Of a stretch of DNA of 64,000 bases, positions 1-64,000 are shown one piece after another. The notes beneath the pieces were generated by a model. It made no database searches and was not told the DNA's origin. It saw only the letters and a list, made by a program, of their open reading frames with translations. Positions within the stretch are counted from its first letter, which is position 1; each line of letters begins with the position of its first letter. The stretch is from Candidatus Methanogranum gryphiswaldense (lineage in GTDB: Archaea; Thermoplasmatota; Thermoplasmata; Methanomassiliicoccales; Methanomethylophilaceae). Position numbers and translations under genes: made by a program. The DNA lies in the NCBI GenBank assembly GCA_019262145.1, contig CP076745.1, positions 555,093 through 619,092 on the forward strand, given 5' to 3'.

Positions 1-831
1 AATACCTCGGATGAGACTACGGCTCCATCTGTTTTTGGAGCACCGGTCTACTATGACTATAACCATACGATAACCGCCAGTGCTGGTTTTGGAGGTTCTA
101 TATCGCCTTCGTCCGCGACAGTTTACAGCGGTGGGTCTCAGACCTTCACCATCACTGCGTCGGCAGGTTATACGATATCCGATGTAAAGGTTGATGGCGT
201 GAGCGTAGGCGTTGTCTCGACATACACATTCACCAATGTCACAAGCAATCATACGATATCTGCGACATTCTCGGGTGGACAATTCACGATAACTGCCAGT
301 GCTGGTTATGGAGGTTGGATATCACCGTCATCTGCAACGGTCTCTCAGGGGGGGTCTAAGACCTTCAATATAACCACATTTTCAGGGTACACAATATCGA
401 ATGTAATTGTCGATGGTGCCAGCGTGGGTTCGGTCTCGACATACACATTCACCAATGTCACCAGGGATCATACGATATCTGTGGAATTCTTAACACAACA
501 TTACACGATAACCGTCAATGCGTATTATGGAGGTTCGATATCTCCAGGAATTTCGATGTCAGTTTATTCGGGGGCGTATACGACCTTCAAAATAACCGCT
601 TGGGATGGATATGAAATAGATAATGTAATCGTCGATGGTGTAAGCATGGGTGGGATCTCGACCTATACTTTTAATAATGTGACTTCAAACCATACTATTT
701 CAGCAACATTCTATGAAACTGCTGAAGACAACGCTATTAATTTTGGTTTATTGTTTGCGGCAATTCTTGCATTTCTCGTACTTCTGTTTATGATCATAAT
801 GTATATGATGAGCATGAATACGAAAAAATAA
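1..831 (+). CDS. Repeat-containing surface protein, C-terminal part (5' end outside the window)
   Basis: The frame is open from base 1, so the N-terminus lies off the left edge. The visible 276 residues hold three tandem repeats of about 73 residues (roughly residues 20-93, 94-167, 168-240), each with the pattern TITASAGYGG, SPSSATV, VIVDG and STYTFTNVT. They resemble the divergent InlB B-repeat type found in adhesins. A stretch of 28 identical bases recurs 219 bases apart (214 and 433), so the repeats duplicated recently. A single hydrophobic helix (about residues 245-270) and a short NTKK tail end the protein, fitting a C-terminal membrane anchor with the repeats outside. Adhesion is inferred, not shown. 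Confidence 0.85.
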   Translation, partial: NTSDETTAPSVFGAPVYYDYNHTITASAGFGGSISPSSATVYSGGSQTFTITASAGYTISDVKVDGVSVGVVSTYTFTNVTSNHTISATFSGGQFTITASAGYGGWISPSSATVSQGGSKTFNITTFSGYTISNVIVDGASVGSVSTYTFTNVTRDHTISVEFLTQHYTITVNAYYGGSISPGISMSVYSGAYTTFKITAWDGYEIDNVIVDGVSMGGISTYTFNNVTSNHTISATFYETAEDNAINFGLLFAAILAFLVLLFMIIMYMMSMNTKK

Positions 832-867
832 GTATTGTATTTTTGATCGATGTAGGTAAACAGGGTG

Positions 868-896
868 TAAAGGCACCTGTCTTAACTCGTTTTTAA
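868..896 (+). terminator. Possible hairpin terminator after the surface-protein gene
   Basis: The bases ACAGGGTG and GCACCTGT around 868-890 can pair over a short loop and are followed by a T-rich run. It lies about 40 bases after the stop codon at 831. The stem has one bulged G, so this is a moderate call. Confidence 0.4.
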
Positions 897-919
897 TTCT
901 AGTATGACAACAGATGTAA

Positions 920-1108
920 ACGCGTCGTCTTGGGTCGATCTTTTTCGAGGTTTTTATGATAGCTTTTTGCGATGATGATGTCGACATAGAGTCCGTAAGC
1001 ATATCCATGGGGCATCATTCGACCAAGACGACAGAGGGATATTACTGCAGGAAGAATGAGAAGAAAGCAATCAAATCTATAACAGAAGCATGGGAGGGGG
1101 GATTATGA
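920..1108 (+). pseudogene. C-terminal remnant of a tyrosine recombinase (integrase)
   Basis: Reading from base 920 (just after an in-frame TAA at 917) to the TGA at 1106-1108 gives the last 62 residues of a phage-type integrase. The tail contains MGHHSTKTTEGYYCRKN, matching the family's final box (LGHSSxxTTxxYY, with the histidine and the tyrosine nucleophile). An RR pair near the start may be the box II arginine. The N-terminal two thirds are missing and no start codon serves the fragment apart from an internal ATG at 956. It ends 47 bases from the 3' end of tRNA-Gly, a usual integration target, so it is probably the scar of an older element. Confidence 0.7.
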
Positions 1109-1155
1109 ATCCCACTCCCCTTCACCACCCTCTGTATCTGGATAGCAAGGAGTGG

Positions 1156-1228
1156 TGCGGGCGCCGGGATTCGAACCCGAGTTCTAACCTTGGCAAGGTT
1201 AAGTGATAACCAGCTACACCACGCCCGC
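1156..1228 (-). tRNA. tRNA-Gly(GCC)
   Basis: The reverse strand folds into a standard cloverleaf: 7-bp acceptor GCGGGCG/CGCCCGC, D-arm with GTG/CAC, anticodon stem TAACC/GGTTA around the loop TTGCCAA (anticodon GCC), and a T-arm with the GGTTCGAATCC core. Discriminator base A; CCA is not encoded. Its 3' end faces the integrase remnant. Confidence 0.96.
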
Positions 1229-1284
1229 ACTTTAAATCTAGGGATTATATCTTTCGATATAAAGGTATCGTCATATTACTGGCG

Positions 1285-2775
1285 TTAGTTTATTTGACCT
1301 TGAAAAAGATGGTTTCCTTGGTATCTTGGTTCACATGTCACGTTGAGCTTCAGCTTGTTCAAAATGGCCATATCTGTCTGCGACAGTATCACAGATGAAT
1401 GTACCTCACATCCTTTGAGATCGGATAGATGTGAAAGCGCTCTGGCAGCCATTTCATCATTTCTTGCGCATACTGCGAGTGCGACCAACATCTCGTCCGC
1501 ATGCAGTCTGGGATTATCGTTTCCAAGGTTCTCCACCTTTAGTTTCTGCACAGGGCCCAGTATGTCAGATGAGATGAGTGGTATCGAATCATCTATGTCT
1601 GCGAGGGTTTTCATTGCATTCAACAGCATAGCGGATGTTGCGCATAGCAGAGGCGAATCCTTTCCTGTGACGATCCTGCCGTCATACAATTCTACACCAG
1701 TGATCGGAACTTTTGAAATCTCAGCCTTTTGTCTAACAGCAGGTATGACCTTTCTGATGTCTGGATCGATATTCCCATTTTGGAGAAGGAGTTTCAATCT
1801 TTTTACCACATCTTCTTTTACAAGGCCTTGTCTGTTGTCGCAAAGTCCTCTGTAATATCTTCTTATGATCTCCATCGTAGCAGCATGGGAAACAACTGCA
1901 TCGTCAATTATACAGAATCCAGCCATGTTAACGCCCATATCGGTCGGTGATCTGTAAGGTGATGTGCCAGATATCTTCTCTAATATGGCATTAAGGACGG
2001 GAAATGCTTCTATGTCCCTGTTGTAATTTACTACAGCTTTTTGATAGGCTTCCATGTGGAAGGGGTCTATCATATTAACATCGCCGAGGTCTGCGGTAGC
2101 AGCTTCATATGCTATGTTGACAGGATGTCTCAGAGGCATGTTCCAGATAGGGAAGGTCTCGAATTTTGCATACCCTGATCTTTCTCCGTGTTTGTATTCA
2201 TTGTACATCTGTGAAAGGCACGTGGCCATCTTTCCGCTGCCGGGACCAGGGGCAGTGACCACAATCAATGGTCTTTTTGTTTTTACATACTCATTCTTTC
2301 CGAATCCCTCATCGCTGACTATATTTTGCATGTTTGAAGGATATCCAGGTATGGCGTAATGTCTGTAGGATCTAATTCCCAATATCGACAGTCTTTCTTC
2401 GAATGCGATTACCGAAGGCTGTGAGGAGTACATGGTCAATACGACTCCGGCCACTGACATTCCGTCTTCTTTGAAGGCATCCATGAAACGTAGAACTTCC
2501 AGGTCATATGTTGTACCGAGATCGCCGCGGACCTTGTTCTTCTCTATGTCTCCGGAATTTATGACAATTATAACTTCGACCTTGTCTTTCATTTTTAAAA
2601 GCATTTTTATCTTGCTGTCAGGTTTGAAGCCCGGAAGTACTCTGGAAGCATGATAATCATCGAAAAGTTTTCCTCCAAGTTCCAAGTAAAGTTTTCCTCC
2701 GAACCTGTTGATCCTTTCTTCAATATGTTCTGATTGGATCTGAAGATATTTCTCATTATCAAAACCGATCTTCAT
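1285..2775 (-). CDS. DUF1846 family protein
   Basis: A 496-residue cytoplasmic protein matching the DUF1846 (UPF0371) family over its full length. A nucleotide-loop-like segment, APGPGSGKMATCLSQMY, lies near residue 176, followed by the conserved family segment with ETFPIWNMPLRHPVN and YRSPTDMGVNMAGF. Family structures show a P-loop-like domain, but no reaction is established to my knowledge. It stands alone: it follows the BASS transporter gene on the same strand after about 60 bases and ends 57 bases before tRNA-Gly. Stop codon TAA. Identification is firm; function is unknown. Confidence 0.88.
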   Translation of the reverse strand: MKIGFDNEKYLQIQSEHIEERINRFGGKLYLELGGKLFDDYHASRVLPGFKPDSKIKMLLKMKDKVEVIIVINSGDIEKNKVRGDLGTTYDLEVLRFMDAFKEDGMSVAGVVLTMYSSQPSVIAFEERLSILGIRSYRHYAIPGYPSNMQNIVSDEGFGKNEYVKTKRPLIVVTAPGPGSGKMATCLSQMYNEYKHGERSGYAKFETFPIWNMPLRHPVNIAYEAATADLGDVNMIDPFHMEAYQKAVVNYNRDIEAFPVLNAILEKISGTSPYRSPTDMGVNMAGFCIIDDAVVSHAATMEIIRRYYRGLCDNRQGLVKEDVVKRLKLLLQNGNIDPDIRKVIPAVRQKAEISKVPITGVELYDGRIVTGKDSPLLCATSAMLLNAMKTLADIDDSIPLISSDILGPVQKLKVENLGNDNPRLHADEMLVALAVCARNDEMAARALSHLSDLKGCEVHSSVILSQTDMAILNKLKLNVTCEPRYQGNHLFQGQIN

Positions 2776-2838
2776 GAATGCTCACGGTATGGTCGATGCA
2801 TTGTGAATCTAAAACGATGTCGTTTATGATCAAGTCAT

Positions 2839-3807
2839 CTAGCGCTCTTGGTCAATGGTGAGTTCCCGTTTCATCCTCTTTTTCGAGAATGTGACCGAAT
2901 CCATGAATGTGACCCAACATATCTCGATCACGATCGATGTTGCTATGACCGTTACGGCATAAGGTGCTTGGGTGCCTAAGGTTGCTACACAGAGAGCTAT
3001 GGCGATCCCATTGTTTTTGTAGGATGTCATCAGAACATCGGTCACCCTCTGTGGCCACGGTATGTTTAGTTTGCGTTCTATTACATTCACTCCATTGCTG
3101 AATACGAAGGTTCTCAAGGCAGCTATGAGTAGGAACACAATTAGTACGGACATTGTACTGGGGAATATTGCTGTGCTCACAGAAAGCCATACGAAAAAAG
3201 CCAAGATTACATTTAGCGTGACGGACATTACTTCTTTGCTTATCTCCACTCTTGTTAGGAATCTCGACAGGATCAAAGGTAGACCGATGACCTCTACGAT
3301 CGTTATAACAACACTTTTCATATCGACAAGTTCACCGATAGTTATCCAGATAACGAAAGGTATCCACAGCAATGCAGCAACATATACGAATATGGTGGAT
3401 CTTAGTGCATGTGCCAGATCTCCACGTAGGATATAGGAAAGCGGCGGTATGGATACTGCGAAAGGTGCAGCTGCTATGAAGACCAATCCTGTGGCATAGT
3501 CTTTGAAAGCGGGTATGTCCTTCAGTATAAGATATGCGAGCAATGGTATTATCGATGCTGCGATCAGTCCTAATATCAGGGCTCTCATCAGAGATTTTGA
3601 ATTTTTTATAGGGTCTAGATTTTTATAAGGTATCCGTGAAAGGGATACGGTGATCATTATTATTATCAGAACAAGCGTGATATTGCGTCTTATAGGTGCA
3701 GTGAATATTTCATATGGAAAGTATCCAGAAATATTCGTTATCAGTGATATGATCAATGCGGCCCCCATAACAAGCGCGGTACTGCATAGGAGACCTTTTG
3801 CATTCAT
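2839..3807 (-). CDS. BASS family (bile acid:sodium symporter type) transporter
   Basis: 322 residues with nine to ten hydrophobic helices. Two segments typical of the bile acid/Na+ symporter fold are visible: GLVFIAAAPFAVSIPPLS (about residue 108) and TSYKNNGIAIALCVATLG (about residue 262), the second resembling the unwound ion-binding helix. The substrate cannot be read from sequence; archaeal members are largely uncharacterised. Oddly, it ends in TAG (2839-2841), the only clear gene here to do so. After that TAG come ATG ACT and then TGA (2830-2832), so reading through the amber codon as pyrrolysine would add only three residues. Confidence 0.82.
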   Translation of the reverse strand: MNAKGLLCSTALVMGAALIISLITNISGYFPYEIFTAPIRRNITLVLIIIMITVSLSRIPYKNLDPIKNSKSLMRALILGLIAASIIPLLAYLILKDIPAFKDYATGLVFIAAAPFAVSIPPLSYILRGDLAHALRSTIFVYVAALLWIPFVIWITIGELVDMKSVVITIVEVIGLPLILSRFLTRVEISKEVMSVTLNVILAFFVWLSVSTAIFPSTMSVLIVFLLIAALRTFVFSNGVNVIERKLNIPWPQRVTDVLMTSYKNNGIAIALCVATLGTQAPYAVTVIATSIVIEICWVTFMDSVTFSKKRMKRELTIDQER

Positions 3808-3905
3808 GGACCAGTATCACTGTTTTTTGTATATATACCTCAAAAAAGTTCGATAACACTAAGTATTTAAAAGGAGGGTCCATCTAGAAATTGAAATTGA
3901 GCGGT

Positions 3906-3926
3906 GTCTGCGTTCTAGTCGCAGGC
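3906..3926 (+). promoter_or_regulatory. Leader hairpin of the DEAD-box helicase gene
   Basis: GTCTGCG (3906-3912) pairs with CGCAGGC (3920-3926) around a seven-base loop, with one T-G pair. It lies about 29 bases before the helicase start codon. A TATA-like GTATTTAAAAGG near 3863 would start a transcript at about 3890, placing the hairpin in a leader of roughly 65 bases. A role in cold- or RNA-responsive control is only a guess. Confidence 0.4.
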
Positions 3927-3954
3927 GGTTTGACTTCAAGATCAGTGGTATATT

Positions 3955-5364
3955 ATGATCTCAAAGTTCACAGATTTAGGTATTTCTGAAGATATAGCAA
4001 GTGCGATGGATGAAATGGGTTGGGATGAACCAACACCCATCCAGATACAGGCTGTACCCATGGGATTGAAAGGTATTGATATGTTTGCACAGGCGCAGAC
4101 AGGTACCGGAAAGACAGGAACATTCGGTTCGATCGTGTTGGGAAGGATACCTGCGGGAAAGAAATTGCCATCGGCCATAATAATCGTTCCCACTCGCGAA
4201 CTCGCGAATCAGGTCGCAGAGGAATTCAGCAGGTTAGCCATGTTCACGGGTCATGTTACAGTGCCCATCTATGGTGGAGCGAGCATCGAGGGCCAGATAA
4301 AGAAACTGGAGCATGGTGCAGACGTTATCGCTGGGACTCCTGGAAGGGTCAGAGATATGATATCCAGAGGCATCCTGAATATGACATGCATATCGGAGGT
4401 CGTCATGGATGAGGCCGACCGTATGCTCGATATGGGATTCATAGAGGATATCGAATTCATTCTGAGTTCTATGCCCAGCGACAGACAGACACTTCTTTTT
4501 TCGGCCACAATGCCAGAGGATATCAAGCGTCTCGCCTCCGACTACATGAAAAAGCCAAAGGAGATCAGTGTTTCCAAGGACGAGATGGTACTCGATCTCA
4601 CCAAACAATATTATATTTCGGTGGGAAGGAGGAACAAATCCTGGGCTCTTTGCAGGATACTCGATATTGACAAGCCCAAGGCAATAATATTCTGTCAGAC
4701 CAAGAAGATGGTGGACATCCTCGTGGAAAGGTTGGAAGGATTCGATTACAAGGTAGAGGCCATCCATGGTGACATGCCTCAGACCAAAAGAGAGAGGGTC
4801 ATCAAGGATTTCAGGAATGATAAGATCGACATCCTCATAGCGACCGATGTTGCCGCAAGGGGATTGGATATCGATGATATCTCTTACGTCGTCAATTACG
4901 ACATGCCCGAGGATGTGGACACATACATCCACAGGATTGGAAGAACTGGAAGGGCCGGCAAAGAAGGAGTTGCGATATCATTCATCACAACCGAGGAAGA
5001 GTATCTCATAAAGGAACTCGAGCTTCGTACCGGGATGGTAATAGAGAAAAGAGACGTTCCGGAAACGGAAGAAGGTACAAAGGATACTATCCGTAGGGTC
5101 GTGGATTACGATCAGATATGTGATGTGTTCGGAATGTGCAAATTTGAGATCAATCTTGGAAAGAAAGACGGGATTGGAAAGGTCTCTCTTGCAGACTATA
5201 TAATACGTGTAGCTAAGGTCAGAGAATTCTCTATAGGAAAGATACAGATCGATGAGAACTCATCAATAGTGGAAGTTCACAAGGATTTCGGCAATAGAAT
5301 GACGATGGACCTTCCAAAAGTTAAGTTCAAAGGTAAGAAGATATTCGTTAAGGTCATTCAATAA
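3955..5364 (+). CDS. DEAD-box ATP-dependent RNA helicase with DbpA-type RNA-binding tail
   Basis: 469 residues with the full motif set: Q motif PTPIQIQ (about residue 26), motif I AQTGTGKT (about 46), PTRELANQ, TPGRVRD, VMDEADRM, SAT (motif III), then in the second RecA domain ARGLDIDD and HRIGRTGR. The C-terminal 85 residues (about 385-469, ending GKKIFVKVIQ) resemble the DbpA/CsdA RNA-binding domain that directs such helicases to structured RNA. ATP-driven remodelling of RNA, possibly ribosome assembly or cold adaptation, follows from the family. The gene is monocistronic, with a structured leader and a hairpin terminator after it. Confidence 0.95.
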   Translation: MISKFTDLGISEDIASAMDEMGWDEPTPIQIQAVPMGLKGIDMFAQAQTGTGKTGTFGSIVLGRIPAGKKLPSAIIIVPTRELANQVAEEFSRLAMFTGHVTVPIYGGASIEGQIKKLEHGADVIAGTPGRVRDMISRGILNMTCISEVVMDEADRMLDMGFIEDIEFILSSMPSDRQTLLFSATMPEDIKRLASDYMKKPKEISVSKDEMVLDLTKQYYISVGRRNKSWALCRILDIDKPKAIIFCQTKKMVDILVERLEGFDYKVEAIHGDMPQTKRERVIKDFRNDKIDILIATDVAARGLDIDDISYVVNYDMPEDVDTYIHRIGRTGRAGKEGVAISFITTEEEYLIKELELRTGMVIEKRDVPETEEGTKDTIRRVVDYDQICDVFGMCKFEINLGKKDGIGKVSLADYIIRVAKVREFSIGKIQIDENSSIVEVHKDFGNRMTMDLPKVKFKGKKIFVKVIQ

Positions 5365-5372
5365 GGAATTTT

Positions 5373-5394
5373 GGGGTGAAAAACCCCACTTTTC
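5373..5394 (+). terminator. Terminator after the DEAD-box helicase gene
   Basis: GGGGT (5373-5377) and ACCCC (5383-5387) form a stem over GAAAA, followed by ACTTTT. It begins 9 bases after the helicase stop codon. Confidence 0.6.
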
Positions 5395-5475
5395 ATAATT
5401 TTGGTACTTCGTTTATTGACGACTTCGACATTAGACGATTGTTAACATTATATACCCGACTATAGATGAATATGT

Positions 5476-6039
5476 ATGGCCGACGGACTAGAAAAGCCGA
5501 CCTTGAAGAAATCGAACCCGGCCCCATTGGGGCTTTTGGGATTCGGTATGTCAACTGTACTGTTGTCGTTGCATAATGCGGATCTTATTCCGTTAGATGC
5601 AGTAATAATCTCAATGGCAATATTTTGCGGAGGATTAGCACAGTTCGCAGCGGGTATGATGGAATATCGCAACGGAAATACATTCGGAACAACTGCATTC
5701 ACGCTTTACGGTGTGTTCTGGTTATCGTTCGCTTTCATCAAAATGGACCCGAGCGGATTTGGATCCGAAGGAACTACTGTTGGGATGTACTGTTTCGTAT
5801 GGGGAGTCCTTACATTGTTCCTGTTGATAGGGACTTTGAAGGGAAGGAATGCGTTGAAGTTCGTGTTTTTTACACTGACTATCGTGTTCTTCCTTCTCGC
5901 TGCAGGCGACCTGTCAAGCAATCAGACGATAATCCATATAGCAGGATTCCTCGGAATAGTATGTGGTGCTTCTGCGATGTATACCGCATTTGCTGAAGTT
6001 CTTTCTGAACAGTTGGGAAAAGAGGTCTTACCGTATTGA
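5476..6039 (+). CDS. GPR1/FUN34/YaaH family transporter (acetate or short-chain acid uptake)
   Basis: 187 residues with six predicted membrane helices. The family signature NPAPLGLLGFGMST lies at residues 15-28, just before helix 1. Characterised members such as SatP carry acetate or succinate with protons through hexameric channels. Acetate assimilation suits methyl-reducing methanogens that need an external carbon source, but that link is inference. The start ATG follows TATA-like sequence near 5450 with no strong Shine-Dalgarno site, so the message may be leaderless or nearly so. It faces two small minus-strand membrane-protein genes. Confidence 0.88.
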   Translation: MADGLEKPTLKKSNPAPLGLLGFGMSTVLLSLHNADLIPLDAVIISMAIFCGGLAQFAAGMMEYRNGNTFGTTAFTLYGVFWLSFAFIKMDPSGFGSEGTTVGMYCFVWGVLTLFLLIGTLKGRNALKFVFFTLTIVFFLLAAGDLSSNQTIIHIAGFLGIVCGASAMYTAFAEVLSEQLGKEVLPY

Positions 6040-6062
6040 TAAACCGGTCCGAAAGGACCATC

Positions 6063-6248
6063 TCAATTTCTTTTATTTTTCTCGTGATCGCGTTCGATGC
6101 TGTATACGCCATATATACACAGTATTCCGCCGATCAAGAAAAGAATGCTTTTTATTATCGGGGCATTGAATATGTTCGAGATGGCTAAAAGGACCAGGAT
6201 CAAACCTATGGCGAGCGGAACTATCTTTTTGATCATTATCTCATTCAT
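6063..6248 (-). CDS. Small two-helix membrane protein
   Basis: 61 residues with two hydrophobic segments (about 10-26 and 30-50) and a charged tail (ERDHEKNKRN). No family recognised. It overlaps the preceding 73-residue membrane-protein gene by 8 bases, so the two are probably translated together and may form one complex. Confidence 0.55.
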   Translation of the reverse strand: MNEIMIKKIVPLAIGLILVLLAISNIFNAPIIKSILFLIGGILCIYGVYSIERDHEKNKRN

Positions 6249-6462
6249 CTTCTGGGCTCCTGTATTTTAGGGCTGAAAGTACTCCGATCGTCATCGCTAT
6301 CCAGACCGCTGTGATCAGTCCAGCGGGGATGAGTGAAAAGGTCCTCCAGAGGAGACTGTCCGTATGATATATCTGGAACGTTGCCCAGATAGAGAATACG
6401 GAGATGATGAGCATAACGATGTACGCTGCGATCTCTCCTGCGGGCATGAGAGGCTCTTTCAT
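6241..6462 (-). CDS. Small two-helix membrane protein
   Basis: 73 residues from the ATG at 6462, with two hydrophobic helices (about 10-28 and 40-62). A GTGATC Shine-Dalgarno-like site lies just upstream; a GTG at 6471 would add three residues. No family recognised. It lies about 50 bases after valS on the same strand, behind a likely terminator, and is paired with the following 61-residue membrane protein. Confidence 0.55.
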   Translation of the reverse strand: MKEPLMPAGEIAAYIVMLIISVFSIWATFQIYHTDSLLWRTFSLIPAGLITAVWIAMTIGVLSALKYRSPEDE

Positions 6463-6484
6463 TTTGATCACTGACGATTGAAAG

Positions 6485-6500
6485 GAGGGGTAGGCCCCCT
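6485..6500 (-). terminator. Hairpin after valS
   Basis: On the minus strand AGGGG and CCCCT pair around a four-base loop and are followed by CCTTTC. It begins about 14 bases after the valS stop. The short T run makes this moderate. Confidence 0.45.
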
Positions 6501-6513
6501 GTTTGATAGTTGT

Positions 6514-9123
6514 TCAGATCTCTATGACGACCAGGATGTTACCGACCTGTATAGTGTCGACGGCCTTTCCGCCAAGCATGAGACGTTTCTCGACCTTGAA
6601 GAATTCCGGCCCGAGGGTTATATTCTCACCTTCGACATCCAATACCACCTGTCCGTTGGTAAGTTGTTTTGTGATGTCTTCGGGATCAGCGGAATTGAGT
6701 GCTGCGACAATGGCTTTTGCCTGGGCCTTGAATGCAGGTCCAAGTTTGCCATATTCGGGTTTCACTCCCACGATCTCTTCTTTGAGATCCGCCTTAGGCG
6801 CGATTATGACCTCTTTGGCCTTCGTGGTCTCCGAGATATCCGATTCGGTGTGTTTGAGGACCTTTGCCGCCTCTCCGACGAATTCTACTTTGGTAAGTTC
6901 CGCATTGAGCGGCATCTTGTTCTCTGATTTCCATGCGCGTATCGCAGCAAGGACCTCTGCCAGTGCATCACCGGAGACGAGGGCCGTTTGGTCCACGAAT
7001 ATAGGTGTAGGCCACGCGGTTAAGTGAATGCTGCTGTTCCCGTCATGGGCCTTGAAATGCTCCTGATAGACATCCTCTGTTATATGCGGCATGAATGGTG
7101 CCATGAGCTTCAGTGCTCCGAGGAAGACGTTGTAAAGTGTGTATTTCACAGCATCGTCATTCCTGGCCTTGACCATCTCTATGTAATTGTCAGCGAAGTC
7201 ATGCCATATGAATGCCTCAACATCTCTCATCGCCTTGTCGAACTGGTAGACCTCCAGATATTCTGTTGCCGATCTCACGACCTCGGAATATTTACTGATG
7301 ATCCATTTGTCCGATTCTCTGAGGCTGTCACAGGACTTGGGAACGTTGTCGAAGAAACGACCTACGAACTGACCTATGTTGAAGATCTTGTTGCAGAGTT
7401 TCCTTCCTCTTATGACATCCTTCTCTCTGAAGGCATGGTCAATACCGAGGGAACATGTTGCCGCATAGTACCTAAGAGCATCTGCTCCGTAGTTCTCGAT
7501 TATAGGTATGGGATTTATGACATTTCCAACGGATGAATGCATCGGCGTTCCGTCTGGAGCCATGATGAATCCATGTATCATTATGTCGTTCCACGGTTTG
7601 GAATGTGCTATTTGGTCGGATCTAAGGATCGAATAGAATGCCCAAGTCCTGATTATATCATGAGACTGGGGTCTCATGGACATCGGGAAGAGTTTCTTGT
7701 GTAGTTCGGGGTCTCTTTCCCAGTAGGTGTTGTACAATGCCGATCCAGATGAATCCATCCATGTGTCGAATACGTCCGTGCATCCGCACAGTTTTCCACC
7801 GCACTTGGGGCATTTTGGTACTGGGGGTTTATCATCCAGGGGGTCCACATAGCATTGTTCCTCCGTGGCACAGACCGCGTGTCCGCAGTCTTCGCATTCC
7901 CATAGGGGTATAGGTGTGGCGAATATGCGCTGTCTGCTCAGTACCCAATCCCATTCAAGCGAGTTGGTCCAGTCCTGAAGCCTTATCTTCATGAATTCTG
8001 GGAACCAGTTGATCTCATCTGCTCTCTTCAGGACCTCTTTCTTGAAATCGGTGGTCTTGAGGAACCATTGAGGGACCTGCAGGAATTCTATCGGGGTCTT
8101 GCATCTCCAACAGATGGAGACTTGCTGAGGGTTGTCCTTCTGTCTGACGAGTATGCCTTGTTCTCTCAGATCATTGATGGCCGCTTCTCTCGCATCCGCT
8201 ACGGGCATTCCTGCATATTTTCCGGCAAGTTCGGTCATTTTACCGCACTCGTCAATTCCCTTTTCCATCTCCAGGTGATATTTCATCACCCATTCCAGAT
8301 CCTCTTTGTCGCCTATAGTGCATATCATTACGTTACCGGTACCGTATGCGGGATCTACCTTGGGATCGGAGATGACCTTAACATGTCTTCCGTAGAGAGG
8401 GGTTATGAGTTCCTTTCCGATCAGATGCTGTTTGGTCTTATCGTCTGGATGTACTGCTACGACCTTACACGTGCATAGAAGTTCTGGTCTAGTGGTCGCG
8501 ACCAATATGTGGTCGTCCTCTCCGACGATCTGGAATTTTATAAAATTGAGTTTGTTGACATTGTCCTTGTATTCGACCTCTGCATCTGCAAGCGCGGTCA
8601 TACATCTGGGACACCAGTTCACCGGGAAGTTCGCTTTGTAAACGAGTCCTTTGTTGAACAATTTAATGAAGGACAGCTGTGTTATGCGCCTGTAATAAGG
8701 TGCGTCTGTCTGGTAATAGATGCTTGGATCCATGCTCTCTCCGAGTATCTCGAAGTGGTGGGTCATCTCGTCAATGAAACCATTGGCATAGTCGCTGCAT
8801 AATTTCCTGTATTCCTTTCTCGGAAGGTCCAGTTTTGTGATGTTGTATTTCTTTTCGACCTTGACCTCGATAGGCGTTCCGTTGACATCGAAACATAACG
8901 GGAAGAATACATTGTGACCGTTCATTCTCTTGTACCTTGCGGCAAAGTCGATCAGGGAGTATCCCGTGGCATGACCGAGGTGAAGGGATCCGGAAGTGTA
9001 TCTTGGTGGGTTGTCGATGCTGAAGACGGGTTTATTGGATTTAGGATCAAAGTGATAGACCTTTTCCTCTTTCCACATCTCCTGCCAACGTTTCTCGATG
9101 GTTGCAGAATCGTATTGTGACAT
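6514..9123 (-). CDS. valS: Valyl-tRNA synthetase
   Basis: 869 residues from the ATG at 9123, a class Ia synthetase that charges tRNA-Val. Visible are the HIGH-type motif (GSLHLGHA), a long CP1 editing insertion with GTGNVMICTIGDKEDLEW and ELAGKYAGM typical of ValRS, zinc cysteine pairs (CWRC, CEDC, CPKCGG), and DTWMDSSGSALY. The KMSKS site reads PMHSSVGN, so the usual first lysine is absent. A longer reading frame starts at 9168, but TATA-like sequence near 9150 favours the shorter starts at 9132 or 9123. Hairpins lie on both sides of the gene. Confidence 0.93.
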   Translation of the reverse strand: MSQYDSATIEKRWQEMWKEEKVYHFDPKSNKPVFSIDNPPRYTSGSLHLGHATGYSLIDFAARYKRMNGHNVFFPLCFDVNGTPIEVKVEKKYNITKLDLPRKEYRKLCSDYANGFIDEMTHHFEILGESMDPSIYYQTDAPYYRRITQLSFIKLFNKGLVYKANFPVNWCPRCMTALADAEVEYKDNVNKLNFIKFQIVGEDDHILVATTRPELLCTCKVVAVHPDDKTKQHLIGKELITPLYGRHVKVISDPKVDPAYGTGNVMICTIGDKEDLEWVMKYHLEMEKGIDECGKMTELAGKYAGMPVADAREAAINDLREQGILVRQKDNPQQVSICWRCKTPIEFLQVPQWFLKTTDFKKEVLKRADEINWFPEFMKIRLQDWTNSLEWDWVLSRQRIFATPIPLWECEDCGHAVCATEEQCYVDPLDDKPPVPKCPKCGGKLCGCTDVFDTWMDSSGSALYNTYWERDPELHKKLFPMSMRPQSHDIIRTWAFYSILRSDQIAHSKPWNDIMIHGFIMAPDGTPMHSSVGNVINPIPIIENYGADALRYYAATCSLGIDHAFREKDVIRGRKLCNKIFNIGQFVGRFFDNVPKSCDSLRESDKWIISKYSEVVRSATEYLEVYQFDKAMRDVEAFIWHDFADNYIEMVKARNDDAVKYTLYNVFLGALKLMAPFMPHITEDVYQEHFKAHDGNSSIHLTAWPTPIFVDQTALVSGDALAEVLAAIRAWKSENKMPLNAELTKVEFVGEAAKVLKHTESDISETTKAKEVIIAPKADLKEEIVGVKPEYGKLGPAFKAQAKAIVAALNSADPEDITKQLTNGQVVLDVEGENITLGPEFFKVEKRLMLGGKAVDTIQVGNILVVIEI

Positions 9124-9207
9124 GTCAAACATATGTGGGATATAACGCGAATAAAAAAATGTTGCCATTGGAACGTGTGTGCGCGCACAAGTGTTGAAGT
9201 TTGAAAA

Positions 9208-9224
9208 GAGGGGACTTGCCCCTC
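9208..9224 (-). terminator. Terminator after the four-CBS protein gene
   Basis: GAGGGG and CCCCTC pair over a five-base loop (9208-9224); on the minus strand this is followed by TTTTC. It begins 10 bases after the stop codon at 9234. Confidence 0.65.
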
Positions 9225-9233
9225 GTTTAGAGT

Positions 9234-10415
9234 TTATTTCTTTCTCTTTCTGAAGCTTACTCTGGAATCTTTGAGGTCGACGACCAGCGATTCTATCCTC
9301 TTCATGAGGTCGTTGTTGGCCTTTACAAGGTCCCAGTCTATTACCTTAGCGTTCACCGTTGTGCCGTCAATGAACAGTTTTCCGGTAAGGCTGTATTTCT
9401 TCTTTTCTCCGTCCTCATTATATCTTGAGACATGTATCGTCAAGGATTCTGGTTTGTAGATCTTGGAGATCTTCTTTACCTCATCCTCAATGTCTGCGTA
9501 CATGGCATCGGTGTAGATCTTATCCTCTTCCTCCAGACCGCTGATCTGGACAAATAACGATTCCCTTTCGCGGCATGATGATATAAGTTCAATTATATCG
9601 TATTCCGTGAGGATTCCAACGGTCTCGTTACCGTCCACGACAGGCAATGTGGAGAAGTGACGGCCGGTCATTACTGTGGCCGCATCCCCGATGTTGCTAT
9701 CCCATTCCACAGTCTGTACAGACGTGGTACATACAGATTCGATCGTGATCTGCATCTTGTTGTTCTTGTCGAAATCGCCGAAGAGCCTCTCGTTATCCTT
9801 CCAGAAGTTATCGATGATCTCTTTCATTCCGACTATACCTACAAGATTGTCGGCATTGTCCATCACGGGTATGGTCCTGATGTCCAGTCTCCTCATGATA
9901 TCGATGGCATCCTGGAGTAATGCATTTTCCCTCAGGAATTCCACAGGGGACGTCATTATCTCCCAGACCTTGATGTCCTTCAAAGCCTTCATGCGTCCGG
10001 CAATATCGATCAGACCTCTTCTGGATACCAATCCAATGACCTTTTTGCCGTTCAAGACGGGAAGTTGTCTGCAGTTGTTCATAACCATGTGTTCTGCGAT
10101 CTTAGTGATCTCCGTTTCAATGGTCAGTGTTGGCAGGTTGCGGATCATGTTCTTTACTTTTGTGTCTATAGTGAGGCTCCTTTTTTTGAGGATCGATCCA
10201 TAGCTGATCATTCCGGCATAGGCACCATCATCCACAACGGGTAATTCTTGGAAGCCTGTCTGCCTCATTTTGGACAGTGCATCCGCAACCCTGTCCTCCG
10301 ACCCGACGGTCGGGAATTCGGTGATCAAAATCTCTTCAACAGATATACTGTCGATCTGGGATCTTAGTATTGATAATTTCTTAAGATCTTCTAGGTCTTT
10401 AATTCCCAATTTCAC
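9234..10415 (-). CDS. Four-CBS-domain protein with a C-terminal ribosome-hibernation-like domain
   Basis: 393 residues. Four CBS motifs are visible (about 24-80, 85-140, 145-205, 222-280), each ending in a G(I/L/M)(V/I/L)-type strand followed by a charged helix; such pairs bind adenine nucleotides. The last 100 residues (FVQISGLEEED, LTIHVSRYNEDGEKKKYSL) look like the beta-alpha-beta fold of HPF/RaiA hibernation factors. Archaeal CBS-HPF proteins have been linked to 30S ribosome dimerisation, so energy-dependent ribosome silencing is a reasonable inference. The frame opens at GTG 10415, but a GAGGTG site is better spaced for the in-frame TTG at 10409. Confidence 0.8.
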   Translation of the reverse strand: MKLGIKDLEDLKKLSILRSQIDSISVEEILITEFPTVGSEDRVADALSKMRQTGFQELPVVDDGAYAGMISYGSILKKRSLTIDTKVKNMIRNLPTLTIETEITKIAEHMVMNNCRQLPVLNGKKVIGLVSRRGLIDIAGRMKALKDIKVWEIMTSPVEFLRENALLQDAIDIMRRLDIRTIPVMDNADNLVGIVGMKEIIDNFWKDNERLFGDFDKNNKMQITIESVCTTSVQTVEWDSNIGDAATVMTGRHFSTLPVVDGNETVGILTEYDIIELISSCRERESLFVQISGLEEEDKIYTDAMYADIEDEVKKISKIYKPESLTIHVSRYNEDGEKKKYSLTGKLFIDGTTVNAKVIDWDLVKANNDLMKRIESLVVDLKDSRVSFRKRKK

Positions 10416-10524
10416 ACCTCGTAATCAACATCGAGATATGGAAGATATAAAGGTTGGTCTAATGTCTGGCTTTATTTACATGTTTAATGTCGGACATAAT
10501 GGTATGATAATTGAAAATAATTGA

Positions 10525-10543
10525 AAGGGTTTACGATCCCTTC
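10525..10543 (-). terminator. Hairpin after glyS
   Basis: AAGGG and CCCTT pair over an eight- to nine-base loop; on the minus strand a TCAATTATTTTC run follows. It lies about 30 bases after the glyS stop codon. Confidence 0.45.
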
Positions 10544-10571
10544 GTTTTCACAAAGGTATTAAATATGTTAT

Positions 10572-12287
10572 TCAAAGACTGCTGAAAGGTTTGCCAGCGA
10601 TCAGGGAATCCACTATCTCCCCACATTTCTTAACTGGTATCCTTTTTTGCTGACTGGAGTCACGGTCCCTTATCGTCACAGTTCCCTTGTCCTTTCCGTC
10701 TAGGGTGTCATAGTCCACTGTGATGCACCAGGGGGTACCGATCTCATCCATACGAGCATATCTCTTGCCTATAGTTCCGGTCCCGTCATAGTAGGCTTCG
10801 ACACGATGGGTGTGTACGGTATCGTAGATCTCTGTCGCGATGGTATCAAGACCATCCTTTTCCATCAAGGGGAATACTCCTACCTTGATGGGTGCAACTT
10901 CGGGCTTGAGTCTCAATACAGCATAGCCTTTTTCCTCGTCGAAGGAATATGCATGCTCCAGTATCGAATAGAATATCCTGTCAAGTCCGTGTGAGGGTTC
11001 GATCACATGAGGTACTACACGCTCTCCTGAGATCTTCTCATTCACTTTGGCGATCTCAAAGAACTCATCTGTCAGGATGATCTCTTCTCCGTCAATCACT
11101 AATTTTAGCTTTCCGTTCTTTACATCAGAAGGCATCTTGGATTCCATGGCAACTGCGATGTCCTTGGCTTTTCCTTTGAATTTGGGCCCTAGTGCTTTGT
11201 GTTTGGCCTTGATCTTATCGATCTCGACCTCTTTTGGCTCATCGAACTTCTTGAAGTGTGTGAGGTCTGTTCCTGAGAACTCTGCATGACGTGACAGATC
11301 CCAGCACCCTCTGTCTGCGATGCCGGTTATCTCTATCCATCCGTACGATAGAAGTACCTCTGCATCCCAACAGTCTGCGGCATAGTGTGCCATTTCGTCT
11401 TTCAGATGTTGTCTGAATCTCAGTCTTTTTGGATCTATTCCGAGCCTTATCAGGAATTGTTTTGTCGTGTTGACGAAATATGCCAGGACCTTATTGGCTA
11501 TTATTCCCTTATCCACGGCTTCTTTGACAGTAATGGTTATTGTTTCCCCGGTTGTGTTGGGTACAAGTGTTATGAGTTCGTTCTCGATCTCAGGGTATCT
11601 GGACCAGTTCTTGTCTGTGGGATCGACGAAAAGTTCGACCTCCATCATATTGAACTCCCTCATTCTGATCATCCCCTGACGTGGAGCGATCTCATTTCTA
11701 TATCCTCTTCCGGTCTGAATAACACCCATTGGGAGTTTTTCCCTGTTATATCTGTAAAGATTGAGGTAGTTAACGAATATTCCTTGTGCTGTCTCAGGCC
11801 TCAGATATCCGACACGTGCGGAACCAGGTCCAATGGTTGTCTTGAACATAAGGTTGAATTCTTCTACCGGTCCAAGATTCCCTCCACATTCTGGACAGAC
11901 GACATTGTGTTTTACAAAGGCTTCGTCCAGTTGTTTTGGGGTAAGAACGTCTGCATTGTTGTAGAATTCTTTTACAAGATGATCCGCTCTGAAGGGAGAT
12001 TGGCATTTGGTGCAGTATGTTATGAGGTCAGCGAATTCGTCGACATGTCCTGATGCCTTGAAGACCTCTCTAGGATTAACGGTCTCCGAGTCTATCTCGA
12101 CGAAACCTTCTTTCCCTTTGTAGATGTTTCTCCAGACATCCACGATATTGTTCCTTAGACTGAAACCCGTAGGTCCGTAGTCAAACATTCCTGCGACCCC
12201 ACCGTAAAGTTCGAATGAGGGCCAGATGAATCCTCTGCGCTTGCAGATGGACATGAGATCGTTGGTGTCAATGTTGTTCTGTGTCAT
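10572..12287 (-). CDS. glyS: Glycyl-tRNA synthetase, archaeal/eukaryotic dimeric type
   Basis: 571 residues, a class II synthetase that charges tRNA-Gly. Features are the N-terminal ICKRRGFIWPSFELYGG, zinc-type pairs CTKC and CPECGG, motif 2 GRGYRNEIAPRQGMIRMREF (about residue 195), and motif 3 region PSHGLDRIFY, followed by an anticodon-binding domain (LKPEVAPIKVGVFPL). The length fits the archaeal alpha2 form. The ATG follows directly on the stop codon of the upstream CBS gene with no gap, so the two are cotranscribed and probably translationally coupled. The tRNA-Gly gene lies about 9 kb away. Confidence 0.96.
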   Translation of the reverse strand: MTQNNIDTNDLMSICKRRGFIWPSFELYGGVAGMFDYGPTGFSLRNNIVDVWRNIYKGKEGFVEIDSETVNPREVFKASGHVDEFADLITYCTKCQSPFRADHLVKEFYNNADVLTPKQLDEAFVKHNVVCPECGGNLGPVEEFNLMFKTTIGPGSARVGYLRPETAQGIFVNYLNLYRYNREKLPMGVIQTGRGYRNEIAPRQGMIRMREFNMMEVELFVDPTDKNWSRYPEIENELITLVPNTTGETITITVKEAVDKGIIANKVLAYFVNTTKQFLIRLGIDPKRLRFRQHLKDEMAHYAADCWDAEVLLSYGWIEITGIADRGCWDLSRHAEFSGTDLTHFKKFDEPKEVEIDKIKAKHKALGPKFKGKAKDIAVAMESKMPSDVKNGKLKLVIDGEEIILTDEFFEIAKVNEKISGERVVPHVIEPSHGLDRIFYSILEHAYSFDEEKGYAVLRLKPEVAPIKVGVFPLMEKDGLDTIATEIYDTVHTHRVEAYYDGTGTIGKRYARMDEIGTPWCITVDYDTLDGKDKGTVTIRDRDSSQQKRIPVKKCGEIVDSLIAGKPFSSL

Positions 12288-13130
12288 TCATTCCGCATTC
12301 CTTGTAAGTGCGCAAAGTACGTCGACATCATAAATCATTCCAACGAGTTCATCCTTGGTTCCGTGAACCGGAACCTGACCAAAGTCGTTCTGGAGCATCA
12401 TCTTGGCGACATCGTTGAGAGTTGTTTTCTTGAATACTGTCTGGGGGTCTTTGACCATGTAATCCCTGACTTTTCTATCATCGGACAGGTATTTTTCTGT
12501 CGCAGCGTAGAAAAGAGGCAATACATTCCTGTATCCTGCAAGTTCTGAGTCCTCTATTCCGAGTTTTGACATCGCCTCAGCATCTTTTGTCTGATCGCTG
12601 AAAAGATCACGGTCCGTAAGTATACCTACAAGTTTTCCGCGTGCATCAAGAACAGGTACTGCTGGAACATCGCTGATCCTCATTGCTGTGATCGTGTAAG
12701 CAAGGGGTTCATCGACATATGCAGTTACGCAGGTGGTCCTTATGACATCTTCTGCGGTCATTGTGGTCTTCATTTCCTTGACCTCCCTGAGAAGGTCGGT
12801 CGGAGTGATGATACCGACGAGTTTTCCATTTTCGACCACAGGCAATCTGTGTATCCTTTTTTCGGCGAATATTTTAGCTGCTTGAGAGATACTAGCAGTA
12901 GGCTCGATGGTTATGCAACCTTTCTTCATTATGAGAGAAAGTTGATCTTCATCGAATTTTCTGAATATGTCCCTTCTTGAGACTATTCCCATGAGTTTTC
13001 CGTCCGACGAACGGATGACCGGTAGACCGGTAAGCTTGTTTCTAACCATCATGTTGATCGCGTCGTTACGGCTACCTGGAACCTCGACGACGATCGGTGC
13101 TGCGGTCATTATGTCCGATACTGTCTTCAT
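12288..13130 (-). CDS. CBS-domain protein (four CBS motifs)
   Basis: 280 residues from the ATG at 13130, chosen because GGAGGT lies seven bases upstream; the frame extends to 13154 but would lose that site. Four CBS motifs fill the chain (about 1-55, 65-115, 125-180, 220-275). There is no catalytic domain, so it is probably a nucleotide-sensing subunit acting on a partner. It sits between a UspA gene and glyS in a tight minus-strand run (13135 stop, 13130 start; 12288 stop, 12287 start), suggesting energy-status control in the same operon as glyS. Confidence 0.85.
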   Translation of the reverse strand: MKTVSDIMTAAPIVVEVPGSRNDAINMMVRNKLTGLPVIRSSDGKLMGIVSRRDIFRKFDEDQLSLIMKKGCITIEPTASISQAAKIFAEKRIHRLPVVENGKLVGIITPTDLLREVKEMKTTMTAEDVIRTTCVTAYVDEPLAYTITAMRISDVPAVPVLDARGKLVGILTDRDLFSDQTKDAEAMSKLGIEDSELAGYRNVLPLFYAATEKYLSDDRKVRDYMVKDPQTVFKKTTLNDVAKMMLQNDFGQVPVHGTKDELVGMIYDVDVLCALTRNAE

Positions 13131-13134
13131 ATTA

Positions 13135-13506
13135 TTACCTCCATGACCTGACAACGACTACAGGACATGAGGCGTTCTTGATTACTGCCTTTGCTACGCT
13201 TCCGGTAAGGATCTTCTTCTTTCCGGACGTGCCCATGACTATGATGTCGTAATCCTTGGATTTTTCAAGTATGATATCTGAAGGAGAACCACTGAGTACC
13301 AAAGGTTCTACTTTGATGCCCGCTTCTGCACCTTTTGCTATGACCTTGTCGATTGCCTTTTTACTAGCAGGCGAATCTATTTTGTCGGTCACGTGCATGA
13401 CTGTGATATATCCTCCCGAGAGTTTTGCCAATGATAGTGCCTCTTCAACAGCACCATTTGCATAGCCGTCGATATCGACGGGCACAAGTATCTTTTGAAA
13501 ACCCAT
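13135..13506 (-). CDS. Universal stress protein (UspA family)
   Basis: 123 residues with the Usp fold: FQKILVPVDIDGYANGAV at the start and the ATP-binding signature GTSGKKKILTGSVAKAVI near residue 92 (GxxGx8-9GSVA), followed by CPVVVV. The ATP-binding residues are intact. It is about 26 residues shorter than its neighbour, mainly between strand 1 and the middle of the domain. First gene of the Usp-CBS-glyS run; it starts 51 bases after the other usp gene. Confidence 0.9.
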   Translation of the reverse strand: MGFQKILVPVDIDGYANGAVEEALSLAKLSGGYITVMHVTDKIDSPASKKAIDKVIAKGAEAGIKVEPLVLSGSPSDIILEKSKDYDIIVMGTSGKKKILTGSVAKAVIKNASCPVVVVRSWR

Positions 13507-13557
13507 GTGACCACACTCTGTATGCTTCGCTGTAAATGTGTATCCTTATAATAATAT

Positions 13558-14007
13558 TTAGGACGGGAAGTCAGGCTTCACAGAGGCGCTTATCACCATG
13601 ACGGGACAATGTGCCTTCTCGATCACTTTTTCTGCAACACTGCCCATCAGCACTTTTGTCATTCCCTTTTTTCCGAGGGTTCCCATGACCACCAGATCAA
13701 ATTTCTTCGACATGGTGACGATCACTTTTGCAGGTATTCCTTCAACGATCTCTGTTTCAGAATTTACATTTTCGTCTTCGCATCTCTTTTTTACGTAATC
13801 CGTGGCTGCCTTTCCTTCTGTCTCCAGCGTATCATATAGATTGATCACTGTGGAATCCATAGGCATGCTGGCATAGACGGATTGATCGAGAACATATATC
13901 GCTGTGACGGTGCCTCCGCTTAGTTTTGCCATCTGTATACTCTTTTCTATGGCATTCTTTGTGAATTCGCTGCCGTCCGTAGGGACTAGTATTTTTTTGA
14001 AGCTCAT
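13558..14007 (-). CDS. Universal stress protein (UspA family)
   Basis: 149 residues: SFKKILVPTDGSEFTKNAI at the start and the nucleotide-binding GTLGKKGMTKVLMGSVAEKVI near residue 109. Full-length Usp domain, expected to bind ATP and dimerise. The start overlaps the stop codon of the upstream amidohydrolase gene by four bases (14004-14007), so the two are coupled. The second Usp follows after about 50 bases. Confidence 0.92.
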   Translation of the reverse strand: MSFKKILVPTDGSEFTKNAIEKSIQMAKLSGGTVTAIYVLDQSVYASMPMDSTVINLYDTLETEGKAATDYVKKRCEDENVNSETEIVEGIPAKVIVTMSKKFDLVVMGTLGKKGMTKVLMGSVAEKVIEKAHCPVMVISASVKPDFPS

Positions 14008-15053
14008 TTATGTCTCACCGTTTGGTTTTTGTATGCGAATATTGGGTTATTGCAGGAAAGCATCCTGCCAACAGAAAGCGGTCCGTCACATGGCATGACC
14101 GTTAGTTCTGCTTTTCTCCCTATTTTCAAATCCAGGGCGTTATGGTTATATATTATCTTCCGTCCGTTGATAACCATCGGCCCCCATATATTGTCTGGGT
14201 CTCTGCCTTGTTTAACGGCGACATCCATGAATGCCCTTGTTTCTGCCCTCATGTCTGGGGTGCATAACATCGCATTGTCAGTTCCGATGGATATTTCGGC
14301 CCCACATCTTTCCATCCTGCCTATAGGTGGTATTTTACCAAAGAACATATTGGATCTGGTGCAAACTACAATTCCAACATCTGTCTCAGCACATTTCAGC
14401 ATATCGCTGTCAGAGGCCTCTGTCATATGGACCACGAAGGTCGGGTCCAGCGATAGTATCTCATCGATGTCCTCACGGATTCTCTCGCTTGCATGTATGG
14501 CAAAGATCTTCTGTCTTTCGCGGACCCTATCAGCTATCTTTTCGATATATTTGTGATCCATATCTGAAATGCTGGGCAATCCGATGCCATCTGCAACTTC
14601 AAGTATTGAATCCACTTCATCCTCATTGTATTCTGGAGAGATGGGGCGGCCGAGTATGATAGCGTTTGGTACTGCTTCTCTGAGAAGGAGACAACCTTTC
14701 AATCCTCCTTCTCTGAAATCGATGAAAGTTTTACACCCATATTCGTTCGATTTATCTGAAAAGTCCTTAATGGATGTTTTTATCTCGTTATCTGTTGCGT
14801 TGTTTAGATATCTGTGTTTAAGCCCGTTAGGTGGTGCTACGAGATCTTCAAGACTCATACCAGGTATTGTTTTTACTGCTCCGTCCGCACAGTGTGTGTG
14901 TGCGTTGATGATCATTGGGATAATTATTCCGCTGGCTAAAGGAACCACTGGGCATTTTTCATCTGATATATCGACAATGATCCCATCTTCTATGGCGATG
15001 TATCCATCTATGAGGTCTTTTCCGATGAGAATTTTGCCACAGAGATAATCCAT
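14004..15053 (-). CDS. Amidohydrolase-superfamily protein (archaeal, substrate unknown)
   Basis: 349 residues. Metal-site residues of the amidohydrolase barrel are visible: NAHTHCAD (HxH, about residue 50), FAIHASE (about 191), VVHMTE (about 207) and IGTDNAML (aspartate, about 266). A short beta-domain flanks the barrel at both ends. The arrangement resembles cytosine deaminase and TRZ/ATZ-type enzymes, but the substrate cannot be read. It is coupled to the UspA gene by a four-base overlap. The upstream region faces the ferredoxin gene. Confidence 0.82.
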   Translation of the reverse strand: MDYLCGKILIGKDLIDGYIAIEDGIIVDISDEKCPVVPLASGIIIPMIINAHTHCADGAVKTIPGMSLEDLVAPPNGLKHRYLNNATDNEIKTSIKDFSDKSNEYGCKTFIDFREGGLKGCLLLREAVPNAIILGRPISPEYNEDEVDSILEVADGIGLPSISDMDHKYIEKIADRVRERQKIFAIHASERIREDIDEILSLDPTFVVHMTEASDSDMLKCAETDVGIVVCTRSNMFFGKIPPIGRMERCGAEISIGTDNAMLCTPDMRAETRAFMDVAVKQGRDPDNIWGPMVINGRKIIYNHNALDLKIGRKAELTVMPCDGPLSVGRMLSCNNPIFAYKNQTVRHK

Positions 15054-15152
15054 ATTGCGTTAATGTTATGTCGGATATATAGGGAATTCGTGGCAGATCA
15101 CAATAAGTATTAATAAGGTGTTTTGAATTATAAGGCCTACAGGTGTACCCTA

Positions 15153-15317
15153 ATGGTAAAGGTAATCGAATCAGAGTGTGTCGCATGCGGAGCATGTGCC
15201 GACGTTTGCCCCCAGGATGCAATCACAGTTGATGATGTCGCAGTTATCAACTATGACAAATGTGTTGACTGCGGAGCATGCATCGACGAGTGCCCATCTT
15301 CGGCAATTGTTGAGTGA
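15153..15317 (+). CDS. 2[4Fe-4S] ferredoxin
   Basis: 54 residues from the ATG at 15153, with AGGTG seven bases upstream. Two clusters of cysteines are complete: CVACGACADVCP and CVDCGACIDECP, each binding one [4Fe-4S] cluster. This is a small clostridial-type electron carrier. It converges on a gene for a thioredoxin-reductase-like flavoprotein that may be its reductase. Confidence 0.96.
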   Translation: MVKVIESECVACGACADVCPQDAITVDDVAVINYDKCVDCGACIDECPSSAIVE

Positions 15318-15344
15318 TTAAGCTCAATATACGAAAAATTTTAT

Positions 15345-15366
15345 GGCAGTGACCCTGCCGTCTTTT
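15345..15366 (+). terminator. Terminator after the ferredoxin gene
   Basis: GGCAG (15345-15349) pairs with CTGCC (15355-15359) and is followed by GTCTTTTTTC. It begins 27 bases after the stop codon. Confidence 0.75.
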
Positions 15367-15442
15367 TTCTTTTTAAACTCATGACTAGCATGGTTCTTTG
15401 AAAAGGTGAATTTGGGCCGCAAGTTCTTAAAAAAATTAAGAT

Positions 15443-16378
15443 TTACGCCCAGTATGGTTTCTTAACAAATTTGTATGCCATTACCACGGCGGTAGCGGCT
15501 TCTCCGCACGCAGTGATGATCTGTTTGTATTTTCCAGGATAGTCAATGGCATCTCCGCAGGCGAATATTCCGTTGCGGTTTGTGGACATGTCGAAATTGA
15601 CCTTTACTAACCCATCTGGTGTTAGATCAAGGCTCCATTTCTTTAGATCGTCCAAGTTTGCATTTATACCGATATTGATAACGGCCAGATCGGTAGGGAT
15701 ATCCATGATCTTACCATTTTGAGATATTGTGACACTCTCGATGTGGTCCTTTCCGTTGAAAGAGATGACATTTGCATCCATGATCTTCCTTACATTGCTG
15801 TTCTTGAGATTTTCGACATTTACCTCATCCGCTCTGAATTCGGATTTGCGGTGTATAATGGTAGTATCTGTTACAGAGTCCGCTATCAGTGCCATTTCTA
15901 TTGCACTGTTACCCCCACCGAACATCACTACACTCTTTCCGACAAGTTCTTCTTTCTGCGGAAGTATGTATGTCACTCCCTTGTCGGTAAGTTCCTTTTC
16001 ACCAGGTACGTCCATTTTCTTGGGGTCAAAGCATCCCATTCCGATGGCAACTACAACAGATTTTGCATGATATGTGTTCTTTGTGGTCACGACAAGTAAT
16101 TCTTCGTCACCGTCGTTGATCTCCAGTACTTTCTCATATTCTTTGACATTGCACTCCATTGATTCGGCCTGTGCGTACATCTTATCAGCGAGTTTACGTG
16201 CTTGGACCGTTTCGAATGCAGGATAGTTGTGGATACCTTTTTCCGGATAAAGTGCTGTGAGCTGCCCGCCTACGCGACCAGACTCTAAAACCAAGGTGTT
16301 CATCATCTTCGATCTTGCATATATCCCTGCTGTCAATCCGGCTGGGCCGGCTCCGATGATGACTATGTCGTAACACAT
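15443..16378 (-). CDS. Thioredoxin-reductase-like flavoprotein, probably ferredoxin-NAD(P)+ reductase type
   Basis: 311 residues from the ATG at 16378. FAD site GAGPAGLTAGIYA (about residue 9), NAD(P) site GGGNSAIEMALIA (about 157) and the C-terminal GIFACGDAIDYPGKYKQI are typical of the family. The redox CxxC of thioredoxin reductases is missing: the corresponding stretch reads VTYILPQKEEL. The GGQLTALYPEKGIHNYPAF segment resembles TrxR-like ferredoxin-NADP reductases, and a ferredoxin gene lies alongside. A TATA-like TTTTATATC about 27 bases before the ATG points to a leaderless message starting here rather than at 16432. Confidence 0.85.
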   Translation of the reverse strand: MCYDIVIIGAGPAGLTAGIYARSKMMNTLVLESGRVGGQLTALYPEKGIHNYPAFETVQARKLADKMYAQAESMECNVKEYEKVLEINDGDEELLVVTTKNTYHAKSVVVAIGMGCFDPKKMDVPGEKELTDKGVTYILPQKEELVGKSVVMFGGGNSAIEMALIADSVTDTTIIHRKSEFRADEVNVENLKNSNVRKIMDANVISFNGKDHIESVTISQNGKIMDIPTDLAVINIGINANLDDLKKWSLDLTPDGLVKVNFDMSTNRNGIFACGDAIDYPGKYKQIITACGEAATAVVMAYKFVKKPYWA

Positions 16379-16591
16379 GTTGCACGGGCTTATTGTTTTT
16401 TGATATAAAATTGTGTTCCTGGAAATATGCAAAAAAATGGTGCTTTCTGTTACTGTGATTAAGATTTTATATGCAATTCGAAGTAAATTTACGAATTACG
16501 TATTATTATTGAGTAGTTTTGTAATTTATTTAAATTTTAAGATTTTCAAGCAACCTATAAATATTGATATTGTATGCTGGACTTGTTAATT

Positions 16592-16696
16592 ATGCAGACT
16601 GATGTTATGGAATTCGTATTGCTGGTAGTGGTCATGGCAATTTATCTGGGAGCTATCGCTTTCATAAACAAGGACAAGACCGACGAGTATAATTGA
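16592..16696 (+). CDS. 34-residue single-helix membrane protein
   Basis: The frame ATG-TGA encodes one hydrophobic helix (about residues 6-24) followed by a charged tail (NKDKTDEYN). A TATA-like CTATAAATA at about 16555 is suitably placed upstream. The helix plus the KTDEY tail resembles the first helix of sodium:solute symporters (YLxxG, then KTxDDY), so it could be a remnant or a small accessory subunit. No symporter follows. Family not identified. Confidence 0.5.
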   Translation: MQTDVMEFVLLVVVMAIYLGAIAFINKDKTDEYN

Positions 16697-16782
16697 TACT
16701 ATTGCCGTCCGATAGGGTTTTAATCACTTACTAAAGGTAACTGTCATATAGTGGTACTAACATTTGGTTAGTAGGTAATAAA

Positions 16783-17181
16783 ATGACATCAATACCTGCA
16801 AAAGTTACAGATCTTATGAAAAAAGAAGGGACCGTAAAAGTATTGGTAACTTCTTCTAAAGCGGGAGTTCCCCACGCAATTGCCGCGGGGGCAATAATGT
16901 CTCCTTCGCCAGATAAGCTTGTGTTTGGAGAGGTACTTTCAAAGGTCTCTACGAAGAATCTTGCGGAGAATGATAAGGCTGCATTCCTGATTGTCAATGG
17001 CATGGAGTCGTATGAGATCGGCTGTAAGGTAAAAGCAAAGCTTACAAGCGGTCCTGAGCTCGACGGCATGAATAAAGCACTCGAGGCGTTCCACCTTAAA
17101 GCTAGCGCATTATGGGTTTTCGATGTGCAGAGCGTCTATGAACAGGGCGCAAATCCGAATGCCGGAAAGAAGCTCGCGTAA
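16783..17181 (+). CDS. Pyridoxamine 5'-phosphate oxidase-like FMN-binding split-barrel protein
   Basis: 132 residues. TVKVLVTSSKAGVPHAIAAGAI and the strand KAAFLIVNGMESYEIGCKVKA fit the PNPOx-like split barrel that binds FMN in a dimer interface. Substrate unknown; archaeal members are often loosely called flavin reductases or general stress proteins. It is followed by a diverged paralogue 76 bases downstream with the same C-terminal pattern (FDVQSVY, NAGKKL against FTVNSAY, KAGTKVL), so the pair arose by duplication. Confidence 0.8.
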   Translation: MTSIPAKVTDLMKKEGTVKVLVTSSKAGVPHAIAAGAIMSPSPDKLVFGEVLSKVSTKNLAENDKAAFLIVNGMESYEIGCKVKAKLTSGPELDGMNKALEAFHLKASALWVFDVQSVYEQGANPNAGKKLA

Positions 17182-17257
17182 ATCTCATTTTTAAACTATT
17201 TCCAAATATTTTATCATTGAAGTTTTAATTATCAGAATGTCATATTCGGGTGATAAT

Positions 17258-17656
17258 ATGACCGAACTCATACCTCTCTTGATGGACATGCTCAAGCGTC
17301 CAGAAACACACAAGGTGCTGTCCACAGTATCGCCTGAGGGCAAACCTCATTCCGTGATATGTGGCAGTTTGATTGTCACCGATCCATGCACTATTATGGT
17401 TGGTCAGGTGTATATGCATCAGACATCCGTCAATATAACAGCTAATCGTGATGTCGAGTTCCTTGTTTGGTCGGGGGCACAGGCGTATTCCATTCAAGCT
17501 ACGCTCAGTTCCATTCTTACTGAGGGTCCAGAGATGGAAAAGATGGAACAGCTTCTTGGAAAGATGAATATGAAGCCACTCTCTGTCTTTGTCTTTACAG
17601 TGAACTCTGCGTACGATGAAGGGATAACGCCAAAGGCGGGAACAAAGGTACTTTGA
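17258..17656 (+). CDS. Pyridoxamine 5'-phosphate oxidase-like split-barrel protein (paralogue)
   Basis: 132 residues from the ATG at 17258, preceded by GGGTGATA at suitable spacing; an in-frame ATG at 17237 would add seven residues. HKVLSTVSPEGKPHSVICGSL and VEFLVWSGAQAYSIQATL match the split-barrel core. Same length and C-terminal pattern as the upstream paralogue. The stop codon overlaps the start of the next gene by one base. Confidence 0.8.
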   Translation: MTELIPLLMDMLKRPETHKVLSTVSPEGKPHSVICGSLIVTDPCTIMVGQVYMHQTSVNITANRDVEFLVWSGAQAYSIQATLSSILTEGPEMEKMEQLLGKMNMKPLSVFVFTVNSAYDEGITPKAGTKVL

Positions 17657-17880
17657 TGTTGGAGAAACAAAGGTCCAGGAACAATATGATAATGTTGTCC
17701 GGGGGGATACTGGCGACAATCGGATTGATCGCCATATTTATGGATTATAAAGTGGCAGGGATCTGTATTCTTGTTTTAGGTGTCGCAGTGTTGATGATAT
17801 CCTATTCCGTGTCCACTTTCTTTTTCAGAATGGATATGAAGGAAACTTTCGAGAATACAAAGAAGAAAGATGATAAATAA
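17656..17880 (+). CDS. Small two-helix membrane protein
   Basis: 74 residues from the ATG that shares its A with the upstream TGA (TGATG at 17654-17658). Two hydrophobic helices (about 11-29 and 34-56), then a charged tail. Translationally coupled to the split-barrel flavin protein. No family recognised. Confidence 0.6.
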   Translation: MLEKQRSRNNMIMLSGGILATIGLIAIFMDYKVAGICILVLGVAVLMISYSVSTFFFRMDMKETFENTKKKDDK

Positions 17881-17888
17881 GTGGTTTG

Positions 17889-17912
17889 GGAGTTGGACAA
17901 AGTCCAAACTCA
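17889..17912. terminator. Hairpin between convergent genes
   Basis: GAGTTGGAC and GTCCAAACTC form a stem around AAA, with a one-base bulge. It lies between the convergent genes ending at 17880 and 17910 and could serve both strands, though no long T run follows. Confidence 0.4.
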
Positions 17913-18125
17913 GAATCTTCTGCGCCTGTCGCCGTGATCTTCTGGCTGGTGCTTCTTAAAGCAATCCTTGCAGTAGACTGGACGTCCCTGTGTGGGTTTA
18001 AAAGGTACTTCGCATTCCTGTCCGCAGTCGGAGCAGGTAGCTTTGAAAAATTCTTTGGGTTGATCCCTGTTGCTGCTACCGCTGCTGCTGTTCCTATATC
18101 CACCGCTTCCGCTTCCGTAGGCCAT
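17910..18125 (-). CDS. Small zinc-binding CxxC-CxxC protein
   Basis: 71 residues. A glycine/serine-rich head is followed by CSDCGQECEVPFKP and VYCKDCF, giving two CxxC pairs about 17 residues apart, as in the CxxC-x17-CxxC zinc-ribbon family, and an arginine-rich tail (GDRRRRF). Such proteins are common in Euryarchaeota and bacteria near RNA-related genes, but their role is unknown. Nucleic-acid contact is suggested only by the basic tail. Confidence 0.75.
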   Translation of the reverse strand: MAYGSGSGGYRNSSSGSSNRDQPKEFFKATCSDCGQECEVPFKPTQGRPVYCKDCFKKHQPEDHGDRRRRF

Positions 18126-18310
18126 TTCTATTCCTCTATTATTTTATTGGTATTCCCAATATTCTGCCTAAACCAATCTAATGGATTCGGAGCAATATCT
18201 TGAATGCCTGTATTCTGGACAAGCGACTTAGTTTAAAAAGATTGCGGTACGACAAAGAGAAAGTGAATTTTTTAAATTTGGAGTAGGTTAAGAGGTTTTG
18301 TCTATCTGGC

Positions 18311-18538
18311 TCAAACATCTGATCTAGTTTCTAACGCTTTTTTCAGTTGGGAGACCTCTTCATTAGAGAGTGTAATGCCCTTCCCCATCTTTGTTCCGTC
18401 GGGAGACCATTCTCTGATATCGTATTTGGGTTCTCTGTCGTTCCAGCTAATAAGGTTGAGTTCTTTGGTCCATCCTTTAGATGATTCGGAGAGGACGGCG
18501 ATCCTCTCGACGACCTCGTACTTGAATTCGACTGCCAT
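18311..18538 (-). CDS. PC4/YdbC-like ssDNA-binding protein
   Basis: 75 residues from the ATG at 18538; an AGGAG site lies ten bases upstream, while the frame itself extends to 18562. The strand pattern FKYEVVERIAVLSES, KELNLISWNDREPKYDIREW and KMGKGITLSNEEVSQLKKAL matches the PC4/YdbC fold, with four strands and a C-terminal helix that dimerises and binds single-stranded DNA. Transcription- or repair-related binding is the family expectation. It stands alone. Confidence 0.65.
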   Translation of the reverse strand: MAVEFKYEVVERIAVLSESSKGWTKELNLISWNDREPKYDIREWSPDGTKMGKGITLSNEEVSQLKKALETRSDV

Positions 18539-18755
18539 GTTGCCATGCTCCTGCTGGACCAAATGTATGTCATTATTATATTTAAATAAAATTAGGAAGT
18601 AAATACAGTTCTTCGGAGGCTGCCCTGAATACGCAAAGATATTTTAACCCATCGATAAAATATACAACTGCCAATAAAAAATATTGGTTCTGGGTCATTT
18701 AAAATTAGTTGTTTCTACGAATAATATATATAACGCAAAAGTACGTACGGAGCCT

Positions 18756-19367
18756 ATGTCATTCTTTGACAATCCCAAAAATTTCGGAACCGCAATGTTA
18801 CTTGCGGGTTTGATAGCAGCGCTTGTATCGTTGATCGGAATAATATCAGAAGCTTTGTCCTCTGATGTAAGTGTAGGTCTTATAATCGTTGCGGTAGGAG
18901 CTTTGATATACGGTCTGATGATCGCAGCAATAGGACAGAAGATACGTGTAGGTGAGATATCCCAGAAGATCAAAATTCTTGGTAGTTTCATCGCCGTGGT
19001 CGGAGCAGGATTCATCGTTAAAGGATTCTTCTCAATGATTGGAGAGACCGTTGACAATGCTGATGATCTCGGTATCGCGGTTGTTGGATTCTTTGTTGCG
19101 TTGATTCTCGGTATAATTGCAATCTATATATCAAGGACCATAACAGACGGACAGACAACAACAATGGACAGAGTATTCTGGATTGTTCTTCTCGTCATAT
19201 TCGTCATAATGATAATTGCAAGCCTTGTTGGAATATTCTCTATTTTAGATGGCGGAGCTATCGGAATATTGAATGCCGTTGCCAGCATTTGTAACGTAGT
19301 CGTATACGCTTCTTTGTTGGTTGTTCTTCTTTCTGACGATGTCAAGAAAGAGCTTGGAATGGCTTAA
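18756..19367 (+). CDS. Integral membrane protein, about six helices
   Basis: 203 residues from the ATG at 18756. The TATA-like AATATATATAA about 30 bases upstream and a CGGAG just before the ATG support this start over 18684. Five to six hydrophobic helices arranged as pairs, with short charged loops. No family recognised. The gene is monocistronic and is followed by 240 bases without a gene. Confidence 0.6.
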   Translation: MSFFDNPKNFGTAMLLAGLIAALVSLIGIISEALSSDVSVGLIIVAVGALIYGLMIAAIGQKIRVGEISQKIKILGSFIAVVGAGFIVKGFFSMIGETVDNADDLGIAVVGFFVALILGIIAIYISRTITDGQTTTMDRVFWIVLLVIFVIMIIASLVGIFSILDGGAIGILNAVASICNVVVYASLLVVLLSDDVKKELGMA

Positions 19368-19607
19368 ACAACTATCAAAATCTAAACTTTTTTCATTTTT
19401 TTTACTATTTTTTCGATGCTACAATCAAATAATATGGCAACAGTTCCAGATTAAGTTAATGAAGATCATTTGTCAAAAATCAAAGGTTCAAATAACCATC
19501 CACAATGATTATAACTACGTAGGCATTACATTCATTGTCAGGTTATTTGCTTGACAGTTGGATGAACCAAAAAATGGTCTATTGCATTGTTGACAGGTGT
19601 GCATGAT

Positions 19608-20882
19608 ATGGATCTGCTCGTACTTGCCATTATTATTTCGATGATTTTGTTAGTTTCCTTATCTGCTATGTTCTCGGCATCGGAGATCGCGTATTCAAGC
19701 TTGAATCAGATAAGATTAAAGAACATGGTAGCAGAAGGTGTCAAGAAGGCTGATGTGGCACTTGATAATTGGGAGCATTTCGATAAGATCCTCACAACAG
19801 TTCTAGTGGGTAATAACATTGTGAATATTGCTGCTTCCACGCTTTGTACAATGTTATTTGTGGCTCTATTTGGTGATGCATATGGTGTCCTGTTGGCTAC
19901 GGCTTTCATGATCACAGTGTTATTGATATTTGGAGAGATAACGCCTAAAACACTTGCAAAAAGAAATCCTGAGAAATTTGCGATTAAGATCGCTAACATC
20001 ATAAAGTTTACAGCTGTGGTCCTTTCACCAATGATATGGGCTTTCCTTGCGATAACTCGCTCTATGACTAAAAGGGGAGAAAAAAAGGATTCGCCAACAC
20101 TTACCGAAGATGAGCTATATTTCATGATAGACGAGATCCAGGAGGAAGGAACCATTGAGAAGAGAGAGAGCGATCTTATCAAGTCTGCCATTCTCTTTGA
20201 TGACATCATGGTCTCAGAGATATACACTCCGAGGGTAGACATTACGGCAGTGGACATCAGGACCGATGTCGAGGACATGAGGCGTCTTTTCATCGAATCT
20301 GAATATTCCAGGATACCTGTTTTTGATACGACGATCGATCGTATAATCGGGGTAGTGTATTCAAAGGACTTCTACTCTAGATACGTAAATGGTAAAGAAT
20401 TCAAGCTGACGGACGTAATAAGACCTGTAAGATTTGTTCCGGAGAGCATGAGCATCGCGACCCTTTTGAACGATCTGCAGAGAAGCAAGCTTCATATGGC
20501 CGTTGTTCTGGATAACTATGGTGGCACTATGGGTATTGTCTGTTTAGAGGATATCCTTGAGGAGCTTGTCGGAGAGATATGGGACGAGAACGATGAGGTC
20601 AAGATACCTGTAACCAAGATGAATGATGGTTCGTATACGGTACTCGGTGAGGCCAATATGATCGATGCCATGCGTGAGATGGGATTGGAATTCAAACCTG
20701 AAGAAGGATTCTCAGGTAGTGTCAGTGGATTCATTCATCACAATTTGCAGAAGATACCTCATAAGGGAGATTCCATTGAATTAGACAATGTTACGATAGT
20801 GGTCAGCACCATGAAAAGTCGCAGGATAAAGGAAGCAAGGTTCATTCCGCGCAATTCGTTGGGCCGGATTGGTTCTGCTTGA
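19608..20882 (+). CDS. CNNM/CorC (hemolysin-C type) transporter-like protein
   Basis: 424 residues from the ATG at 19608, with AGGTG at suitable spacing. Domains in order: DUF21 membrane region of four helices (about 1-190, with VLLVSLSAMFSASEIAYSS, GEITPKTLAKRNPEKFA), a CBS pair (about 205-330, VYTPR-type ISEIYTPRVDI and AVVLDNYGGTMGIVCLEDILEELVGEI), and the CorC_HlyC domain (about 345-424). Relatives export Mg2+ or sodium-couple divalent-ion flux, with ATP-Mg bound at the CBS pair. Its last 41 bases overlap the convergent RNA-binding-protein gene. Confidence 0.9.
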   Translation: MDLLVLAIIISMILLVSLSAMFSASEIAYSSLNQIRLKNMVAEGVKKADVALDNWEHFDKILTTVLVGNNIVNIAASTLCTMLFVALFGDAYGVLLATAFMITVLLIFGEITPKTLAKRNPEKFAIKIANIIKFTAVVLSPMIWAFLAITRSMTKRGEKKDSPTLTEDELYFMIDEIQEEGTIEKRESDLIKSAILFDDIMVSEIYTPRVDITAVDIRTDVEDMRRLFIESEYSRIPVFDTTIDRIIGVVYSKDFYSRYVNGKEFKLTDVIRPVRFVPESMSIATLLNDLQRSKLHMAVVLDNYGGTMGIVCLEDILEELVGEIWDENDEVKIPVTKMNDGSYTVLGEANMIDAMREMGLEFKPEEGFSGSVSGFIHHNLQKIPHKGDSIELDNVTIVVSTMKSRRIKEARFIPRNSLGRIGSA

Positions 20883-21303
20883 ATGTGGATAAGAATTCAA
20901 TCAGATTCCTTGTTGCTATCTCTTTCTTTGCTGGATGAGAGGTAACCTTTCCTGTGATCGAGATGACATCTCCATGGTGTGCCATTGCGAATTCGCCTTG
21001 TACGGCCTTTTGCTTGTCCAGTCTAAGGTAGAACACGCACTCATCATCGATACGGTCGTCAATGTCAGCGATAACGGCCTCTATCAAAGTTGTTGGTAAT
21101 TTGGAGAACAGCAAGATGAATTCCTTCTGTTTCTTGAGTTCTTCCTGCATGATGATCAAATGGTTGCCGTGTTCGCCATCGCATACCTCCACATCGAATT
21201 CGTCGTTGCCTATCAGGTTTGTCATGGTCTCGTGTATCAGATCTTCATTCTCAGTGGAGTAACAAAAGGTCTGTACTCTTAACCAGTGGAAGTTGCCTTG
21301 CAT
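20842..21303 (-). CDS. Archaeal RNA-binding protein, exosome-associated type (COG1325)
   Basis: 153 residues. The N-terminal WLRVQTFCYSTENEDLIHETMTNLIG and the later VFYLRLDKQKAVQGEFAMAH and DVISITGKVTSHPAK match the archaeal family related to ribosomal L5, annotated as exosome subunit or RNA-binding protein. RNA processing or decay is the expected role, by family only. The 3' end overlaps the CNNM-type gene by 41 bases tail to tail. Start ATG at 21303; the next gene upstream ends at 21308. Confidence 0.8.
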   Translation of the reverse strand: MQGNFHWLRVQTFCYSTENEDLIHETMTNLIGNDEFDVEVCDGEHGNHLIIMQEELKKQKEFILLFSKLPTTLIEAVIADIDDRIDDECVFYLRLDKQKAVQGEFAMAHHGDVISITGKVTSHPAKKEIATRNLIEFLSTFKQNQSGPTNCAE

Positions 21304-21307
21304 GATA

Positions 21308-21790
21308 TCATGTATCCTGTTTCTCTTTTAAAACGATGTTTCTGGGTACTAGAGCTGCTATTGTTTCTGGATCTGCGGAGGAAAGCGTTATAACGTTTCT
21401 TCCCATCAGTTTGAACGATATCCCGCGTTCGTATCCGTGGCAGATATAGTTCTTGTACTTAACATTCTTCGATCCCCATCCACTGTAGTTTCTTATGACG
21501 TCAATATCGCCGGTTTTGTGGTCTATGACTTCGGTAAATTTCACTACCCTTTTTTTGACATATTTTATTGTTATCGTACTGTCATCAATGATGATATGAA
21601 GTCTCAGAAGGTAGAATAACAAAATAACAGCGGCGAATACGATGGTTGCAATGTAGAACATCCACATTTCCGTTCCGATGTTCATTTGAGTGCAAATGAG
21701 GATGAATATGTCGGATGCGATCAGTATTAGTAGAAGCATTTGGAATGCTATCTTCGATATCAGGAATTCGGTTTCCTCATATGCTGCCAT
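21308..21790 (-). CDS. Two-helix membrane protein with a PH-like cytoplasmic domain
   Basis: 160 residues from the ATG at 21790. The frame runs back to 21970 through tRNA-Ile, and the ATG at 21889 coincides with a TATA-like sequence (CAATATAAACC), so the shorter start is more credible. Two adjacent hydrophobic helices (about 13-58) are followed by a beta-rich domain (IIIDDSTITIKYVKKRVVKF, GISFKLMGRNVITLSSADPE) resembling bacterial PH-like membrane proteins. It ends 5 bases before the RNA-binding-protein gene, so the two are likely cotranscribed. Function unknown. Confidence 0.6.
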   Translation of the reverse strand: MAAYEETEFLISKIAFQMLLLILIASDIFILICTQMNIGTEMWMFYIATIVFAAVILLFYLLRLHIIIDDSTITIKYVKKRVVKFTEVIDHKTGDIDVIRNYSGWGSKNVKYKNYICHGYERGISFKLMGRNVITLSSADPETIAALVPRNIVLKEKQDT

Positions 21791-21910
21791 GCAATCCTGG
21801 ATGATGTAGGTGGTTATCTGTGTTTCGTTAATAGATGCTTTATGGCTAGTGTTCGAAGACACATTAAAGGTAAGGTTTATATTGTACATCCTTATTCGAG
21901 GGATAACTGA

Positions 21911-21985
21911 GGGCCCATAGCTTAGACCGGCTGGAGCGCCCGGCTGATAACCGGGAGGTCGTGCGTTCAAATCGCATTGGGCCCA
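21911..21985 (+). tRNA. tRNA-Ile(GAT)
   Basis: 75 bases with acceptor GGGCCCA/TGGGCCC, anticodon stem CCCGG/CCGGG around CTGATAA (anticodon GAT), and a T-arm with GTTCAAATC. Discriminator A; CCA not encoded. Its 3' end is the integration site of the 10.6 kb element: the last 12 bases plus one recur at 32609. Confidence 0.96.
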
Positions 21986-21986
21986 C
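21974..21986 (+). repeat. attL core
   Basis: Left copy of the 13-bp repeat GCATTGGGCCCAC, covering the end of tRNA-Ile, so the tRNA stays intact after integration. Confidence 0.88.
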
Positions 21987-22087
21987 TCATTTTGTTACCC
22001 AGATGTTCGTTTTTTTAACTGAATAGATTTCTTCATTGTTTTTGTTATATTTGGTTTTTATTATGCAATCTTTATTTCTCTTTTAAA

Positions 22088-22194
22088 GTTAACATGTTAA
22101 CAATATTACTATATTTTTAATATATCTGGATGTATGATTTTTATTAGAATTAATTTGTTAACTTTGAGTTAACTTTTGAAACATTTTTGTTAAC
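22088..22194. promoter_or_regulatory. Cluster of five GTTAAC palindromes beside attL
   Basis: GTTAAC occurs at 22088, 22096, 22157, 22168 and 22189 in 107 bases, with a near copy (GTTAAT) at 22210. The interval 21987-22424 has no gene and is otherwise plain AT-rich sequence. A second GTTAAC cluster lies just before the integrase. Integrase arm sites or regulator operators are the likely readings. Confidence 0.6.
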
Positions 22195-22424
22195 TTACAT
22201 CTTCTTTTTGTTAATTTTCTTTTAATTTAGTATCGTATCTAATAGATATGAAATAGAATACCCTAATTATTTATTAAACTCGAGATCAAAAATAATTTAC
22301 ACTGTGCTGTGATTTTTTAGATTTAGTTGATAGGTAAATCCAATTAAAAAAGTAATTTTTTTTTGAGATAGAGATTTTGAAAGCAATCAAAATAGCATCA
22401 TTTTATTTTTGTATTAGCTTATTT

Positions 22425-23069
22425 TTACGAAGGGGTTAATATTCTTCCATATGCGGTGCAAATATGTTCTTTTTTACAATCACATTTCCAAATATGTATT
22501 TCTGAAAATATTTTTTCGGGAGATGTTATTTCAAATTCTATTTTATTTTTACGATGTGAATATGGACAACTGAATTCTACGTTCAGAATTACTCCCAGTT
22601 CTTCAGTTTGCGATTCGTTATTGTTTGTAGATTTTAATGATGGTTTTAGATCATAAGGTAATTTACAATGATTAGCGACAATCAAAGAAATGGTTTCCGA
22701 TATTTTAAGAAATTTTATATCTTCTTTTACAAGTGCATTATGTAAATCGTTGTGGTCTCTAATCAGTAATGAAAATTTTTTTATTGTGTCTGTGTAGACT
22801 AGTGTGGGTACTTGATAAATTATTACAGTAGGTTTTGGTTTTTTTACAAGAATGCCTTTTTGTTCTAATGATTTAAAAGCTTCTTTCATTTTCTTATATT
22901 TATGTGTTGGTATTGATTGAAGGAGATCATTTTCTGAAATTTCTTTTCCACCTCCAATTCCTGCAGAGACCAATCTGCGGAAGACTAGCCACTCATAGTT
23001 ACTATATTTGGTGAGGCAATCTATTTCCCCATTCGTGATGTCTGGCCACCATTTTCTTATCTCGAGCAT
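22425..23069 (-). CDS. Winged-helix protein with a C-terminal cysteine cluster
   Basis: 214 residues. The N-terminal 85 residues (YSNYEWLVFRRLVSAG, EISENDLLQSIP, KMKEAFKSLEQKGILVKK, TVIIYQV) have the helix-turn-helix plus wing pattern of MarR-like regulators. The C-terminal part carries CPYSHRKNK and WKCDCKKEHICTAYG, which could bind zinc. Divergent from the next gene across 45 bases holding TATA-like sequences on both strands, so it may control that promoter. No specific family recognised. Confidence 0.6.
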   Translation of the reverse strand: MLEIRKWWPDITNGEIDCLTKYSNYEWLVFRRLVSAGIGGGKEISENDLLQSIPTHKYKKMKEAFKSLEQKGILVKKPKPTVIIYQVPTLVYTDTIKKFSLLIRDHNDLHNALVKEDIKFLKISETISLIVANHCKLPYDLKPSLKSTNNNESQTEELGVILNVEFSCPYSHRKNKIEFEITSPEKIFSEIHIWKCDCKKEHICTAYGRILTPS

Positions 23070-23114
23070 TCAATAACATTATATATTTTACTTATATATA
23101 GATATCTCATTACA

Positions 23115-23780
23115 ATGAGTTGTCTAATCACAATGACTAAATATAGTATATGTGATATTAGCGGTGCAGAGGCAACAGAAATGAGGACCCCTCAAGAGAT
23201 AGTAATGACTATCGCATATTCATTGAAAGATGGGAAGAAGGGAGATGAATATTCGGTAGCAGACATATCGAAAAGTACACAACTTCACTACATGACGACA
23301 AGCGATTACTTGAGTCTTATAGAGTATATCCAAGAGAATATACCAAAAATAAATAAAATTGATTCAAGGGGCAAAGCTAGAATCGTCATAATAAATGAAA
23401 TGGAATCAGACTATTCTCAAAAGGAGAAAATAATGCTAACTATGTTTGATAAGGCGGCATTCAGTAAAGATTCGGCACTTGTTATAAAAAATGCAGAAGA
23501 CTGCATAGATGCCGCCATATCTGAAAAATTAGTACTTGAGTCCATAAAGGGAAGATATTACCTTACAACTAACGGCATAATGGAAGCTGCGAAATTTGCG
23601 GAAAAGAGAGCAGAAAAAATGATGGATTTGAGTGTAAAATCTAAAAAAGAATGCCTAAATTATGAATTAGAAGATAAAGAAGAAGTGTGGCATAAGTGCA
23701 ATGACTGTTTAGAAAATGGCTACAAACAAACAGGAATTACAGATACAATACGCTGTCTTCCATCTTCTCTTGCAGCTTAA
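23115..23780 (+). CDS. Winged-helix-type regulator of the element
   Basis: 221 residues. The N-terminal 80 residues (TPQEIVMTIAYSLKDG, YSVADISKSTQLHYMTTSDYLSLI, INKIDSRGKARIVII) look like a winged helix. A second helical part and a short HKCNDCLENG cysteine motif follow. A TATA-like CTTATATATAG at about 23089 would give a leaderless start at 23115; the ATG at 23133 is an alternative. Divergent from the winged-helix gene to its left and followed after 15 bases by a DUF3467-like gene, probably one operon. Confidence 0.55.
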   Translation: MSCLITMTKYSICDISGAEATEMRTPQEIVMTIAYSLKDGKKGDEYSVADISKSTQLHYMTTSDYLSLIEYIQENIPKINKIDSRGKARIVIINEMESDYSQKEKIMLTMFDKAAFSKDSALVIKNAEDCIDAAISEKLVLESIKGRYYLTTNGIMEAAKFAEKRAEKMMDLSVKSKKECLNYELEDKEEVWHKCNDCLENGYKQTGITDTIRCLPSSLAA

Positions 23781-23795
23781 TAGTGGGGGATTAGG

Positions 23796-24113
23796 ATGGA
23801 AAATATAGAAGAAAAAAAACAACAAATAAAGAAGGGAAGATCTCAGTCGTTCTCTAAGGTATATGCAACCAATGTATTAGTCTCGGAAACTGACTCAGAT
23901 GTCAGATTGTATGGATTTAATGAAATTCTAAATATAGACGATACAGAAAAAGTAGCGATAAGCGATGGAGAATTGATATTAACATTCTCTGCGACAATTC
24001 TCCTTTACGAACAATTGAAAAAGATAGTAGAAAAATGGAATGAAACAGATAAGAAAGTGGAAATTTCAGAAGTTAGAAGAGCAACATTAGAGAATTTATT
24101 GAAAGATTTCTGA
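23796..24113 (+). CDS. DUF3467-like small protein
   Basis: 105 residues. FSKVYATNVLVSETDSDVRLYGFNEI, a short gap, then ELILTFSATILLYEQLKKIVEKW follows the DUF3467 pattern of a beta-rich half and a helix that begins after a strand. Function of that family is unknown. It lies 15 bases after the winged-helix gene, with AGG directly before the ATG. The match is by pattern only. Confidence 0.5.
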   Translation: MENIEEKKQQIKKGRSQSFSKVYATNVLVSETDSDVRLYGFNEILNIDDTEKVAISDGELILTFSATILLYEQLKKIVEKWNETDKKVEISEVRRATLENLLKDF

Positions 24114-24639
24114 ACTATATCTTAAACCCTTTAAAATTCGTAATTATTTTATTTCTTCTTGTTGATTCTGTTAAAGGTCTGAGAGAAGAACAGAGTATAA
24201 GATTTCTCTGCTCATCAATTCTATTGGTCATAATAATTTTTATTTAGGATTGTATGGCTGATCTCCAGACGAATCAGGATGTTTTCGACGTTAGTCATCA
24301 GGAGTTCGAAATTCTGTCACTTTTCTTTGATAGCTTTAGATAGCTAATATTTAAAATGGATGTCGTCGAAAGGGATTCTAGATCTAGTTTGTAAAATAGC
24401 AAAATTTCTAAAGAATCGTAACAATCCTAATGCAATCGGACATTCTTCCTTTGTGCGGTCGTCCGCTATATGGATTTAATCCAATATTATGCCCATCTCT
24501 GGAGATAGATATACATTGATATTTTTGGGAGGATTCTTCTTTTCGTAGGCAGTCTCTTTTCTCCGGATATAATGTTATCGTTTCCTCATCGTATTATTTC
24601 GGTTCTCATTTAAACTATGTCCTATTTCTTAGGTCATGC
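24114..24639. other. Gene-free stretch of the element
   Basis: 526 bases between convergent genes. The best frame is a 29-codon one (24254-24343, ATG to TAG), too short and without a convincing ribosome-binding site. The stretch leads into iteron array C. The whole interval could be a replication origin or a decayed gene. Confidence 0.5.
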
Positions 24640-24769
24640 GATATTATCGGCCCGGCCGGAATATACGACGCACACATGATGCGCATGCGCGCAGTGGCTT
24701 CTCTGCATATATGCCGATAATATCTGGGCATTATCGCTGTTTTATCGGTGTGATATCGGGGGTTTATCG
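24640..24769 (+). repeat. Iteron array C (11-bp phased TATC repeats) with flanking inverted repeat
   Basis: TATC recurs at 24721, 24732, 24743, 24754 and 24765, exactly 11 bases apart; the last four read TATCG. An inverted CGATA (24715-24719) adjoins the first. An 11-bp inverted repeat, GATATTATCGG (24640-24650) and CCGATAATATC (24714-24724), encloses 63 bases that include a GCGCATGCGCGC palindrome. Phasing at one helical turn is typical of sites bound by several copies of one protein, as in plasmid origins and partition centromeres. Confidence 0.75.
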
Positions 24770-24789
24770 ACCTTAAAATGGGTCTTAAT

Positions 24790-25194
24790 TCAGGTGGTTT
24801 CTTGTATCTTTTGATCCTGTTTCGACAGGTTGATGGCATCGTTCACGGCGTTCTCTATATCTTCAGAACTGCTTTCCTCTATCTCGGCCTTCTTAGGCAG
24901 CTGGTATCTGAAGGATATCCCTTTGAACAATGATTCTAGGTCTTGATCTCTGATTAGATCCAATTTCTCCGGCGGTAGGTATTTCCAAAGGACAGCAGCG
25001 ATCTTTATCGAATCGGCCACTATATCCGGTTTGGAACGTCCGTCCACAATGTGGATGAAGTCGATTATAACGATCGTCTCCGACGGCAGAAGATAAGCCC
25101 TCGTCTTGGCCGGTTCTTTATGTTCGATATCTTGAGAGTGCTCTGTCTCTTTGTCGTGTGCATTGTTCTTGGGATCCTCTGATCTTGTGGCCAT
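24790..25194 (-). CDS. Probable ribbon-helix-helix protein
   Basis: 134 residues. After an acidic, polar head (1-30) comes RAYLLPSETIVIIDFIHIVD and then a helix GRSKPDIVADSIKIAAVLW, matching strand-helix-turn-helix of RHH DNA-binding dimers. The C-terminal 40 residues are charged and flexible. GAGG lies at suitable spacing before the ATG. It sits between iteron arrays C (downstream) and A/B (upstream), making it a candidate binder of those repeats, similar in principle to ParR or omega repressors. The fold call is tentative. Confidence 0.5.
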   Translation of the reverse strand: MATRSEDPKNNAHDKETEHSQDIEHKEPAKTRAYLLPSETIVIIDFIHIVDGRSKPDIVADSIKIAAVLWKYLPPEKLDLIRDQDLESLFKGISFRYQLPKKAEIEESSSEDIENAVNDAINLSKQDQKIQETT

Positions 25195-25390
25195 ATCAAT
25201 GTCCTCATAATTGGTTTAGATCGTTACCGCCATGCGGTTTAGTTGTATCGATGATCGACATAACGGTAATTGTGGTCGTTTTGATCATAATATACCTATA
25301 CAATATCGTGATTGATTTTTGATTTATAATCTATATGAAATCTTAGATTTTCTTTTAAAATTTGGTTGTCGGCGGATATACCGTGTATAG

Positions 25391-25454
25391 GTGCATGTAC
25401 GCGTAATGTAGGAAAGTTTCGTTTTTCGAAACATATACGCAACTTTTATGAAAC
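25391..25454 (+). repeat. Iteron array A with upstream box
   Basis: The 24-base box at 25391-25414 matches array B's box at 20 of 24 positions, all four differences being transitions. It is followed by an inverted GTTTC (25416-25420) and direct repeats GAAAC, GCAAC, GAAAC at 25428, 25439 and 25450, spaced 11 and 11. GTTTCG and CGAAAC can form a hairpin over TTTTT. Confidence 0.7.
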
Positions 25455-25477
25455 TTTTTTAAGAGTCCCAATATCAT

Positions 25478-25732
25478 TTAAGCATCAGATATTTTGATAT
25501 GCTGGGTATCTTTTTGTTTTTCCCATCTCAAATTAAAAGAATAACTATCAACGAAACTTAATTGAACATGAAAATTAGGATATATTGACATCCATTTATG
25601 ATAACAGATCTCTGATTCTGTTAGCGACATACATTTAGAATATGATTCGAAATGTCGGTCGGCGATTATATCACGTATGGGCGCATATACGTGTAATATA
25701 GGAAGTGTCGAAAAATCGACATTTTCCGACAT
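25478..25732 (-). CDS. Doubtful 84-residue reading frame overlapping iteron array B
   Basis: The frame is open and has ATG and TAA, but its first 25 codons lie inside array B, whose sister array A has the same DNA pattern with a one-base shift that breaks the frame. The conservation there is therefore of DNA, not protein. No family recognised and no Shine-Dalgarno site is evident. Listed because nothing else occupies the stretch. Confidence 0.25.
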   Translation of the reverse strand: MSENVDFSTLPILHVYAPIRDIIADRHFESYSKCMSLTESEICYHKWMSIYPNFHVQLSFVDSYSFNLRWEKQKDTQHIKISDA

Positions 25733-25741
25733 TTTATCGAC
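25681..25741 (+). repeat. Iteron array B with upstream box
   Basis: The box at 25681-25704 resembles that of array A. It is followed by an inverted GTCG (25707-25710) and direct CGAC repeats at 25717, 25727 and 25738 (spacing 10 and 11), each followed by ATTTT. GTCG and CGAC form a hairpin over AAAAAT. The core differs from array A (CGAC against GAAAC) while the layout is the same. Confidence 0.7.
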
Positions 25742-26028
25742 ATTTTTATGTTGATTGATTTAAACACGTGGTTTAGTAAAAATACTATGCTGGGTATGAT
25801 GTTAATAATCTTTATTCTTTATTAATTTCATTGTTTGAACCGAGATAAATTCGCTATCGTACATAAATTAATTAAATTGCTTCTGGGTATTTATGATTTT
25901 AATCATATTCATATTTTTAAAATTATCAATGACAGGATTGGATTCGAATAAAAATATTGGATTAAGTTTCATTACATTAATAATTCCCTAAAAATTCTTG
26001 CTATATTTTTTCAGTATGGTAATCAGAA
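25742..26028. other. Gene-free AT-rich stretch
   Basis: About 290 bases of AT-rich sequence between array B and the double-RHH gene. No frame, hairpin or repeat stands out. Confidence 0.5.
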
Positions 26029-26523
26029 TTAGTCACATTTAATGTCTTTAACATGAGGGATTTCTCCATCATAAATACAAGGCGTAGGATAGGGATACTC
26101 TAAATCATCTATTTCTGTTCTAAATATTATGTATTCACTTAATGCATAAATTGCAAAATTTCTTACAGTTGTGTTGTCAGTATTTCCAAATAAAGGCAGG
26201 TCGAACGATCCATCATAAGCATATTCACACATTACAAAAATCTCTGTTAAAAATCCGTCTGGAATTCTAATCTGAATACTACATCCTGAACAAACATCTA
26301 ATTTAGCCCGTTCACACATTTTCTCGATGTATAATCTTAAGTCGTGGCCTGGTCCTCCGCAATACTCTATATTAAACTTATCATTTAAAAATCTTAAAGC
26401 ACATAAGAAAAAGTCAGGAACATTTGAGAACATACCCCTATCTTCGATGTACCGCTCAATCCACGCAACATATGAAGCGGGAACCGTAAATGCCCGTTTA
26501 ACGGTTTTTGTGGAATTACGCAT
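26029..26523 (-). CDS. Ribbon-helix-helix protein, possibly with two RHH units
   Basis: 164 residues. The first unit is VKRAFTVPASYVAWIERYIED then SNVPDFFLCALRFL, a strand and two helices of RHH type. A second, weaker unit may be IQIRIPDGFLTEIFVMCEYA then NTTVRNFAIYALSEYI. A cysteine pair CSGC lies between. Two RHH units in one chain would give a pseudo-dimer. Divergent from the 58-residue RHH gene across a region carrying two operator-like palindromes. Confidence 0.6.
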   Translation of the reverse strand: MRNSTKTVKRAFTVPASYVAWIERYIEDRGMFSNVPDFFLCALRFLNDKFNIEYCGGPGHDLRLYIEKMCERAKLDVCSGCSIQIRIPDGFLTEIFVMCEYAYDGSFDLPLFGNTDNTTVRNFAIYALSEYIIFRTEIDDLEYPYPTPCIYDGEIPHVKDIKCD

Positions 26524-26576
26524 AATCTGAAATCTCTTTTTCAGATATTATACCATCTAAAAAAATGTTTATAAAT

Positions 26577-26622
26577 TGTCTATTTAGACGAAATTATTTT
26601 ATACAATATTGTCGCTTTAGAC
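26577..26622. promoter_or_regulatory. Pair of operator-like palindromes between divergent RHH genes
   Basis: ATTGTCTATTTAGAC and ATTGTCGCTTTAGAC both have TGTC-6-GAC symmetry; the TGTC parts start at 26577 and 26610, 33 bases (three turns) apart. A TATA-like TTTTATAC lies between them, about 30 bases before the plus-strand ATG. Autoregulation by one of the flanking RHH proteins is the simplest reading. Confidence 0.6.
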
Positions 26623-26626
26623 AATT

Positions 26627-26803
26627 ATGGAAGATAAACGGATTTGTCCGAAATTTACTGAAAAAGAGATGTTGCAAATCGACACTATGGTTAAATCAGG
26701 ATATGGTCGGTGTCGTACAGATTTTGTTCGTAAAGCAACTATTATTTTTATTGAAAAAACGACTGAAAATACAGTTTCTTTAAAAAAGGAGAAGGGAGCC
26801 TAA
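26627..26803 (+). CDS. Small ribbon-helix-helix protein
   Basis: 58 residues, ATG at 26627 to TAA at 26801-26803. ICPKFTEKEMLQIDTMVKSG gives the strand and first helix, CRTDFVRKATIIFIEK the second helix, the standard RHH (CopG/Arc-like) layout, with a short lysine-rich tail. It is expected to dimerise and bind the palindromes just upstream. The promoter (TTTTATAC about 30 bases before the ATG) places the operators over the transcription start. Confidence 0.7.
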   Translation: MEDKRICPKFTEKEMLQIDTMVKSGYGRCRTDFVRKATIIFIEKTTENTVSLKKEKGA

Positions 26804-26905
26804 ATTCATATAACATTTAGACCAAAAAAGTCTGTTAAATGAGATAGCCAGATATAAATAAAAAATACAACAAAAACTAGATTGAAATTAGTAGGAGATA
26901 AATAA

Positions 26906-27217
26906 ATGAAACCATCACAAGTTGATACAGTCATTAGTACCTGGTTAAATCTGGGTGTAGCCAATAATTGTTCTATATCCACACTTAGTAGAGTAACTCC
27001 AGTGGATATTGCAGTATATTGCACTAAGAATAACCACCCAATGAAACCGAACAAGGCCATGAAGATCCTAAGGGAGTTGGGATTCGATGTCCTTAATGAT
27101 AGGATTTTCGGGAATGACTCGGATTTCGAGGAACGTCTGATCAAGACTATCAGGATGTTCGGTACTGATGCACAAATAAACCATTATTTAGAAGGAAGTG
27201 AAAAAAATGATAGTTGA
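26906..27217 (+). CDS. Hypothetical protein, first gene of the element's main operon
   Basis: 103 residues, mostly helical, no family recognised. PVDIAVYCTKNNHPMKPNKAMKILRELGF looks like a helix-turn-helix-type segment. AGGAGATAAATAA precedes the ATG, and a TATA-like GATATAAATA lies near 26850, so this is probably the promoter for the run of genes up to the replication ATPase at 30136. Confidence 0.6.
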   Translation: MKPSQVDTVISTWLNLGVANNCSISTLSRVTPVDIAVYCTKNNHPMKPNKAMKILRELGFDVLNDRIFGNDSDFEERLIKTIRMFGTDAQINHYLEGSEKNDS

Positions 27218-27554
27218 AAACATAGTAAGTTCAGAATCTGAAAAAATCTGTAATGAAAAAGAGAGGACAAAAATCGTTAATCTAAAGATAGACCAATCCA
27301 AAGTAAAGATGTTCATAGCGATAATGGATGGATTCAGCAAGTGTCACAATGTGAGTTTTGACGATACTATTCGGAATGAGAAAGTAGCAAACGAGATTGA
27401 GAAAGAGATAGAGGTCCTCGTCTCCAAATATTCAGTTGTTAGGAAGATGGATCCCAAGATTATACCGCAATTCATTGAACAGATCTATCCGGATCTCAAA
27501 GAGAAGATCATATCGATATCTGTTAAAGAAGAATCTGTTGGAACAGGTTGGTGA
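27207..27554 (+). CDS. Hypothetical helical protein
   Basis: 115 residues from the ATG at 27207; the start overlaps the previous gene by 11 bases. Charged and helical, with RTKIVNLKIDQSKVKMFIAIMDGF in the middle. No family recognised. It is followed four bases after its stop by an RHH gene. Confidence 0.55.
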   Translation: MIVENIVSSESEKICNEKERTKIVNLKIDQSKVKMFIAIMDGFSKCHNVSFDDTIRNEKVANEIEKEIEVLVSKYSVVRKMDPKIIPQFIEQIYPDLKEKIISISVKEESVGTGW

Positions 27555-27558
27555 TATT

Positions 27559-27765
27559 ATGGCAAAGATAGAGATAGAGATACCCGACGATATGCTGGCA
27601 CAGGCTAAATGGTATGTGGAGAACATGGACGATTATTACGATGATTTGAACGATTTCTTCATGACGGCCATAGAGAGCAATTTGGACATGTGCAACGACG
27701 AGACGATAGCGGTCAAAAAACCGTTCAAGAACTGTTTCTACGTTAGAGGAATGGTGGGAATATGA
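27559..27765 (+). CDS. Small ribbon-helix-helix-like protein
   Basis: 68 residues from the ATG at 27559, which has GGTGAT upstream; the frame itself runs back to 27436 inside the previous gene. IEIEIPDDMLAQAKWYVENM and then DDLNDFFMTAIESNLDM follow strand-helix-helix of RHH proteins, but the middle turn is acidic. Its stop overlaps the next start by four bases. Confidence 0.55.
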   Translation: MAKIEIEIPDDMLAQAKWYVENMDDYYDDLNDFFMTAIESNLDMCNDETIAVKKPFKNCFYVRGMVGI

Positions 27766-28130
27766 TCGCTGGAGATCAGGCCTTAGATACTCTTTTTGAA
27801 GAGAGGATCAACAGGATCATGGACGAGACGGATCTCGATATGGAAGATTCGGACGAGAGGACAGAGATAGTGAAAAGATTGGCCAATAAACTTTTAACAA
27901 AATGTCAGCCAGATGCAGCCCCGGGAACATGGGGGGCCGATCAATTCTATCAGTTCATGGAGGAAGAGGTCGGTAATATGGCCTATCACGTTCTTGGCAG
28001 TTTGTACGAATCATTATGTTGGCATTTGGTCGCCGAATACGATGATGGACGCGAGGATAATGAACCGTTCCACGATATGGCCATAATGATACGCGTTCCG
28101 AACGTCGAACAGTGCCGCAGGATGTTCTAA
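27762..28130 (+). CDS. Hypothetical acidic protein
   Basis: 122 residues, helical and acidic, no family recognised. It overlaps the preceding RHH gene by four bases (ATGA), so the two are coupled. The next gene starts 25 bases later. Confidence 0.55.
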   Translation: MIAGDQALDTLFEERINRIMDETDLDMEDSDERTEIVKRLANKLLTKCQPDAAPGTWGADQFYQFMEEEVGNMAYHVLGSLYESLCWHLVAEYDDGREDNEPFHDMAIMIRVPNVEQCRRMF

Positions 28131-28155
28131 GGATAAGGGAAAGGGGTGTCGATAG

Positions 28156-28353
28156 ATGGAAGGCAAGAAGAATGGAGGTCTGAAGGTAATATCGGCAAAG
28201 GTCCCGGTAAGAACATACGATGAGTTGGAAAAAACGGCCGCAGCCCTGGAGATCAACAAGAACGAATTGATCAACAGGGCTGTCAGGCTCTACTTGATGT
28301 CATGCTCACAAGCGATCGAGGCGGTCAAACCAATTAACACGAGGAAGTTATGA
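28156..28353 (+). CDS. Ribbon-helix-helix protein (CopG-like)
   Basis: 65 residues. GLKVISAKVPVRTYDELEKTAAAL then INKNELINRAVRLYLMS is a clear RHH pattern, with the usual small-residue turn between the helices. AGGGGTG lies upstream of the ATG. Four-base overlap with the next gene. Probably the copy-number or operon repressor of the replication gene downstream. Confidence 0.75.
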   Translation: MEGKKNGGLKVISAKVPVRTYDELEKTAAALEINKNELINRAVRLYLMSCSQAIEAVKPINTRKL

Positions 28354-28631
28354 CAGAATACTTTACGAACCCTAAGGATAAATTCTTTTTCGAGAAAGTA
28401 AACCCGTTAAGATACACCCAGTCATACAACGGTTCGTTTACTCCCGATGGCAAGATAATAAGACTTAGGCCAATGCTAGTTCATGTTAGATCGGACGATT
28501 CTTATTTTTGGGCACCGTGTGAAGGGTGCGGAAAGGAAGGAAGAGACCTAAAGAGGATCGTCAAAGCGAACGGTTCAAGGATCCAATATCTTTGTTCCGA
28601 GTGCAGGATCAAGGGGAGAGGGAATCAATGA
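28350..28631 (+). CDS. Small zinc-ribbon protein
   Basis: 93 residues. CEGCGKEGRDLKRIV and YLCSECRIKG give two CxxC pairs about 24 residues apart in the C-terminal half, a zinc ribbon. Coupled by four-base overlaps to the genes on both sides, so it belongs with the replication ATPase and may be an accessory DNA-binding subunit. Confidence 0.65.
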   Translation: MTEYFTNPKDKFFFEKVNPLRYTQSYNGSFTPDGKIIRLRPMLVHVRSDDSYFWAPCEGCGKEGRDLKRIVKANGSRIQYLCSECRIKGRGNQ

Positions 28632-30136
28632 TCCATCCGTCCGATGGGAGGGCGGTCTACGAGTTCGAAGAAGTGGACGGCATCGTTAATTTTGTAGAAT
28701 CGCAAACGATATCGTGCGAACATACGCCGATAAGTAGAATACCGAAAGATAGAACGGACGTATGGGATTATTATTCTGCACACTGTTGGAAATTGCCGGC
28801 AAAGATCAATCCGCATCAAGATTGGAGTGGCATTTACATCAACCATGAGAATCCAGAAATGATACTTGGGTGGATCTCCGAAATAACAGGAAAGATCCTA
28901 AGGTTATTGGATAGAAGCATGTATTTCAAGGACGAAAGGCACCCTGCCCTTATCGTCAATTTCATTTTCAATACTTATCTCAAGGATGCTTTCGATTATG
29001 CGCCTCGCATAATCCTCACCGGCGGAACGGATTCGGGAAAATCCAGATTGCTAGAGATATTAGGGGAATTGAGTTATCACGGATTCCTCATTGTCAGGCC
29101 GACATTCGCCATAATGTTCAGAATGATTGATGCCTATAATACGACCCCAATAATCGACGAGGCCCAGAGATTGAGGGAAGATGCACGCAGGGATCTTGAG
29201 GACATATTTCTAAGCGGAACGCAAAAGGATGCAATGATACCTAGATGCAATAACAATTCATTGAAACCTGAGACTTTCAAGGTATATTCTCCGCTAGTAA
29301 TGAGCAATAAAGCAGGAACATTTACAGCTGAGGATATCGAAAATAGGGGATTCAGGATCAATCTGATACCAAATAGGATCAAAAAAATAGATCCCCTTCT
29401 GGATAAGGACGGATTCTTGGAGATCCGTACTGAACTGTACTCATTGCGTGCACTCTACAAGATGCATCCGGAATGTTTCGGATTGAAGGATCTTATAAAA
29501 GAGGCGATACACGAACTTACAGAGACCGATGATCAGGGGAACATGATCACAGATTTCATAAGGACCGATGGGGAAAGAGGCCGTCTAAAAAACAGATCGT
29601 TGCAGATAGCCATAACATATTACACCCTTTCAAAATTAACAGGCACGGAATCCGATATACTTTCATTGCTGACAGAGGAAGACAGGAACAACATGGAAAG
29701 GAACAAGGATACCAAAGAAGGTGCGGTATTCCGTGCGTACATCCAATGCTGTAAGGACAAATCAGAAGATTATCCCCTTTACGGATATCTTGATATCATG
29801 ACGTCCGTCAGCTCCAAAGAGATCCAAGAAAAATACAATTTGAATCTCTTGGAATCCGGAAATCAAAAGACCACTTTGGACCAGATAACCGCCAATAGCG
29901 TGTCCAGGACAATGAAGGACATAAGCCTTGAGATGTCCTATGATGCTGGAAAGGGAAGAGGTGGCCACAGGAACGGTGTCAAGATCGTCAAAAATCTTGA
30001 CGAATACATCTACATGAACGAGGACCGTTACGCCACCGAGATAGAATCTGAAATTTTAAGGGATCTCCACAGTAGAAGATCATTGAAAAAGTTAACTTCA
30101 AAGTTAACAGATAATGAGAAGTTAGCCGAAAGTTAA
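28628..30136 (+). CDS. P-loop ATPase, probable replication helicase/initiator of the element
   Basis: 502 residues from the ATG at 28628, which overlaps the previous stop by four bases. Walker A GGTDSGKS (132-139), Walker B TPIIDEAQRL (about 173-182), and a sensor-like YSPLVMSNKAG near residue 220 mark an AAA+/superfamily 3-type motor; LENRGFRINL-type residues follow. The C-terminal 150 residues look helical with a winged-helix-like end (GHRNGVKIVKN). Plasmid and virus replicases of archaea have this plan. No polymerase or primase active site is visible. GTTAAC sites fall inside its last codons. Confidence 0.7.
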   Translation: MIHPSDGRAVYEFEEVDGIVNFVESQTISCEHTPISRIPKDRTDVWDYYSAHCWKLPAKINPHQDWSGIYINHENPEMILGWISEITGKILRLLDRSMYFKDERHPALIVNFIFNTYLKDAFDYAPRIILTGGTDSGKSRLLEILGELSYHGFLIVRPTFAIMFRMIDAYNTTPIIDEAQRLREDARRDLEDIFLSGTQKDAMIPRCNNNSLKPETFKVYSPLVMSNKAGTFTAEDIENRGFRINLIPNRIKKIDPLLDKDGFLEIRTELYSLRALYKMHPECFGLKDLIKEAIHELTETDDQGNMITDFIRTDGERGRLKNRSLQIAITYYTLSKLTGTESDILSLLTEEDRNNMERNKDTKEGAVFRAYIQCCKDKSEDYPLYGYLDIMTSVSSKEIQEKYNLNLLESGNQKTTLDQITANSVSRTMKDISLEMSYDAGKGRGGHRNGVKIVKNLDEYIYMNEDRYATEIESEILRDLHSRRSLKKLTSKLTDNEKLAES

Positions 30137-30197
30137 CATATTGAACAAAATACAATCCAGATGTGTTAAAAATACGATAAAATGGTAACTTGTTAAC
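30091..30197. promoter_or_regulatory. Cluster of GTTAAC palindromes before the integrase gene
   Basis: GTTAAC at 30091, 30103, 30132 and 30192, with near copies GTTAGC (30121) and GGTAAC (30184). The cluster covers the end of the ATPase gene and the integrase promoter region, repeating the motif found beside attL. Confidence 0.6.
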
Positions 30198-30219
30198 TTT
30201 TACAGAGGGGAGAGAAAGA

Positions 30220-31242
30220 ATGACCAGTAGAAAGCCTTCGGACACGGCAGAGATCAAGGATTACAATGTCGATCTTCGCAGGGTAAGATTAGGTGCTAGG
30301 CCATTCAAAGCAGGGATACGCTATTATGAAGTAAAGAAACAGGCATATCTTACAGACACTACGATCGAAGAGAATGTCAGGAAGCTTTACTATTTTGCCG
30401 ATGTATTCAAGGACCTCAAAGCTCAGGGATTGGCCAAGACCACTGATCCCAGACACATAGGGGAATCAGAGATCGAGGCGTTCATGATTTTCATGAAGAA
30501 GAGAAAATTACAGAACTCGACCAAGAAAAAATACATGAGCATGTTGGATAGTTATTTGGGATTCTGGGAGAATCATATAATCCTGAACATGAAGAAACAG
30601 AACAAGTTCGTTTCAATGTCTAAAGGGGGATCTCACATACCAACATACATCGATGAGGACGATCTTCGTACGATTTTCGGGCATATTGAGAATTATCCAG
30701 GATATAACGGAATTATAATTCGTGGATTTTTTTCATTGATCTTCGGTATCGCCGGAAGGCCTAAGGAGATTATAGGGGCGTTGACATCGGATATGGAGAT
30801 AGAGAATGAGCAGTTTTATATTAGGCATCCTAAGGGAGAAGATTCATGGGGAATGCGTGAATGGATCTCCATTACAAGGAAGGACATGATACCAAAATTG
30901 GAAAGGTTTTTGGAAGAAAGGAAGGCCCATCTTGAGAGTATAGGATGTCAATCTGATTTCTTGTTTGTTAATCCAAGGACAGGTCAGCCATTTTCACTTA
31001 AGACCATAAGAGTGATAAAAGAGAATATTGAGAATGAACTGGATATAGATTTTAAACTCAAGGAATTCAGATCCTCATATGCTACTATTACGTACAAGCA
31101 TAACAAGGGAATGAAGGATGCGATCAGTAAGCAGCTTAGACATCTTCAGCCAAGTACAACCGATAAATATTACATAGCCTACGAGAGGAAGCAAGCATCA
31201 AAAGAATTATCGGATGAATGGAAAAAATCTAAAATAGAATAA
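30220..31242 (+). CDS. Tyrosine recombinase (integrase) of the element
   Basis: 340 residues from the ATG at 30220, with GAGGGGAG upstream; the frame itself begins at 30190. The N-terminal 130 residues form the SAM-like arm domain. Catalytic residues visible: arginine in IAGRPKEIIGAL, arginine in KEFRSSYATITY (the usual box II histidine is replaced by lysine), histidine in LRHLQPSTTDKYY, and the tyrosine nucleophile there. It should catalyse integration at, and excision from, the tRNA-Ile 3' end. The gene is not split by integration, and it lies about 1.4 kb inside attR. Confidence 0.88.
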   Translation: MTSRKPSDTAEIKDYNVDLRRVRLGARPFKAGIRYYEVKKQAYLTDTTIEENVRKLYYFADVFKDLKAQGLAKTTDPRHIGESEIEAFMIFMKKRKLQNSTKKKYMSMLDSYLGFWENHIILNMKKQNKFVSMSKGGSHIPTYIDEDDLRTIFGHIENYPGYNGIIIRGFFSLIFGIAGRPKEIIGALTSDMEIENEQFYIRHPKGEDSWGMREWISITRKDMIPKLERFLEERKAHLESIGCQSDFLFVNPRTGQPFSLKTIRVIKENIENELDIDFKLKEFRSSYATITYKHNKGMKDAISKQLRHLQPSTTDKYYIAYERKQASKELSDEWKKSKIE

Positions 31243-31326
31243 TTGTAACCCATCAAATTAGGTTATTTATGTTACTGTTTGGGCTATATTAAATAATTGA
31301 AATGACGATTGGAATGAGATTTCAAT

Positions 31327-32436
31327 ATGACAGATGATATCGATTTTACCAGTTATTTTAAAAGGCCTTTAGAGTCAATTACTGATTCAGATGTCTCTGA
31401 ATTTGTAAATAATTTTTCGGAAGGTCTTAATATCGAATACAAATCTATTGAAATATTAAAAAAGCCCTCAGAATTGTCCAATACAATTTCTGCATTCGCA
31501 AATTCTTCTGGAGGGATGTTATTTATTGGTGTTTCAGAGCCTGGTGAAGGTAATGATAAAAAAGAAAGAAAAATCGAATATACTAGTAACAAGACGCATA
31601 GTAAAGATTGGCTTTCTCAAAGTATTGTTGACAAGGTACAGCCAATTGTTAGAGGCATCAGAGTTTTACAGATATTTGACGTTAGTAAAGAAAAATGGTT
31701 TTTTTTGATATGTGTACCAAAAAGTGAAAATATACCACACATGACAAATAATAGGTATTACCATAGAATTGAAGCAAGATCAGTACCAATGGAACACTAT
31801 CATGTTTCAAATTGTTTTAATATGGTACAAAAACCAGTATTAATACCTTGTTTTTCTGTTAATAAAAAAGATAATGGTGATATGGAAGTAACATTTAAAA
31901 TTTCAAATGAAGGAAAAGCCATTTGTAAATGGCCATTTGCAAAAGTTGAATTTTTTGGTACTTTAATACATACTAATTCGTTGACTAAGTTTAATAATGA
32001 ATTTGGGTTGAGAGCTGATAGAAATCCACCATATATGCAATTATGTACGGGTAATATGGTTTTGTACCCTGAAACAACTCAAGACGAGTTTAGAATTACG
32101 CTTTTTAAATCATCGTACGTGCTTGTAAGAACAACATTAGCTGGTGAAAATTCGCCTTCTAAAGTTTATTTTTCATGTATTGATTCGATGCGCATTCCAT
32201 TTGGTAAAGGACTTATTTCGGTCGAACAGCCTAGACTAAAAATATTTCAAATATATGATGTAAAAGAATTAGAAAAGGAATATGGACTTTTATCTAAAGA
32301 TTCAAAAACAATAGATTCATTTTGTGAAATTTATTTTACTGGTACCATTCAAAGTAATTTATTTGCGGATTTGTCAACTGAAAAGAAAGAATTACTCAAA
32401 AAGATGATGCTAGATCAATTTGGTATAAAAAAATAA
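31327..32436 (+). CDS. Schlafen/AlbA_2-domain protein, cargo of the element
   Basis: 369 residues. The N-terminal 150 residues have the AlbA_2 pattern: EGLNIEYKSIE, AFANSSGGMLFIGVSE and NRYYHRIEARSVPM. The C-terminal 200 residues are beta-rich and unfamiliar. Related proteins include nucleic-acid-binding regulators and some defence proteins. Codon use is markedly more AT-rich than in the integrase next to it, suggesting a separate origin. TATA-like GGCTATATTAAAT lies about 45 bases upstream, so it has its own promoter between the integrase and attR. Confidence 0.8.
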   Translation: MTDDIDFTSYFKRPLESITDSDVSEFVNNFSEGLNIEYKSIEILKKPSELSNTISAFANSSGGMLFIGVSEPGEGNDKKERKIEYTSNKTHSKDWLSQSIVDKVQPIVRGIRVLQIFDVSKEKWFFLICVPKSENIPHMTNNRYYHRIEARSVPMEHYHVSNCFNMVQKPVLIPCFSVNKKDNGDMEVTFKISNEGKAICKWPFAKVEFFGTLIHTNSLTKFNNEFGLRADRNPPYMQLCTGNMVLYPETTQDEFRITLFKSSYVLVRTTLAGENSPSKVYFSCIDSMRIPFGKGLISVEQPRLKIFQIYDVKELEKEYGLLSKDSKTIDSFCEIYFTGTIQSNLFADLSTEKKELLKKMMLDQFGIKK

Positions 32437-32608
32437 TTTTAATTTTATCTGTTTTCATTATATATTTTAAAAAAGTTGTTTTGATTGTTTAACTTAAATA
32501 ATGTATAAATTTGATTAATAATAAGTTTTTTTTTGATTATTGGATTAATTTTAAAAGATAGTTATTAGAGTTATTTTTTTTCTATCTGGCTTTTGTTTTG
32601 TTCAATGT

Positions 32609-32621
32609 GCATTGGGCCCAC
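32609..32621 (+). repeat. attR core
   Basis: Right copy of GCATTGGGCCCAC, preceded by TTCAATGT where the tRNA has TTCAAATC. Confidence 0.85.
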
Positions 32622-32997
32622 CATTCCCAACTGGATAACTTCATTTTTGACGGTTTGGTGGCAGTGATTTGCAGCTGACTTTTCGATATTAAATTCAGAT
32701 TTAAACTGGAAGAGTTTGATCCTTAAGGACAACGACGAAAGCAAGTGTGTTGTATGAGCCGATCTTTTGTTTTTTTGACAATGGGCCTGCAATACATTGC
32801 TTTTCTAATGTCATTATTGTCATAAAATCAGTTTTAATGTTAAATTCGATCACATCTTAATAAAGGTTCATTTATTATGATTATTTCAGCTAGTTGATCC
32901 ATCATAAAATAAAGAACCATCTTTAAAGAATTCGCACTAAAACAATAATGCATTTCAATCAGGTTCAAGATATCATTCATTGATTATTCAGAACCAG
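32622..32997. other. Gene-free stretch right of the element
   Basis: 376 bases with no credible frame on either strand. No tRNA, hairpin terminator or further copy of the att core was seen. Confidence 0.5.
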
Positions 32998-33234
32998 TCA
33001 AGGAAATAGTTCATTCTTTTTTCTTTCATCGTCTTTATCGTTATTCTCTTTTTTTGTGAGTGTCAGAGAAGTATCGCATCCAGTCATTTTGACATCAGAA
33101 ATGAAGTAACCTTGTTTAATGTAATCATTGGCAGCAGACATCAATTGGTCCTTTGATCCGTATGCCCTTACATTCTTCTTTCTTCCCAAAATATTTTTTT
33201 TCGGCTCGACCAATGTAAGTAAATAATCCGCCAT
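32998..33234 (-). CDS. Small hypothetical protein
   Basis: 78 residues from the ATG at 33234, which has GAGGAGG seven bases upstream. ADYLLTLVEPKKNILGRKKNVRAYGSKDQLMSAANDYI suggests a strand-rich start and a helix; the tail is charged (KKENNDKDDERKK). No family recognised. Confidence 0.6.
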   Translation of the reverse strand: MADYLLTLVEPKKNILGRKKNVRAYGSKDQLMSAANDYIKQGYFISDVKMTGCDTSLTLTKKENNDKDDERKKNELFP

Positions 33235-33426
33235 AGGTGTCCTCCTCACTTTTTGAAGTTGCCCATCTACGTCAAGTGTCGTTGAACCGTTTCATTACGA
33301 TAGCTACGTCATATATAAATGTGACTTCATCAAATAAGTCGTTAATTAATCAAAAAGTTGGATGGTGGTCATAAAATATGATTTATGTTACATATGAGTG
33401 AATATGTAAATTATCAGTCATGACAG

Positions 33427-33636
33427 TTACTTCTTCTGATATTTTCCATCTTTTTTATGCGGGACCACGCGTGAACCTTCGTTATTTTTCTTCAAGGTTT
33501 TGACATGATCCTCGGCTTCAGCTTTTGTTTTGAAAAGTTTTGTTGCCCTTGAAGCGCCTTCCGCCTTTATTTGCCACATTCCGTCATCAGAACGTTTTGT
33601 TATGTGCCATATTTTGGGTCCTTTGGTATCGTTCAT
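33427..33636 (-). CDS. DUF2188 family protein
   Basis: 69 residues. IWHITKRSDDGMWQIKAEGASRATKLFKTKAEAEDHVKTL and GSRVVPHKKDGKYQKK match DUF2188, a small family of strand-strand-helix-strand proteins with unknown role. Monocistronic, start at the ATG of 33636. Confidence 0.8.
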   Translation of the reverse strand: MNDTKGPKIWHITKRSDDGMWQIKAEGASRATKLFKTKAEAEDHVKTLKKNNEGSRVVPHKKDGKYQKK

Positions 33637-33734
33637 TTTGTCCTCAAAGTAGGTTGGTGTTTAGAATCGTTGTCTTAGTTAATAAGTAAGTGGTTTAGAT
33701 GACGGCAGATATAACCTCAATATAGGGTCATCAT

Positions 33735-34016
33735 TTATTTCTGGTCTTTTACAAGAATGAGATGCCATCCGAAGTCCGTTTTGACAGGTCCAACGAGATC
33801 TCCTTTTTTTGCATTGAAAGCTGCGGTCTCAAAAGGTGCGACCATCTGTCCGCGGCCGAACCATCCCAGATCCCCACCTTTTTTACCTGAAGGGCATTTT
33901 GATTTGCTCTTTGCCAGATCCTCAAATTTGGCACCGCCTTCAATTTGTGTTTTTAGGTCTTTAGCTTCTTTTTCAGTTGCCACGAGTATGTGTGCGCAAT
34001 TAACCTGTTTTACCAT
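33735..34016 (-). CDS. Parvulin-type peptidyl-prolyl cis-trans isomerase
   Basis: 93 residues, one parvulin domain with no signal peptide or anchor. CAHILVATEKEAKDLKTQIEGG at the start, KSKCPSGKKGGDLGWFGRGQMVAPFETAAF in the middle and VKTDFGWHLILV at the end match the family. It should isomerise prolyl bonds in cytoplasmic proteins. It stands alone, about 500 bases before the membrane GTPase gene on the other strand. Confidence 0.93.
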   Translation of the reverse strand: MVKQVNCAHILVATEKEAKDLKTQIEGGAKFEDLAKSKSKCPSGKKGGDLGWFGRGQMVAPFETAAFNAKKGDLVGPVKTDFGWHLILVKDQK

Positions 34017-34135
34017 AGCAGGCGTACGGCATCATTATCATAAAATGTTTATGCTGAGCAAGGTTGAACGGAGTAAAATTTTCAACCGTAGATTTTTACA
34101 TACAAACTTTGCTTGTATATTGTTGGAGAGTGCAA

Positions 34136-34513
34136 ATGGGAGAGATGTCAGAAGATAGGATACGGAGTTTCATAACAAATCCAAATGCCTTATCGATCAC
34201 TGGTCCGAGAAGGGTGTCCAAAAGCGATTTGATCGATCTGGTACGTGATGTTCTGTGTGATGTGTACCCTGGTATCAATATAATCTTCGTTGAGGGAACT
34301 ATGGATATAAGCATTATTTCTAAGGATGGTATGAGTGCCATACTTTCAAAGGAACCATTTGTTTCTGAGGTTATGGATAGTATAAGATCAGTGCTTTCTG
34401 ATAGAGTTTTATTGTTCTATGTACAGGAGTTGTGCCATCAGGTTCCTGTATGTGTCAAGGGTTTTCATGGGTCGGAGGGCTGTTCTTTGTCATATAAACA
34501 TCAAAGTCGGTAA
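34136..34513 (+). CDS. Hypothetical protein
   Basis: 125 residues from the ATG at 34136, with GGAGAG eight bases upstream. Helical N-terminus (DRIRSFITNPNALSITGPRRVSKSDLIDLVRDVL), then a beta-rich middle. No family recognised. It lies 67 bases before the membrane GTPase gene on the same strand and might be cotranscribed. Confidence 0.55.
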   Translation: MGEMSEDRIRSFITNPNALSITGPRRVSKSDLIDLVRDVLCDVYPGINIIFVEGTMDISIISKDGMSAILSKEPFVSEVMDSIRSVLSDRVLLFYVQELCHQVPVCVKGFHGSEGCSLSYKHQSR

Positions 34514-34580
34514 TATTATGTTGTTGGATTGAAAAATTGTTATATCTGATGATGTCAATACACTACTGGGATGGGGATCC

Positions 34581-36152
34581 ATGAATAAGTTCAACATGAA
34601 ACTTTTCGCAGTGCCATTTGCGATCACCGCAGTATACATGACATTATGTCTTGTCTGCACTATCACTTCAATACAAGAGAATTCGGTCTTTGATTTTTGT
34701 CTGTTCGATCCGATGAAGGTAGGTACATTGGGCGTAGCAAATGCATATGTCAGCCTTTCTGATATATTCCCAGAAGCTGTTTGGAATGCCTTTGCAGAAT
34801 TGCCGAACGCTCTTCTGGATCTTATTGACGGAGTGATGGGCGATTATGTGAAGAGAGCTGATATGGCAGTCGCGTTCACCATCATCGGATTCATTCTTGT
34901 GATTGCAGGCATGTTGTCAAAGGTTGCTAGAAACTGTCAGAAGAAGGACGATTCCCGTGAGTTCATGTTCACAACCCGTCCTCATGCGGTCCTTAAGGCA
35001 GCGGCGATGCCATGGGATATCTTCCCCGCAATGTATTCACACAAATACGTCCCTGTAATAGTGCCGATCTTCTTCTTGCCATTCATCATATTGTTTGCTT
35101 TGTTTTCGATGATAATCATACTTGTAATATTCCTTATCGAAAAGGCTGTCGTCGGCGTTATGGCCAAATCAGCGTATAACAAGGATAAGAAAGAATATGA
35201 TGCGCTCACTCAGTACGCAGTCTGTCCCAAATGTAAGAGGAAATATTATCAGCCCAATGTAAAGTGTAAATGCGGTCTGGTCTTTGAATATCCTGTTCCA
35301 GGTGTTTATGGTATAAAAGAACATTATTGTGTCAAAGGACATGCTGTACCATGCAACAACAATAATGGGGCCAGATCCAAATTGAATATGGTATGTCCTT
35401 ACTGTAACGGAGAGATAAAGACCCATGAAGCTAGACCTATTGTGTTCTCAATGGTGGGTGCTGAGGGTTCTGGAAAGACCACTTTGATTGTATCTGCGGC
35501 AGAGACAGTGTGCGATGCGGCAAAGAAGAAGGGATTATATGCCGACACATCAAAAGGGATCTCTCCTGCAGTTCAAGGATCAAAAGATGCGGTGGCACCT
35601 ACAATCATGGGCGAATTGGATTCTGAATGTTTATTCGTCTGGTCCAGAGAAATACATGATAGAGAATTGGTTTTCAATGACATCTCTGGTAAGGAGTTTG
35701 AACCCACGGACGATAGGTCTCTTTTCCAGGAGTACTACAAATACAGCGATGGTTTCATTTTCGCCATCGATCCGTTAGCCGTCATAGCGTTCTACAATTC
35801 GAACTCGACTTTCAAAAGCAATAAGACCACGGTGACAAGCACATTGGAATCTTTTTACCAGATCTACACGTTGATCAATGGGTATGGTCCCTCCGTTAGG
35901 TCGGCTGTCCCTATGGCTGTTGTATTGACGAAGATGGACAATCCTCGTGTGAGTTCTGCTGTGAATGCAGAAGGTTCTCCTGAGGCGTTCCTGGAGAAGT
36001 ATGGTCAGGAGAATTTTGTCAAGATCGTCAAATCTACGTTCGATAATGTAAAATATTTCTCTGTCGCGTCGTTGGGTAGCAATTCCAATGCGATCGAGCC
36101 ATTCAAATGGGTGATCGATCAGAAGGATGAGGATTTCAAAAAGATACTCTGA
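34581..36152 (+). CDS. Membrane-anchored zinc-ribbon GTPase (TRAFAC/DO-GTPase2 type)
   Basis: 523 residues. Hydrophobic helices at about 10-30, 96-116 and 157-190 anchor it. A zinc ribbon (CPKCKRKYYQPNVKCKCG, residues 215-231) and a second cysteine group (about 250-275) precede the GTPase: G1 GAEGSGKTT (293-301), G3-like FNDISGKEF, G4 VVLTKMDN. The motifs, and the C-terminal YFSVASLGSN...PFKWVI, closely parallel the soluble GTPase of the Hsp70 operon (YFAVSSLGSN...PFIWLL). DO-GTPase2 proteins have been linked to conflict systems, so a sensing role at the membrane is possible. Function is otherwise unknown. Confidence 0.75.
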   Translation: MNKFNMKLFAVPFAITAVYMTLCLVCTITSIQENSVFDFCLFDPMKVGTLGVANAYVSLSDIFPEAVWNAFAELPNALLDLIDGVMGDYVKRADMAVAFTIIGFILVIAGMLSKVARNCQKKDDSREFMFTTRPHAVLKAAAMPWDIFPAMYSHKYVPVIVPIFFLPFIILFALFSMIIILVIFLIEKAVVGVMAKSAYNKDKKEYDALTQYAVCPKCKRKYYQPNVKCKCGLVFEYPVPGVYGIKEHYCVKGHAVPCNNNNGARSKLNMVCPYCNGEIKTHEARPIVFSMVGAEGSGKTTLIVSAAETVCDAAKKKGLYADTSKGISPAVQGSKDAVAPTIMGELDSECLFVWSREIHDRELVFNDISGKEFEPTDDRSLFQEYYKYSDGFIFAIDPLAVIAFYNSNSTFKSNKTTVTSTLESFYQIYTLINGYGPSVRSAVPMAVVLTKMDNPRVSSAVNAEGSPEAFLEKYGQENFVKIVKSTFDNVKYFSVASLGSNSNAIEPFKWVIDQKDEDFKKIL

Positions 36153-36155
36153 CGG

Positions 36156-37178
36156 TCATGGGCGTTCTTCCCTTCCGTCAGCATATCGAATGAATCTACC
36201 AGTATCTTTGGGTTGAGCTTTGTCGATCACATCCCAAGGCCAATCCTCGTACTGCTTCCTTCTGATCTCATCGAGGGCATCCCTGACATCTTTGTCGTTC
36301 TTTAGGATCACAGGGCCGAAGGTTGTCTGTTTTTCATTGATAGGCTCGCCCTCAAGTAGCCAAAGAACAGCATTGGATACGCCGTTGGTGAATGTGACAT
36401 CTTGATCTCCAGGTAGTTTGAATCTCATATTGGACGAGAATGTGGATTTCTCAATCTTTATGCCGGATCCTGATACAGCATAAAGATTTCTGTTAATTTT
36501 TGAAGAAACTGCCGGAATGGTCATGCTTCTTCCTGCATCGATGGAGATCCTCAAGATCCTTACATGATGGGATTCATCTGCTGCCCATGAATCTTTATTC
36601 GGTATGATTGCTTTCTTCCCGTTGAATTCTCCGGCTATGATCTTTATTGAATAATCTTCATTTTCTATAACTGGAACATTTTCTGACCAGATATTGTTCA
36701 ATGTAGTATCCTTGTTCTTTTTATCCATTGGGAGATTCATCATGATCTGTGTGATATCATTTGGATTCCTTTTTTCCGAAGAAGTAAGAGGATACATCTC
36801 ACAGTGTTGGTATCTGCTGCTAGCTGTCAACCACTGGACATCTCCAAAGCCATATCTTCCCTGATTGCCTAGATTATCGAAGTGATCGACATATCCCTTT
36901 TCAGGGATCGTTATTGTTTCATATCCCCAATGTGCATGTGCAGGAAATCCCGGTACGACCTTTCCATGGTACATTCTGAAACCAAATCTCATGTCATAAT
37001 CTCTTCCTAGGTCTCTGCCAGCTATTTCTGATAGAGGAGGTGCTTGTTGAGAATTCCCTTCTGGATAGTCATCTTCATGATGCGAAACAAAAGTGAACGG
37101 GTCTTCTACGTCCCAATGCATGCCGATCGGCTTGCTTAAAATGATCTGGCCTTGATTTTTCTTTTTGAAGATAGACAT
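36156..37178 (-). CDS. Pirin family protein
   Basis: 340 residues in the cupin superfamily. The N-terminal barrel has PGFPAHAHWGYETITI and GDVQWLTASSRYQHCEMYP, with histidines placed for metal binding as in pirin; the C-terminal half has GEPINEKQTTFGPVILKND of the pirin_C domain. It is about 50 residues longer than typical bacterial pirins, mostly at the ends. Some pirins oxidise quercetin; the substrate here is unknown. It ends 4 bases from the convergent GTPase gene. Confidence 0.88.
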   Translation of the reverse strand: MSIFKKKNQGQIILSKPIGMHWDVEDPFTFVSHHEDDYPEGNSQQAPPLSEIAGRDLGRDYDMRFGFRMYHGKVVPGFPAHAHWGYETITIPEKGYVDHFDNLGNQGRYGFGDVQWLTASSRYQHCEMYPLTSSEKRNPNDITQIMMNLPMDKKNKDTTLNNIWSENVPVIENEDYSIKIIAGEFNGKKAIIPNKDSWAADESHHVRILRISIDAGRSMTIPAVSSKINRNLYAVSGSGIKIEKSTFSSNMRFKLPGDQDVTFTNGVSNAVLWLLEGEPINEKQTTFGPVILKNDKDVRDALDEIRRKQYEDWPWDVIDKAQPKDTGRFIRYADGREERP

Positions 37179-37257
37179 GTCGTACCGACGGCCTATATGT
37201 TCTCTCTGGTTTTAATATTCGTTATCGGTTTATATTGAGAACTGTTACACTATCAAT

Positions 37258-37986
37258 ATGGAAGAGATACAGGGAAATGAAGGCACCCGTCTCAATAAAT
37301 TCATAAGCGAAGCAGGAGTAGCATCCAGAAGAGCATCTGACAGGCTTATAGAGGATGGGCATGTTACGATCGATGGAAGAAAGGCCGTCCTAGGTGACAA
37401 GGTGTTTCCAGACTCAGTTGTGTGTGTAGACGGTAAACAGATATCCAGAGAAGAAGAGGACATCATACTTGCATTCTATAAGCCAGTAGGCATAACATGT
37501 ACCTCCAATCCAGAGGATAAAAATAATGTCATCGACTACATAGGATATCATAAACGCATCTATTCCATCGGAAGACTTGATAAGGATTCTGAAGGTCTTT
37601 TGTTGTTGACCAACAACGGTGAACTTGCTGATGGCATCATGCGTTCTCGTGCTGAGCACGAGAAGGAATATCTTGTGGAGGTCAGCAAAGATATAACGCC
37701 CGCATTTCTAAAGGGGATGTCAGAAGGTGTACCTATTATTGAGGGGAAGGTCACAAAGAAATGTTTTGTCGAACAGACAGGACCAAGGGAATTTAGGATA
37801 ATACTGAGACAGGGACTCAATAGACAAATACGTCGCATGTGTGATTATTTTGGATATGATGTTGTCAGACTTGTACGTGTAAGGATCATGAACATAACGA
37901 CAAAGGGTCTTAAAGAAGGAAGACACAGGAATATTTCTAAGATCGAACGTGATGAGTTGTACGATCAACTCGGTTTAAAAAAGTAA
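37258..37986 (+). CDS. Bacterial-type RNA pseudouridine synthase (RsuA/RluB/RluF family)
   Basis: 242 residues. S4 RNA-binding domain (RLNKFISEAGVASRRASDRLI, about 11-60) and the catalytic domain with the aspartate in GRLDKDSEGLLLLTNNGEL (about 105), then RQGLNRQIRRMCDYFGYDV. It converts a uridine in rRNA to pseudouridine; RluF is the closest-looking subgroup. Archaea usually use guide RNAs for this, so a bacterial origin by transfer is likely. The ATG follows a short interval shared with the divergent pirin gene. Confidence 0.9.
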   Translation: MEEIQGNEGTRLNKFISEAGVASRRASDRLIEDGHVTIDGRKAVLGDKVFPDSVVCVDGKQISREEEDIILAFYKPVGITCTSNPEDKNNVIDYIGYHKRIYSIGRLDKDSEGLLLLTNNGELADGIMRSRAEHEKEYLVEVSKDITPAFLKGMSEGVPIIEGKVTKKCFVEQTGPREFRIILRQGLNRQIRRMCDYFGYDVVRLVRVRIMNITTKGLKEGRHRNISKIERDELYDQLGLKK

Positions 37987-38061
37987 TTTTGGATGATCAT
38001 TTCACTGCGTATTCATTTTTGCAATACCAGTAGATCTTTTAATTAAAATAAAAATTGAAAT

Positions 38062-38077
38062 GCGGGAATGACCCCGC
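38062..38077 (-). terminator. Terminator of the Hsp70 operon
   Basis: On the minus strand GCGGGG and CCCGC pair over five bases and are followed by ATTTCAATTTTTATTTT. It starts 9 bases after the last stop codon of the operon. Confidence 0.75.
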
Positions 38078-38085
38078 TAAAATAT

Positions 38086-39684
38086 TTAGACCGCGTGGGT
38101 AACTTTGTCCATCAATCCCTGTGCCTGGTTGACTTCGGCATCGGACATCTGGAGTTTGTTCTGGAGCTGATACTCTGTGTGCACGTCAAGGCAGTCAACG
38201 TATGCTATGAGGATTCCTTCATCGGTTGCGACGAATTTCACTGTGATGGGTGTATCCCTTGTAACATTCTCGGGTAGTTCCATCTCGAAATCTCCTACAG
38301 GGTATCCCTCGATAAGATCTACTTTTTTGCCTTCTTCCTTGTTGTAGGCACCGTTCTCATAGATTTCGACCTTTATCGAGGTCTGGTTGTCTTCTTGTGG
38401 GTAGTAGGTGTTGATCTGCACTATTGGCAGTACCTCGTTCCTGAAGATTATGTTAGAGATCTTCTCAGAATCATCATCGTATGTGACTTTGATTCCGAAG
38501 GATTTACTCAGTACGTTGTGAACCGAGATCTCTCCTGCGACAATTGGTGCTTCAATTACCTTTCCAGAGTTGTCAAGCTTTGGTTCTGCTACTTTGGAGG
38601 TACCGTCGGCTCCCCATGCTGCAGATTTTGCGAACATTGCTGCTCCTTTGGCTACAGATTGGTCTGGATCGAAGATCTTGACGTCAGCGGTGGGATATTT
38701 CTTTGTGATACCGTTCTTTACTTGGGGCATCCTTGAGGATCCTCCGACCAGAAGTACGGTGTCAATATCCTTTATCGTGAATTTCTTAGAGGTCAGGGTT
38801 TTCTCAATGATGTCCAATGTGGTCTGCATCAGAGGTGCACTGGCATTCTCGAATTCTTCGCGGGTTATGGTGTAGACTACCTTTTTTCCGCCTACATTGA
38901 GCGTTCCTTTTGTGGATTCCGCTGTGGACAGTCTCTTCTTGATCGTTTCTGAGTCCAGGACAAGTGATTGTTTTACTTCATCATCTTCATCGAGTTCGTA
39001 TTCTTCTACGCCTGCATCGGTCATGACCTTTTGTTTGATCAGTTTTGTAATGATCGCATCCCAGTCCTTTCCTCCAAGAAGTCTTTCTCCATCGGTTGAG
39101 ACCGCAGTAAAAGATTGTCCCTCGATCTCGAGGACGGTCACATCAAAGGTTCCTCCTCCAAGGTCATAGACAAGGACTCTTTTCTTGGAACCGTCCGATC
39201 CCAATCCAAATGAGATCGCTGCTGCGGTAGGTTCGTTGATGAGCGTTACTTCTTCCAATCCAGCGACCTTTCCTGCTGTCTTCGTGGCATCTCTTTCTTT
39301 CTGTCCGAAGTACGCAGGGCAGCCGATGACCGCTTTTTTGATGTCGCAGCCGTGGTTGTCGTTAAAGTCGTTGATCATTTTTTTGAGAATGGAAGCAGAT
39401 AATGTGACTGGTGTGTATTTCTCGCCATCAATATCAACTTCATAGTCAGTTCCTATGTGTCTTTTGATGGCCGATATTGTCCTCTCAGGGGCATACATCA
39501 TGGACATGTCCTTTGCAGGAGATCCTATTATGATCTCTCCGTTGTCATTGAACAGGATTACCGATGGTGTGGTGTCTTCTTGTTCAAAATTCTTTTCTAC
39601 GATTGGCTCGCCGTTCTCATCGATGTAAGCAAGACATGAATATGTCGTTCCAAGGTCGATTCCGATTAAATATTTCTCTGCCAT
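38086..39684 (-). CDS. Hsp70-family chaperone, lid-less form
   Basis: 532 residues from the ATG at 39684. GAGG lies seven bases before it, whereas the ATG at 39690 is too close. Nucleotide domain complete: GIDLGTTYSCLAY, VIGCPAYFGQKERDATKTAGKVAGL, INEPTAAAISFG, YDLGGGTFDVTVLEI and LLVGGSSRMPQV. A beta substrate domain follows (about 400-510), but the helical lid is cut to some 20 residues, where DnaK has about 100. The last gene of the operon, it starts just 3 bases from the stop codon of the GrpE-like gene. Peptide binding without a lid would be fast-exchanging, if it occurs. Confidence 0.9.
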   Translation of the reverse strand: MAEKYLIGIDLGTTYSCLAYIDENGEPIVEKNFEQEDTTPSVILFNDNGEIIIGSPAKDMSMMYAPERTISAIKRHIGTDYEVDIDGEKYTPVTLSASILKKMINDFNDNHGCDIKKAVIGCPAYFGQKERDATKTAGKVAGLEEVTLINEPTAAAISFGLGSDGSKKRVLVYDLGGGTFDVTVLEIEGQSFTAVSTDGERLLGGKDWDAIITKLIKQKVMTDAGVEEYELDEDDEVKQSLVLDSETIKKRLSTAESTKGTLNVGGKKVVYTITREEFENASAPLMQTTLDIIEKTLTSKKFTIKDIDTVLLVGGSSRMPQVKNGITKKYPTADVKIFDPDQSVAKGAAMFAKSAAWGADGTSKVAEPKLDNSGKVIEAPIVAGEISVHNVLSKSFGIKVTYDDDSEKISNIIFRNEVLPIVQINTYYPQEDNQTSIKVEIYENGAYNKEEGKKVDLIEGYPVGDFEMELPENVTRDTPITVKFVATDEGILIAYVDCLDVHTEYQLQNKLQMSDAEVNQAQGLMDKVTHAV

Positions 39685-39686
39685 TT

Positions 39687-40541
39687 TCATTCCTCTTTGT
39701 TGTTTGATCTTTCTGATTGGTTGTTCGTGGTGAATTTATATATCTTCACTTTTTCTTTGAAAAGTATACGTCCGTTGAATTCGTATTCATAGGACAGTCT
39801 TTCTGCTATGGTGCCGTTAAGTGTCTCGTCATCGGTTGGCACAACATCGATGATTCTCTGATGAATCGTGTTTAGTCTCTCACAGTCGAATTTCCCGATG
39901 TGCACACCCGCATCAATAAGGATATTTTCCATATCCGTGCTGTAGGCGGTAAATGAATCCAGGATGTCCTTGGGACTGAATTTATCGAGTTTCTTTTCCA
40001 TGTCGGAGCAGAGTTTGAAGAAATCCTCTCTCATGATACACATCTGTTCCAGCATGTTCATGAATTTTCTATTGGCGATCTCTGTGTCTCTCTTTGCCAC
40101 GGCATCCATATAGTTCTTGTGTTGTTCTTTAGATGTAATGCATTCGCTGTTCTCAGTTCTGAATTGAGCTATATCCCTTCTTAGTGCTTCTATTTCTTCT
40201 TCGATGGTAGGTGCGTTCACTTTGACATCTTGTGTCGGTAGAGGTTCTTCACTTTGAATGATTGTAGGCTCTTTTTTCTCTTCTGCTGTTACAACAGGTT
40301 CGTGGTCTGCAACCATGGGTTTGGATTCTGTCTCGATAGGTTCCTTGACCTTTTCTTGAACAGGTTCTGACCTTACTATGTCCTCGATGAGCACTTCATT
40401 TCTTTCTGTTTCTTCCTGAACAACAACCGTATTCTCGGTCGGGGCTCTCTCATTCACATCTTCTTTGCCATCGTTCTCTATCGAACCAGTGGTCAGAAGG
40501 TTCTTGAGCATTTTTGTGGGGGTCTTTTTCTTAGAGCTCAT
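39687..40541 (-). CDS. GrpE-like nucleotide-exchange factor with a long acidic head
   Basis: 284 residues. The first 110 are low-complexity and acidic (ERNEVLIEDIVRSEP, EPVVTAEEKKEPTI). IEEEIEALRRDIAQFRTENS begins a coiled coil (about 117-175), then a helical bundle (MLEQMCIMREDFFKLC) and a beta-type end with NGRILFKEKVKIYKF, the layout of GrpE, which drives ADP release from Hsp70. Identification rests on layout, order and context rather than strong motif identity. Coupled by four-base overlaps to the GTPase upstream, and by three bases to the Hsp70 downstream. Confidence 0.65.
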   Translation of the reverse strand: MSSKKKTPTKMLKNLLTTGSIENDGKEDVNERAPTENTVVVQEETERNEVLIEDIVRSEPVQEKVKEPIETESKPMVADHEPVVTAEEKKEPTIIQSEEPLPTQDVKVNAPTIEEEIEALRRDIAQFRTENSECITSKEQHKNYMDAVAKRDTEIANRKFMNMLEQMCIMREDFFKLCSDMEKKLDKFSPKDILDSFTAYSTDMENILIDAGVHIGKFDCERLNTIHQRIIDVVPTDDETLNGTIAERLSYEYEFNGRILFKEKVKIYKFTTNNQSERSNNKEE

Positions 40542-41791
40542 TTTGTCTCCTCCGAGTTGTTGTTAAGAAGCCATATGAAAGGGTCCTCCACTCTGATGGG
40601 GGAGACACCTCTGGTCAACATGCTTCCTACAGGATTGCTTCCAAGTGATGAAACGGCGAAGTAACAGTGCTTTTCGAATTCTTTTACGTTCTGTGTGAAT
40701 TCGTTGGACACTGCTCTGCGTAAGTATTCCTCAACTTCTGCACTTATCTGTTCGAAGTTTGAACGGTCATATTTTCCGCGTTCGCGTTCAATGTTCAATG
40801 AGGAATTGAGTCCAAACAAGATCTTTTCTTCTTCTTCATCTTCAGGTGATTTCATCAATACATCACTTTTGGTCAATGCGACCGCAAGAGGTATCTGAAT
40901 CTTGTCCCTTGTCTTGGATTTGTTGCTGGCACGGATTATGTTCGAGATGTTCGCAAGCATCTCAGATACATTAGGTCCGATAGCAGGTTTGTTCTCTACG
41001 TGTATCCTTTTGTTTATGTAAGGGATCTGCAGAGGGTCCACAAGGAATACTATTCCAGATGCACGGGATATGAACGAGTTGAGATTCAGTCCCATGATCT
41101 TGCTTGTGGAACAAAGGTCCTCACCTGCTGTGTCGAAAAATGCCAGAGTGTATACCTTAGGTCTGTCGCCTTCGATGAATCTCAGGTAATAGATCATAGG
41201 TTCTCTGGCATCGGTACTTTCTTCGAATGAGGGTGTGGGTGCTAGTTTCCTTCCGTCTTCGAATAATCTCTTGTAATATGTATCACGATAGATCAACGAG
41301 GTATTGTCCGTAGCAGCGCTCATTGTTGCTCCGAATTCTTGTGTGAAGGAGTTCTTGAGTTGATTTATGAGAACGGCTATGTAGTGGCTTTTTCCGACTC
41401 CTTTAGGTCCAAGCATCACAAACACTGTGCTTCCTTCATCTTCCGCACCTTGAGGGATAGGATTATGGCATATTGGACACAGTCTCTTGTAAGCTGATCT
41501 GTTGCATATATCACATACACCAGATGAATTCCTGACGATGTGATGGTCCGTAGTTACTGCATCAGATCCCATCGGGTCCTTACCTAGGAATATTGTCTTC
41601 TCAACATCTATCTCTTCATCATCTTTTCCGCAACTGTATTTTTTTGCATCAGTTGTTGAAAGGTTCCTCAGGAATTGTTTTGTACATGAGGGGTTGGTGC
41701 ATTGATAGTGTATGCTTTTCAGATTTATTGAATTGAAACAGAACGGGCAGATATAACCATGGTCCTGATTGTCAGATGTTTTCTTTCCCAT
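40538..41791 (-). CDS. Soluble zinc-ribbon GTPase of the Hsp70 operon (TRAFAC/DO-GTPase2 type)
   Basis: 417 residues from the ATG at 41791, with AGGAG ten bases upstream; the frame itself extends to 41851 inside the previous gene. Three cysteine pairs (CPFC, CTNPSC, CDIC/CPIC) precede the GTPase: G1 GPKGVGKS (128-135), G3 FFDTAGEDL, G4 VALTKSDV. The end, YFAVSSLGSNP...PFIWLLNN, parallels the membrane-anchored GTPase at 34581. There is no membrane helix. It sits between a scaffold-like protein and the GrpE-like gene, so it may switch the chaperones or recruit clients. Confidence 0.75.
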   Translation of the reverse strand: MGKKTSDNQDHGYICPFCFNSINLKSIHYQCTNPSCTKQFLRNLSTTDAKKYSCGKDDEEIDVEKTIFLGKDPMGSDAVTTDHHIVRNSSGVCDICNRSAYKRLCPICHNPIPQGAEDEGSTVFVMLGPKGVGKSHYIAVLINQLKNSFTQEFGATMSAATDNTSLIYRDTYYKRLFEDGRKLAPTPSFEESTDAREPMIYYLRFIEGDRPKVYTLAFFDTAGEDLCSTSKIMGLNLNSFISRASGIVFLVDPLQIPYINKRIHVENKPAIGPNVSEMLANISNIIRASNKSKTRDKIQIPLAVALTKSDVLMKSPEDEEEEKILFGLNSSLNIERERGKYDRSNFEQISAEVEEYLRRAVSNEFTQNVKEFEKHCYFAVSSLGSNPVGSMLTRGVSPIRVEDPFIWLLNNNSEETK

Positions 41792-41795
41792 CGTA

Positions 41796-44700
41796 TCAGC
41801 TCTCCTTGTAGAGTGGGTGGATAAATCTGAAGTTATGATATTCCTCCTCATTCAAGAAGAACAACCTTACCTTATTCAGGTCCAATTTTGGTCCAGCCAT
41901 AAAAGTTATGACTGTTTTTCCGTTGTTCAACGGTGTGGGGGTCTTACTTGTCCAGATATTCACTCCGTCCCAGATTTTTAGAGGTATGCCTTCGCTTACG
42001 CAAATGGCGCACATTGCTGGTAACTCTTTTATCTGAGGCTCGGTCTCTATGCTTAGAAGGATCTTTGAGTCTACTTTGGAGGCTTTTTCTACTTCTAGTT
42101 TGTATTTCACTTTGTTGTAGTCGCCCGAGAATATATTGATACTCATACCGCGAGAGTACAGTCTTTCGCCGTCGACATCATACTGGGCGAAGATGGTAGC
42201 GACTCTCTTTTTGGAGTTGCCCATAGGTATGCGTACTATTTTGTTGGAATTGTAGGCTTCACGGCTGACAGTTATTCTTTCTGCAGTGATATCATTGGGA
42301 TCGGTAACCGGTGAATCGTCTTTGATCGCTATGATCGCTGTTTCGGCATCATTTGGCCAATTCATGGTCAGATCGCAGTCGTTCCCGCTCATTTTTTTCT
42401 CCACGTCCCTGAAAGGTTTCAGGTTTGCTACCATCACATCTTTTCCTCTTACAGCCACATTGCCCGCGGAGATCATGGGATATATGTAGTGCACTGCTCC
42501 GTCAGGAAGCATGAATCTCATACCGTCTTCGTATGTTTCGAGAGGTTGGACCTCTTTCATCCAAGAATTTAGATCGCTCAGTTGGATCATGCGTCCATAC
42601 ATCGTCACTTTTTTAGGCGAATAATATAGACTGACCTGCTCTTTGCTCTTCCATTTTGCTGTGAATGATCCATCTGATTTGTTCCAGCGTACTTCCATAT
42701 CTCTTACTGGATCTGGGAATTTTATAGTTGTACCTGAGAATGCTGATCCCATAGACCTTTCTATTTTGCCTTTATTCTCATATTCTGCAACGAAAAGATA
42801 GTAGTATTTCACTCCGCCTACGAGACCGTAATCATCGAAGGGAATTACACCGTTATGGTTAAGTTCTATTTCGTCACCTGTTCCTGCTGTATTGGTACCT
42901 TCTTTTCTCCAGATACGTACTTTTGAACATCCTTTTGGTTTTTCGTAGCTTATCCGCAATCCTCCGCCGATAGGTTCGATGATGACGTTTTCGACCTCAA
43001 CGAATACAGTGATAGGACCGCAGCTAGCAGCTTCCTTCGATAGTATACCGTAACGTTTACTGTATACTGAATAGTAATAATCGATGCCTGGGTCCATTGT
43101 TTTGTCTAAATAGACGCTGTTTGGGATCTCAGTTAGAGGTTCCGTGTCCTCATTCACTGTAGGAAGTCTGTCGTGTGCTCTGTAAATGCAGAATGTTGTA
43201 TTCTTTCTTTCTTCAGGTATTGCGAATTTGAGCAAAGCTTTTCCTTCGCGTATCTGAATGGTTGCATCCGCTGGGGATTCTGGTGGGTACCCCATCATCT
43301 TAGCTTTTGTTGCAGGATGGTCGGGACATCTTTCGGCAGCAGACACGAACAATGCCATTTTAGCATCCTCGTCCTTTGTTTCCTCTGCCTTCTTACAAAG
43401 GGTTTCTGCATCAGTGACCCGTTGTATACTTTCCTCATATTTTTTTCTTAGTTCAACATCATTTTCAATGATATACGGGAAATCATTGATAGCCTTTTCA
43501 CAGTACATCTGACAGCTTTTGAATTTCTTCATTTTATACGACTGTTCAATATTTTTTACTGTTGTGTCGTATTTGGCCATAGAAGTAGCTAGATCTTGGG
43601 AAAGTTCACTGATGTTAGGATATGTGGAATAGGTTTTTTTAAGATTCTTGAGATCCTCATCTGCTTTTTGAAGCAATCCAGATTCCAAGTTCTTTTTGAA
43701 TCTCTCTTCTATTACCTTTGCCTTGTTAAGACTATCTTGGAAGTCAAATCCGCATTTTATACAAGTTTTGTTACCGGATGATTGCTCTGTGTTACAGTTA
43801 GGGCATTTGGTCTTGATGCTGAATCCGCATATGGAACAGCACATGGCGTTCCCACCGCTTTCTGTCATTCCACCGCAATTGGGGCATATGATCAGTTTGC
43901 TATCTTTTGTTGAGAAATTGGAAAGATATTTTTTCTTTATACAATAATCCTCAAGTATGGCAACGGACATGTTCATGTCCGCGTCTGTGCCTCTTACGTA
44001 AGCATTTAGCAGATTATCGATGTATTCTCTGGAGAATGGTTGTCCATAATCTTCATCCATCGTACTCATTGCTGGAGCCAAGATCTTCATACAATTTCCA
44101 TACTTCATAAGAAGCATCATTGCAGGATCGTCTTCCAATATTGTTTTGATGGCCCTTAAGGTCTGGATATAAGAGTCCTGTGTTGGCAGGACGTCCTGTT
44201 TCACATTGGCTACTCTTTTCTCACAGATCTCGAAAGCATTTCTCATGTCTGACAGGGAACAGCCCTCTCTAAGTCTGTTCACATTGATCTCCAGACTGGC
44301 ATTATCAATGAGTTCGTTAAGCACGTCTGTGGGCATATATGCGCCGACGTCCCTCATTCCTGCAAATGCATTTGCTACCCTGGGATTCACTATTTGTGCA
44401 GGAGAGATGTCCTTGATGCCAGCGGCCTCAATGAGATCCGCTTTTGAAATATTGTCCCATCCTAGTTTTTTGACCAGTGCATCAGCGGTTCCTGGGAGCA
44501 AGATGCGAGTGCCGTCGTGAAGTATGATCGAATCCTTGTTGAGTTTGGATGCTTTGGCTGCGAGCACCCTGCGTCCGTCAGCGAATTCCTTCGCCTTCAG
44601 AGCAGGGTCGCTCATGACCTTATGCATATCCGGTACTAGTTCCAGGATCTTTCCTATTACGAATCTGCGGTCAAGGTCGTTCTGTTTATCTTTGAACTCC

Positions 44701-44819
44701 TTTATCCACTTCTTCTCTTTCTCATCGATTTTGGATTCGATGGATTCTGGACTGTACGTACTCACTTTGTTTGGATTGAGTCCGATCAGACGACAGTAAT
44801 TTTCCCTGTCATTAGCCAT
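41796..44819 (-). CDS. Large zinc-ribbon/beta-domain protein with a J-like N-terminus (scaffold candidate)
   Basis: 1007 residues. Residues 1-90 (NYCRLIGLNPNKVSTYS, KKWIKEF, VPDMHKVMSDPALKAKEFADG) follow the helix pattern of J-like domains but lack the HPD motif. Eight cysteines in CxxC pairs at 312-356 form two zinc ribbons. A helical, TPR-like stretch (about 365-500) leads to three or four beta domains of fibronectin type (from 535, with KVRIWRKEG, GVKYYYLFVAEY). No signal peptide. GAGGTCC precedes the ATG; the gene begins 12 bases after the Hsp70-vWA gene. A binding platform linking Hsp70 to clients is inferred; no single known family covers it. Confidence 0.7.
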   Translation of the reverse strand: MANDRENYCRLIGLNPNKVSTYSPESIESKIDEKEKKWIKEFKDKQNDLDRRFVIGKILELVPDMHKVMSDPALKAKEFADGRRVLAAKASKLNKDSIILHDGTRILLPGTADALVKKLGWDNISKADLIEAAGIKDISPAQIVNPRVANAFAGMRDVGAYMPTDVLNELIDNASLEINVNRLREGCSLSDMRNAFEICEKRVANVKQDVLPTQDSYIQTLRAIKTILEDDPAMMLLMKYGNCMKILAPAMSTMDEDYGQPFSREYIDNLLNAYVRGTDADMNMSVAILEDYCIKKKYLSNFSTKDSKLIICPNCGGMTESGGNAMCCSICGFSIKTKCPNCNTEQSSGNKTCIKCGFDFQDSLNKAKVIEERFKKNLESGLLQKADEDLKNLKKTYSTYPNISELSQDLATSMAKYDTTVKNIEQSYKMKKFKSCQMYCEKAINDFPYIIENDVELRKKYEESIQRVTDAETLCKKAEETKDEDAKMALFVSAAERCPDHPATKAKMMGYPPESPADATIQIREGKALLKFAIPEERKNTTFCIYRAHDRLPTVNEDTEPLTEIPNSVYLDKTMDPGIDYYYSVYSKRYGILSKEAASCGPITVFVEVENVIIEPIGGGLRISYEKPKGCSKVRIWRKEGTNTAGTGDEIELNHNGVIPFDDYGLVGGVKYYYLFVAEYENKGKIERSMGSAFSGTTIKFPDPVRDMEVRWNKSDGSFTAKWKSKEQVSLYYSPKKVTMYGRMIQLSDLNSWMKEVQPLETYEDGMRFMLPDGAVHYIYPMISAGNVAVRGKDVMVANLKPFRDVEKKMSGNDCDLTMNWPNDAETAIIAIKDDSPVTDPNDITAERITVSREAYNSNKIVRIPMGNSKKRVATIFAQYDVDGERLYSRGMSINIFSGDYNKVKYKLEVEKASKVDSKILLSIETEPQIKELPAMCAICVSEGIPLKIWDGVNIWTSKTPTPLNNGKTVITFMAGPKLDLNKVRLFFLNEEEYHNFRFIHPLYKES

Positions 44820-44831
44820 TATCGGACCTCA

Positions 44832-46883
44832 TCAGTGCTGAAGTTTAGCCTTCTCTCCGCTTTCGCGTAGTCCCATGGCACCTGTGTTGATGGCCATGGC
44901 GATGGTGCTGAACGTATCTCCTAGTTTGTCAAGGGTCGTGAACATGGCTCCTTCTTCAACAGTGGCAATCTGTCTGAGGAAAGATGTATCTGCCTCAGAG
45001 AATCCAACTGCGACGATGGTTATGCCGCCTGTTCTGCATGTGATGGCTTCAGAGACAGCTGTGTCCCTCTTACCCCAGATTCCATCTGTAAGGACGAGCA
45101 CCATCTTCGCACCAGGCTTTCCACTGAGTACGGCTTGTGCAGTTCCAAGGGGACTGGCATCCGTTCCTCTTCCGAGCATGTTAACATTAAGGTCATCTAA
45201 CGAAGTGATTATCGTGTTGGAGTCTGCAGTAAGTTCTCTTATGACCTTGACCTTGTCACCAAATCCGATCAATGCGACCTTGGTGTTCTCGTTGGAAACA
45301 CTTGAAACAAAGTCCCTGATACTATCTTTCACTTCATCCAATGAGATCTTCATACTTCTGGACAGATCCACACATATGGCGATGTTCCTCGAGATCGGGG
45401 CATCCGAGCGCCTTGCTCCGGGTGCTTCTCCCATCCAAGAGATATCGTCTGGAACGGCTTCAGCATCTACATTGAGTGCTTCTCCGTCCTGATATGCGTT
45501 GACCTTCACGACACCGTTGTCGTCGTATGTGTATTCGATATCGACGAGTGTTCCGTTACCAACGTTGCAAAATCCAGTAATAACGACTTTTGCTAGGACA
45601 TAGCAGTCTAGTGGGTTCTTGCTTTCACCCTGAAGTGTGTAGACTTCGATCCTGTCTGTTAGGTTACCTTCTGCGATCTTAAATGATTTTTTGACATTAA
45701 CAGGAACTTTTGAGTTCTTTTTGATCATGATCTCGTTGATGTATCTTTTTCCATCGACACTGGTTGAAAGGGCACCGAGACTATGTGCTGTAACATCAGT
45801 GACCTTCTGATCAGATAGTCCAATCTTATCGCTTGTGTAAAGTTCAGAGACTATGGCTGCTCCTTTTGCCACGGCAAGATCGGTATCACTGTGCTCTATG
45901 ACGTTGTCCTTTCCTGTGAGTTTTTTGAGGAATTTGGGTACCTGTGGCATCCTTGAGGATCCTCCTACCAAGAGGACCTCATCGATATCTTCCCATTTCA
46001 TCTGAAGATCGTCCATTAATTTCAGGACGACATCCCTTGTAGCATTGAGAAGGTGTTGTGTTTTAAGGTCGAATTCTTCACGTGTGAGAGTGTATTTTCC
46101 AGCGTGACCTTCGTATTTTAATTGAATTGCAACATTGTCGGCTTTAGTAAGGATCTTCTTGTAATTCTCTGAAGCAACAATTAGTTCGTTCTTTTTAGAC
46201 TCGTTCTCTCTGGGGTCCATTCCGAACTCTTCCTGGAATTTGTCACAGATGTATTTTGTTATGACTGAATCCCAGTCTTTTCCTCCAAGGAGGTGGTTTC
46301 CATCTGTTCCAATCACTACAATGTTTCCGCCTTTTATCTTGACGATAGTGACATCAAAGGTTCCTCCTCCGAGGTCGTACACCATGACTGTTTTATCGAC
46401 AGAACGGTTGTATCCGTAAGATATAGCGGCCGCAGTGGGTTCGTTGACGATCTTCAGGACCTTTATTCCGCAGGATTCTCCGGCGCGTATTGTCGCTTTT
46501 CTCTGGAAATCGTTGAAGTATGCGGGTACAGTTATTACGGCGGAATCGATCTTTTGTCCAGATTTTTCTTCCGCTTCTTTTATTACTTCTTTCAAAAGCA
46601 TCCCTGAGAGCTGTTCTGCCGTGTAGACCTTTCCGAAGGCCTCAACTGTAAAGCTATTGTCTCCCATTCCACGTTTGAAGGCCGCTGCGATGATACCTGC
46701 ACCGCCAGCCTGCATGTCTTTGGCATCTTCTCCGATCAGGATTTCCCCTTTTTCGAGGAAACAAATAACTGACGGCGTAATGTCCTTTCCAAACGCGTTT
46801 GGAATGATTTCTGTTTTTGTTGTTTTCTTATCGTAAACTGCTACTGAGCAGTGAGTTGTTCCAAGGTCGATTCCTACCTTCAT
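44832..46883 (-). CDS. Hsp70-vWA fusion protein
   Basis: 683 residues. An Hsp70 nucleotide domain fills residues 1-370 (GIDLGTTHCSVAVY, VITVPAYFNDFQRKATIRAGE, VNEPTAAAISYG, YDLGGGTFDVTIVKI, LLVGGSSRMPQV), then a beta substrate domain (about 375-485). From residue 499 a von Willebrand A domain replaces the lid: DLSRS (506-510), GTD (574-575 region) and VLTDGIWG (D600) complete the MIDAS metal site. Hsp70 fused to vWA is unusual. First gene of the operon; a TATA-like TTTTATATT lies about 35 bases upstream. It probably couples ATP-driven client binding to metal-dependent protein contacts. Confidence 0.9.
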   Translation of the reverse strand: MKVGIDLGTTHCSVAVYDKKTTKTEIIPNAFGKDITPSVICFLEKGEILIGEDAKDMQAGGAGIIAAAFKRGMGDNSFTVEAFGKVYTAEQLSGMLLKEVIKEAEEKSGQKIDSAVITVPAYFNDFQRKATIRAGESCGIKVLKIVNEPTAAAISYGYNRSVDKTVMVYDLGGGTFDVTIVKIKGGNIVVIGTDGNHLLGGKDWDSVITKYICDKFQEEFGMDPRENESKKNELIVASENYKKILTKADNVAIQLKYEGHAGKYTLTREEFDLKTQHLLNATRDVVLKLMDDLQMKWEDIDEVLLVGGSSRMPQVPKFLKKLTGKDNVIEHSDTDLAVAKGAAIVSELYTSDKIGLSDQKVTDVTAHSLGALSTSVDGKRYINEIMIKKNSKVPVNVKKSFKIAEGNLTDRIEVYTLQGESKNPLDCYVLAKVVITGFCNVGNGTLVDIEYTYDDNGVVKVNAYQDGEALNVDAEAVPDDISWMGEAPGARRSDAPISRNIAICVDLSRSMKISLDEVKDSIRDFVSSVSNENTKVALIGFGDKVKVIRELTADSNTIITSLDDLNVNMLGRGTDASPLGTAQAVLSGKPGAKMVLVLTDGIWGKRDTAVSEAITCRTGGITIVAVGFSEADTSFLRQIATVEEGAMFTTLDKLGDTFSTIAMAINTGAMGLRESGEKAKLQH

Positions 46884-46910
46884 AATCCCATCACTACTTG
46901 TATTGCGCTT

Positions 46911-46922
46911 TTAATATAAAAC
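46911..46922 (-). promoter_or_regulatory. TATA box of the Hsp70 operon
   Basis: On the minus strand GTTTTATATTAA lies about 28-40 bases before the ATG at 46883. It is the only good TATA element in the interval on this strand and would drive all five genes. Confidence 0.55.
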
Positions 46923-47072
46923 TGCATTCAACCATGCTACGAAATTCGTAGCGATAATATTTGCAATTGAATTTTTGTATCATGTTACATGTATCATCTA
47001 TGGATTTCGTATTTTTGTAATTAGTCAAATTCTGCATTAGAATTATATATTTTAATTTGTATGTTAGTTCAA

Positions 47073-47088
47073 TTGAACAAGTATTCAA
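47073..47088 (+). promoter_or_regulatory. ArsR/CadC-type operator
   Basis: TTGAACAAGTATTCAA is an imperfect palindrome matching the TGAAC(A)-n-TATTCA operators of metal-sensing ArsR repressors. It overlaps a perfect palindrome GTTCAATTGAAC to its left. It sits between a TATA-like ATTATATATTT (47042) and the arsR start. Confidence 0.7.
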
Positions 47089-47097
47089 GTGATTACA

Positions 47098-47451
47098 ATG
47101 TTACCGACAGACTGTAGAATGAAACCCGAAGATATTGACAAAGCCCGCATGTCGATGTTGAATGCCCATATGGTTGATGACGTTTCTGGATTATTCAAAA
47201 TTTTTGGAGATAGTACCAGGATAAGGATATTATGGACATTGGACACCGTGGAAGAGATGTGCGTTTGTGGATTAAGTGAAACCCTCAGTATGTCGATATC
47301 TGCTGTATCGCACCAGCTGAGGATACTGAAGGATGCTGATCTTATCAAAGGGAGACGTGACGGCAAGAACATCTACTATTCTCTTTGTGACCACCATGTA
47401 AAATTGATTTTGGAGATGGCTTTGGAACACAGAAGAGAGGGTAGGGAATGA
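47098..47451 (+). CDS. ArsR/SmtB-family metal sensor, CadC-like
   Basis: 117 residues from the ATG at 47098. Winged helix with FGDSTRIRILWTL and MSISAVSHQLRILKDADLIKGRRDGKNIYYSL. Metal-ligand positions of both classical sites are present: the EEMCVCGL cysteine pair (as in the cadmium site of CadC, alpha-3) and DHH...H of alpha-5 (CDHHVKLILEMALEHR), the zinc site of SmtB/ZiaR. Expected to release the operator at 47073 when Cd, Pb or Zn binds. It overlaps the HMA gene by four bases. Confidence 0.92.
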   Translation: MLPTDCRMKPEDIDKARMSMLNAHMVDDVSGLFKIFGDSTRIRILWTLDTVEEMCVCGLSETLSMSISAVSHQLRILKDADLIKGRRDGKNIYYSLCDHHVKLILEMALEHRREGRE

Positions 47452-47681
47452 AAGCAGTCTTAGAGATTAAGGGGATATGCTGTCCTAATTGTGCATCAAA
47501 ATTAGAGGATAGATTAAGGACAATAAAAGGGTGCGATTCTGTCACATATGCTTTTATGACACAGAGGATAACCTTGGAAACTTCCGAGGGGAATATGGAC
47601 AGTATAATTACAGCTGCGATGTCGACGGTCCATAAATATGAACCAAAGGCAGAAGTATCATTGAAGAAGGTCTATCGGTGA
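47448..47681 (+). CDS. Heavy-metal-associated (HMA) domain protein
   Basis: 77 residues, one HMA ferredoxin-like fold with the metal-binding GICCPNCASKLEDRL (CxxC at about 11-14). It is a free-standing form of the N-terminal domain found in many metal ATPases; the ATPase that follows lacks this domain. The GTG start of cadA overlaps its stop codon, so domain and pump are made together. It may deliver metal to the pump. Confidence 0.88.
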   Translation: MKAVLEIKGICCPNCASKLEDRLRTIKGCDSVTYAFMTQRITLETSEGNMDSIITAAMSTVHKYEPKAEVSLKKVYR

Positions 47682-49567
47682 GGATTAGTATTGACGTCAT
47701 AAAGGTGACGGTCGCCTCTGTTCTTCTTATCGTGGGCCTGTATCTCAAGTTCTTGTCCGGTGCAGATGATACAGTCCAATTGATCGTGTTTGGTATTGCA
47801 TATGTCATCTGCATATACGATGTCGTTGTTGAATGTGCGCACAATATTCGTCATGGTGATGTGTTCGATGAGAATCTTCTTACATTGATAGCGACGCTGG
47901 GTGCATTTGCCATAGGTGAATATCCAGAGGGTCTGGCTGTGGTATTGTTCTTCATAGTCGGTGAAATGTTTGAGGGATATGCCATCGATAGATCTAGACG
48001 TTCCATATCCGCGTTGATGGACATAGTTCCTGAGAGTGCAAATGTGATCAGAGATGGAAAGGTCATAGAGGTCGATCCCCAAGATGTTCATATTGATGAA
48101 TTGATTGTTATTAAGCCCGGAGAGAAGGTTCCGCTAGATTGCTTGATAATTGACGGTTCAACATCGGTGGATACCAAAACGTTGACTGGAGAGTCCATGC
48201 CGCGTGATGTGGACGCTGGAGATGAGCTTCTAAGTGGTTTCATCAATCTTTCGGCAAAGGTGACCGCTAAGGTTACCAAGGTCTATGAGGATTCTGCAGC
48301 AGCCCGTATAATGGAGCTCATCGAAGATTCAGCTTCCAGAAAAGCCAGGTCTGAGAGATTCATCACTACGTTTGCCAGATATTATACACCTGCTGTCTGT
48401 CTATTGGCATTCTTAGTTGCTTTTGTGCCTATATTCTTCTTCGGACAGGATGTCCAGACATGGACATATAGGGCCTTGACATTGCTTGTGGTCTCATGTC
48501 CATGTGCATTGGTCATCTCTATACCGATGGGTTTCTTCTGTGGTATGGGGTGCGCCTCCAAATTTGGAATACTCGTGAAGGGAGGGAATTATCTGGAGAT
48601 GCTTGCCAAGACCGATACAGTGGTCTTTGACAAGACTGGTACGCTGACAAAAGGATCATTTTCGGTCAGTAATATTCATTCTAATCAGATGTCCGAGGAC
48701 GAATTGGTACAGTTGGCAGCAGAGGCGGAATTCTATTCCGATCATCCGATATCGATGAGTATAAAGGAAAAGTATGGCAAGGATATCGATCCCACAGTGA
48801 TAGGGAGTTCCAAGGTAATCCCTGGAAAAGGCGTTGTGACCGAGGTTCGGGAGTCGACGATCAATGTTGGGAATTCCAAAATGATGAAGAGCATAGGTCA
48901 AACACCGATAGAGAATTGTTGTAAAGGCACCAAGGTACATCTGGCATCAGAGAACGGATATTTGGGTCATATTTCGGTATCCGATAAGGCCAAGGACGAT
49001 TCAAGATGGACGATTAACTCTTTGAGGCATATGGGTGTAAGAACGGTCATGTTGACGGGAGATAACCGTGAGGTCGCTGACGATATGGCAGAAAGACTCG
49101 GACTGGATGAAGTGCATTCTGAACTTTTGCCGGAAGATAAACTTACTATTCTTGAGGAAATCATATCCAAGTCCAATGGCAGCACGGTCTTCGTCGGCGA
49201 CGGTATCAACGATGCACCATCATTGGCCAGGTCGGATGTGGGAATAGCCATGGGAGGAATCGGTTCAGACGTTGCAATAGAGGCTGCGGATGTGGTCTTT
49301 CTGAATGATGCCCCCTCGAATGTGGTGACCGCAGTCAGGATCTCAAGACGTACAATGAGGATCGTGCATGAGAACATAATATTCGCTTTGGGCGTTAAGG
49401 CGATAATAATCGTATTGGCCGCAGCCGGCATCGTCGGTATGTATGCTGCGATATTCGGTGATGTTGGTGTATCGATAATAGCAATACTCAATGCGATGAG
49501 ATGTCTCAGGACCAAAGGCGTAGGTCCAGACGTTATTACATCTGGGAGCGAAGATATCAATACCTGA
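47678..49567 (+). CDS. cadA: Heavy-metal P1B-type ATPase (Zn/Cd/Pb exporter)
   Basis: 629 residues starting at GTG 47678. Motifs: LTGES (actuator), SCPCAL (metal site in helix 6), DKTGTLT (phosphorylated aspartate), SDHPIS, and GDGINDAPSLARSDVGIAMG. A DVGVSIIAILNAMRCLR end helix carries the aspartate of the P1B-2 subgroup, so Zn2+, Cd2+ or Pb2+ export is expected. The HMA domain is on the separate upstream gene. Operon arsR-HMA-cadA under the operator at 47073, possibly extending into the Sel1 gene 18 bases downstream. Confidence 0.94.
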   Translation: MRISIDVIKVTVASVLLIVGLYLKFLSGADDTVQLIVFGIAYVICIYDVVVECAHNIRHGDVFDENLLTLIATLGAFAIGEYPEGLAVVLFFIVGEMFEGYAIDRSRRSISALMDIVPESANVIRDGKVIEVDPQDVHIDELIVIKPGEKVPLDCLIIDGSTSVDTKTLTGESMPRDVDAGDELLSGFINLSAKVTAKVTKVYEDSAAARIMELIEDSASRKARSERFITTFARYYTPAVCLLAFLVAFVPIFFFGQDVQTWTYRALTLLVVSCPCALVISIPMGFFCGMGCASKFGILVKGGNYLEMLAKTDTVVFDKTGTLTKGSFSVSNIHSNQMSEDELVQLAAEAEFYSDHPISMSIKEKYGKDIDPTVIGSSKVIPGKGVVTEVRESTINVGNSKMMKSIGQTPIENCCKGTKVHLASENGYLGHISVSDKAKDDSRWTINSLRHMGVRTVMLTGDNREVADDMAERLGLDEVHSELLPEDKLTILEEIISKSNGSTVFVGDGINDAPSLARSDVGIAMGGIGSDVAIEAADVVFLNDAPSNVVTAVRISRRTMRIVHENIIFALGVKAIIIVLAAAGIVGMYAAIFGDVGVSIIAILNAMRCLRTKGVGPDVITSGSEDINT

Positions 49568-49585
49568 GAAATCCTTACTTGCATC

Positions 49586-50539
49586 ATGGATGAGCAAACT
49601 GCCAAAGAACAGTGCATATTGGCCTTGAGATATGTTTCAGGCAATGGTGCTCCCAGAGATCCGACGTTCGCAGCCACGATGTTCAAGAGAGTGGCTGCGG
49701 ACGGTCATGCTAACGGGCAGTTCGGATTGGCAGAGCTGTTGGTGACCGGGAATGGGATACAGCAGGATATTCCCCGTGCGATAGAATACTATGAAAAGGC
49801 TGCTTCTCAGGAACATCCTGCCGCCATGTTCAGACTCGCTTCCATGATGATGGAAGAAGGGCCGATGCAGGATGTTGACAAGGCCAGAATGTATTTCATA
49901 AGATGTGCCGAGTTGGGAATGACGATGGCATTCATTGTCGCCGGGGACATCTATTTTTACGGGGTGGGCGGCAATCAGAATATGGAGGAGGCGTTTGTTT
50001 GGTATGAGCAAGCCGCAATAGCAGAGGACCCTATTGCGATGTTCAAATGCGGATATATGCTGGAGAACGGCATAGGGGTCAAGAAGGATGATGCAACGGC
50101 CCTACAGATGTTCAGGGGAGCTGCGTTAAGAAGGGTTCCCGAGGCTCAGTTCAAAATGGCATCGTTAGCATATGACGGCAAGGTTCCTGGAGGGAAGAAA
50201 GAAGCAGCTCAGTGGTATCAAAAATGTTCTGATCATGGGTATCCGGCCGCTACTTTCAATCTTGCAACCATGTATTACGAGGGTGACGGAGTGGACAGGG
50301 ACTTTGTCAAGGCATTCGAACTTTACAGCAAGGTCGCGGAGGAGACGGATGACGGTGATGCGTATCTCATGTTGGGACGTATGTACTTGGATGGTCTAGG
50401 CACCGAGAAAGATCTGGATCTAGGATTCAAAGCGATAGGTAAAGCTGCAAATGCTGGAAATCAGTCCGCTTATCAATTGATTGAAGATATGAAAAGAAGA
50501 CAGAATTCTCAGTTCATCAGGATAGATGGAACGGAGTGA
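49586..50539 (+). CDS. Sel1-repeat protein (317 residues)
   Basis: About eight Sel1-like repeats of 36 residues (patterns AAxxGHxxAQFxLAxLLxxGxGxxxD) fill the chain. Such solenoids are protein-binding scaffolds. No signal peptide. It starts 18 bases after cadA with no TATA element between, so it is probably cotranscribed with the metal-export operon. Its 3' end overlaps the HAD phosphatase gene by 23 bases. Confidence 0.88.
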   Translation: MDEQTAKEQCILALRYVSGNGAPRDPTFAATMFKRVAADGHANGQFGLAELLVTGNGIQQDIPRAIEYYEKAASQEHPAAMFRLASMMMEEGPMQDVDKARMYFIRCAELGMTMAFIVAGDIYFYGVGGNQNMEEAFVWYEQAAIAEDPIAMFKCGYMLENGIGVKKDDATALQMFRGAALRRVPEAQFKMASLAYDGKVPGGKKEAAQWYQKCSDHGYPAATFNLATMYYEGDGVDRDFVKAFELYSKVAEETDDGDAYLMLGRMYLDGLGTEKDLDLGFKAIGKAANAGNQSAYQLIEDMKRRQNSQFIRIDGTE

Positions 50540-51155
50540 GGATCTCTGTGAGGTCGTTCACGGTCTCATTCGATTTACAAGACACTCCTTTTTTCTTTCT
50601 GTCCAAGAAGATCGTATCGGTCCCTGCTCTGGACCCTGCTCTTATATCGTTGATCGAATCCCCGATCATAACGGCTTTCGAAGGATCGGCACCAAGTTCT
50701 TTCAGACATAGCAGGACGGGTTGAGGGTCTGGTTTTCCGTTGATACATCTGTCAGAACCGACCATGGAGCCGAAATAATGATTGAAGTTCAGTCTGTTGG
50801 ATATACCATCGATGTGCGGTGTAAGGGAGTTGGAGACGATACCCAACTTCTTTCCTCTTGCTGATAGTTCAGATATGCATATTTTTGCATCGGGGAAGAG
50901 TTCTACTGCATCTTTGTAGCACGTATCGTATGTAGTTATTACAATACTAAAGAAATCTCTGAATTTACAGGGGCAATTCGGTTTGTATTTTTCCCAAGTG
51001 TCCCTCATAGGTGTTGTCACATATTCATCATATTTACTCGGATCGTAAGGTATTCCAAATTCCTTGAATCCGGCGCGTAGCGCGATCTCCAACCCGTGAC
51101 TGGAATCGACGAGCGTATTGTCGAGGTCGAAAATGTATGTATCGTACTCTTTCAC
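50517..51155 (-). CDS. HAD-family phosphatase, phosphoglycolate phosphatase-like
   Basis: 212 residues. Motif I FDLDNTLVDSS, motif II VSNSLT, lysine in GKPDPQPV and motif IV GDSINDIRAGSRAGTDTIF are intact. A cap domain lies at about 18-80. Substrate not determined; phosphoglycolate or pyrophosphatase-like activity is common in relatives. It converges on the Sel1 gene and overlaps it by 23 bases. Confidence 0.88.
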   Translation of the reverse strand: MKEYDTYIFDLDNTLVDSSHGLEIALRAGFKEFGIPYDPSKYDEYVTTPMRDTWEKYKPNCPCKFRDFFSIVITTYDTCYKDAVELFPDAKICISELSARGKKLGIVSNSLTPHIDGISNRLNFNHYFGSMVGSDRCINGKPDPQPVLLCLKELGADPSKAVMIGDSINDIRAGSRAGTDTIFLDRKKKGVSCKSNETVNDLTEILTPFHLS

Positions 51156-51285
51156 AGGTCTGCATTGTCTAGGAGGTTTATTGCTGTTTTCATTTTCATT
51201 TTTATATACGCATCATGCTCAAAGGAACCTTGTTCTTCTGTATGATTTAATAACACGCACTGAATAATGTATAATTGGAGTGACC

Positions 51286-52962
51286 ATGATGGATGATATC
51301 GAGATCGCAGAGAATGCGAAGGTGAAACGCATCACAGAGGTCGCGGAGACCATCGGCCTTGCCGCGGACAGCATAGAGCAATATGGTAAATACATCGCCA
51401 AGGTCCCATTGGATGTAATTGAAAGATACAAAGACAATAGGGATGGCAAGCTGATTATGGTAACAGCTGTCACCCCGACACCGGCTGGAGAGGGGAAGAC
51501 GGTCACAACGATCGGGCTCATTCAAGGTCTAGCTTATATTGGAAAAAGTGTGGTCGGAGCATTAAGGGAGCCGTCTGTTGGACCTACCTTTGGTGTCAAG
51601 GGAGGGGCGACAGGAGGAGGATATTCGCAAGTATATCCGATGTGGGATATCGATCTTCATTTTACAGGTGATATACATGCTGTCGGATCTGCAAACAACC
51701 TTTTGTCGGCCGTACTTGAGAATCAGCTTGTAAGGGAGAATCGTCTGGGGATAGACCCATCTCGTATCGTTCTCAAGAAGACCATGGACATGAATTGCAG
51801 GGAGCTTAGAAGTATAGTCGTAGGTTTGGGTGACAGCAGGGTAACGGGCGGAGTGACCCACCAGAGCGGATTTTTGATCACTTCTGCATCGGAGATCTCG
51901 GCCATATTGGCGTTAGCTTTGGGATACGATGATCTCAGATCAAGGCTTGAACAGATGGTGGTTGCATACACATATTCAGGAGATATCGTCACAGTCAAGG
52001 ATCTTGGTTGTGTCGGAGCCATGATGATCCTTCTGAAGGATGCAATAAAACCAAATCTTGTTCAAACTTTGGAAGGTCAGCCAGTGTTCGTGCACGGTTT
52101 TCCGTTCGCGAATATTGCGCATGGAACCAATAGTGTAATAGCGACCAAGACGGCCCTCAAATTGGGAGATTATGTTGTTACAGAGGCAGGATTTGCGGCC
52201 GATCTCGGAGGAGAGAAGTTCATGGATGTGGTCTGTAGACAATCGGGATTCTCTCCTGATTGTGCTGTCTTGGTGGCATCCGTACGTGCGCTCATGACGC
52301 ACGGAGGGGCAGAGGTCAAGAAACCGGAAACATTTACCAGAGAGGCTCTGGTCAAGGGACTGGCCAACCTTGATAAGCATATCGAGAACATAAGGCTGTA
52401 CGGAATACCTGTTATCGTGTCTATCAATCATTTCGCGTCTGATGATCCTGAGCACATTCAGATGCTTTGTGATCACTGTTCAGGCCTTGGTGTGGAATGT
52501 GTCAAATCAGATGCATTCATGAAAGGCGGCGCGGGTGCTGCCGAACTTGCCAGGAAGGTTGTGAAGATCATAGATGAAGGTAAAAAGGACTTTAGGTTCC
52601 TTTATGAAAACGACATACCTGTCAAGGCAAAGATCGAGAAGATCGCCAGGGAGATCTACGGTGCAGACGGAGTGGAATACAGTCCGATGGCATCAAAGAC
52701 CATAAAGGACCTGGAGGAAAAGGGTTACGGAAGACTTCCGGTATGTATCGCAAAGACACAATATTCTCTCTCAGATAAAGCTGAGTTGAAAGGTGCACCG
52801 AAAGGATGGATGCTCAATGTCAGGGAGGTCACTCTTTCTGCAGGGGCAGGTTTCATAGTACCGATATGTGGGTCGATCATGCTGATGCCCGGACTGGGAA
52901 GCGAACCTGCTGCAATGAGAATGGATCTTGATTGTGAAGGCAAGGTCATTGGTCTGAAGTGA
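51286..52962 (+). CDS. fhs: Formate-tetrahydrofolate ligase
   Basis: 558 residues, the usual length. ATP loop TPTPAGEGKTVTT (about 63), REPSVGPTFGVKGGATGGGYSQV, TGDIHAVGSANNLL and the C-terminal GSIMLMPGLGSEPAAMRMDL are all present. It makes 10-formyl-THF from formate, ATP and tetrahydrofolate, supplying one-carbon units. Methanomassiliicoccales lack the tetrahydromethanopterin methyl branch and are known to use folate enzymes, which fits. GGAG lies five bases before the ATG; a GTG at 51280 is another option. Overlaps the next gene's 3' end by 17 bases. Confidence 0.96.
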   Translation: MMDDIEIAENAKVKRITEVAETIGLAADSIEQYGKYIAKVPLDVIERYKDNRDGKLIMVTAVTPTPAGEGKTVTTIGLIQGLAYIGKSVVGALREPSVGPTFGVKGGATGGGYSQVYPMWDIDLHFTGDIHAVGSANNLLSAVLENQLVRENRLGIDPSRIVLKKTMDMNCRELRSIVVGLGDSRVTGGVTHQSGFLITSASEISAILALALGYDDLRSRLEQMVVAYTYSGDIVTVKDLGCVGAMMILLKDAIKPNLVQTLEGQPVFVHGFPFANIAHGTNSVIATKTALKLGDYVVTEAGFAADLGGEKFMDVVCRQSGFSPDCAVLVASVRALMTHGGAEVKKPETFTREALVKGLANLDKHIENIRLYGIPVIVSINHFASDDPEHIQMLCDHCSGLGVECVKSDAFMKGGAGAAELARKVVKIIDEGKKDFRFLYENDIPVKAKIEKIAREIYGADGVEYSPMASKTIKDLEEKGYGRLPVCIAKTQYSLSDKAELKGAPKGWMLNVREVTLSAGAGFIVPICGSIMLMPGLGSEPAAMRMDLDCEGKVIGLK

Positions 52963-53629
52963 CCTTGTTGTTTCCTTTTGCCATGTCATACCAGCGGGAT
53001 GCTTCTTCTTTGTCTTCTGGTACGCCATCCCCGGTATTGAACATATTGCCTATCAAGATCTGAGAACCTCTGTGGCCATTCAATGCTGCAGAAACAAGCC
53101 AATCCAATGCTTGTTCCGTATCTTTTGGAACCCCTACACCAGTTTTATACAACTGTCCTAGTATGAACTGTGCTTCGGAATTACCTCCGTTCGCAGCCAT
53201 AGTGAACCATTTTGCAGATTCTTGAAGGTCCCTTCCTATTTCTTCACCATCAAAATATATCAGTCCTAGTGAGTATTGTGCTCTGGCATCGCCGTTCTCT
53301 GCCGGAGGTCTAAAACATTCCATCGCTTTGCGTATGTCCTTATCGGTTCCATATCCTCTGATGTAGATCTTGCCCAAGAAGTACATGGCGGTAAGGTGTT
53401 CTTCATCCGAGGCTTTTTGGAACCATGTTCTTGCAGCATTGAAATCCCTAGGGACCCCTTGACCTCTTGCGTACATAAGCCCTAGACAGAATTCTGCATC
53501 AGTATCACCTTCATTCGCTTTAGAAGAAAGTATCGAAAAAGCAGTTGGATAGTCACACTCCGATCTATTACGGATAACGAACTTGGCCCATTCCAATGGG
53601 TCCATAGCTGTAGGTGTGGGAACTGCCAT
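52946..53629 (-). CDS. Sel1-repeat protein (227 residues)
   Basis: From the ATG at 53629: MAVPTPTAMDPLEWAK and then five to six Sel1-like repeats (GLMYARGQGVPRDFNAARTWF, LGKIYIRGYGTDKDIRKAMECF and similar). An upstream TATA (CTATAAAAAAC near 53685 on this strand) leads to a leader of about 30 bases. Divergent from the long Sel1 gene to the right; the longer frame to 53806 overlaps that gene and is unlikely. Confidence 0.85.
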   Translation of the reverse strand: MAVPTPTAMDPLEWAKFVIRNRSECDYPTAFSILSSKANEGDTDAEFCLGLMYARGQGVPRDFNAARTWFQKASDEEHLTAMYFLGKIYIRGYGTDKDIRKAMECFRPPAENGDARAQYSLGLIYFDGEEIGRDLQESAKWFTMAANGGNSEAQFILGQLYKTGVGVPKDTEQALDWLVSAALNGHRGSQILIGNMFNTGDGVPEDKEEASRWYDMAKGNNKVTSDQ

Positions 53630-53732
53630 AATGCCCGGAATGTTTGGACCTAGTAATAACGTTTGTTGTTTTGTACCGTTTTTTATAGGACGAATGAAAG
53701 TGATAAATATGATGCTACAATGTTTTCCAGTT

Positions 53733-55211
53733 ATGAGCTCACAATCGATCATCAGCGAGGACGACCAATGTTTCGCTGCGCTTTCCATCATGGACGTCAG
53801 TTCCAAAAATTACGACATGAAGAAGGCACTCTCCACCATTGAGCCGCTGGCTTCTCAGGGAAATATCGAAGCACAATACATATACGGTCTTTTTCTTTAT
53901 ACGGGGACTCATATTGATCAGGATAGGATATCCGCTTTCAAAATGTTCAGATCTTCAGCTGTTGGAAACAATCCAGAAGCGTTGCTGTTGATGACAGAGT
54001 ATGATAAGCTGGGTGAAGGGCAAGCATTCGATGACCTGTTATCACTTAAATTCAAGGCCAAACAAAGGGACGTGGACGCATGTTCCAAATTGTTCGAGAT
54101 ATACAGTAACGGAGGGGCGCTTGTCAAAAAGGATCACAAGATAGCATTGAGTTACTGTACAGTATGTGCGGAGAAAGGCAATATAGATTCCATGAGCACC
54201 ATCGGATTCATGTATCTGATGGGAAAAGGAGTCAGTAAAGATAAAGAAAAGGCCATGTATTGGTTGAAAAAAGCGGCAGACCTCGGAAGCGGTGAGGCCA
54301 TGTACAGAATAGGGAGCATGTACGAAGAAGGCCTATGTTTTACTGAACCGGATCTTAAAGAAGCTGCAAAGTGGTATACTTTCTCTGCCAGTGCTGGTAA
54401 TAAAGATGGTCAATACTCAATGGCAGCGTTCTGTTGTGCGCAAAAGACCAAGTATTACGATCCGAAGAGAGCAGCACAATTGTTCCAAGCTGCAGCTGAC
54501 CAAGGCCACATAGAGGCAGCATATCAGATAGGCATGACCTATGCTTTCGGAGAAGGTGCTAAGAGAGATACAGGTCTTGCAATCAAATATCTCGAGATGG
54601 CTTGTGAAGGAGGATCTCAGCAAGCCATGGTAGATTATGCTAATATGCGGTTCGAAGGGACCATGCTGCCAAAGGATGAGCACATCGCGGCGAAATGGTT
54701 CGAAGTAGCTGCCAATAGGTGTGATGGAACAGCACAATACGCATTGGCTTGTATGTATGGCAACGGTATCCATTTTGAAAAAAGTGATGAGATGGCCGCA
54801 AAATGGTTCAGAGAGTCAGCTGAAATGGGCGATGCGAACTCCCAATATTGTCTCGGGTGTTTCTGTTACGAAGGTAGAGGTTGTACCAAGGATGCAAAGG
54901 AGGCCGCTTCATGGTTCGAACAGGCCGCTGAGCAGGGACAACCTGCCGCTAAATCGTTTTTAGGTATGATGATGGTCAGTGGCAAGGATATTCCGCAAGA
55001 CGTCGAGAGTGGGGTGGCAATGTTGCATGAGGCCGCTGATGATCATGGCTACTACGAGGCACAGTATTATTTGGGTAAGATCTATTCTGAAGGTAAGTAT
55101 GTGCTCAAGAATATCCCGTTGGCCAAGAAATATCTCGCAATGGCTGCAAAGCAAGGAGATGCCGACGCCGTTGCATTGATCGATAAGATCAAAGCAGAAA
55201 AGATCCGTTGA
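53733..55211 (+). CDS. Long Sel1-repeat protein (492 residues)
   Basis: About twelve Sel1-like repeats run through the chain (for example LMGKGVSKDKEKAMYWLKKAA and CLGCFCYEGRGCTKDAKEAASW). The ATG at 53733 is preferred: a TATA-like GATAAATATG lies about 25-30 bases upstream, giving a nearly leaderless message. No signal peptide. First of three tandem Sel1 genes on this strand (gaps of 12 and 5 bases). Confidence 0.88.
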   Translation: MSSQSIISEDDQCFAALSIMDVSSKNYDMKKALSTIEPLASQGNIEAQYIYGLFLYTGTHIDQDRISAFKMFRSSAVGNNPEALLLMTEYDKLGEGQAFDDLLSLKFKAKQRDVDACSKLFEIYSNGGALVKKDHKIALSYCTVCAEKGNIDSMSTIGFMYLMGKGVSKDKEKAMYWLKKAADLGSGEAMYRIGSMYEEGLCFTEPDLKEAAKWYTFSASAGNKDGQYSMAAFCCAQKTKYYDPKRAAQLFQAAADQGHIEAAYQIGMTYAFGEGAKRDTGLAIKYLEMACEGGSQQAMVDYANMRFEGTMLPKDEHIAAKWFEVAANRCDGTAQYALACMYGNGIHFEKSDEMAAKWFRESAEMGDANSQYCLGCFCYEGRGCTKDAKEAASWFEQAAEQGQPAAKSFLGMMMVSGKDIPQDVESGVAMLHEAADDHGYYEAQYYLGKIYSEGKYVLKNIPLAKKYLAMAAKQGDADAVALIDKIKAEKIR

Positions 55212-55223
55212 ATAGGTGCTGTA

Positions 55224-56327
55224 ATGGTCAAGGATGATATGATATTTCACGATGCCGAACTCGGCAACCCATATGCAGGATTGGGTGTGGCGTACATGTA
55301 TCATTATGGTAAGAACATTGAACAGAATGACGAAGCGGCTATGGACTGGTATATGAGGTCTGCGGAGAATGGTTGTTCTAGGGCGAAATGGGAGCTTGCA
55401 AAGGCTTTTCGCGATGGTACGATAACCAACGTGGACAATGAATATTACATATATTATCTGAAGAAGGCGGCAAGTGCCGGAATACCTGAAGCCAGGTTAG
55501 AGTTGGCACTTATGAACATGAGTGGTGTTCTGATACCTAGCAACCCGCATGTAGCATTCAATTGGATGCACTTGGCCGCCGATCAGAATCTTCCTATGGC
55601 GGAGTTCCTGCTGGGTTACATGTACGGACAGGGCATAGGTACGGAGGTCGATAAGGCCGAAGAGGAAATGCTCTATTCGAGGGTGGGCCTTCACGGCAAT
55701 GCGGAATTGTTCTACTGGATAGGTAGAAATTATGAGTACGGGCTCATCGGTGTAAAGAAGGACCTTTTTGAAGCTGGAAGATGGTACAAGTTCGGTGCCG
55801 ATATGGGTCACGAGTCATGTTATATCTCGTGGCAATTCGTTCTTAATGTTTTAAGCGGAGTAAAAGAAGAATCACTTCAAGACAGGGAGTTCAGACTTTC
55901 TCATACAGAGGCTGCCAAGGAAAGGACCATGAGGGAGACAGCTTTGGCCTACGCGGACAGCTGTTTGAGCAATGACCAGTATGAGGAGGCCTTTGATAAT
56001 TATCAGGAGGCAGCCGATCTTGGTGACCCGGTGGCGATGTACACTATTGCTCTGATATACCATGATGGATACCTAATGAAAAGGAACGATAGCATGGCAC
56101 TTGAATACATGAATAAAGCCTCCATGGCAGGTTCCGAGGATGCGCAGTTCATAATGGGAACCCTATATGAGATAGGTAGAGGGGTTCCAAAGGACGTCAA
56201 TGAGGCAATATATTATTTTACTATGGCGGCAGCACACGGTTATCTCACTGCGTACTATAGATTATCGAAATACATGGAGCATCCTGAGATATATGTCAGA
56301 AATACGGTGCCTATCATCATAAGGTAA
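55224..56327 (+). CDS. Sel1-repeat protein (367 residues)
   Basis: Eight to nine Sel1-like repeats, with a less regular helical stretch at about 210-250 (EESLQDREFRLSHTEAAKERT). AGGTG precedes the ATG. It follows the previous Sel1 gene by 12 bases and the next starts 5 bases later, so the three form one transcript. Function unknown. Confidence 0.86.
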   Translation: MVKDDMIFHDAELGNPYAGLGVAYMYHYGKNIEQNDEAAMDWYMRSAENGCSRAKWELAKAFRDGTITNVDNEYYIYYLKKAASAGIPEARLELALMNMSGVLIPSNPHVAFNWMHLAADQNLPMAEFLLGYMYGQGIGTEVDKAEEEMLYSRVGLHGNAELFYWIGRNYEYGLIGVKKDLFEAGRWYKFGADMGHESCYISWQFVLNVLSGVKEESLQDREFRLSHTEAAKERTMRETALAYADSCLSNDQYEEAFDNYQEAADLGDPVAMYTIALIYHDGYLMKRNDSMALEYMNKASMAGSEDAQFIMGTLYEIGRGVPKDVNEAIYYFTMAAAHGYLTAYYRLSKYMEHPEIYVRNTVPIIIR

Positions 56328-56332
56328 GTGTC

Positions 56333-57055
56333 ATGGCTTTCAAAGAAGTCTTAGAATCTGCTTCAGGTGGGGATCCTCATGCTCAAAATGCTCTCGGATA
56401 TATCTATTTTCAAGGTGACGGTGTTGAAAAGGATCACGGTAAGGCCATAATCTGGTTCGATCTTTCCGCGGAACAAGGTGATGCAGAGGGTCAGTGCAAT
56501 CTAGGCTTCATGTTGGCTCACGGACATGGATGCACTCAAGATTTGATACGGGCCTTTGAATTGTATAAGTTGTCAGCGGAACAGGGTTATGCAAGAGCAA
56601 TGTTCAATCTTGCCAATGCGTATTCTGACGGCGCAGGTACAGACCAAGATTGGGTCGAAGCATATAATTGGTATTCCAAAGCATCCGAGAGCGGATTGAT
56701 GATAGCGGACTATCGCAAAGGTGTGATGCTCGAGGAAGGAAGGGGAGTTCCTCAGGATACAAAGAAAGCCATAGAGATCTACGAAAGATGTCAAAAGGAA
56801 GGTCACGATATGTCCATGCTACGCCTTGGTAGGATGCATCTTGAAGGAAGGGGTGTAAAAGCAGATCCTGAAAAGGCCTTTAAGTTGTTTTTCAAAGCAT
56901 CTGAGGCAGGGAATGCGGACGCCATGTGCGAATTAGGAAAACTCTTCGCCAATGGTAAAGGTACTGTAAGAAGTGTACCCAGTGCCAAGAAGTGGCTCAC
57001 CAAGGCCGCTGTAAGAGGCAATGAAGAAGCAAAAGGCATTCTCGGTTCGTTATGA
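56333..57055 (+). CDS. Sel1-repeat protein (240 residues)
   Basis: Six regular Sel1-like repeats (GYIYFQGDGVEKDHGKAIIWF, GFMLAHGHGCTQDLIRAFELY and so on) with a short helical end. Last gene of the Sel1 run; no signal peptide. Confidence 0.88.
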   Translation: MAFKEVLESASGGDPHAQNALGYIYFQGDGVEKDHGKAIIWFDLSAEQGDAEGQCNLGFMLAHGHGCTQDLIRAFELYKLSAEQGYARAMFNLANAYSDGAGTDQDWVEAYNWYSKASESGLMIADYRKGVMLEEGRGVPQDTKKAIEIYERCQKEGHDMSMLRLGRMHLEGRGVKADPEKAFKLFFKASEAGNADAMCELGKLFANGKGTVRSVPSAKKWLTKAAVRGNEEAKGILGSL

Positions 57056-57134
57056 ATCTTAGGAGATACCTAATGTGATCGATATATGAATCGCCAATGG
57101 TTGGATCTTGTAATATCAGTTATAGGTTTGACGA

Positions 57135-57509
57135 TCAAAATGGCCAATATTCGTCGTATTTTTTATTGTTGCTTTTACTTTTTTCGACTGGATATTTTTC
57201 CTCATTTTTCCCAATTTTATTAGATAAAGCATCATAGACGTCGATCTTATTCATCTGGGCGAATCTAAGGGCGAAATACATAACGTCGGCAAATTCATCG
57301 CATATCTTTTCACGCATCTTTGGGTCTTTCAACATTTCCTGACTTTGTTTTTCATCTTTGAATCTGAAAAGTTCTAGAAGTTCAGATGCTTCTGTAGATA
57401 TTCCGATCGCCAGGTCTTTCGGATTATGGAATTGATCCCAATCTCTTTCCTTGCAGAATTTGGCGATCATGTTCTGAAGTTCTTCGATTGTTATGTCCCT
57501 GTTGCTCAT
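57135..57509 (-). CDS. MazG-like nucleotide pyrophosphohydrolase (dCTPase type)
   Basis: 124 residues of the all-alpha NTP pyrophosphatase fold. The metal-binding pattern is EASELLELF then ICDEFADVMYFALRFA, i.e. ExxE with ExxD. RDWDQFHNPKDLAIGISTEA resembles the RS21-C6/dCTPase subgroup, which hydrolyses non-canonical or excess dNTPs. Sits between the Sel1 run and a divergent membrane-protein gene. Confidence 0.9.
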   Translation of the reverse strand: MSNRDITIEELQNMIAKFCKERDWDQFHNPKDLAIGISTEASELLELFRFKDEKQSQEMLKDPKMREKICDEFADVMYFALRFAQMNKIDVYDALSNKIGKNEEKYPVEKSKSNNKKYDEYWPF

Positions 57510-57569
57510 GTGTTGGGATGGATTTTTGATATTAAGTACGTTTGTAATTTTGAAAATTGTTTAATATGT

Positions 57570-58106
57570 ATGAAGCAAGTAACGGGCATGTATCAGTATT
57601 CAAAAGAGAATTCTGTAAAAGTGATGGGATTCATCATAATGGGATTATATCTCGTCATGGTTGGATTTACAAGGATAAACGATCAACACAGTATCTTCGA
57701 AGGCAACCCTTCCTGTACAGTACCAGCATTCATTATGGGAATAATACTTGTGATCGCTGCTTTGTACCTAATATATTGTTCTAATATCCTGGTTGGTATG
57801 GTTTTTATGCTCACTGGGTTCGCAGCCATATGTCTGGGTATGAGTGATATCTCAGGTTACAATGATTCTTTCAGGGCAGTTGTTGCTATAGGTTCTTTGA
57901 TCTTGATGTTCATGGCCCTTCGTTTGAAGGATCTGGATCTTTTAATTCTAAATGGATTGAACATGTTTGTTTATGTGATCGCTATGAATTCATTATCAGA
58001 TATCATCCCTTCAGATCTGGTTGCGTTCATGTTGCTTGTGATCGGTTTCTTTGCGATATATATCGCATTGAAAGCATGGACACCAGTTCAAGATGAAACG
58101 TGGTGA
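57570..58106 (+). CDS. Six-helix membrane protein
   Basis: 178 residues from the ATG at 57570 (57588 is possible). About six hydrophobic helices with little outside the membrane. The pattern, paired helices with a short soluble loop (RINDQHSIFEGNPSC), is reminiscent of small transporters such as the GPR1/YaaH type, but the NPAPLG signature is absent. No family assigned. Overlaps the tail of the minus-strand TPR-like gene by 19 bases. Confidence 0.6.
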   Translation: MKQVTGMYQYSKENSVKVMGFIIMGLYLVMVGFTRINDQHSIFEGNPSCTVPAFIMGIILVIAALYLIYCSNILVGMVFMLTGFAAICLGMSDISGYNDSFRAVVAIGSLILMFMALRLKDLDLLILNGLNMFVYVIAMNSLSDIIPSDLVAFMLLVIGFFAIYIALKAWTPVQDETW

Positions 58107-58228
58107 TCCATATCTTCTTGGGGGCAGAGTGAGTAAGCTGTTTGAGCATATTGTAATGCTTCGAAGAACTTACCACTCTCCTTTGCTTCATTGGATCTTC
58201 TAATCATAGATTCCACACTTATTTCCAT
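58088..58228 (-). CDS. 46-residue TPR-like small protein
   Basis: From the ATG at 58228, preceded by AAGGAGGACAAT, one of the strongest Shine-Dalgarno sites in the window. ISVESMIRRSNEAKESGKFFEALQYAQTAYSLCPQ is one tetratricopeptide-like helical hairpin. Probably a genuine small protein that binds a partner; the partner is unknown. Confidence 0.6.
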   Translation of the reverse strand: MEISVESMIRRSNEAKESGKFFEALQYAQTAYSLCPQEDMDHHVSS

Positions 58229-58567
58229 ATTGTCCTCCTTTTTAGTAAAAGGTTTGTAAATTGTTTTGGGATGCACTATATTTTCACATAGTACAGGAGA
58301 AGAGACGTGTTTAAAATATAATAACAGATTTTTGTAATATATGTAATATATGTAATTTTTATATTACTTAAAAATTGGATCAAAACAAAAAATAAAATTT
58401 GATATGGGATATTTTGTAAAGAACAGTAAGTTCTCGATTTAGGATCTCAAATAAAAAATAATATCAGTAAAAATTAATTAAAGTACCTGGGTAATTGCAG
58501 ATTTAATTAATAATACATTAACAACAATAGGATTATTCGATCCCGGAGTTGAATATGTGTGTTAACA
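58229..58567. other. Gene-free AT-rich stretch
   Basis: About 340 bases of very AT-rich sequence with short repeats of the type GTAATATAT near 58335. It holds the Shine-Dalgarno site and promoter of the small TPR-like gene. No frame or hairpin is convincing. Confidence 0.5.
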
Positions 58568-58981
58568 TCACATTACAGATTGCTGATATTCTATTGTTTT
58601 TTGAAGTTCTTTTTGAAGACCTTCAAGTTCTTTTTCAAGGATATCTATTTCTTTTGTTATACTGGGTCTTTCAGATATATTTGCTTTGAAGTAATCGTTC
58701 TTAAGTATCTCTTTTTTTCTAGATAATTTCGATATCTTGTCTAATATGAGTTCTTTTTCTTCCCTTGCTCTTTGGATCTTTACCTTTCTGGATTCTGATC
58801 TGTTCTCTTCTTCAAGGTCCTTTTTGATTTCATTTGTTATATTTGGACCTGCTTTTAAGGTCATTATCTCTTGCATGATCCTATCGCAAGTCATCCTAGT
58901 CTCGTTGTTCATAGCTATGCATTGGTCGAGTTTTGCTTCTATGCGTCTGAGTCTTTCTAATATCTGTTCTTCGGTATTCAT
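58568..58981 (-). CDS. Coiled-coil protein
   Basis: 137 residues from the ATG at 58981. Almost all predicted helix with heptad pattern: ILERLRRIEAKLDQCIAM, then a charged middle, then EIDILEKELEGLQKELQKTIEYQ. No transmembrane or enzymatic motif. The ATG lacks a clear ribosome-binding site; 59005 is an alternative start. Function unknown. Confidence 0.6.
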   Translation of the reverse strand: MNTEEQILERLRRIEAKLDQCIAMNNETRMTCDRIMQEIMTLKAGPNITNEIKKDLEEENRSESRKVKIQRAREEKELILDKISKLSRKKEILKNDYFKANISERPSITKEIDILEKELEGLQKELQKTIEYQQSVM

Positions 58982-59167
58982 TTGATCGTGCAATGGTATG
59001 TGCATTCATGCTTAATGTTTGTTCTTTTTTGACTTGATTGTTTGCGCTATATCGAAAGAGAGTATTATTTGATATTTTGTCGATCTTTAGTTTGTACACG
59101 TATAACAATATTTTGTAATATTGGTAATTATTGAAATACCAGTATGTGTATCAGATATCGTGGTGTA

Positions 59168-60058
59168 ATGTTATCCGGTTGTAAATCCAGAGTAATGATA
59201 GCGTGTGTGACGTTCGAGACTGTAATGATCACAGAACCTATTGTATCGTATCAGACCAACAGGGTACATTTGATTCACTGGGTTACCGATTTGGATGAAT
59301 TTTCTAAACGACATCCAGGCGAAGATGACAAGATAAAAGAATATAGGGAAAAGATCAGCATTTATCAGCAATTCTACGACGAGGTCAAATATTCTATTGA
59401 AAATGATATTGAGAATGTTGAGATATATGAACATGTTGCAAAGGTCTTTGATTTTTCAGAGATGCTCAGGACAGTTCTTGCAATAATCGCATCCGAGAAA
59501 GATTCAGAGATATTCGTTAATATCTCTTCTGGAAGTTCCGAATTTACCGCGGCCGCGGTCATTGCATCTATGATGAATCCAGATGTGAGATCGTTCTCAG
59601 TGATAACCGATCGTTTTACGATCGATACTGCAGAAAATATCAGAAAGTCCTATTACGATAAAGACACAGGAAGACCCATAGGGCTTACAAGATCGGTTCG
59701 TGATGTCAAGGAGATCCCGAAGTATAGAATGGAGATGCCGAAAGAACATTTGGTACTTGGTCTGAGGATCCTTTCTGAAAGATTACGCAATAAACAACAT
59801 ACAGCAGCAAAATACATGGTATACTGTTTCAAGCATGCAGGTATATGGTTCCGTGATACTGGTAGTCCTTCACCGGATAAACCTGAGCAGGATCAGACCG
59901 AGGCCGTTTATTATCACAGAGATTACGTTACTCCTTGGTTGGACAGCGGGTGGGTCGAGAAGGACGATATAGTGAAAAATAGGTTGAAGGTATTGCCAGA
60001 CGGTCAGAGGATAGTCGATACGTTCTATACATTCGATAATAAGCTCAATGGTCAGTGA
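59168..60058 (+). CDS. CARF-like domain plus winged-helix regulator (HFX_2341/DUF6293 type)
   Basis: 296 residues from the ATG at 59168. The N-terminal 150 residues form a Rossmann-like domain: VMIACVTFETVMITEPIV, NRVHLIHWVTD, and EIFVNISSGSSEFTAAAVIASMM, the phosphate-loop-like S(S/T)G turn seen in CARF domains. A helical region leads to a winged-helix-like C-terminus (about 200-290). CARF domains bind cyclic oligonucleotides or related ligands; there is no CRISPR array or cas gene in the window, so a different ligand or a remote locus is possible. Start among 59144, 59168 and 59195 is uncertain. Confidence 0.6.
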   Translation: MLSGCKSRVMIACVTFETVMITEPIVSYQTNRVHLIHWVTDLDEFSKRHPGEDDKIKEYREKISIYQQFYDEVKYSIENDIENVEIYEHVAKVFDFSEMLRTVLAIIASEKDSEIFVNISSGSSEFTAAAVIASMMNPDVRSFSVITDRFTIDTAENIRKSYYDKDTGRPIGLTRSVRDVKEIPKYRMEMPKEHLVLGLRILSERLRNKQHTAAKYMVYCFKHAGIWFRDTGSPSPDKPEQDQTEAVYYHRDYVTPWLDSGWVEKDDIVKNRLKVLPDGQRIVDTFYTFDNKLNGQ

Positions 60059-60163
60059 GTTTTAGAAGGCTTTTTTAATGATGGTATTCGGAATTGTGGT
60101 ATTTATTTGAGTTATACTAATTGTAGTGTTTGAGCTTATCTTCTTTGTTTAAATGACGTGATC

Positions 60164-60364
60164 ATGGACAGAATTGATGTGGATGCATGTTCTAAGAACA
60201 CATTAGAGGAGGACGAATATTGCATTTTGATGACTGTTTACGATATTTTGACGGATGTCAGAGATCAATTGATCAGGATCCACGGGGAATCTCCTGAAAC
60301 TGTAACAATGCTAATTTCAGAGATAAGGGGGAAAATGATGGAAAAATTTGGAATGATGAGATGA
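60164..60364 (+). CDS. Small helical hypothetical protein
   Basis: 66 residues from the ATG at 60164 (a GTG at 60158 is in frame). Acidic, helical, no motif recognised. GGTG-like sequence is weak before the ATG. Confidence 0.45.
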   Translation: MDRIDVDACSKNTLEEDEYCILMTVYDILTDVRDQLIRIHGESPETVTMLISEIRGKMMEKFGMMR

Positions 60365-60451
60365 TAGGTCTTATGTTTCAGATCGGAATATGTTCTGTAC
60401 TTTCGGTGACCTCTGTATAGTGATTAATAAGGTGTATTGCAAGCCGCGGTC

Positions 60452-60718
60452 ATGGATCGGTTCGGTGAACAAACTCTTGCGATAGAAATACACAATTGTT
60501 CGTCTTGTAAATGGAATGTCATATATGATTGTGATCCAGAGGATGTTTCGGTCTGCATTCATATCTGCACGGGAAGCCTTCATTACAATCTAATAAATCC
60601 AGAATTATCTGTTGGTAATTGTGAAGAATGGACGCCAGACCTTAGAACCTACATGGAGATCACAGGTTATTCTGGACCGGTTCCTTACAGATACAGATAT
60701 TTATATTCTAGAGATTAA
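60452..60718 (+). CDS. Small cysteine-containing hypothetical protein
   Basis: 88 residues from the ATG at 60452. HNCSSCKWNVIYDC and VCIHICTG give five cysteines that could bind metal. No family recognised. Beta-rich by appearance. Confidence 0.5.
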   Translation: MDRFGEQTLAIEIHNCSSCKWNVIYDCDPEDVSVCIHICTGSLHYNLINPELSVGNCEEWTPDLRTYMEITGYSGPVPYRYRYLYSRD

Positions 60719-60802
60719 ACAGTATGTGTGAGATGTCGCTCCATTCTATAGAGTATTGTAAACAGGGTAAGTTTCAAATCGTAGTATATGATGGGAGGCC
60801 TC

Positions 60803-61078
60803 ATGAGCTACAAATCTTTTATCTGTCCTGAGTGCAAAGCAGAGATAATGCTCGATGAAAGTAGGGATTTCGGATTTTGTTCTGAATGTGGAACTAAGAT
60901 CCCAATAGAACACAGGTCGGAAGGAGCAAGTTATACGTACGGCGAAGCAGAAGCCAATGCTCAACAAAATGCTTCTAAAACTGTGGAATCCAAGACGTGC
61001 AATTCATCTGAGTGCAAGTCTTCTGAGGACAATTCTGTTACAGGAATATTCTTACGTTCTGTCAAGTTTTGGAAATGA
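60803..61078 (+). CDS. Small zinc-ribbon protein
   Basis: 91 residues from the ATG at 60803, preceded by GGAGG at four to five bases. FICPECKAEIMLDESRDFGFCSECGTKIP is a compact zinc ribbon (two CxxC pairs); the tail is polar and of low complexity. Function unknown. Confidence 0.65.
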   Translation: MSYKSFICPECKAEIMLDESRDFGFCSECGTKIPIEHRSEGASYTYGEAEANAQQNASKTVESKTCNSSECKSSEDNSVTGIFLRSVKFWK

Positions 61079-61297
61079 TCGAGATCTAATAGGATGATAT
61101 CCGTTTAGAGCGATATCATTTTCAGGATCAGGCGTAGGTACATTTTGATGTTATCTGCATGCCATCCGATCGATATTTGCAGTCTTAATTATCGGTTTGA
61201 AGAATTTAGTTCCTTTTACAATTATGGTCTAAATTTTAATTTATTAAAAATTAATATTCTTTAATGAATTTATTTAGGTAATTAATGTCATATTTTT
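61079..61297. other. Intergenic stretch before the metY promoter
   Basis: About 220 bases without a frame or hairpin of note, AT-rich toward its right end. Confidence 0.5.
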
Positions 61298-61320
61298 TGA
61301 ATAATATTCATATTTGAATA
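61298..61320 (+). promoter_or_regulatory. Operator-like half-sites before metY
   Basis: TGAATA (61298), TATTCA (61305) and TGAATA (61315) form overlapping palindromes, TGAATAATATTCA and TATTCATATTTGAATA. They lie about 80-105 bases before the metY ATG, where a transcription factor for methionine or sulfur supply could act. Confidence 0.45.
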
Positions 61321-61401
61321 AATTTAACAATTGATAATAAGTATTTGGAATGCATGATGAGTGTTAGAAGCAACAAAAAGTTGCATCAACAGGTGAAAAA
61401 T

Positions 61402-62766
61402 ATGTCATTATTCAAACACAAAGAAGAAACAGCAAAAGCAGAGACGACTGAGGATAGGAATGACGTTCCTAAAGGGCCTAACAACAAGAATGGCTACAGG
61501 TTCGAGACACTTCAAGTACACGTAGGACAGGAGCATCCAGATCCAGCGACTGATGCAAGGGCGGTGCCCATCTATCTTACAACTTCCTACGTCTTCAAAG
61601 ATAGTAAGCAGGCCGCGGACAGATTTGCGCTCAAAGAGTTCGGAAACATCTATGGGCGTCTCACGAATACGACCCAGGGCATACTCGAGCAGAGGGTCGC
61701 TGCACTCGAAGGAGGGTCTGCAGCTTTAGCAGTGGCAACCGGTGCAGCCGGCATAACATATGCGCTAACAGCACTTGTGACCTCTGGACAGCATATTGTT
61801 GCTGCTAACAATCTTTATGGTGGAACATACAACCTCTTGGAGCATACATTCCCCAGGAATTACGGCATCTCTACCACATGGGTCGAACCTGACGCTAAGA
61901 GCATCGAGAAAGCAATAAAAGATAACACAAGAGCCATAATCGTGGAGACGTTTGGAAACCCCAACTCGAGTGTCACGGACATCGATGCGATCGCAAAGGT
62001 AGCACATAAGCACAACATCGTCCTAGTGGTCGACAACACATTCGCAACACCATATCTGTTCAGACCGCTGGAACACGGTGCAGACATTGTAGTGGAGTCC
62101 GCGACCAAATTCATAGGAGGTCACGGAACTGTACTCGGTGGAATAATAATCGAGGGTGGGAACTTCGATTGGAAGGCCAGCGGCAAATATCCTCAGTTCA
62201 CGACACCTGATGCAAGCTATCACGGTCTCGTGTTCGCGGATGCACTCGGGCCTATAACGTTCGTAACATGGATAAGAGCGGTACTATTGCGTGATACTGG
62301 TTCCTCAATTTCGCCTGTGACCGCGTTCGTACTGTTGCAGGGACTCGAGACACTGTCACTTCGCGTGGACAGGCATGTGGAGAATTCACTCAAGATCGTG
62401 GAGTACCTGAGTAAGAATCCCAAGGTAGCAAGTGTGAGTCATCCTGCATTGAGCAATCATCCCTCGCATGAGCTCTATACAAAATACTTCCCCAACGGCG
62501 CGGGATCCATATTCACGTTCGAGATCAAGGGCGGAGAGAAAGAGGCAAAGAAGTTCACAGAATCTCTTCAGTTCTTCTCATTGCTTGCAAATGTGGCAGA
62601 TGTTAAATCATTGGTGATCCACCCGGCCTCTACGACACATTCACAGCTGAATGCGGAGGAGCTGAAATCGCAGCACATATATCCAAGCACAGTGAGACTC
62701 TCTGTAGGTATTGAAAATGTCAACGATCTGATCAATGATCTGGAGCAGGCCTTCGGAAAGATCTGA
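61402..62766 (+). CDS. metY: O-acetylhomoserine aminocarboxypropyltransferase (sulfhydrylase)
   Basis: 454 residues from the ATG at 61402, with AGGTG seven bases upstream. PLP enzyme of the Cys/Met metabolism family: [48 protein letters not shown], and the PLP lysine in [12 protein letters not shown] (about residue 233). The C-terminal [10 protein letters not shown] and [13 protein letters not shown] match MetY over MetB/MetC. It makes homocysteine from O-acetylhomoserine and sulfide. The first 30 residues ([20 protein letters not shown]) are a polar extension. A strong terminator follows. Confidence 0.95.
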
Positions 62767-62787
62767 GGCCTGAATACAGGATCATCA

Positions 62788-62824
62788 ATGCGTGCGTTCT
62801 TCCTCCAGCGCACGCATTTTTTTT
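62788..62824 (+). terminator. Strong terminator after metY
   Basis: ATGCGTGCG (62788-62796) pairs perfectly with CGCACGCAT (62809-62817) over a 12-base loop, followed by eight T. It begins 22 bases after the metY stop codon. Confidence 0.9.
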
Positions 62825-62907
62825 ATAAATTAATATAAATTATTAGTTGAAATCAATCAAGTATGGCGTTTTAAGGACATCATAATTCTATTTGATCTTG
62901 ATAAAGA

Positions 62908-63672
62908 TCATTTGTGACTTGATTGTGATAGGATATTCTTAGCATCTGTGTTTCCTTGGGCTGCAGCGAGTTCGAAGTATTCCACGGCCTCTTCTTTATC
63001 CTGTGGTACCCCGCGTCCTTCTGAGTACATCATACCTAACCTGTATTGTGCGCGTGAGTGTCCGTTCGCAGCGGCCATTTTATACCACGTTGCGGCCTCA
63101 AGATTGTCCTTACGGACCTCAATACCGTTCTCATATATGTTGCCTAAAGCGAATTGTGCGCCAACATCTCCCAACTCAGCTCTTGCTTTATAATCTGCTG
63201 TTTTTGAAAAACGCTTGTTCTTTGGATCATTGATGTATGTATCCAGATATTCTTTGGCTTCTTTGTGGCCTCTTTTTGCTGCTGTTTCCAATAACTCTAT
63301 GCCTTCCTTTCCAGATCTGAATCCTAATGTTCCCCTGTATATCAGAAGTCCTAGTCTATACATCGCCTCTGCATTCTTTTCATCGGCTGCTTTAGAATAC
63401 CATTTTTCTGCAAGTTCGTATTTTTTCTGGCTCTCATATATCTCTCCGAGTTTCTCCTTTGCTTCTGTAAGATTGTGAGTCTCGGCTGCCTCTGTGAACC
63501 ATCTGATCGCTCTGGACGTATCCTTTGGTATACCGTCCCCATTCATGTAGGCCATTCCAATTTTTGTTTGGGCATAGGGGTCTCCCGTATTGGCCTTTTG
63601 TAAGAGTACGGCAATGTCTCCAGCAGTGTTCATGATATCGTGGTATCCAAAGGAAGGATAAATGGGTTTCAT
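62908..63672 (-). CDS. Sel1-repeat protein (254 residues)
   Basis: Six to seven Sel1-like repeats (GMAYMNGDGIPKDTSRAIRWF, LGNIYENGIEVRKDNLEAATWY, GMMYSEGRGVPQDKEEAVEYF). A TATA-like TATATAAT about 23 bases before the ATG at 63672 supports a leaderless start; MNTAGD at 63633 is the alternative. It stands alone, separated from the 49-57 kb Sel1 genes. Confidence 0.86.
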   Translation of the reverse strand: MKPIYPSFGYHDIMNTAGDIAVLLQKANTGDPYAQTKIGMAYMNGDGIPKDTSRAIRWFTEAAETHNLTEAKEKLGEIYESQKKYELAEKWYSKAADEKNAEAMYRLGLLIYRGTLGFRSGKEGIELLETAAKRGHKEAKEYLDTYINDPKNKRFSKTADYKARAELGDVGAQFALGNIYENGIEVRKDNLEAATWYKMAAANGHSRAQYRLGMMYSEGRGVPQDKEEAVEYFELAAAQGNTDAKNILSQSSHK

Positions 63673-63756
63673 TTACTATAATGAATAATTATATACACTA
63701 ATGCCAAAAGATAGTTATATGGTAAAAGGCTAGCTCGGATGTACCACACCGGTGAT

Positions 63757-64000
63757 ATGATGAAGATGAATGATTATCAGTTGGAAACGATCGTCCGTAA
63801 TCTTTCCACAATAAGAGAGAGAAGTCCCTTTTACAGGGAGAAGTTCAAGAACATCGATTTGACAAAGATAAGATCGCAAGAAGATTTCGAGACGCTTCCT
63901 TTTTCAGATAAGAACGATCTTCGTGATGCATATCCTCTCGGATTGCAGTCTGTACCAGACAAGGAAGTCGTAAGGATACATTCATCATCAGGTACGACTG
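63757..64000 (+). CDS. Phenylacetate-CoA ligase family protein, N-terminal part (cut by the window end)
   Basis: The first 81 residues are visible: YQLETIVRNLSTIRERSPFYREKF, FETLPFSDKNDLRDAYPLG and VVRIHSSSGTT, the start of the AMP-binding loop. This matches the PaaK-like adenylate-forming ligases, which turn aryl acids into CoA thioesters; several methanogens carry such genes, some for indolepyruvate products. GGTGAT lies just before the ATG at 63757; 63739 and 63766 are alternatives. Confidence 0.85.
   Translation, partial: MMKMNDYQLETIVRNLSTIRERSPFYREKFKNIDLTKIRSQEDFETLPFSDKNDLRDAYPLGLQSVPDKEVVRIHSSSGTT

Follow-up and report, generated by a model that had tools for sequence, protein, structure and literature searches.

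The window, by which is meant the whole analysed stretch of 64,000 nucleotides, contains an insert of 10.6 kb that is bounded by a 13-bp direct repeat taken from the 3' end of a tRNA-Ile gene, the host being a Methanomassiliicoccales methanogen. The target gene, tRNA-Ile(GAT) (21911-21986, forward strand; ARAGORN, and Rfam tRNA at 63 bits), is intact and ends in the attL core GCATTGGGCCCAC (21974-21986, forward strand), of which the attR core (32609-32621, forward strand) is an exact copy, with the match stretching to 22 nt at 86%. The GC content of the insert is 0.356, as against 0.433 in the remainder of the window. Comparison with close relatives revealed an empty site in three of them (G001, G002, and G006). 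In G001, which belongs to the same genus, the homology of the left flank (71% over 1515 bp) stops precisely where the tRNA ends, and the right-flank genes of the window pick up again approximately 540 bp beyond it; in G002, also of the same genus, the right-flank gene adjoins the tRNA, and in G006 the sequence that follows attR in the window stands directly after the tRNA (77% over 48 bp). With a tRNA 3'-end repeat at both ends, an intact tRNA, empty sites and an open-frame integrase of its own, the insert is a site-specific tRNA element, which bears out the direct repeats and the tRNA-Ile insertion claimed in an earlier note made from the letters alone; the probable methanogen host proposed there agrees with the named relatives, which are Methanomethylophilaceae/Methanoplasma. 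The window element is known here in its integrated form, and the junction contig comes from a relative, G018, in which contig C2 carries a tRNA-Pro followed by the left arm of the element, and on contig C54 the integrase end runs into the core and left arm seen on C2, so that a circular (or tandem) junction is present in this MAG.

The coding content was analysed as 15 proteins. On the attL side lie a reverse-strand ORF (22425-23069) with no Pfam family above the cut-off and two forward-strand ORFs, one with a single CxxC and no assigned family (23115-23777), the other with a below-cut-off match to DUF3467 (23796-24110; E 1.1e-3). Two reverse-strand ORFs follow, of 134 aa (24793-25194) and at 26032-26523, neither with an assigned family; the former received the sole match, a weak one to Cas11a (E 0.018), when ten window proteins were searched with PADLOC, because of which the element is credited with no named defence system. 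From here on all genes are on the forward strand, beginning with a small RHH-like protein (26627-26800; RHH_8 below cut-off, E 2e-3) that resembles one in L068. The ORF at 26906-27214, also without an assigned family, starts a tight series of same-strand genes, and is followed by ORFs at 27198-27551 and 27762-28127, both lacking an assigned family, on either side of a small acidic ORF (27559-27762) that is RHH by eye only, with no family match above cut-off. Next come an RHH_1 (CopG-type) regulator (28156-28350), which scores above the RHH_1 cut-off (4.3e-5) and shares 45% identity over 53 aa with the RHH protein in the same position in L114, a zinc-ribbon-like protein (28350-28628) whose gene overlaps the ATPase start, and the AAA+ ATPase, a proposed initiator-helicase (28628-30133). 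The integrase gene (30220-31239) sits directly downstream of the ATPase and the RHH/zinc-ribbon pair, the frames of both integrase and ATPase being open, and its product, claimed earlier as an integrase, is a tyrosine recombinase (PF00589, E 1.4e-9; XerA-like match). Between it and attR lies AT-rich cargo in the form of a Schlafen AlbA_2 domain protein (31327-32433; PF04326, E 3.1e-15).

Capsid, packaging and conjugation genes are not recognisable in the insert, in agreement with the earlier reading on capsid and conjugation: no terminase, portal or capsid was found by Pfam (15 of 15 proteins) or PHROGs (10 of 15), no relaxase or transfer ATPase by Pfam (15 of 15), and no membrane segment is predicted in any of the 15. 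The regulation described earlier as RHH-rich holds for the 28156-28350 product, but the 26627 product is only a weak RHH_8 match; the zinc ribbon is supported by two CxxC motifs, yet has no Pfam family.

The ATPase shows an invariant Walker A (G137 K138) and N239 R240, and an almost invariant Walker B (D177 E178), in the family alignment. Searches of Pfam, PHROGs, NCBIfam and PDB sequences returned nothing above cut-off or convincing for it. The model of the window protein (pLDDT 51) is too poor for use, and the fold evidence is that of a relative, the model of which has a mean pLDDT of 67.9 with a poorly modelled AAA core; this model resembles MCM helicases (Z 9.4) as well as SCCmec Cch and SaPIbov1 Rep (Z 6.5), and has an ORC-like winged helix at residues 372-484 (Z 7.0), with no match at E 0.001 by Foldseek against the PDB. 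The role of replication ATPase assigned earlier is therefore backed by the motifs and by the predicted fold of a relative, but not by a Pfam or NCBIfam family. The best plasmid match is Haladaptatus salinisoli plasmid unnamed7 (27% over one third, E 4e-7) and the best phage match is ORF2 of Methanobacterium virus PhiF3 (22%, E 3e-2), the top viral fold match being an 862-aa protein of the same length as that ORF2; both likenesses are partial and remote, and were compared by the ATPase alone. Near-identity to a described plasmid or virus family was accordingly not found. Scans of IMG/VR with the window ATPase and the alignments A2, A3 and A4, which are pattern-based and of limited reach, gave no relative, and neither did a scan of genome contigs with the window ATPase alone.

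Within the order (Methanomassiliicoccales by named relatives), the ATPase family is present in 24 of 147 genomes, and 21 of the 26 ATPase loci have the family integrase immediately downstream, the relatives being integrated at varied tRNA genes. Thirteen elements, that of the window included, have both ends, with a tRNA-end core repeated at each, and measure 3.7-22.6 kb; the smallest holds little beyond the ATPase, the integrase and two arrays of short boxes. All or part of the core operon, made up of RHH, zinc ribbon, AAA+ ATPase, array and integrase, is found again at these other tRNA genes: the trio of RHH, zinc ribbon and ATPase, which it had been suggested to look for elsewhere, is found in L114 (orthologous RHH and CxxC protein), and L117 has one similar in appearance (by eye). 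The element is thus apparently a member of an undescribed family that pairs one integrase with a replication-helicase-like protein, which fits the suggestion first made, that of a new family of integrative plasmids or satellites in this lineage.

The explanation that we consider rather probable is that of an integrated plasmid-like mobile element, in which the integrase controls integration at the tRNA, the ATPase is an initiator-helicase and the arrays, less surely, are integrase sites. Under this explanation, the integrase would carry the element into and out of the tRNA core, replication of the excised circle would fall to the ATPase, and the RHH and zinc-ribbon proteins may regulate the operon. 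Alternatively, the element could be a satellite, or a decayed remnant, of a virus of these methanogens, pleolipovirus-like or otherwise, and be carried in the virions of a helper, but this seems somewhat unlikely. VP4-bearing Methanomassiliicoccales proviruses are described in the available portion of PMC10919331. Larger relatives with the same ATPase-integrase module (L053, L057, L068) have a virus-like look and carry a Zot-family ATPase (PF05707 in L057, E 4.2e-8; relatives of it in the other two), which leaves both plasmid and satellite as candidate descriptions; however, no VP4 was identified in L057, and the window proteins show neither predicted membrane segments (15 proteins) nor capsid or packaging families (Pfam on 15, PHROGs on 10).

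The arrays were absent from the earlier sequence-only note. The gap between the ATPase and integrase genes holds tandem short boxes (GTTAAC in the window) around a CCAG motif; this array R (30075-30225, forward strand), with its boxes around CCAGATGT, borders on the ATPase gene at its 3' end and overlaps the presumed integrase promoter. Its inverted copy, array L (22078-22200, reverse strand), in which five GTTAAC boxes surround a CCAGAT motif, lies about 100-210 bp inside attL, and the inverted-copy score of the two (46) was matched by 0 of 286 windows of the element and 0 of 500 shuffles. In 9 of the 13 two-ended elements a box-cluster count reveals another array, in many cases an inverted copy of the first, which as a rule lies within the element at 80-315 bp from its far end, with the box nearest the core at 80-171 bp in eight of the nine and at 459 bp in the ninth; it is weak and seen by eye only in two (L123, L068) and absent in two (L063, L118). 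In 5 of 6 elements the inverted-copy score was higher than that of any window of the same element, and in 4 of 6 it was higher than that of every one of the 500 shuffles; the two arrays of L058 are not significantly similar. Across 644,860 bases of 42 loci, the strict pair [AG]TTAAC N2-4 [AG]TTAAC occurs only in the gaps between ATPase and integrase and in the att-side arrays, while by the exact-hexamer count the gap is prominent, within the highest 5% for the locus concerned, in just 12 of 21 loci. When one mismatch was allowed in the hexamers, the arrays could not be told from background in most loci, and they are judged by exact tests for this reason. Box sequences differ between elements. 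In L123 and L124 the integrase keeps the array although the helicase next to it is an unrelated one; in L119, which has a serine recombinase after the ATPase, the array is absent; and no such boxes lie upstream of the integrase in five integrase loci examined (L030, L032, L034, L036, and L038).

The arrays are read here, from their sequence and placement, as a putative integrase control or arm site. The integrase, perhaps with a helper, might bind both, one upstream of its own gene and one approximately 140 bp inside the far att, which could draw the two ends of the element into contact for recombination, and the integrase-side array might let the integrase promoter be shut off. A stronger form of this reading is put forward tentatively, our confidence in it being clearly short of even: an archaeal recombination-control system not described before, in which mirror-image, concertedly evolving arrays at the integrase promoter and the far att would assemble into a long-range synaptic complex and in this way tie the expression of the integrase to the joining of the ends, as an arm-site-like intasome with boxes re-coded in each element. 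Array R lies approximately 1 kb or more (one integrase gene) from the att core in relatives and 2.4 kb from it in the window, and this distance, long for a classic arm site, was counted against the arm-site reading.

The main rival is that the arrays are a replication origin, on the pattern of Staphylococcus pathogenicity islands, whose Rep initiator recognises repeats on both sides of an origin next to rep; the boxes would then be iterons bound by the C-terminal winged helix of the ATPase, and the second copy a duplicate origin. The position of the array against the ATPase gene, the winged helix and Rep/Cch likeness of the relative's model and the variation of the boxes from element to element are all consistent with it, but very similar boxes stand beside the unrelated helicase, they are missing after the ATPase of L119, and the constant place of the far array beside att is left unexplained, so that we regard an origin as unlikely. 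Tandem boxes of 6-8 bp are the usual binding sites of RHH dimers (MetJ/CopG). Were the arrays operators through which an RHH protein of the element represses the integrase gene, with the att-side copy as a relic or looping site, this would suit the spacing of the boxes (8-12 bp apart), the overlap with the presumed promoter and the RHH-like proteins just upstream of the ATPase in the window, L114, L055 and L115 (the last three below the curated cut-off); orthologous RHH genes were, however, not found in most loci although the array was, and the conserved far copy is again unaccounted for, which makes this decidedly unlikely. A stranded genomic island, no longer mobile, would agree with the AT-rich cargo and with decayed relatives (ATPase split in L067, L112 and L113, integrase split in L060), but is highly improbable given the open integrase and ATPase frames, the exact core and the presence of both arrays in the window.

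Lambda- and Tn916-type arm sites are repeated protein sites inside the ends of an element. The arrays, as candidate sites, differ from these and from KplE1 in that they are long, multi-box and inverted, and that one of them lies an integrase-gene length from the core; the self-regulated integrase gene of KplE1, as given in the available part of PMC2951348, has a site overlapping its promoter, as array R does with the presumed one. SaPI/PICI satellites and SCCmec (Rep and Cch structures 8tch, 5dgk) likewise combine an integrase with an AAA+ initiator-helicase and have repeats beside the helicase gene, whereas the window element is archaeal, has no recognised packaging-interference or capsid genes, and its arrays seem to follow the integrase. 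With the archaeal tRNA-integrated plasmids and elements covered in the available portion of PMC8371274 it shares the tyrosine integrase, the tRNA 3'-end core and the restored intact tRNA, but its integrase gene is not split by integration, its ATPase family has no Pfam model, and it has the paired arrays. Pleolipovirus-like proviruses, including those of Methanomassiliicoccales in the same part of PMC10919331, are also small, archaeal, tRNA-integrated and equipped with an integrase; in contrast, none of the 15 proteins of the window element has a predicted membrane segment, and no spike (VP4) candidate was seen among them.

Few mobile elements were found in the literature searched for the Methanomassiliicoccales, whose methanogens live in guts, rumen and wetlands, and a compact tRNA-integrating family reaching down to 3.7 kb could serve as the backbone of a vector and as a clean system in which to study archaeal integration. 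According to the portion of PMC8371274 available, in the text of which the terms 'arm-type' and 'arm-binding' have 0 occurrences, characterised archaeal integrases work without directionality or helper factors, a claim on which the arrays would bear if they are integrase sites.

As to the CCAG motif, CCAGAT...TTAAAAATA was considered as a plain BRE/TATA promoter motif; this was rejected because most relatives have no TATA-like run beside CCAG (by eye), so that a promoter alone does not account for it. The spacing of the boxes from CCAG is approximately 16 or 27 bp by eye, and exceptions occur. A CTGG/CCAG motif is also seen by eye on both flanks of the core in the window element and in L057, L058, L064, L069 and L053/L110.

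The tRNA-Ile gene at 21911-21986 of the window (G000:C1:555093-619092 in a host genome of one 1.52-Mb contig) is the target of the insertion, its last 13 bases recurring exactly at 32609-32621, and the insert between the repeats is AT-rich (GC 0.356 versus 0.433). In G001, a genome of the same genus, the left flank is retained as far as the tRNA end, and ~540 bp further on come the right-flank genes; in G002, also of the genus, the tRNA adjoins the right-flank gene, and in the relative G006 it runs straight into what lies beyond attR in the window. The exact repeat, the AT-rich insert and these three flanks together establish that the insertion is real and precise, bearing out the direct repeats described in the earlier note. 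A second host stretch (G000:C1:21995-22078), 85% like the tRNA-Ile region, may be a further tRNA of this kind.

Fifteen ORFs of the element were counted as genes, encoding among others a tyrosine integrase (PF00589, 1.4e-9), an SLFN_AlbA_2 protein (3.1e-15) and an RHH_1 protein (4.3e-5) that is 45% identical to the RHH protein of the related locus L114 (3e-11). The integrase and RHH regulator are present as proposed earlier, and the proposed lack of recognizable capsid or conjugation genes also stands, with no capsid, terminase or transfer gene found by Pfam (15/15 proteins) or PHROGs (10/15); none of the element proteins has a predicted membrane segment. The AlbA_2 gene, situated between the integrase gene and attR and absent from the other loci of one locus-by-locus comparison, is most readily regarded as cargo. 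Between 24.1 and 26.0 kb, where there are almost no genes, a 47-nt repeat (79%; 25368-25414 and 25658-25704), with a short inverted repeat (seen by eye) after each copy, is a candidate origin or regulatory hairpin.

The 502-aa ATPase (28628-30133, + strand) matches no family in Pfam, NCBIfam or PADLOC. Aligned with 13 relatives, it shows invariant Walker A G137/K138 and N239/R240 and a nearly invariant Walker B D177/E178. Fold comparison used the predicted model of the relative L076 ATPase (pLDDT 67.9), which resembled an MCM homolog (Z 9.4), the ORC winged helices (Z 7.0 over 87 residues), and SCCmec Cch and SaPIbov1 Rep (Z 6.5), matches that are support rather than proof because the AAA core (143-228) is poorly modelled. 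At E 0.001 Foldseek matched no PDB structure, and the best viral model match was an 862-aa protein (3.2e-9). The designation "replication ATPase" is favoured by the conserved motifs and the relative's predicted MCM/ORC-like fold, and by no Pfam or NCBIfam family.

Single-sequence search placed the ATPase in 19/101 relatives, and profile search in 24 of 147 genomes from the order and 37 of 389 sampled from the phylum, those outside the order being partial matches. Among 26 ATPase loci inspected, window included, 21 have the family integrase as the next gene downstream. Two are ambiguous (L061 is cut off by the contig end; frames overlap in L116), the downstream frame of L066 does not match the integrase profile, L119 carries a serine recombinase (PF00239, 5.5e-42), and no integrase was found at L120. 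Target genes include tRNA-Ile, Arg, Ser, Pro, Ala, Gly and Lys. In thirteen elements, the window's among them, the tRNA-end core is present at either end, with repeats of 13-34 bp (the 13- and 14-bp ones of L063, L118 and L060 being least secure) and sizes from 3.7 kb (L064) to 22.6 kb (L068); two of them, L123 and L124, carry a different, unrelated helicase. No description of the family was found in the databases and literature searched. The suggestion of a new integrative plasmid or satellite family of this lineage fits: the family is apparently undescribed, and the window element is best filed among tRNA-integrating archaeal elements, as a new variant.

Several relatives show further features. 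Larger ones encode a Zot-family ATPase (L057 13270-14478, also L053 and L068) and may be proviruses with the shared ATPase-integrase module. L069 4647-12541 has, one after another, two integrases and two core repeats of the tRNA-Ala type, which probably represent a pair of family elements stacked in the same tRNA-Ala, and two integrase genes stand face to face within one element at L059 783-2895. The ATPase is split into two frames in L067, L112 and L113, and the integrase in L060, these being decaying copies. A DUF3800-type cargo protein is common to L053 16231-16986 (the copy matched by Pfam) and L059 5774-6346.

The notable part of the finding is a pair of inverted box arrays. The sequence AAGTTAAC occurs nine times in the window, always within the element (expected 1.68; 0/100 shuffles), in two clusters, 22086-22196 and 30089-30199, the latter in the ATPase-integrase gap. 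The clusters are inverted copies (~148-bp alignment) whose score of 46 was reached by 0/286 element windows and 0/500 shuffles. In the gap of relatives, a CCAG/CTGG motif is likewise surrounded by tandem boxes, mostly GTTAAC, with GTGAAC/T in L060, L113 and L114, GTTACC in L064, GTTAAG in L069 and GTTAG in L063. A scan of 42 loci (644,860 bases) for the strict pair [AG]TTAAC N2-4 [AG]TTAAC located it solely in two settings: the gaps of L053, L055, L056, L057, L058 (twice), L059, L065, L112, L115 and L124, and the att-side arrays of L057, the window and L110 (twice).

By cluster count, a far-end array is present in 9 of the 13 two-ended elements (the window, L053/L110, L058, L064, L069, L112/L140, L060/L143, L124/L136 and L065/L139), with the nearest box 80-171 bp away from the core for eight of these and 459 bp away for L139. 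Weaker ones were seen by eye in L123/L137 and L068/L111, and none in L063/L135 or L118/L141. Ten locus continuations obtained after the far array had been predicted supplied four of the nine (L136, L139, L140, L143); the other six continuations lack a box cluster, three of them holding a far-end repeat. A second array also occurs in L057, L114 and L055, elements for which no single contig has both repeats. In 5/6 elements tested, inverted similarity between arrays was higher than for any other window of that element, and in 4/6 it exceeded all 500 shuffles; L058 failed, and in L064 the two copies share 98% identity over 63 bp.

The arrays point to the integrase as their partner, on few cases. 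The integrases of L123 and L124 belong to the family (3.7e-115, 9.5e-120), the ATPase upstream of them has no detectable match to the family profile, and the GTTAAC/ATTAAC boxes and GCCAGATG persist there, which, with no array seen in L119, where a serine recombinase follows the ATPase, argues for this association. It is, however, countered by five integrase loci without boxes upstream (L030, L032, L034, L036, L038) and by an array-like stretch in L066 beside the frame missed by the integrase profile.

From established knowledge of the protein families, the integrase would recombine the tRNA core, the ATPase would initiate replication of the excised form, and the RHH and zinc-ribbon proteins would regulate the operon. 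We infer that the integrase probably uses the arrays, both for synapsis and as an operator on its gene; a SaPI-like origin and an RHH operator are both live rivals to this role. As to mobility, contig C2 of Ca. Methanoplasma glyptotermitis (G018) has the left arm of the element after tRNA-Pro, and contig C54 links that left arm, across the same core, to the integrase end. The ends of C54 do not overlap, so that it does not establish a closed circle; together, the two contigs present the pattern expected if an integrated copy coexists with a circular or tandem form.

Follow-up and report, generated by a model that had tools for sequence, protein, structure and literature searches.

The integrated element and its genes

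The stretch of DNA that we analysed (64 kb, hereafter the window) comes from the genome of the methane-producing archaeon Candidatus Methanogranum gryphiswaldense (G000), a single contig of 1.517 Mb. A 13-nt direct repeat, GCATTGGGCCCAC, is found at 21974, at the 3' end of a tRNA-Ile gene (21911-21986), and again at 32609, from which we take the interval 21974-32621 to be an integrated element. Its main features are the following.

21974..32621, no strand: integrated element, 10.6 kb, bounded by the direct repeat
22088..22215, no strand: GTTAAC/GTTAA cluster, candidate replication iterons by comparison with the helicase family
24790..25194, minus strand: small RHH-like protein of 134 aa, an open reading frame with weak relatives
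26029..26523, minus strand: second RHH-like gene, an open reading frame upstream of module B (see below) on the minus strand
28526..30136, plus strand: replication-type ATPase/helicase, with relatives in other genomes
30190..31242, plus strand: tyrosine integrase (PF00589, 1.5e-9)

The element also encodes several small RHH-like proteins and one AlbA_2 protein. Neither of the two RHH-like genes listed above matched Pfam, and the second was assigned from reading its N-terminus. Relatives of the helicase were found in 18 of 100 related genomes, and its only plasmid match was a weak one to Haladaptatus. Among the ORFs of the element that were scanned there was no recognisable virion gene and no recognisable ParA/ParM or SegA gene, and an Rfam search over 22-33 kb gave no match. 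The gene content is thus of the satellite type, with integration and replication genes present and virion and packaging genes absent. The pSSVx-type archaeal satellites, which are packaged by SSV helpers, similarly carry an integrase and a replication gene without virion genes; for the window element a helper, packaging, and particles would be predictions. Elsewhere in the window, an integrase fragment (953-1096, 40% over 48 aa to a provirus integrase) adjoins a tRNA-Gly gene (1153-1228) and is probably the scar of another element.

Three modules with one layout and three core words

Within the element, three modules (A, B, and C) are built to a common plan. Each has a tract of 15 nt in which purines and pyrimidines alternate strictly, a single inverted half-site, and three or more direct half-sites spaced 10-11 bp apart. 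The layout is constant and the core word differs in each.

24640..24651, plus strand: outer inverted repeat of C, GATATTATCGGC, with a perfect partner at 24713-24724
24679..24693, no strand: alternating tract of C, ATGCGCATGCGCGCA, 15 nt, counterpart of the A/B box, from the tract scan
24713..24769, plus strand: inverted half of C, GCCGATAA, then TATC(G) five times in exact 11-bp steps, from repeat positions and a shuffle test
25368..25414, plus strand: 47-nt box of A, holding the alternating tract GTGCATGTACGCGTA at 25391-25405
25416..25454, plus strand: inverted GTTTC of A, then GAAAC/GCAAC/GAAAC in 11-bp steps
25498..25509, plus strand: 12-mer TATGCTGGGTAT, copy 1, at the end of the A/B duplication unit and identical at both sites
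25658..25704, plus strand: 47-nt box of B, holding the alternating tract GCGCATATACGTGTA at 25681-25695
25706..25742, plus strand: inverted TGTCG of B, then CGACA three times in 10- and 11-bp steps
25786..25797, plus strand: 12-mer, copy 2, identical at both sites

In C the TATC words start at 24721, 24732, 24743, 24754, and 24765. In A the inverted GTTTC (25416-25420) is followed by direct halves at 25428, 25439, and 25450 (steps of 11 and 11), and in B the inverted TGTCG (25706-25710) by CGACA at 25717, 25727, and 25738 (10 and 11). The boxes of A and B are 79% identical over 47 nt and 9 of their 10 differences are transitions, which keep the purine-pyrimidine pattern. The flanks of both modules (box and 12-mer) are alike but the arrays are only 26-50% alike at offsets of 288-291, so that the flanks have been conserved while the cores were switched.

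An earlier note on this DNA had described the five TATC words of C exactly 11 bases apart and the 10-11-base repeats of A and B after an inverted copy, and both descriptions hold. It had also seen a 24-base box shared by A and B with transitions as its only differences; the box is real and extends over 47 nt, and the preserved purine-pyrimidine pattern explains the remark on transitions. The counterpart of the box at C, which it had placed mainly at GCATATA (24705), is instead the alternating tract at 24679-24693, and a GTTAA array at 22157, 22168, 22189, and 22210 had been missed. Its wider proposal of one plan with switched cores and diverged specificity is supported by related proviruses, in which the same plan recurs with other cores. 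Neither of the outcomes that the note had named as refuting it, a lack of recurrence or an equally good pattern in shuffled sequence, was observed.

A very short hydrophobic ORF (MLGIF... and MLGMM...) begins at each window copy of the 12-mer. In another genome, G038, the sequence CTGGGTATCTTTT also precedes an 11-bp array (L071, about 4005). A long degenerate 11-bp array of ca. 12 units, starting GTTAAC, lies there between divergent genes (L071, 4019-4150), and an alternating tract of 17 nt is found at 3917.

At lag 11, no self-match in the window is stronger than those of C and A. Scored for an inverted half followed by three direct repeats at 10-11 bp, A, B, and C reach 14, 15, and 15 of 15, values that none of 400 shuffles equalled in any of the three cases. 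Only four alternating tracts of at least 15 nt exist in the window, three of them at A, B, and C and the fourth at 9173, and between 20 and 33.9 kb those of the three modules are the only ones of at least 13 nt. We combined both features into a composite (the plan plus an alternating tract, 11 nt or longer, no more than 75 bp away) and controlled for chance by Markov simulation and by a whole-genome scan; reversed sequence is unfit as a control, since reversal and complement preserve these features. The simulation gave 3 hits in 60 windows (0.05 per window) versus the 3 seen here. The scan of the real genome gave 4 hits, which are A, B, C, and an unrelated one at 329911 that is due to chance. 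Compared as DNA, the A-C region had no match in phage and plasmid records, and among 100 related genomes it matched only itself.

The same module in related proviruses

Related Methanomassiliicoccales proviruses carry this kind of module as well, at a position immediately 3' of a gene whose product is a packaging-type NTPase ending in a helix-turn-helix (HTH). This intergenic NTPase-associated module was found in the present analysis, and the papers searched contain no prior description of it. There is one module per provirus, beside its NTPase, versus three modules and no NTPase in the window.

NTPase homologues were detected in 15 genomes of the order, and most of the regions 3' of these genes show an alternating CG-rich tract plus an array. 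The cores vary: TATCG/GATAA arrays are found in G007, G016, G059, G010, and weakly in G051 (81 of 400 shuffles did as well), TGTTC in G090/RumEn M1, TTCGG in G018, TGTTAG in a second G010 locus (G010:C15), and TTCCGA, present only twice, in G008. In G032 and G043 the tract is present with no clean array, and several distant NTPase loci have neither. The exact plan of A, B, and C was found in G059, both G010 loci, G018, and G090, with scores of 14-15 of 15 reached by 0-4 of 400 shuffles. As a separate observation, nine perfect copies of GAGCCGATAAC stand at a contig end in G120 (L069, 1-97), where the assembly breaks within the array.

Module C can be aligned along its length with the one in G059, and its local alignments reached z values of 8.9 (G059), 8.7 (G010), 5.1 (G016), and 4.9 (G007). 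The framing inverted pair of C, TATTATCGGC ... GCCGATAATA, is present in only one other genome out of 147, again G059 (G059:C2:239772-239853), where it closely follows a P-loop NTPase gene on the 3' side. Triplets of TATCG at 11 bp occur in 5 of 151 related genomes and the reversed pattern in none. Modules A and B align mostly to each other (z = 9.2) and less to G018 (z = 5.0 for A and 3.6 for B), with a CGCGTAAT..AGGA box common to A, B, G010:C15, and G018; the core of A or B was not seen in any provirus found.

Phased TATCG words are by themselves a poor guide, as 11-bp TATCG arrays are also present in 45 IMG/VR contigs without the NTPase of this family, so that only the composite is diagnostic. 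All three modules of the window have it, with a 15-nt tract within 75 bp and an inverted half plus three direct halves. What they do not share with the proviral copies is the position directly 3' of an HTH-fused NTPase gene. A translated search of the whole genome found no homologue of the NTPase nor of two membrane-protein families of the proviruses. The window modules are thus orphans that look like members of the family.

The NTPase, its helix, and the core word

Profile searches of the NTPase retrieved FtsK/SpoIIIE and STIV B204. Its AlphaFold model (pLDDT 86) had STIV B204 as first PDB match (E 4e-5; TM 0.54 by target), and among viral models it matched A32-like packaging ATPases. The C-terminus is an HTH. 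In PHROG there were weak matches to DnaA-like proteins (E 0.007-0.1), but both the profile and the predicted fold favour a packaging-type ATPase over DnaA. No NTPase of this kind was found in IMG/VR or phage records, and the same was true of the helicase. Three distant relatives (L157, L159, and L161) carry an extra C-terminal domain after the HTH that looks nuclease-like by eye.

The NTPase gene closes a conserved block of genes for surface and membrane proteins. Proviruses with pleolipovirus-type fusogens are known from Methanomassiliicoccales and belong to a virus group with a putative NTPase in its morphogenetic module (PMC10919331). The proviruses with the NTPase block are likely to be these same pleolipovirus-type proviruses, with VP3/VP4-like proteins, to judge from how alike the two blocks look; the window element, in contrast, has none of these genes. 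The model of the putative spike protein F1 had a pLDDT of 43, too low for a comparison with the VP4 fold.

All five NTPases that go with TATCG-type cores, including that of G051 with its weak array, have the helix RQGYVSE (HQGMVSE in G051), and the helices SQSRISKG, GRSTVTKA, AKSTVSEG, and SRSRVSQN accompany other cores. The core of C is that of the QGYVSE clade. A switch in specificity would be expected to give this kind of association, which covers about ten loci; it is not proof, as the TATCG group is a single clade and the association is confounded by common descent. The HTH of the NTPase is likely the binder of the half-sites in the proviral module. The arrangement would be similar to the small subunit of tailed-phage terminases, an HTH protein that binds phased repeats (pac) near its own gene, with predicted binding in our case and with the difference that the NTPase unites the HTH and an A32/B204/FtsK-type ATPase in one protein.

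Operators, origins, or chance

One alternative is that the modules are operators bound by the RHH or winged-helix regulators of the element itself (24790-25194, 26029-26523, and others), with cores that follow diverged paralogues. We regard this as possible but rather doubtful. The element does encode several RHH-like proteins, RHH dimers often bind sites phased at 10-11 bp, and C ends ca. 15 bp from the stop codon of the RHH gene at 24790-25194, while A lies ca. 190 bp before the start of the same gene. The case for this protein, which the earlier note had named for binding assays, is one of proximity; its weak relatives elsewhere have no module beside them, and the proviral modules have no adjoining RHH gene. 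Besides, on the minus strand C is not followed by any gene start, and in both G010 loci the order of array and tract relative to the neighbouring genes is flipped with respect to the other proviruses, which makes the module unsuited to be a simple promoter-operator.

In favour of operators, the AlbA_2-winged-helix genes of the order also carry arrays of their own with individual cores. Of 67 AlbA_2/HATPase_c_4 genes whose product ends in a winged helix, 21 have a private 9-13 bp array within 200 bp; among local controls the figure was 1 of 49, and among ORFs of the window's genome 0 of 1154 (p = 1e-27 in a pooled test that mixes genomes). These arrays closely follow (or precede) the gene, have a different core each time, and lack the alternating tract; they include loci L067, L068, L070, L072, L076, L080, L082, L085, L090, and L101-L104, among others. 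The link is strong and apparently unreported, and private phased arrays with gene-specific cores beside DNA-binding proteins seem to be common in the order. We also considered grouping C with the TATCG arrays 3' of AlbA_2 genes and rejected it; those arrays have no alternating tract, and the NTPase module is a much better match for C.

That A-C form a replication origin or a partition site, with iterons bound by an initiator or a centromere protein, was suggested in the earlier note, and we find it unlikely. Phased iterons with a tract of unusual structure do recall plasmid origins and the parC of R1, in several of the proviruses no helicase gene lies near the module, and the weak DnaA-like matches of the NTPase would also fit. 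However, the recurring site is 3' of an NTPase-HTH gene whose profile and fold are of the packaging type; neither a replication initiator nor a ParM/RHH pair adjoins it. The likeness to parC/ParR is best at C, where five 11-bp iterons stand beside an RHH gene, but among the ORFs scanned there is no recognised ParM-type or ParA ATPase in the operon, nor SegA in the element, the three cores differ, an alternating tract is present, and the proviral copies have no RHH gene.

Nor are A, B, and C the arrays that adjoin and are conserved with a replication gene. Helicase-bearing related elements share GTTAAC clusters instead, which in most cases directly follow the helicase gene at its 3' end (L022, L023, L025, L026, and L031), and none of the other helicase-type elements examined has a clean A/B/C module. 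The window element has such words too, in the cluster at 22088..22215 and as three GTTAAC at 30091-30132. The GTTAAC clusters are, by this comparison, more likely than A-C to be the replication origin. GTTAAC arrays at 11 bp also occur in G052 (L072) and G018.

It is very improbable that chance or decay left three unrelated AT-rich repeat patches, as short phased repeats without a tract number about 30 in the genome but with the tract only 4 are left, 3 of them within 1.1 kb, the same composite recurs in other genomes, and the shuffles and above all the whole-genome scan refute it.

Proposed orphan sites for foreign NTPases

The explanation that we prefer, tentatively and with somewhat less than even confidence, is that A, B, and C are orphan sites recognised in trans by HTH-NTPases of differing specificity, and that the element is satellite-like or a mobilisable plasmid. 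It lacks both the NTPase and virion genes, which is what makes its modules orphan sites. The half-sites, all on one helical face, would be filled by HTH domains, and the inverted half and the alternating tract would fix the start and the shape of the complex. In the proviruses the module would act as a packaging or loading site, at which the HTH places the packaging-type translocase on the provirus's own DNA. The copies in the window element would serve foreign NTPases acting in trans, perhaps the motors of helper viruses, or else the RHH regulators of the element itself. C would keep the TATCG core of one NTPase clade, and A and B would have diverged after the 290-bp duplication. We infer the binding of half-sites by the HTH, its service in packaging, and the existence of helpers for A and B from an anatomy, a rarity, a recurrence, a place 3' of the NTPase gene, and an absence of the NTPase from the window genome that were all observed directly.

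The triple module with its differing words suggests an element built for more than one partner protein or virus. Taken further, and here we are speculating beyond what we consider likely, it could be an archaeal satellite with three loading-site specificities side by side, each read by the NTPase of a different helper, in a system where the recognition sequence of the HTH is exchanged freely and the architecture of the site stays fixed. How viral packaging ATPases of the A32/B204/FtsK type pick their own genome is, to our knowledge, largely unknown. An ATPase family with its own DNA-reading domain, encoded beside a site of variable core and constant design, would make genome selection directly testable by domain swaps in vitro. 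If the interpretation is true, the orphan triple site in an element without virion genes would indicate that there are archaeal satellites serving several helpers.
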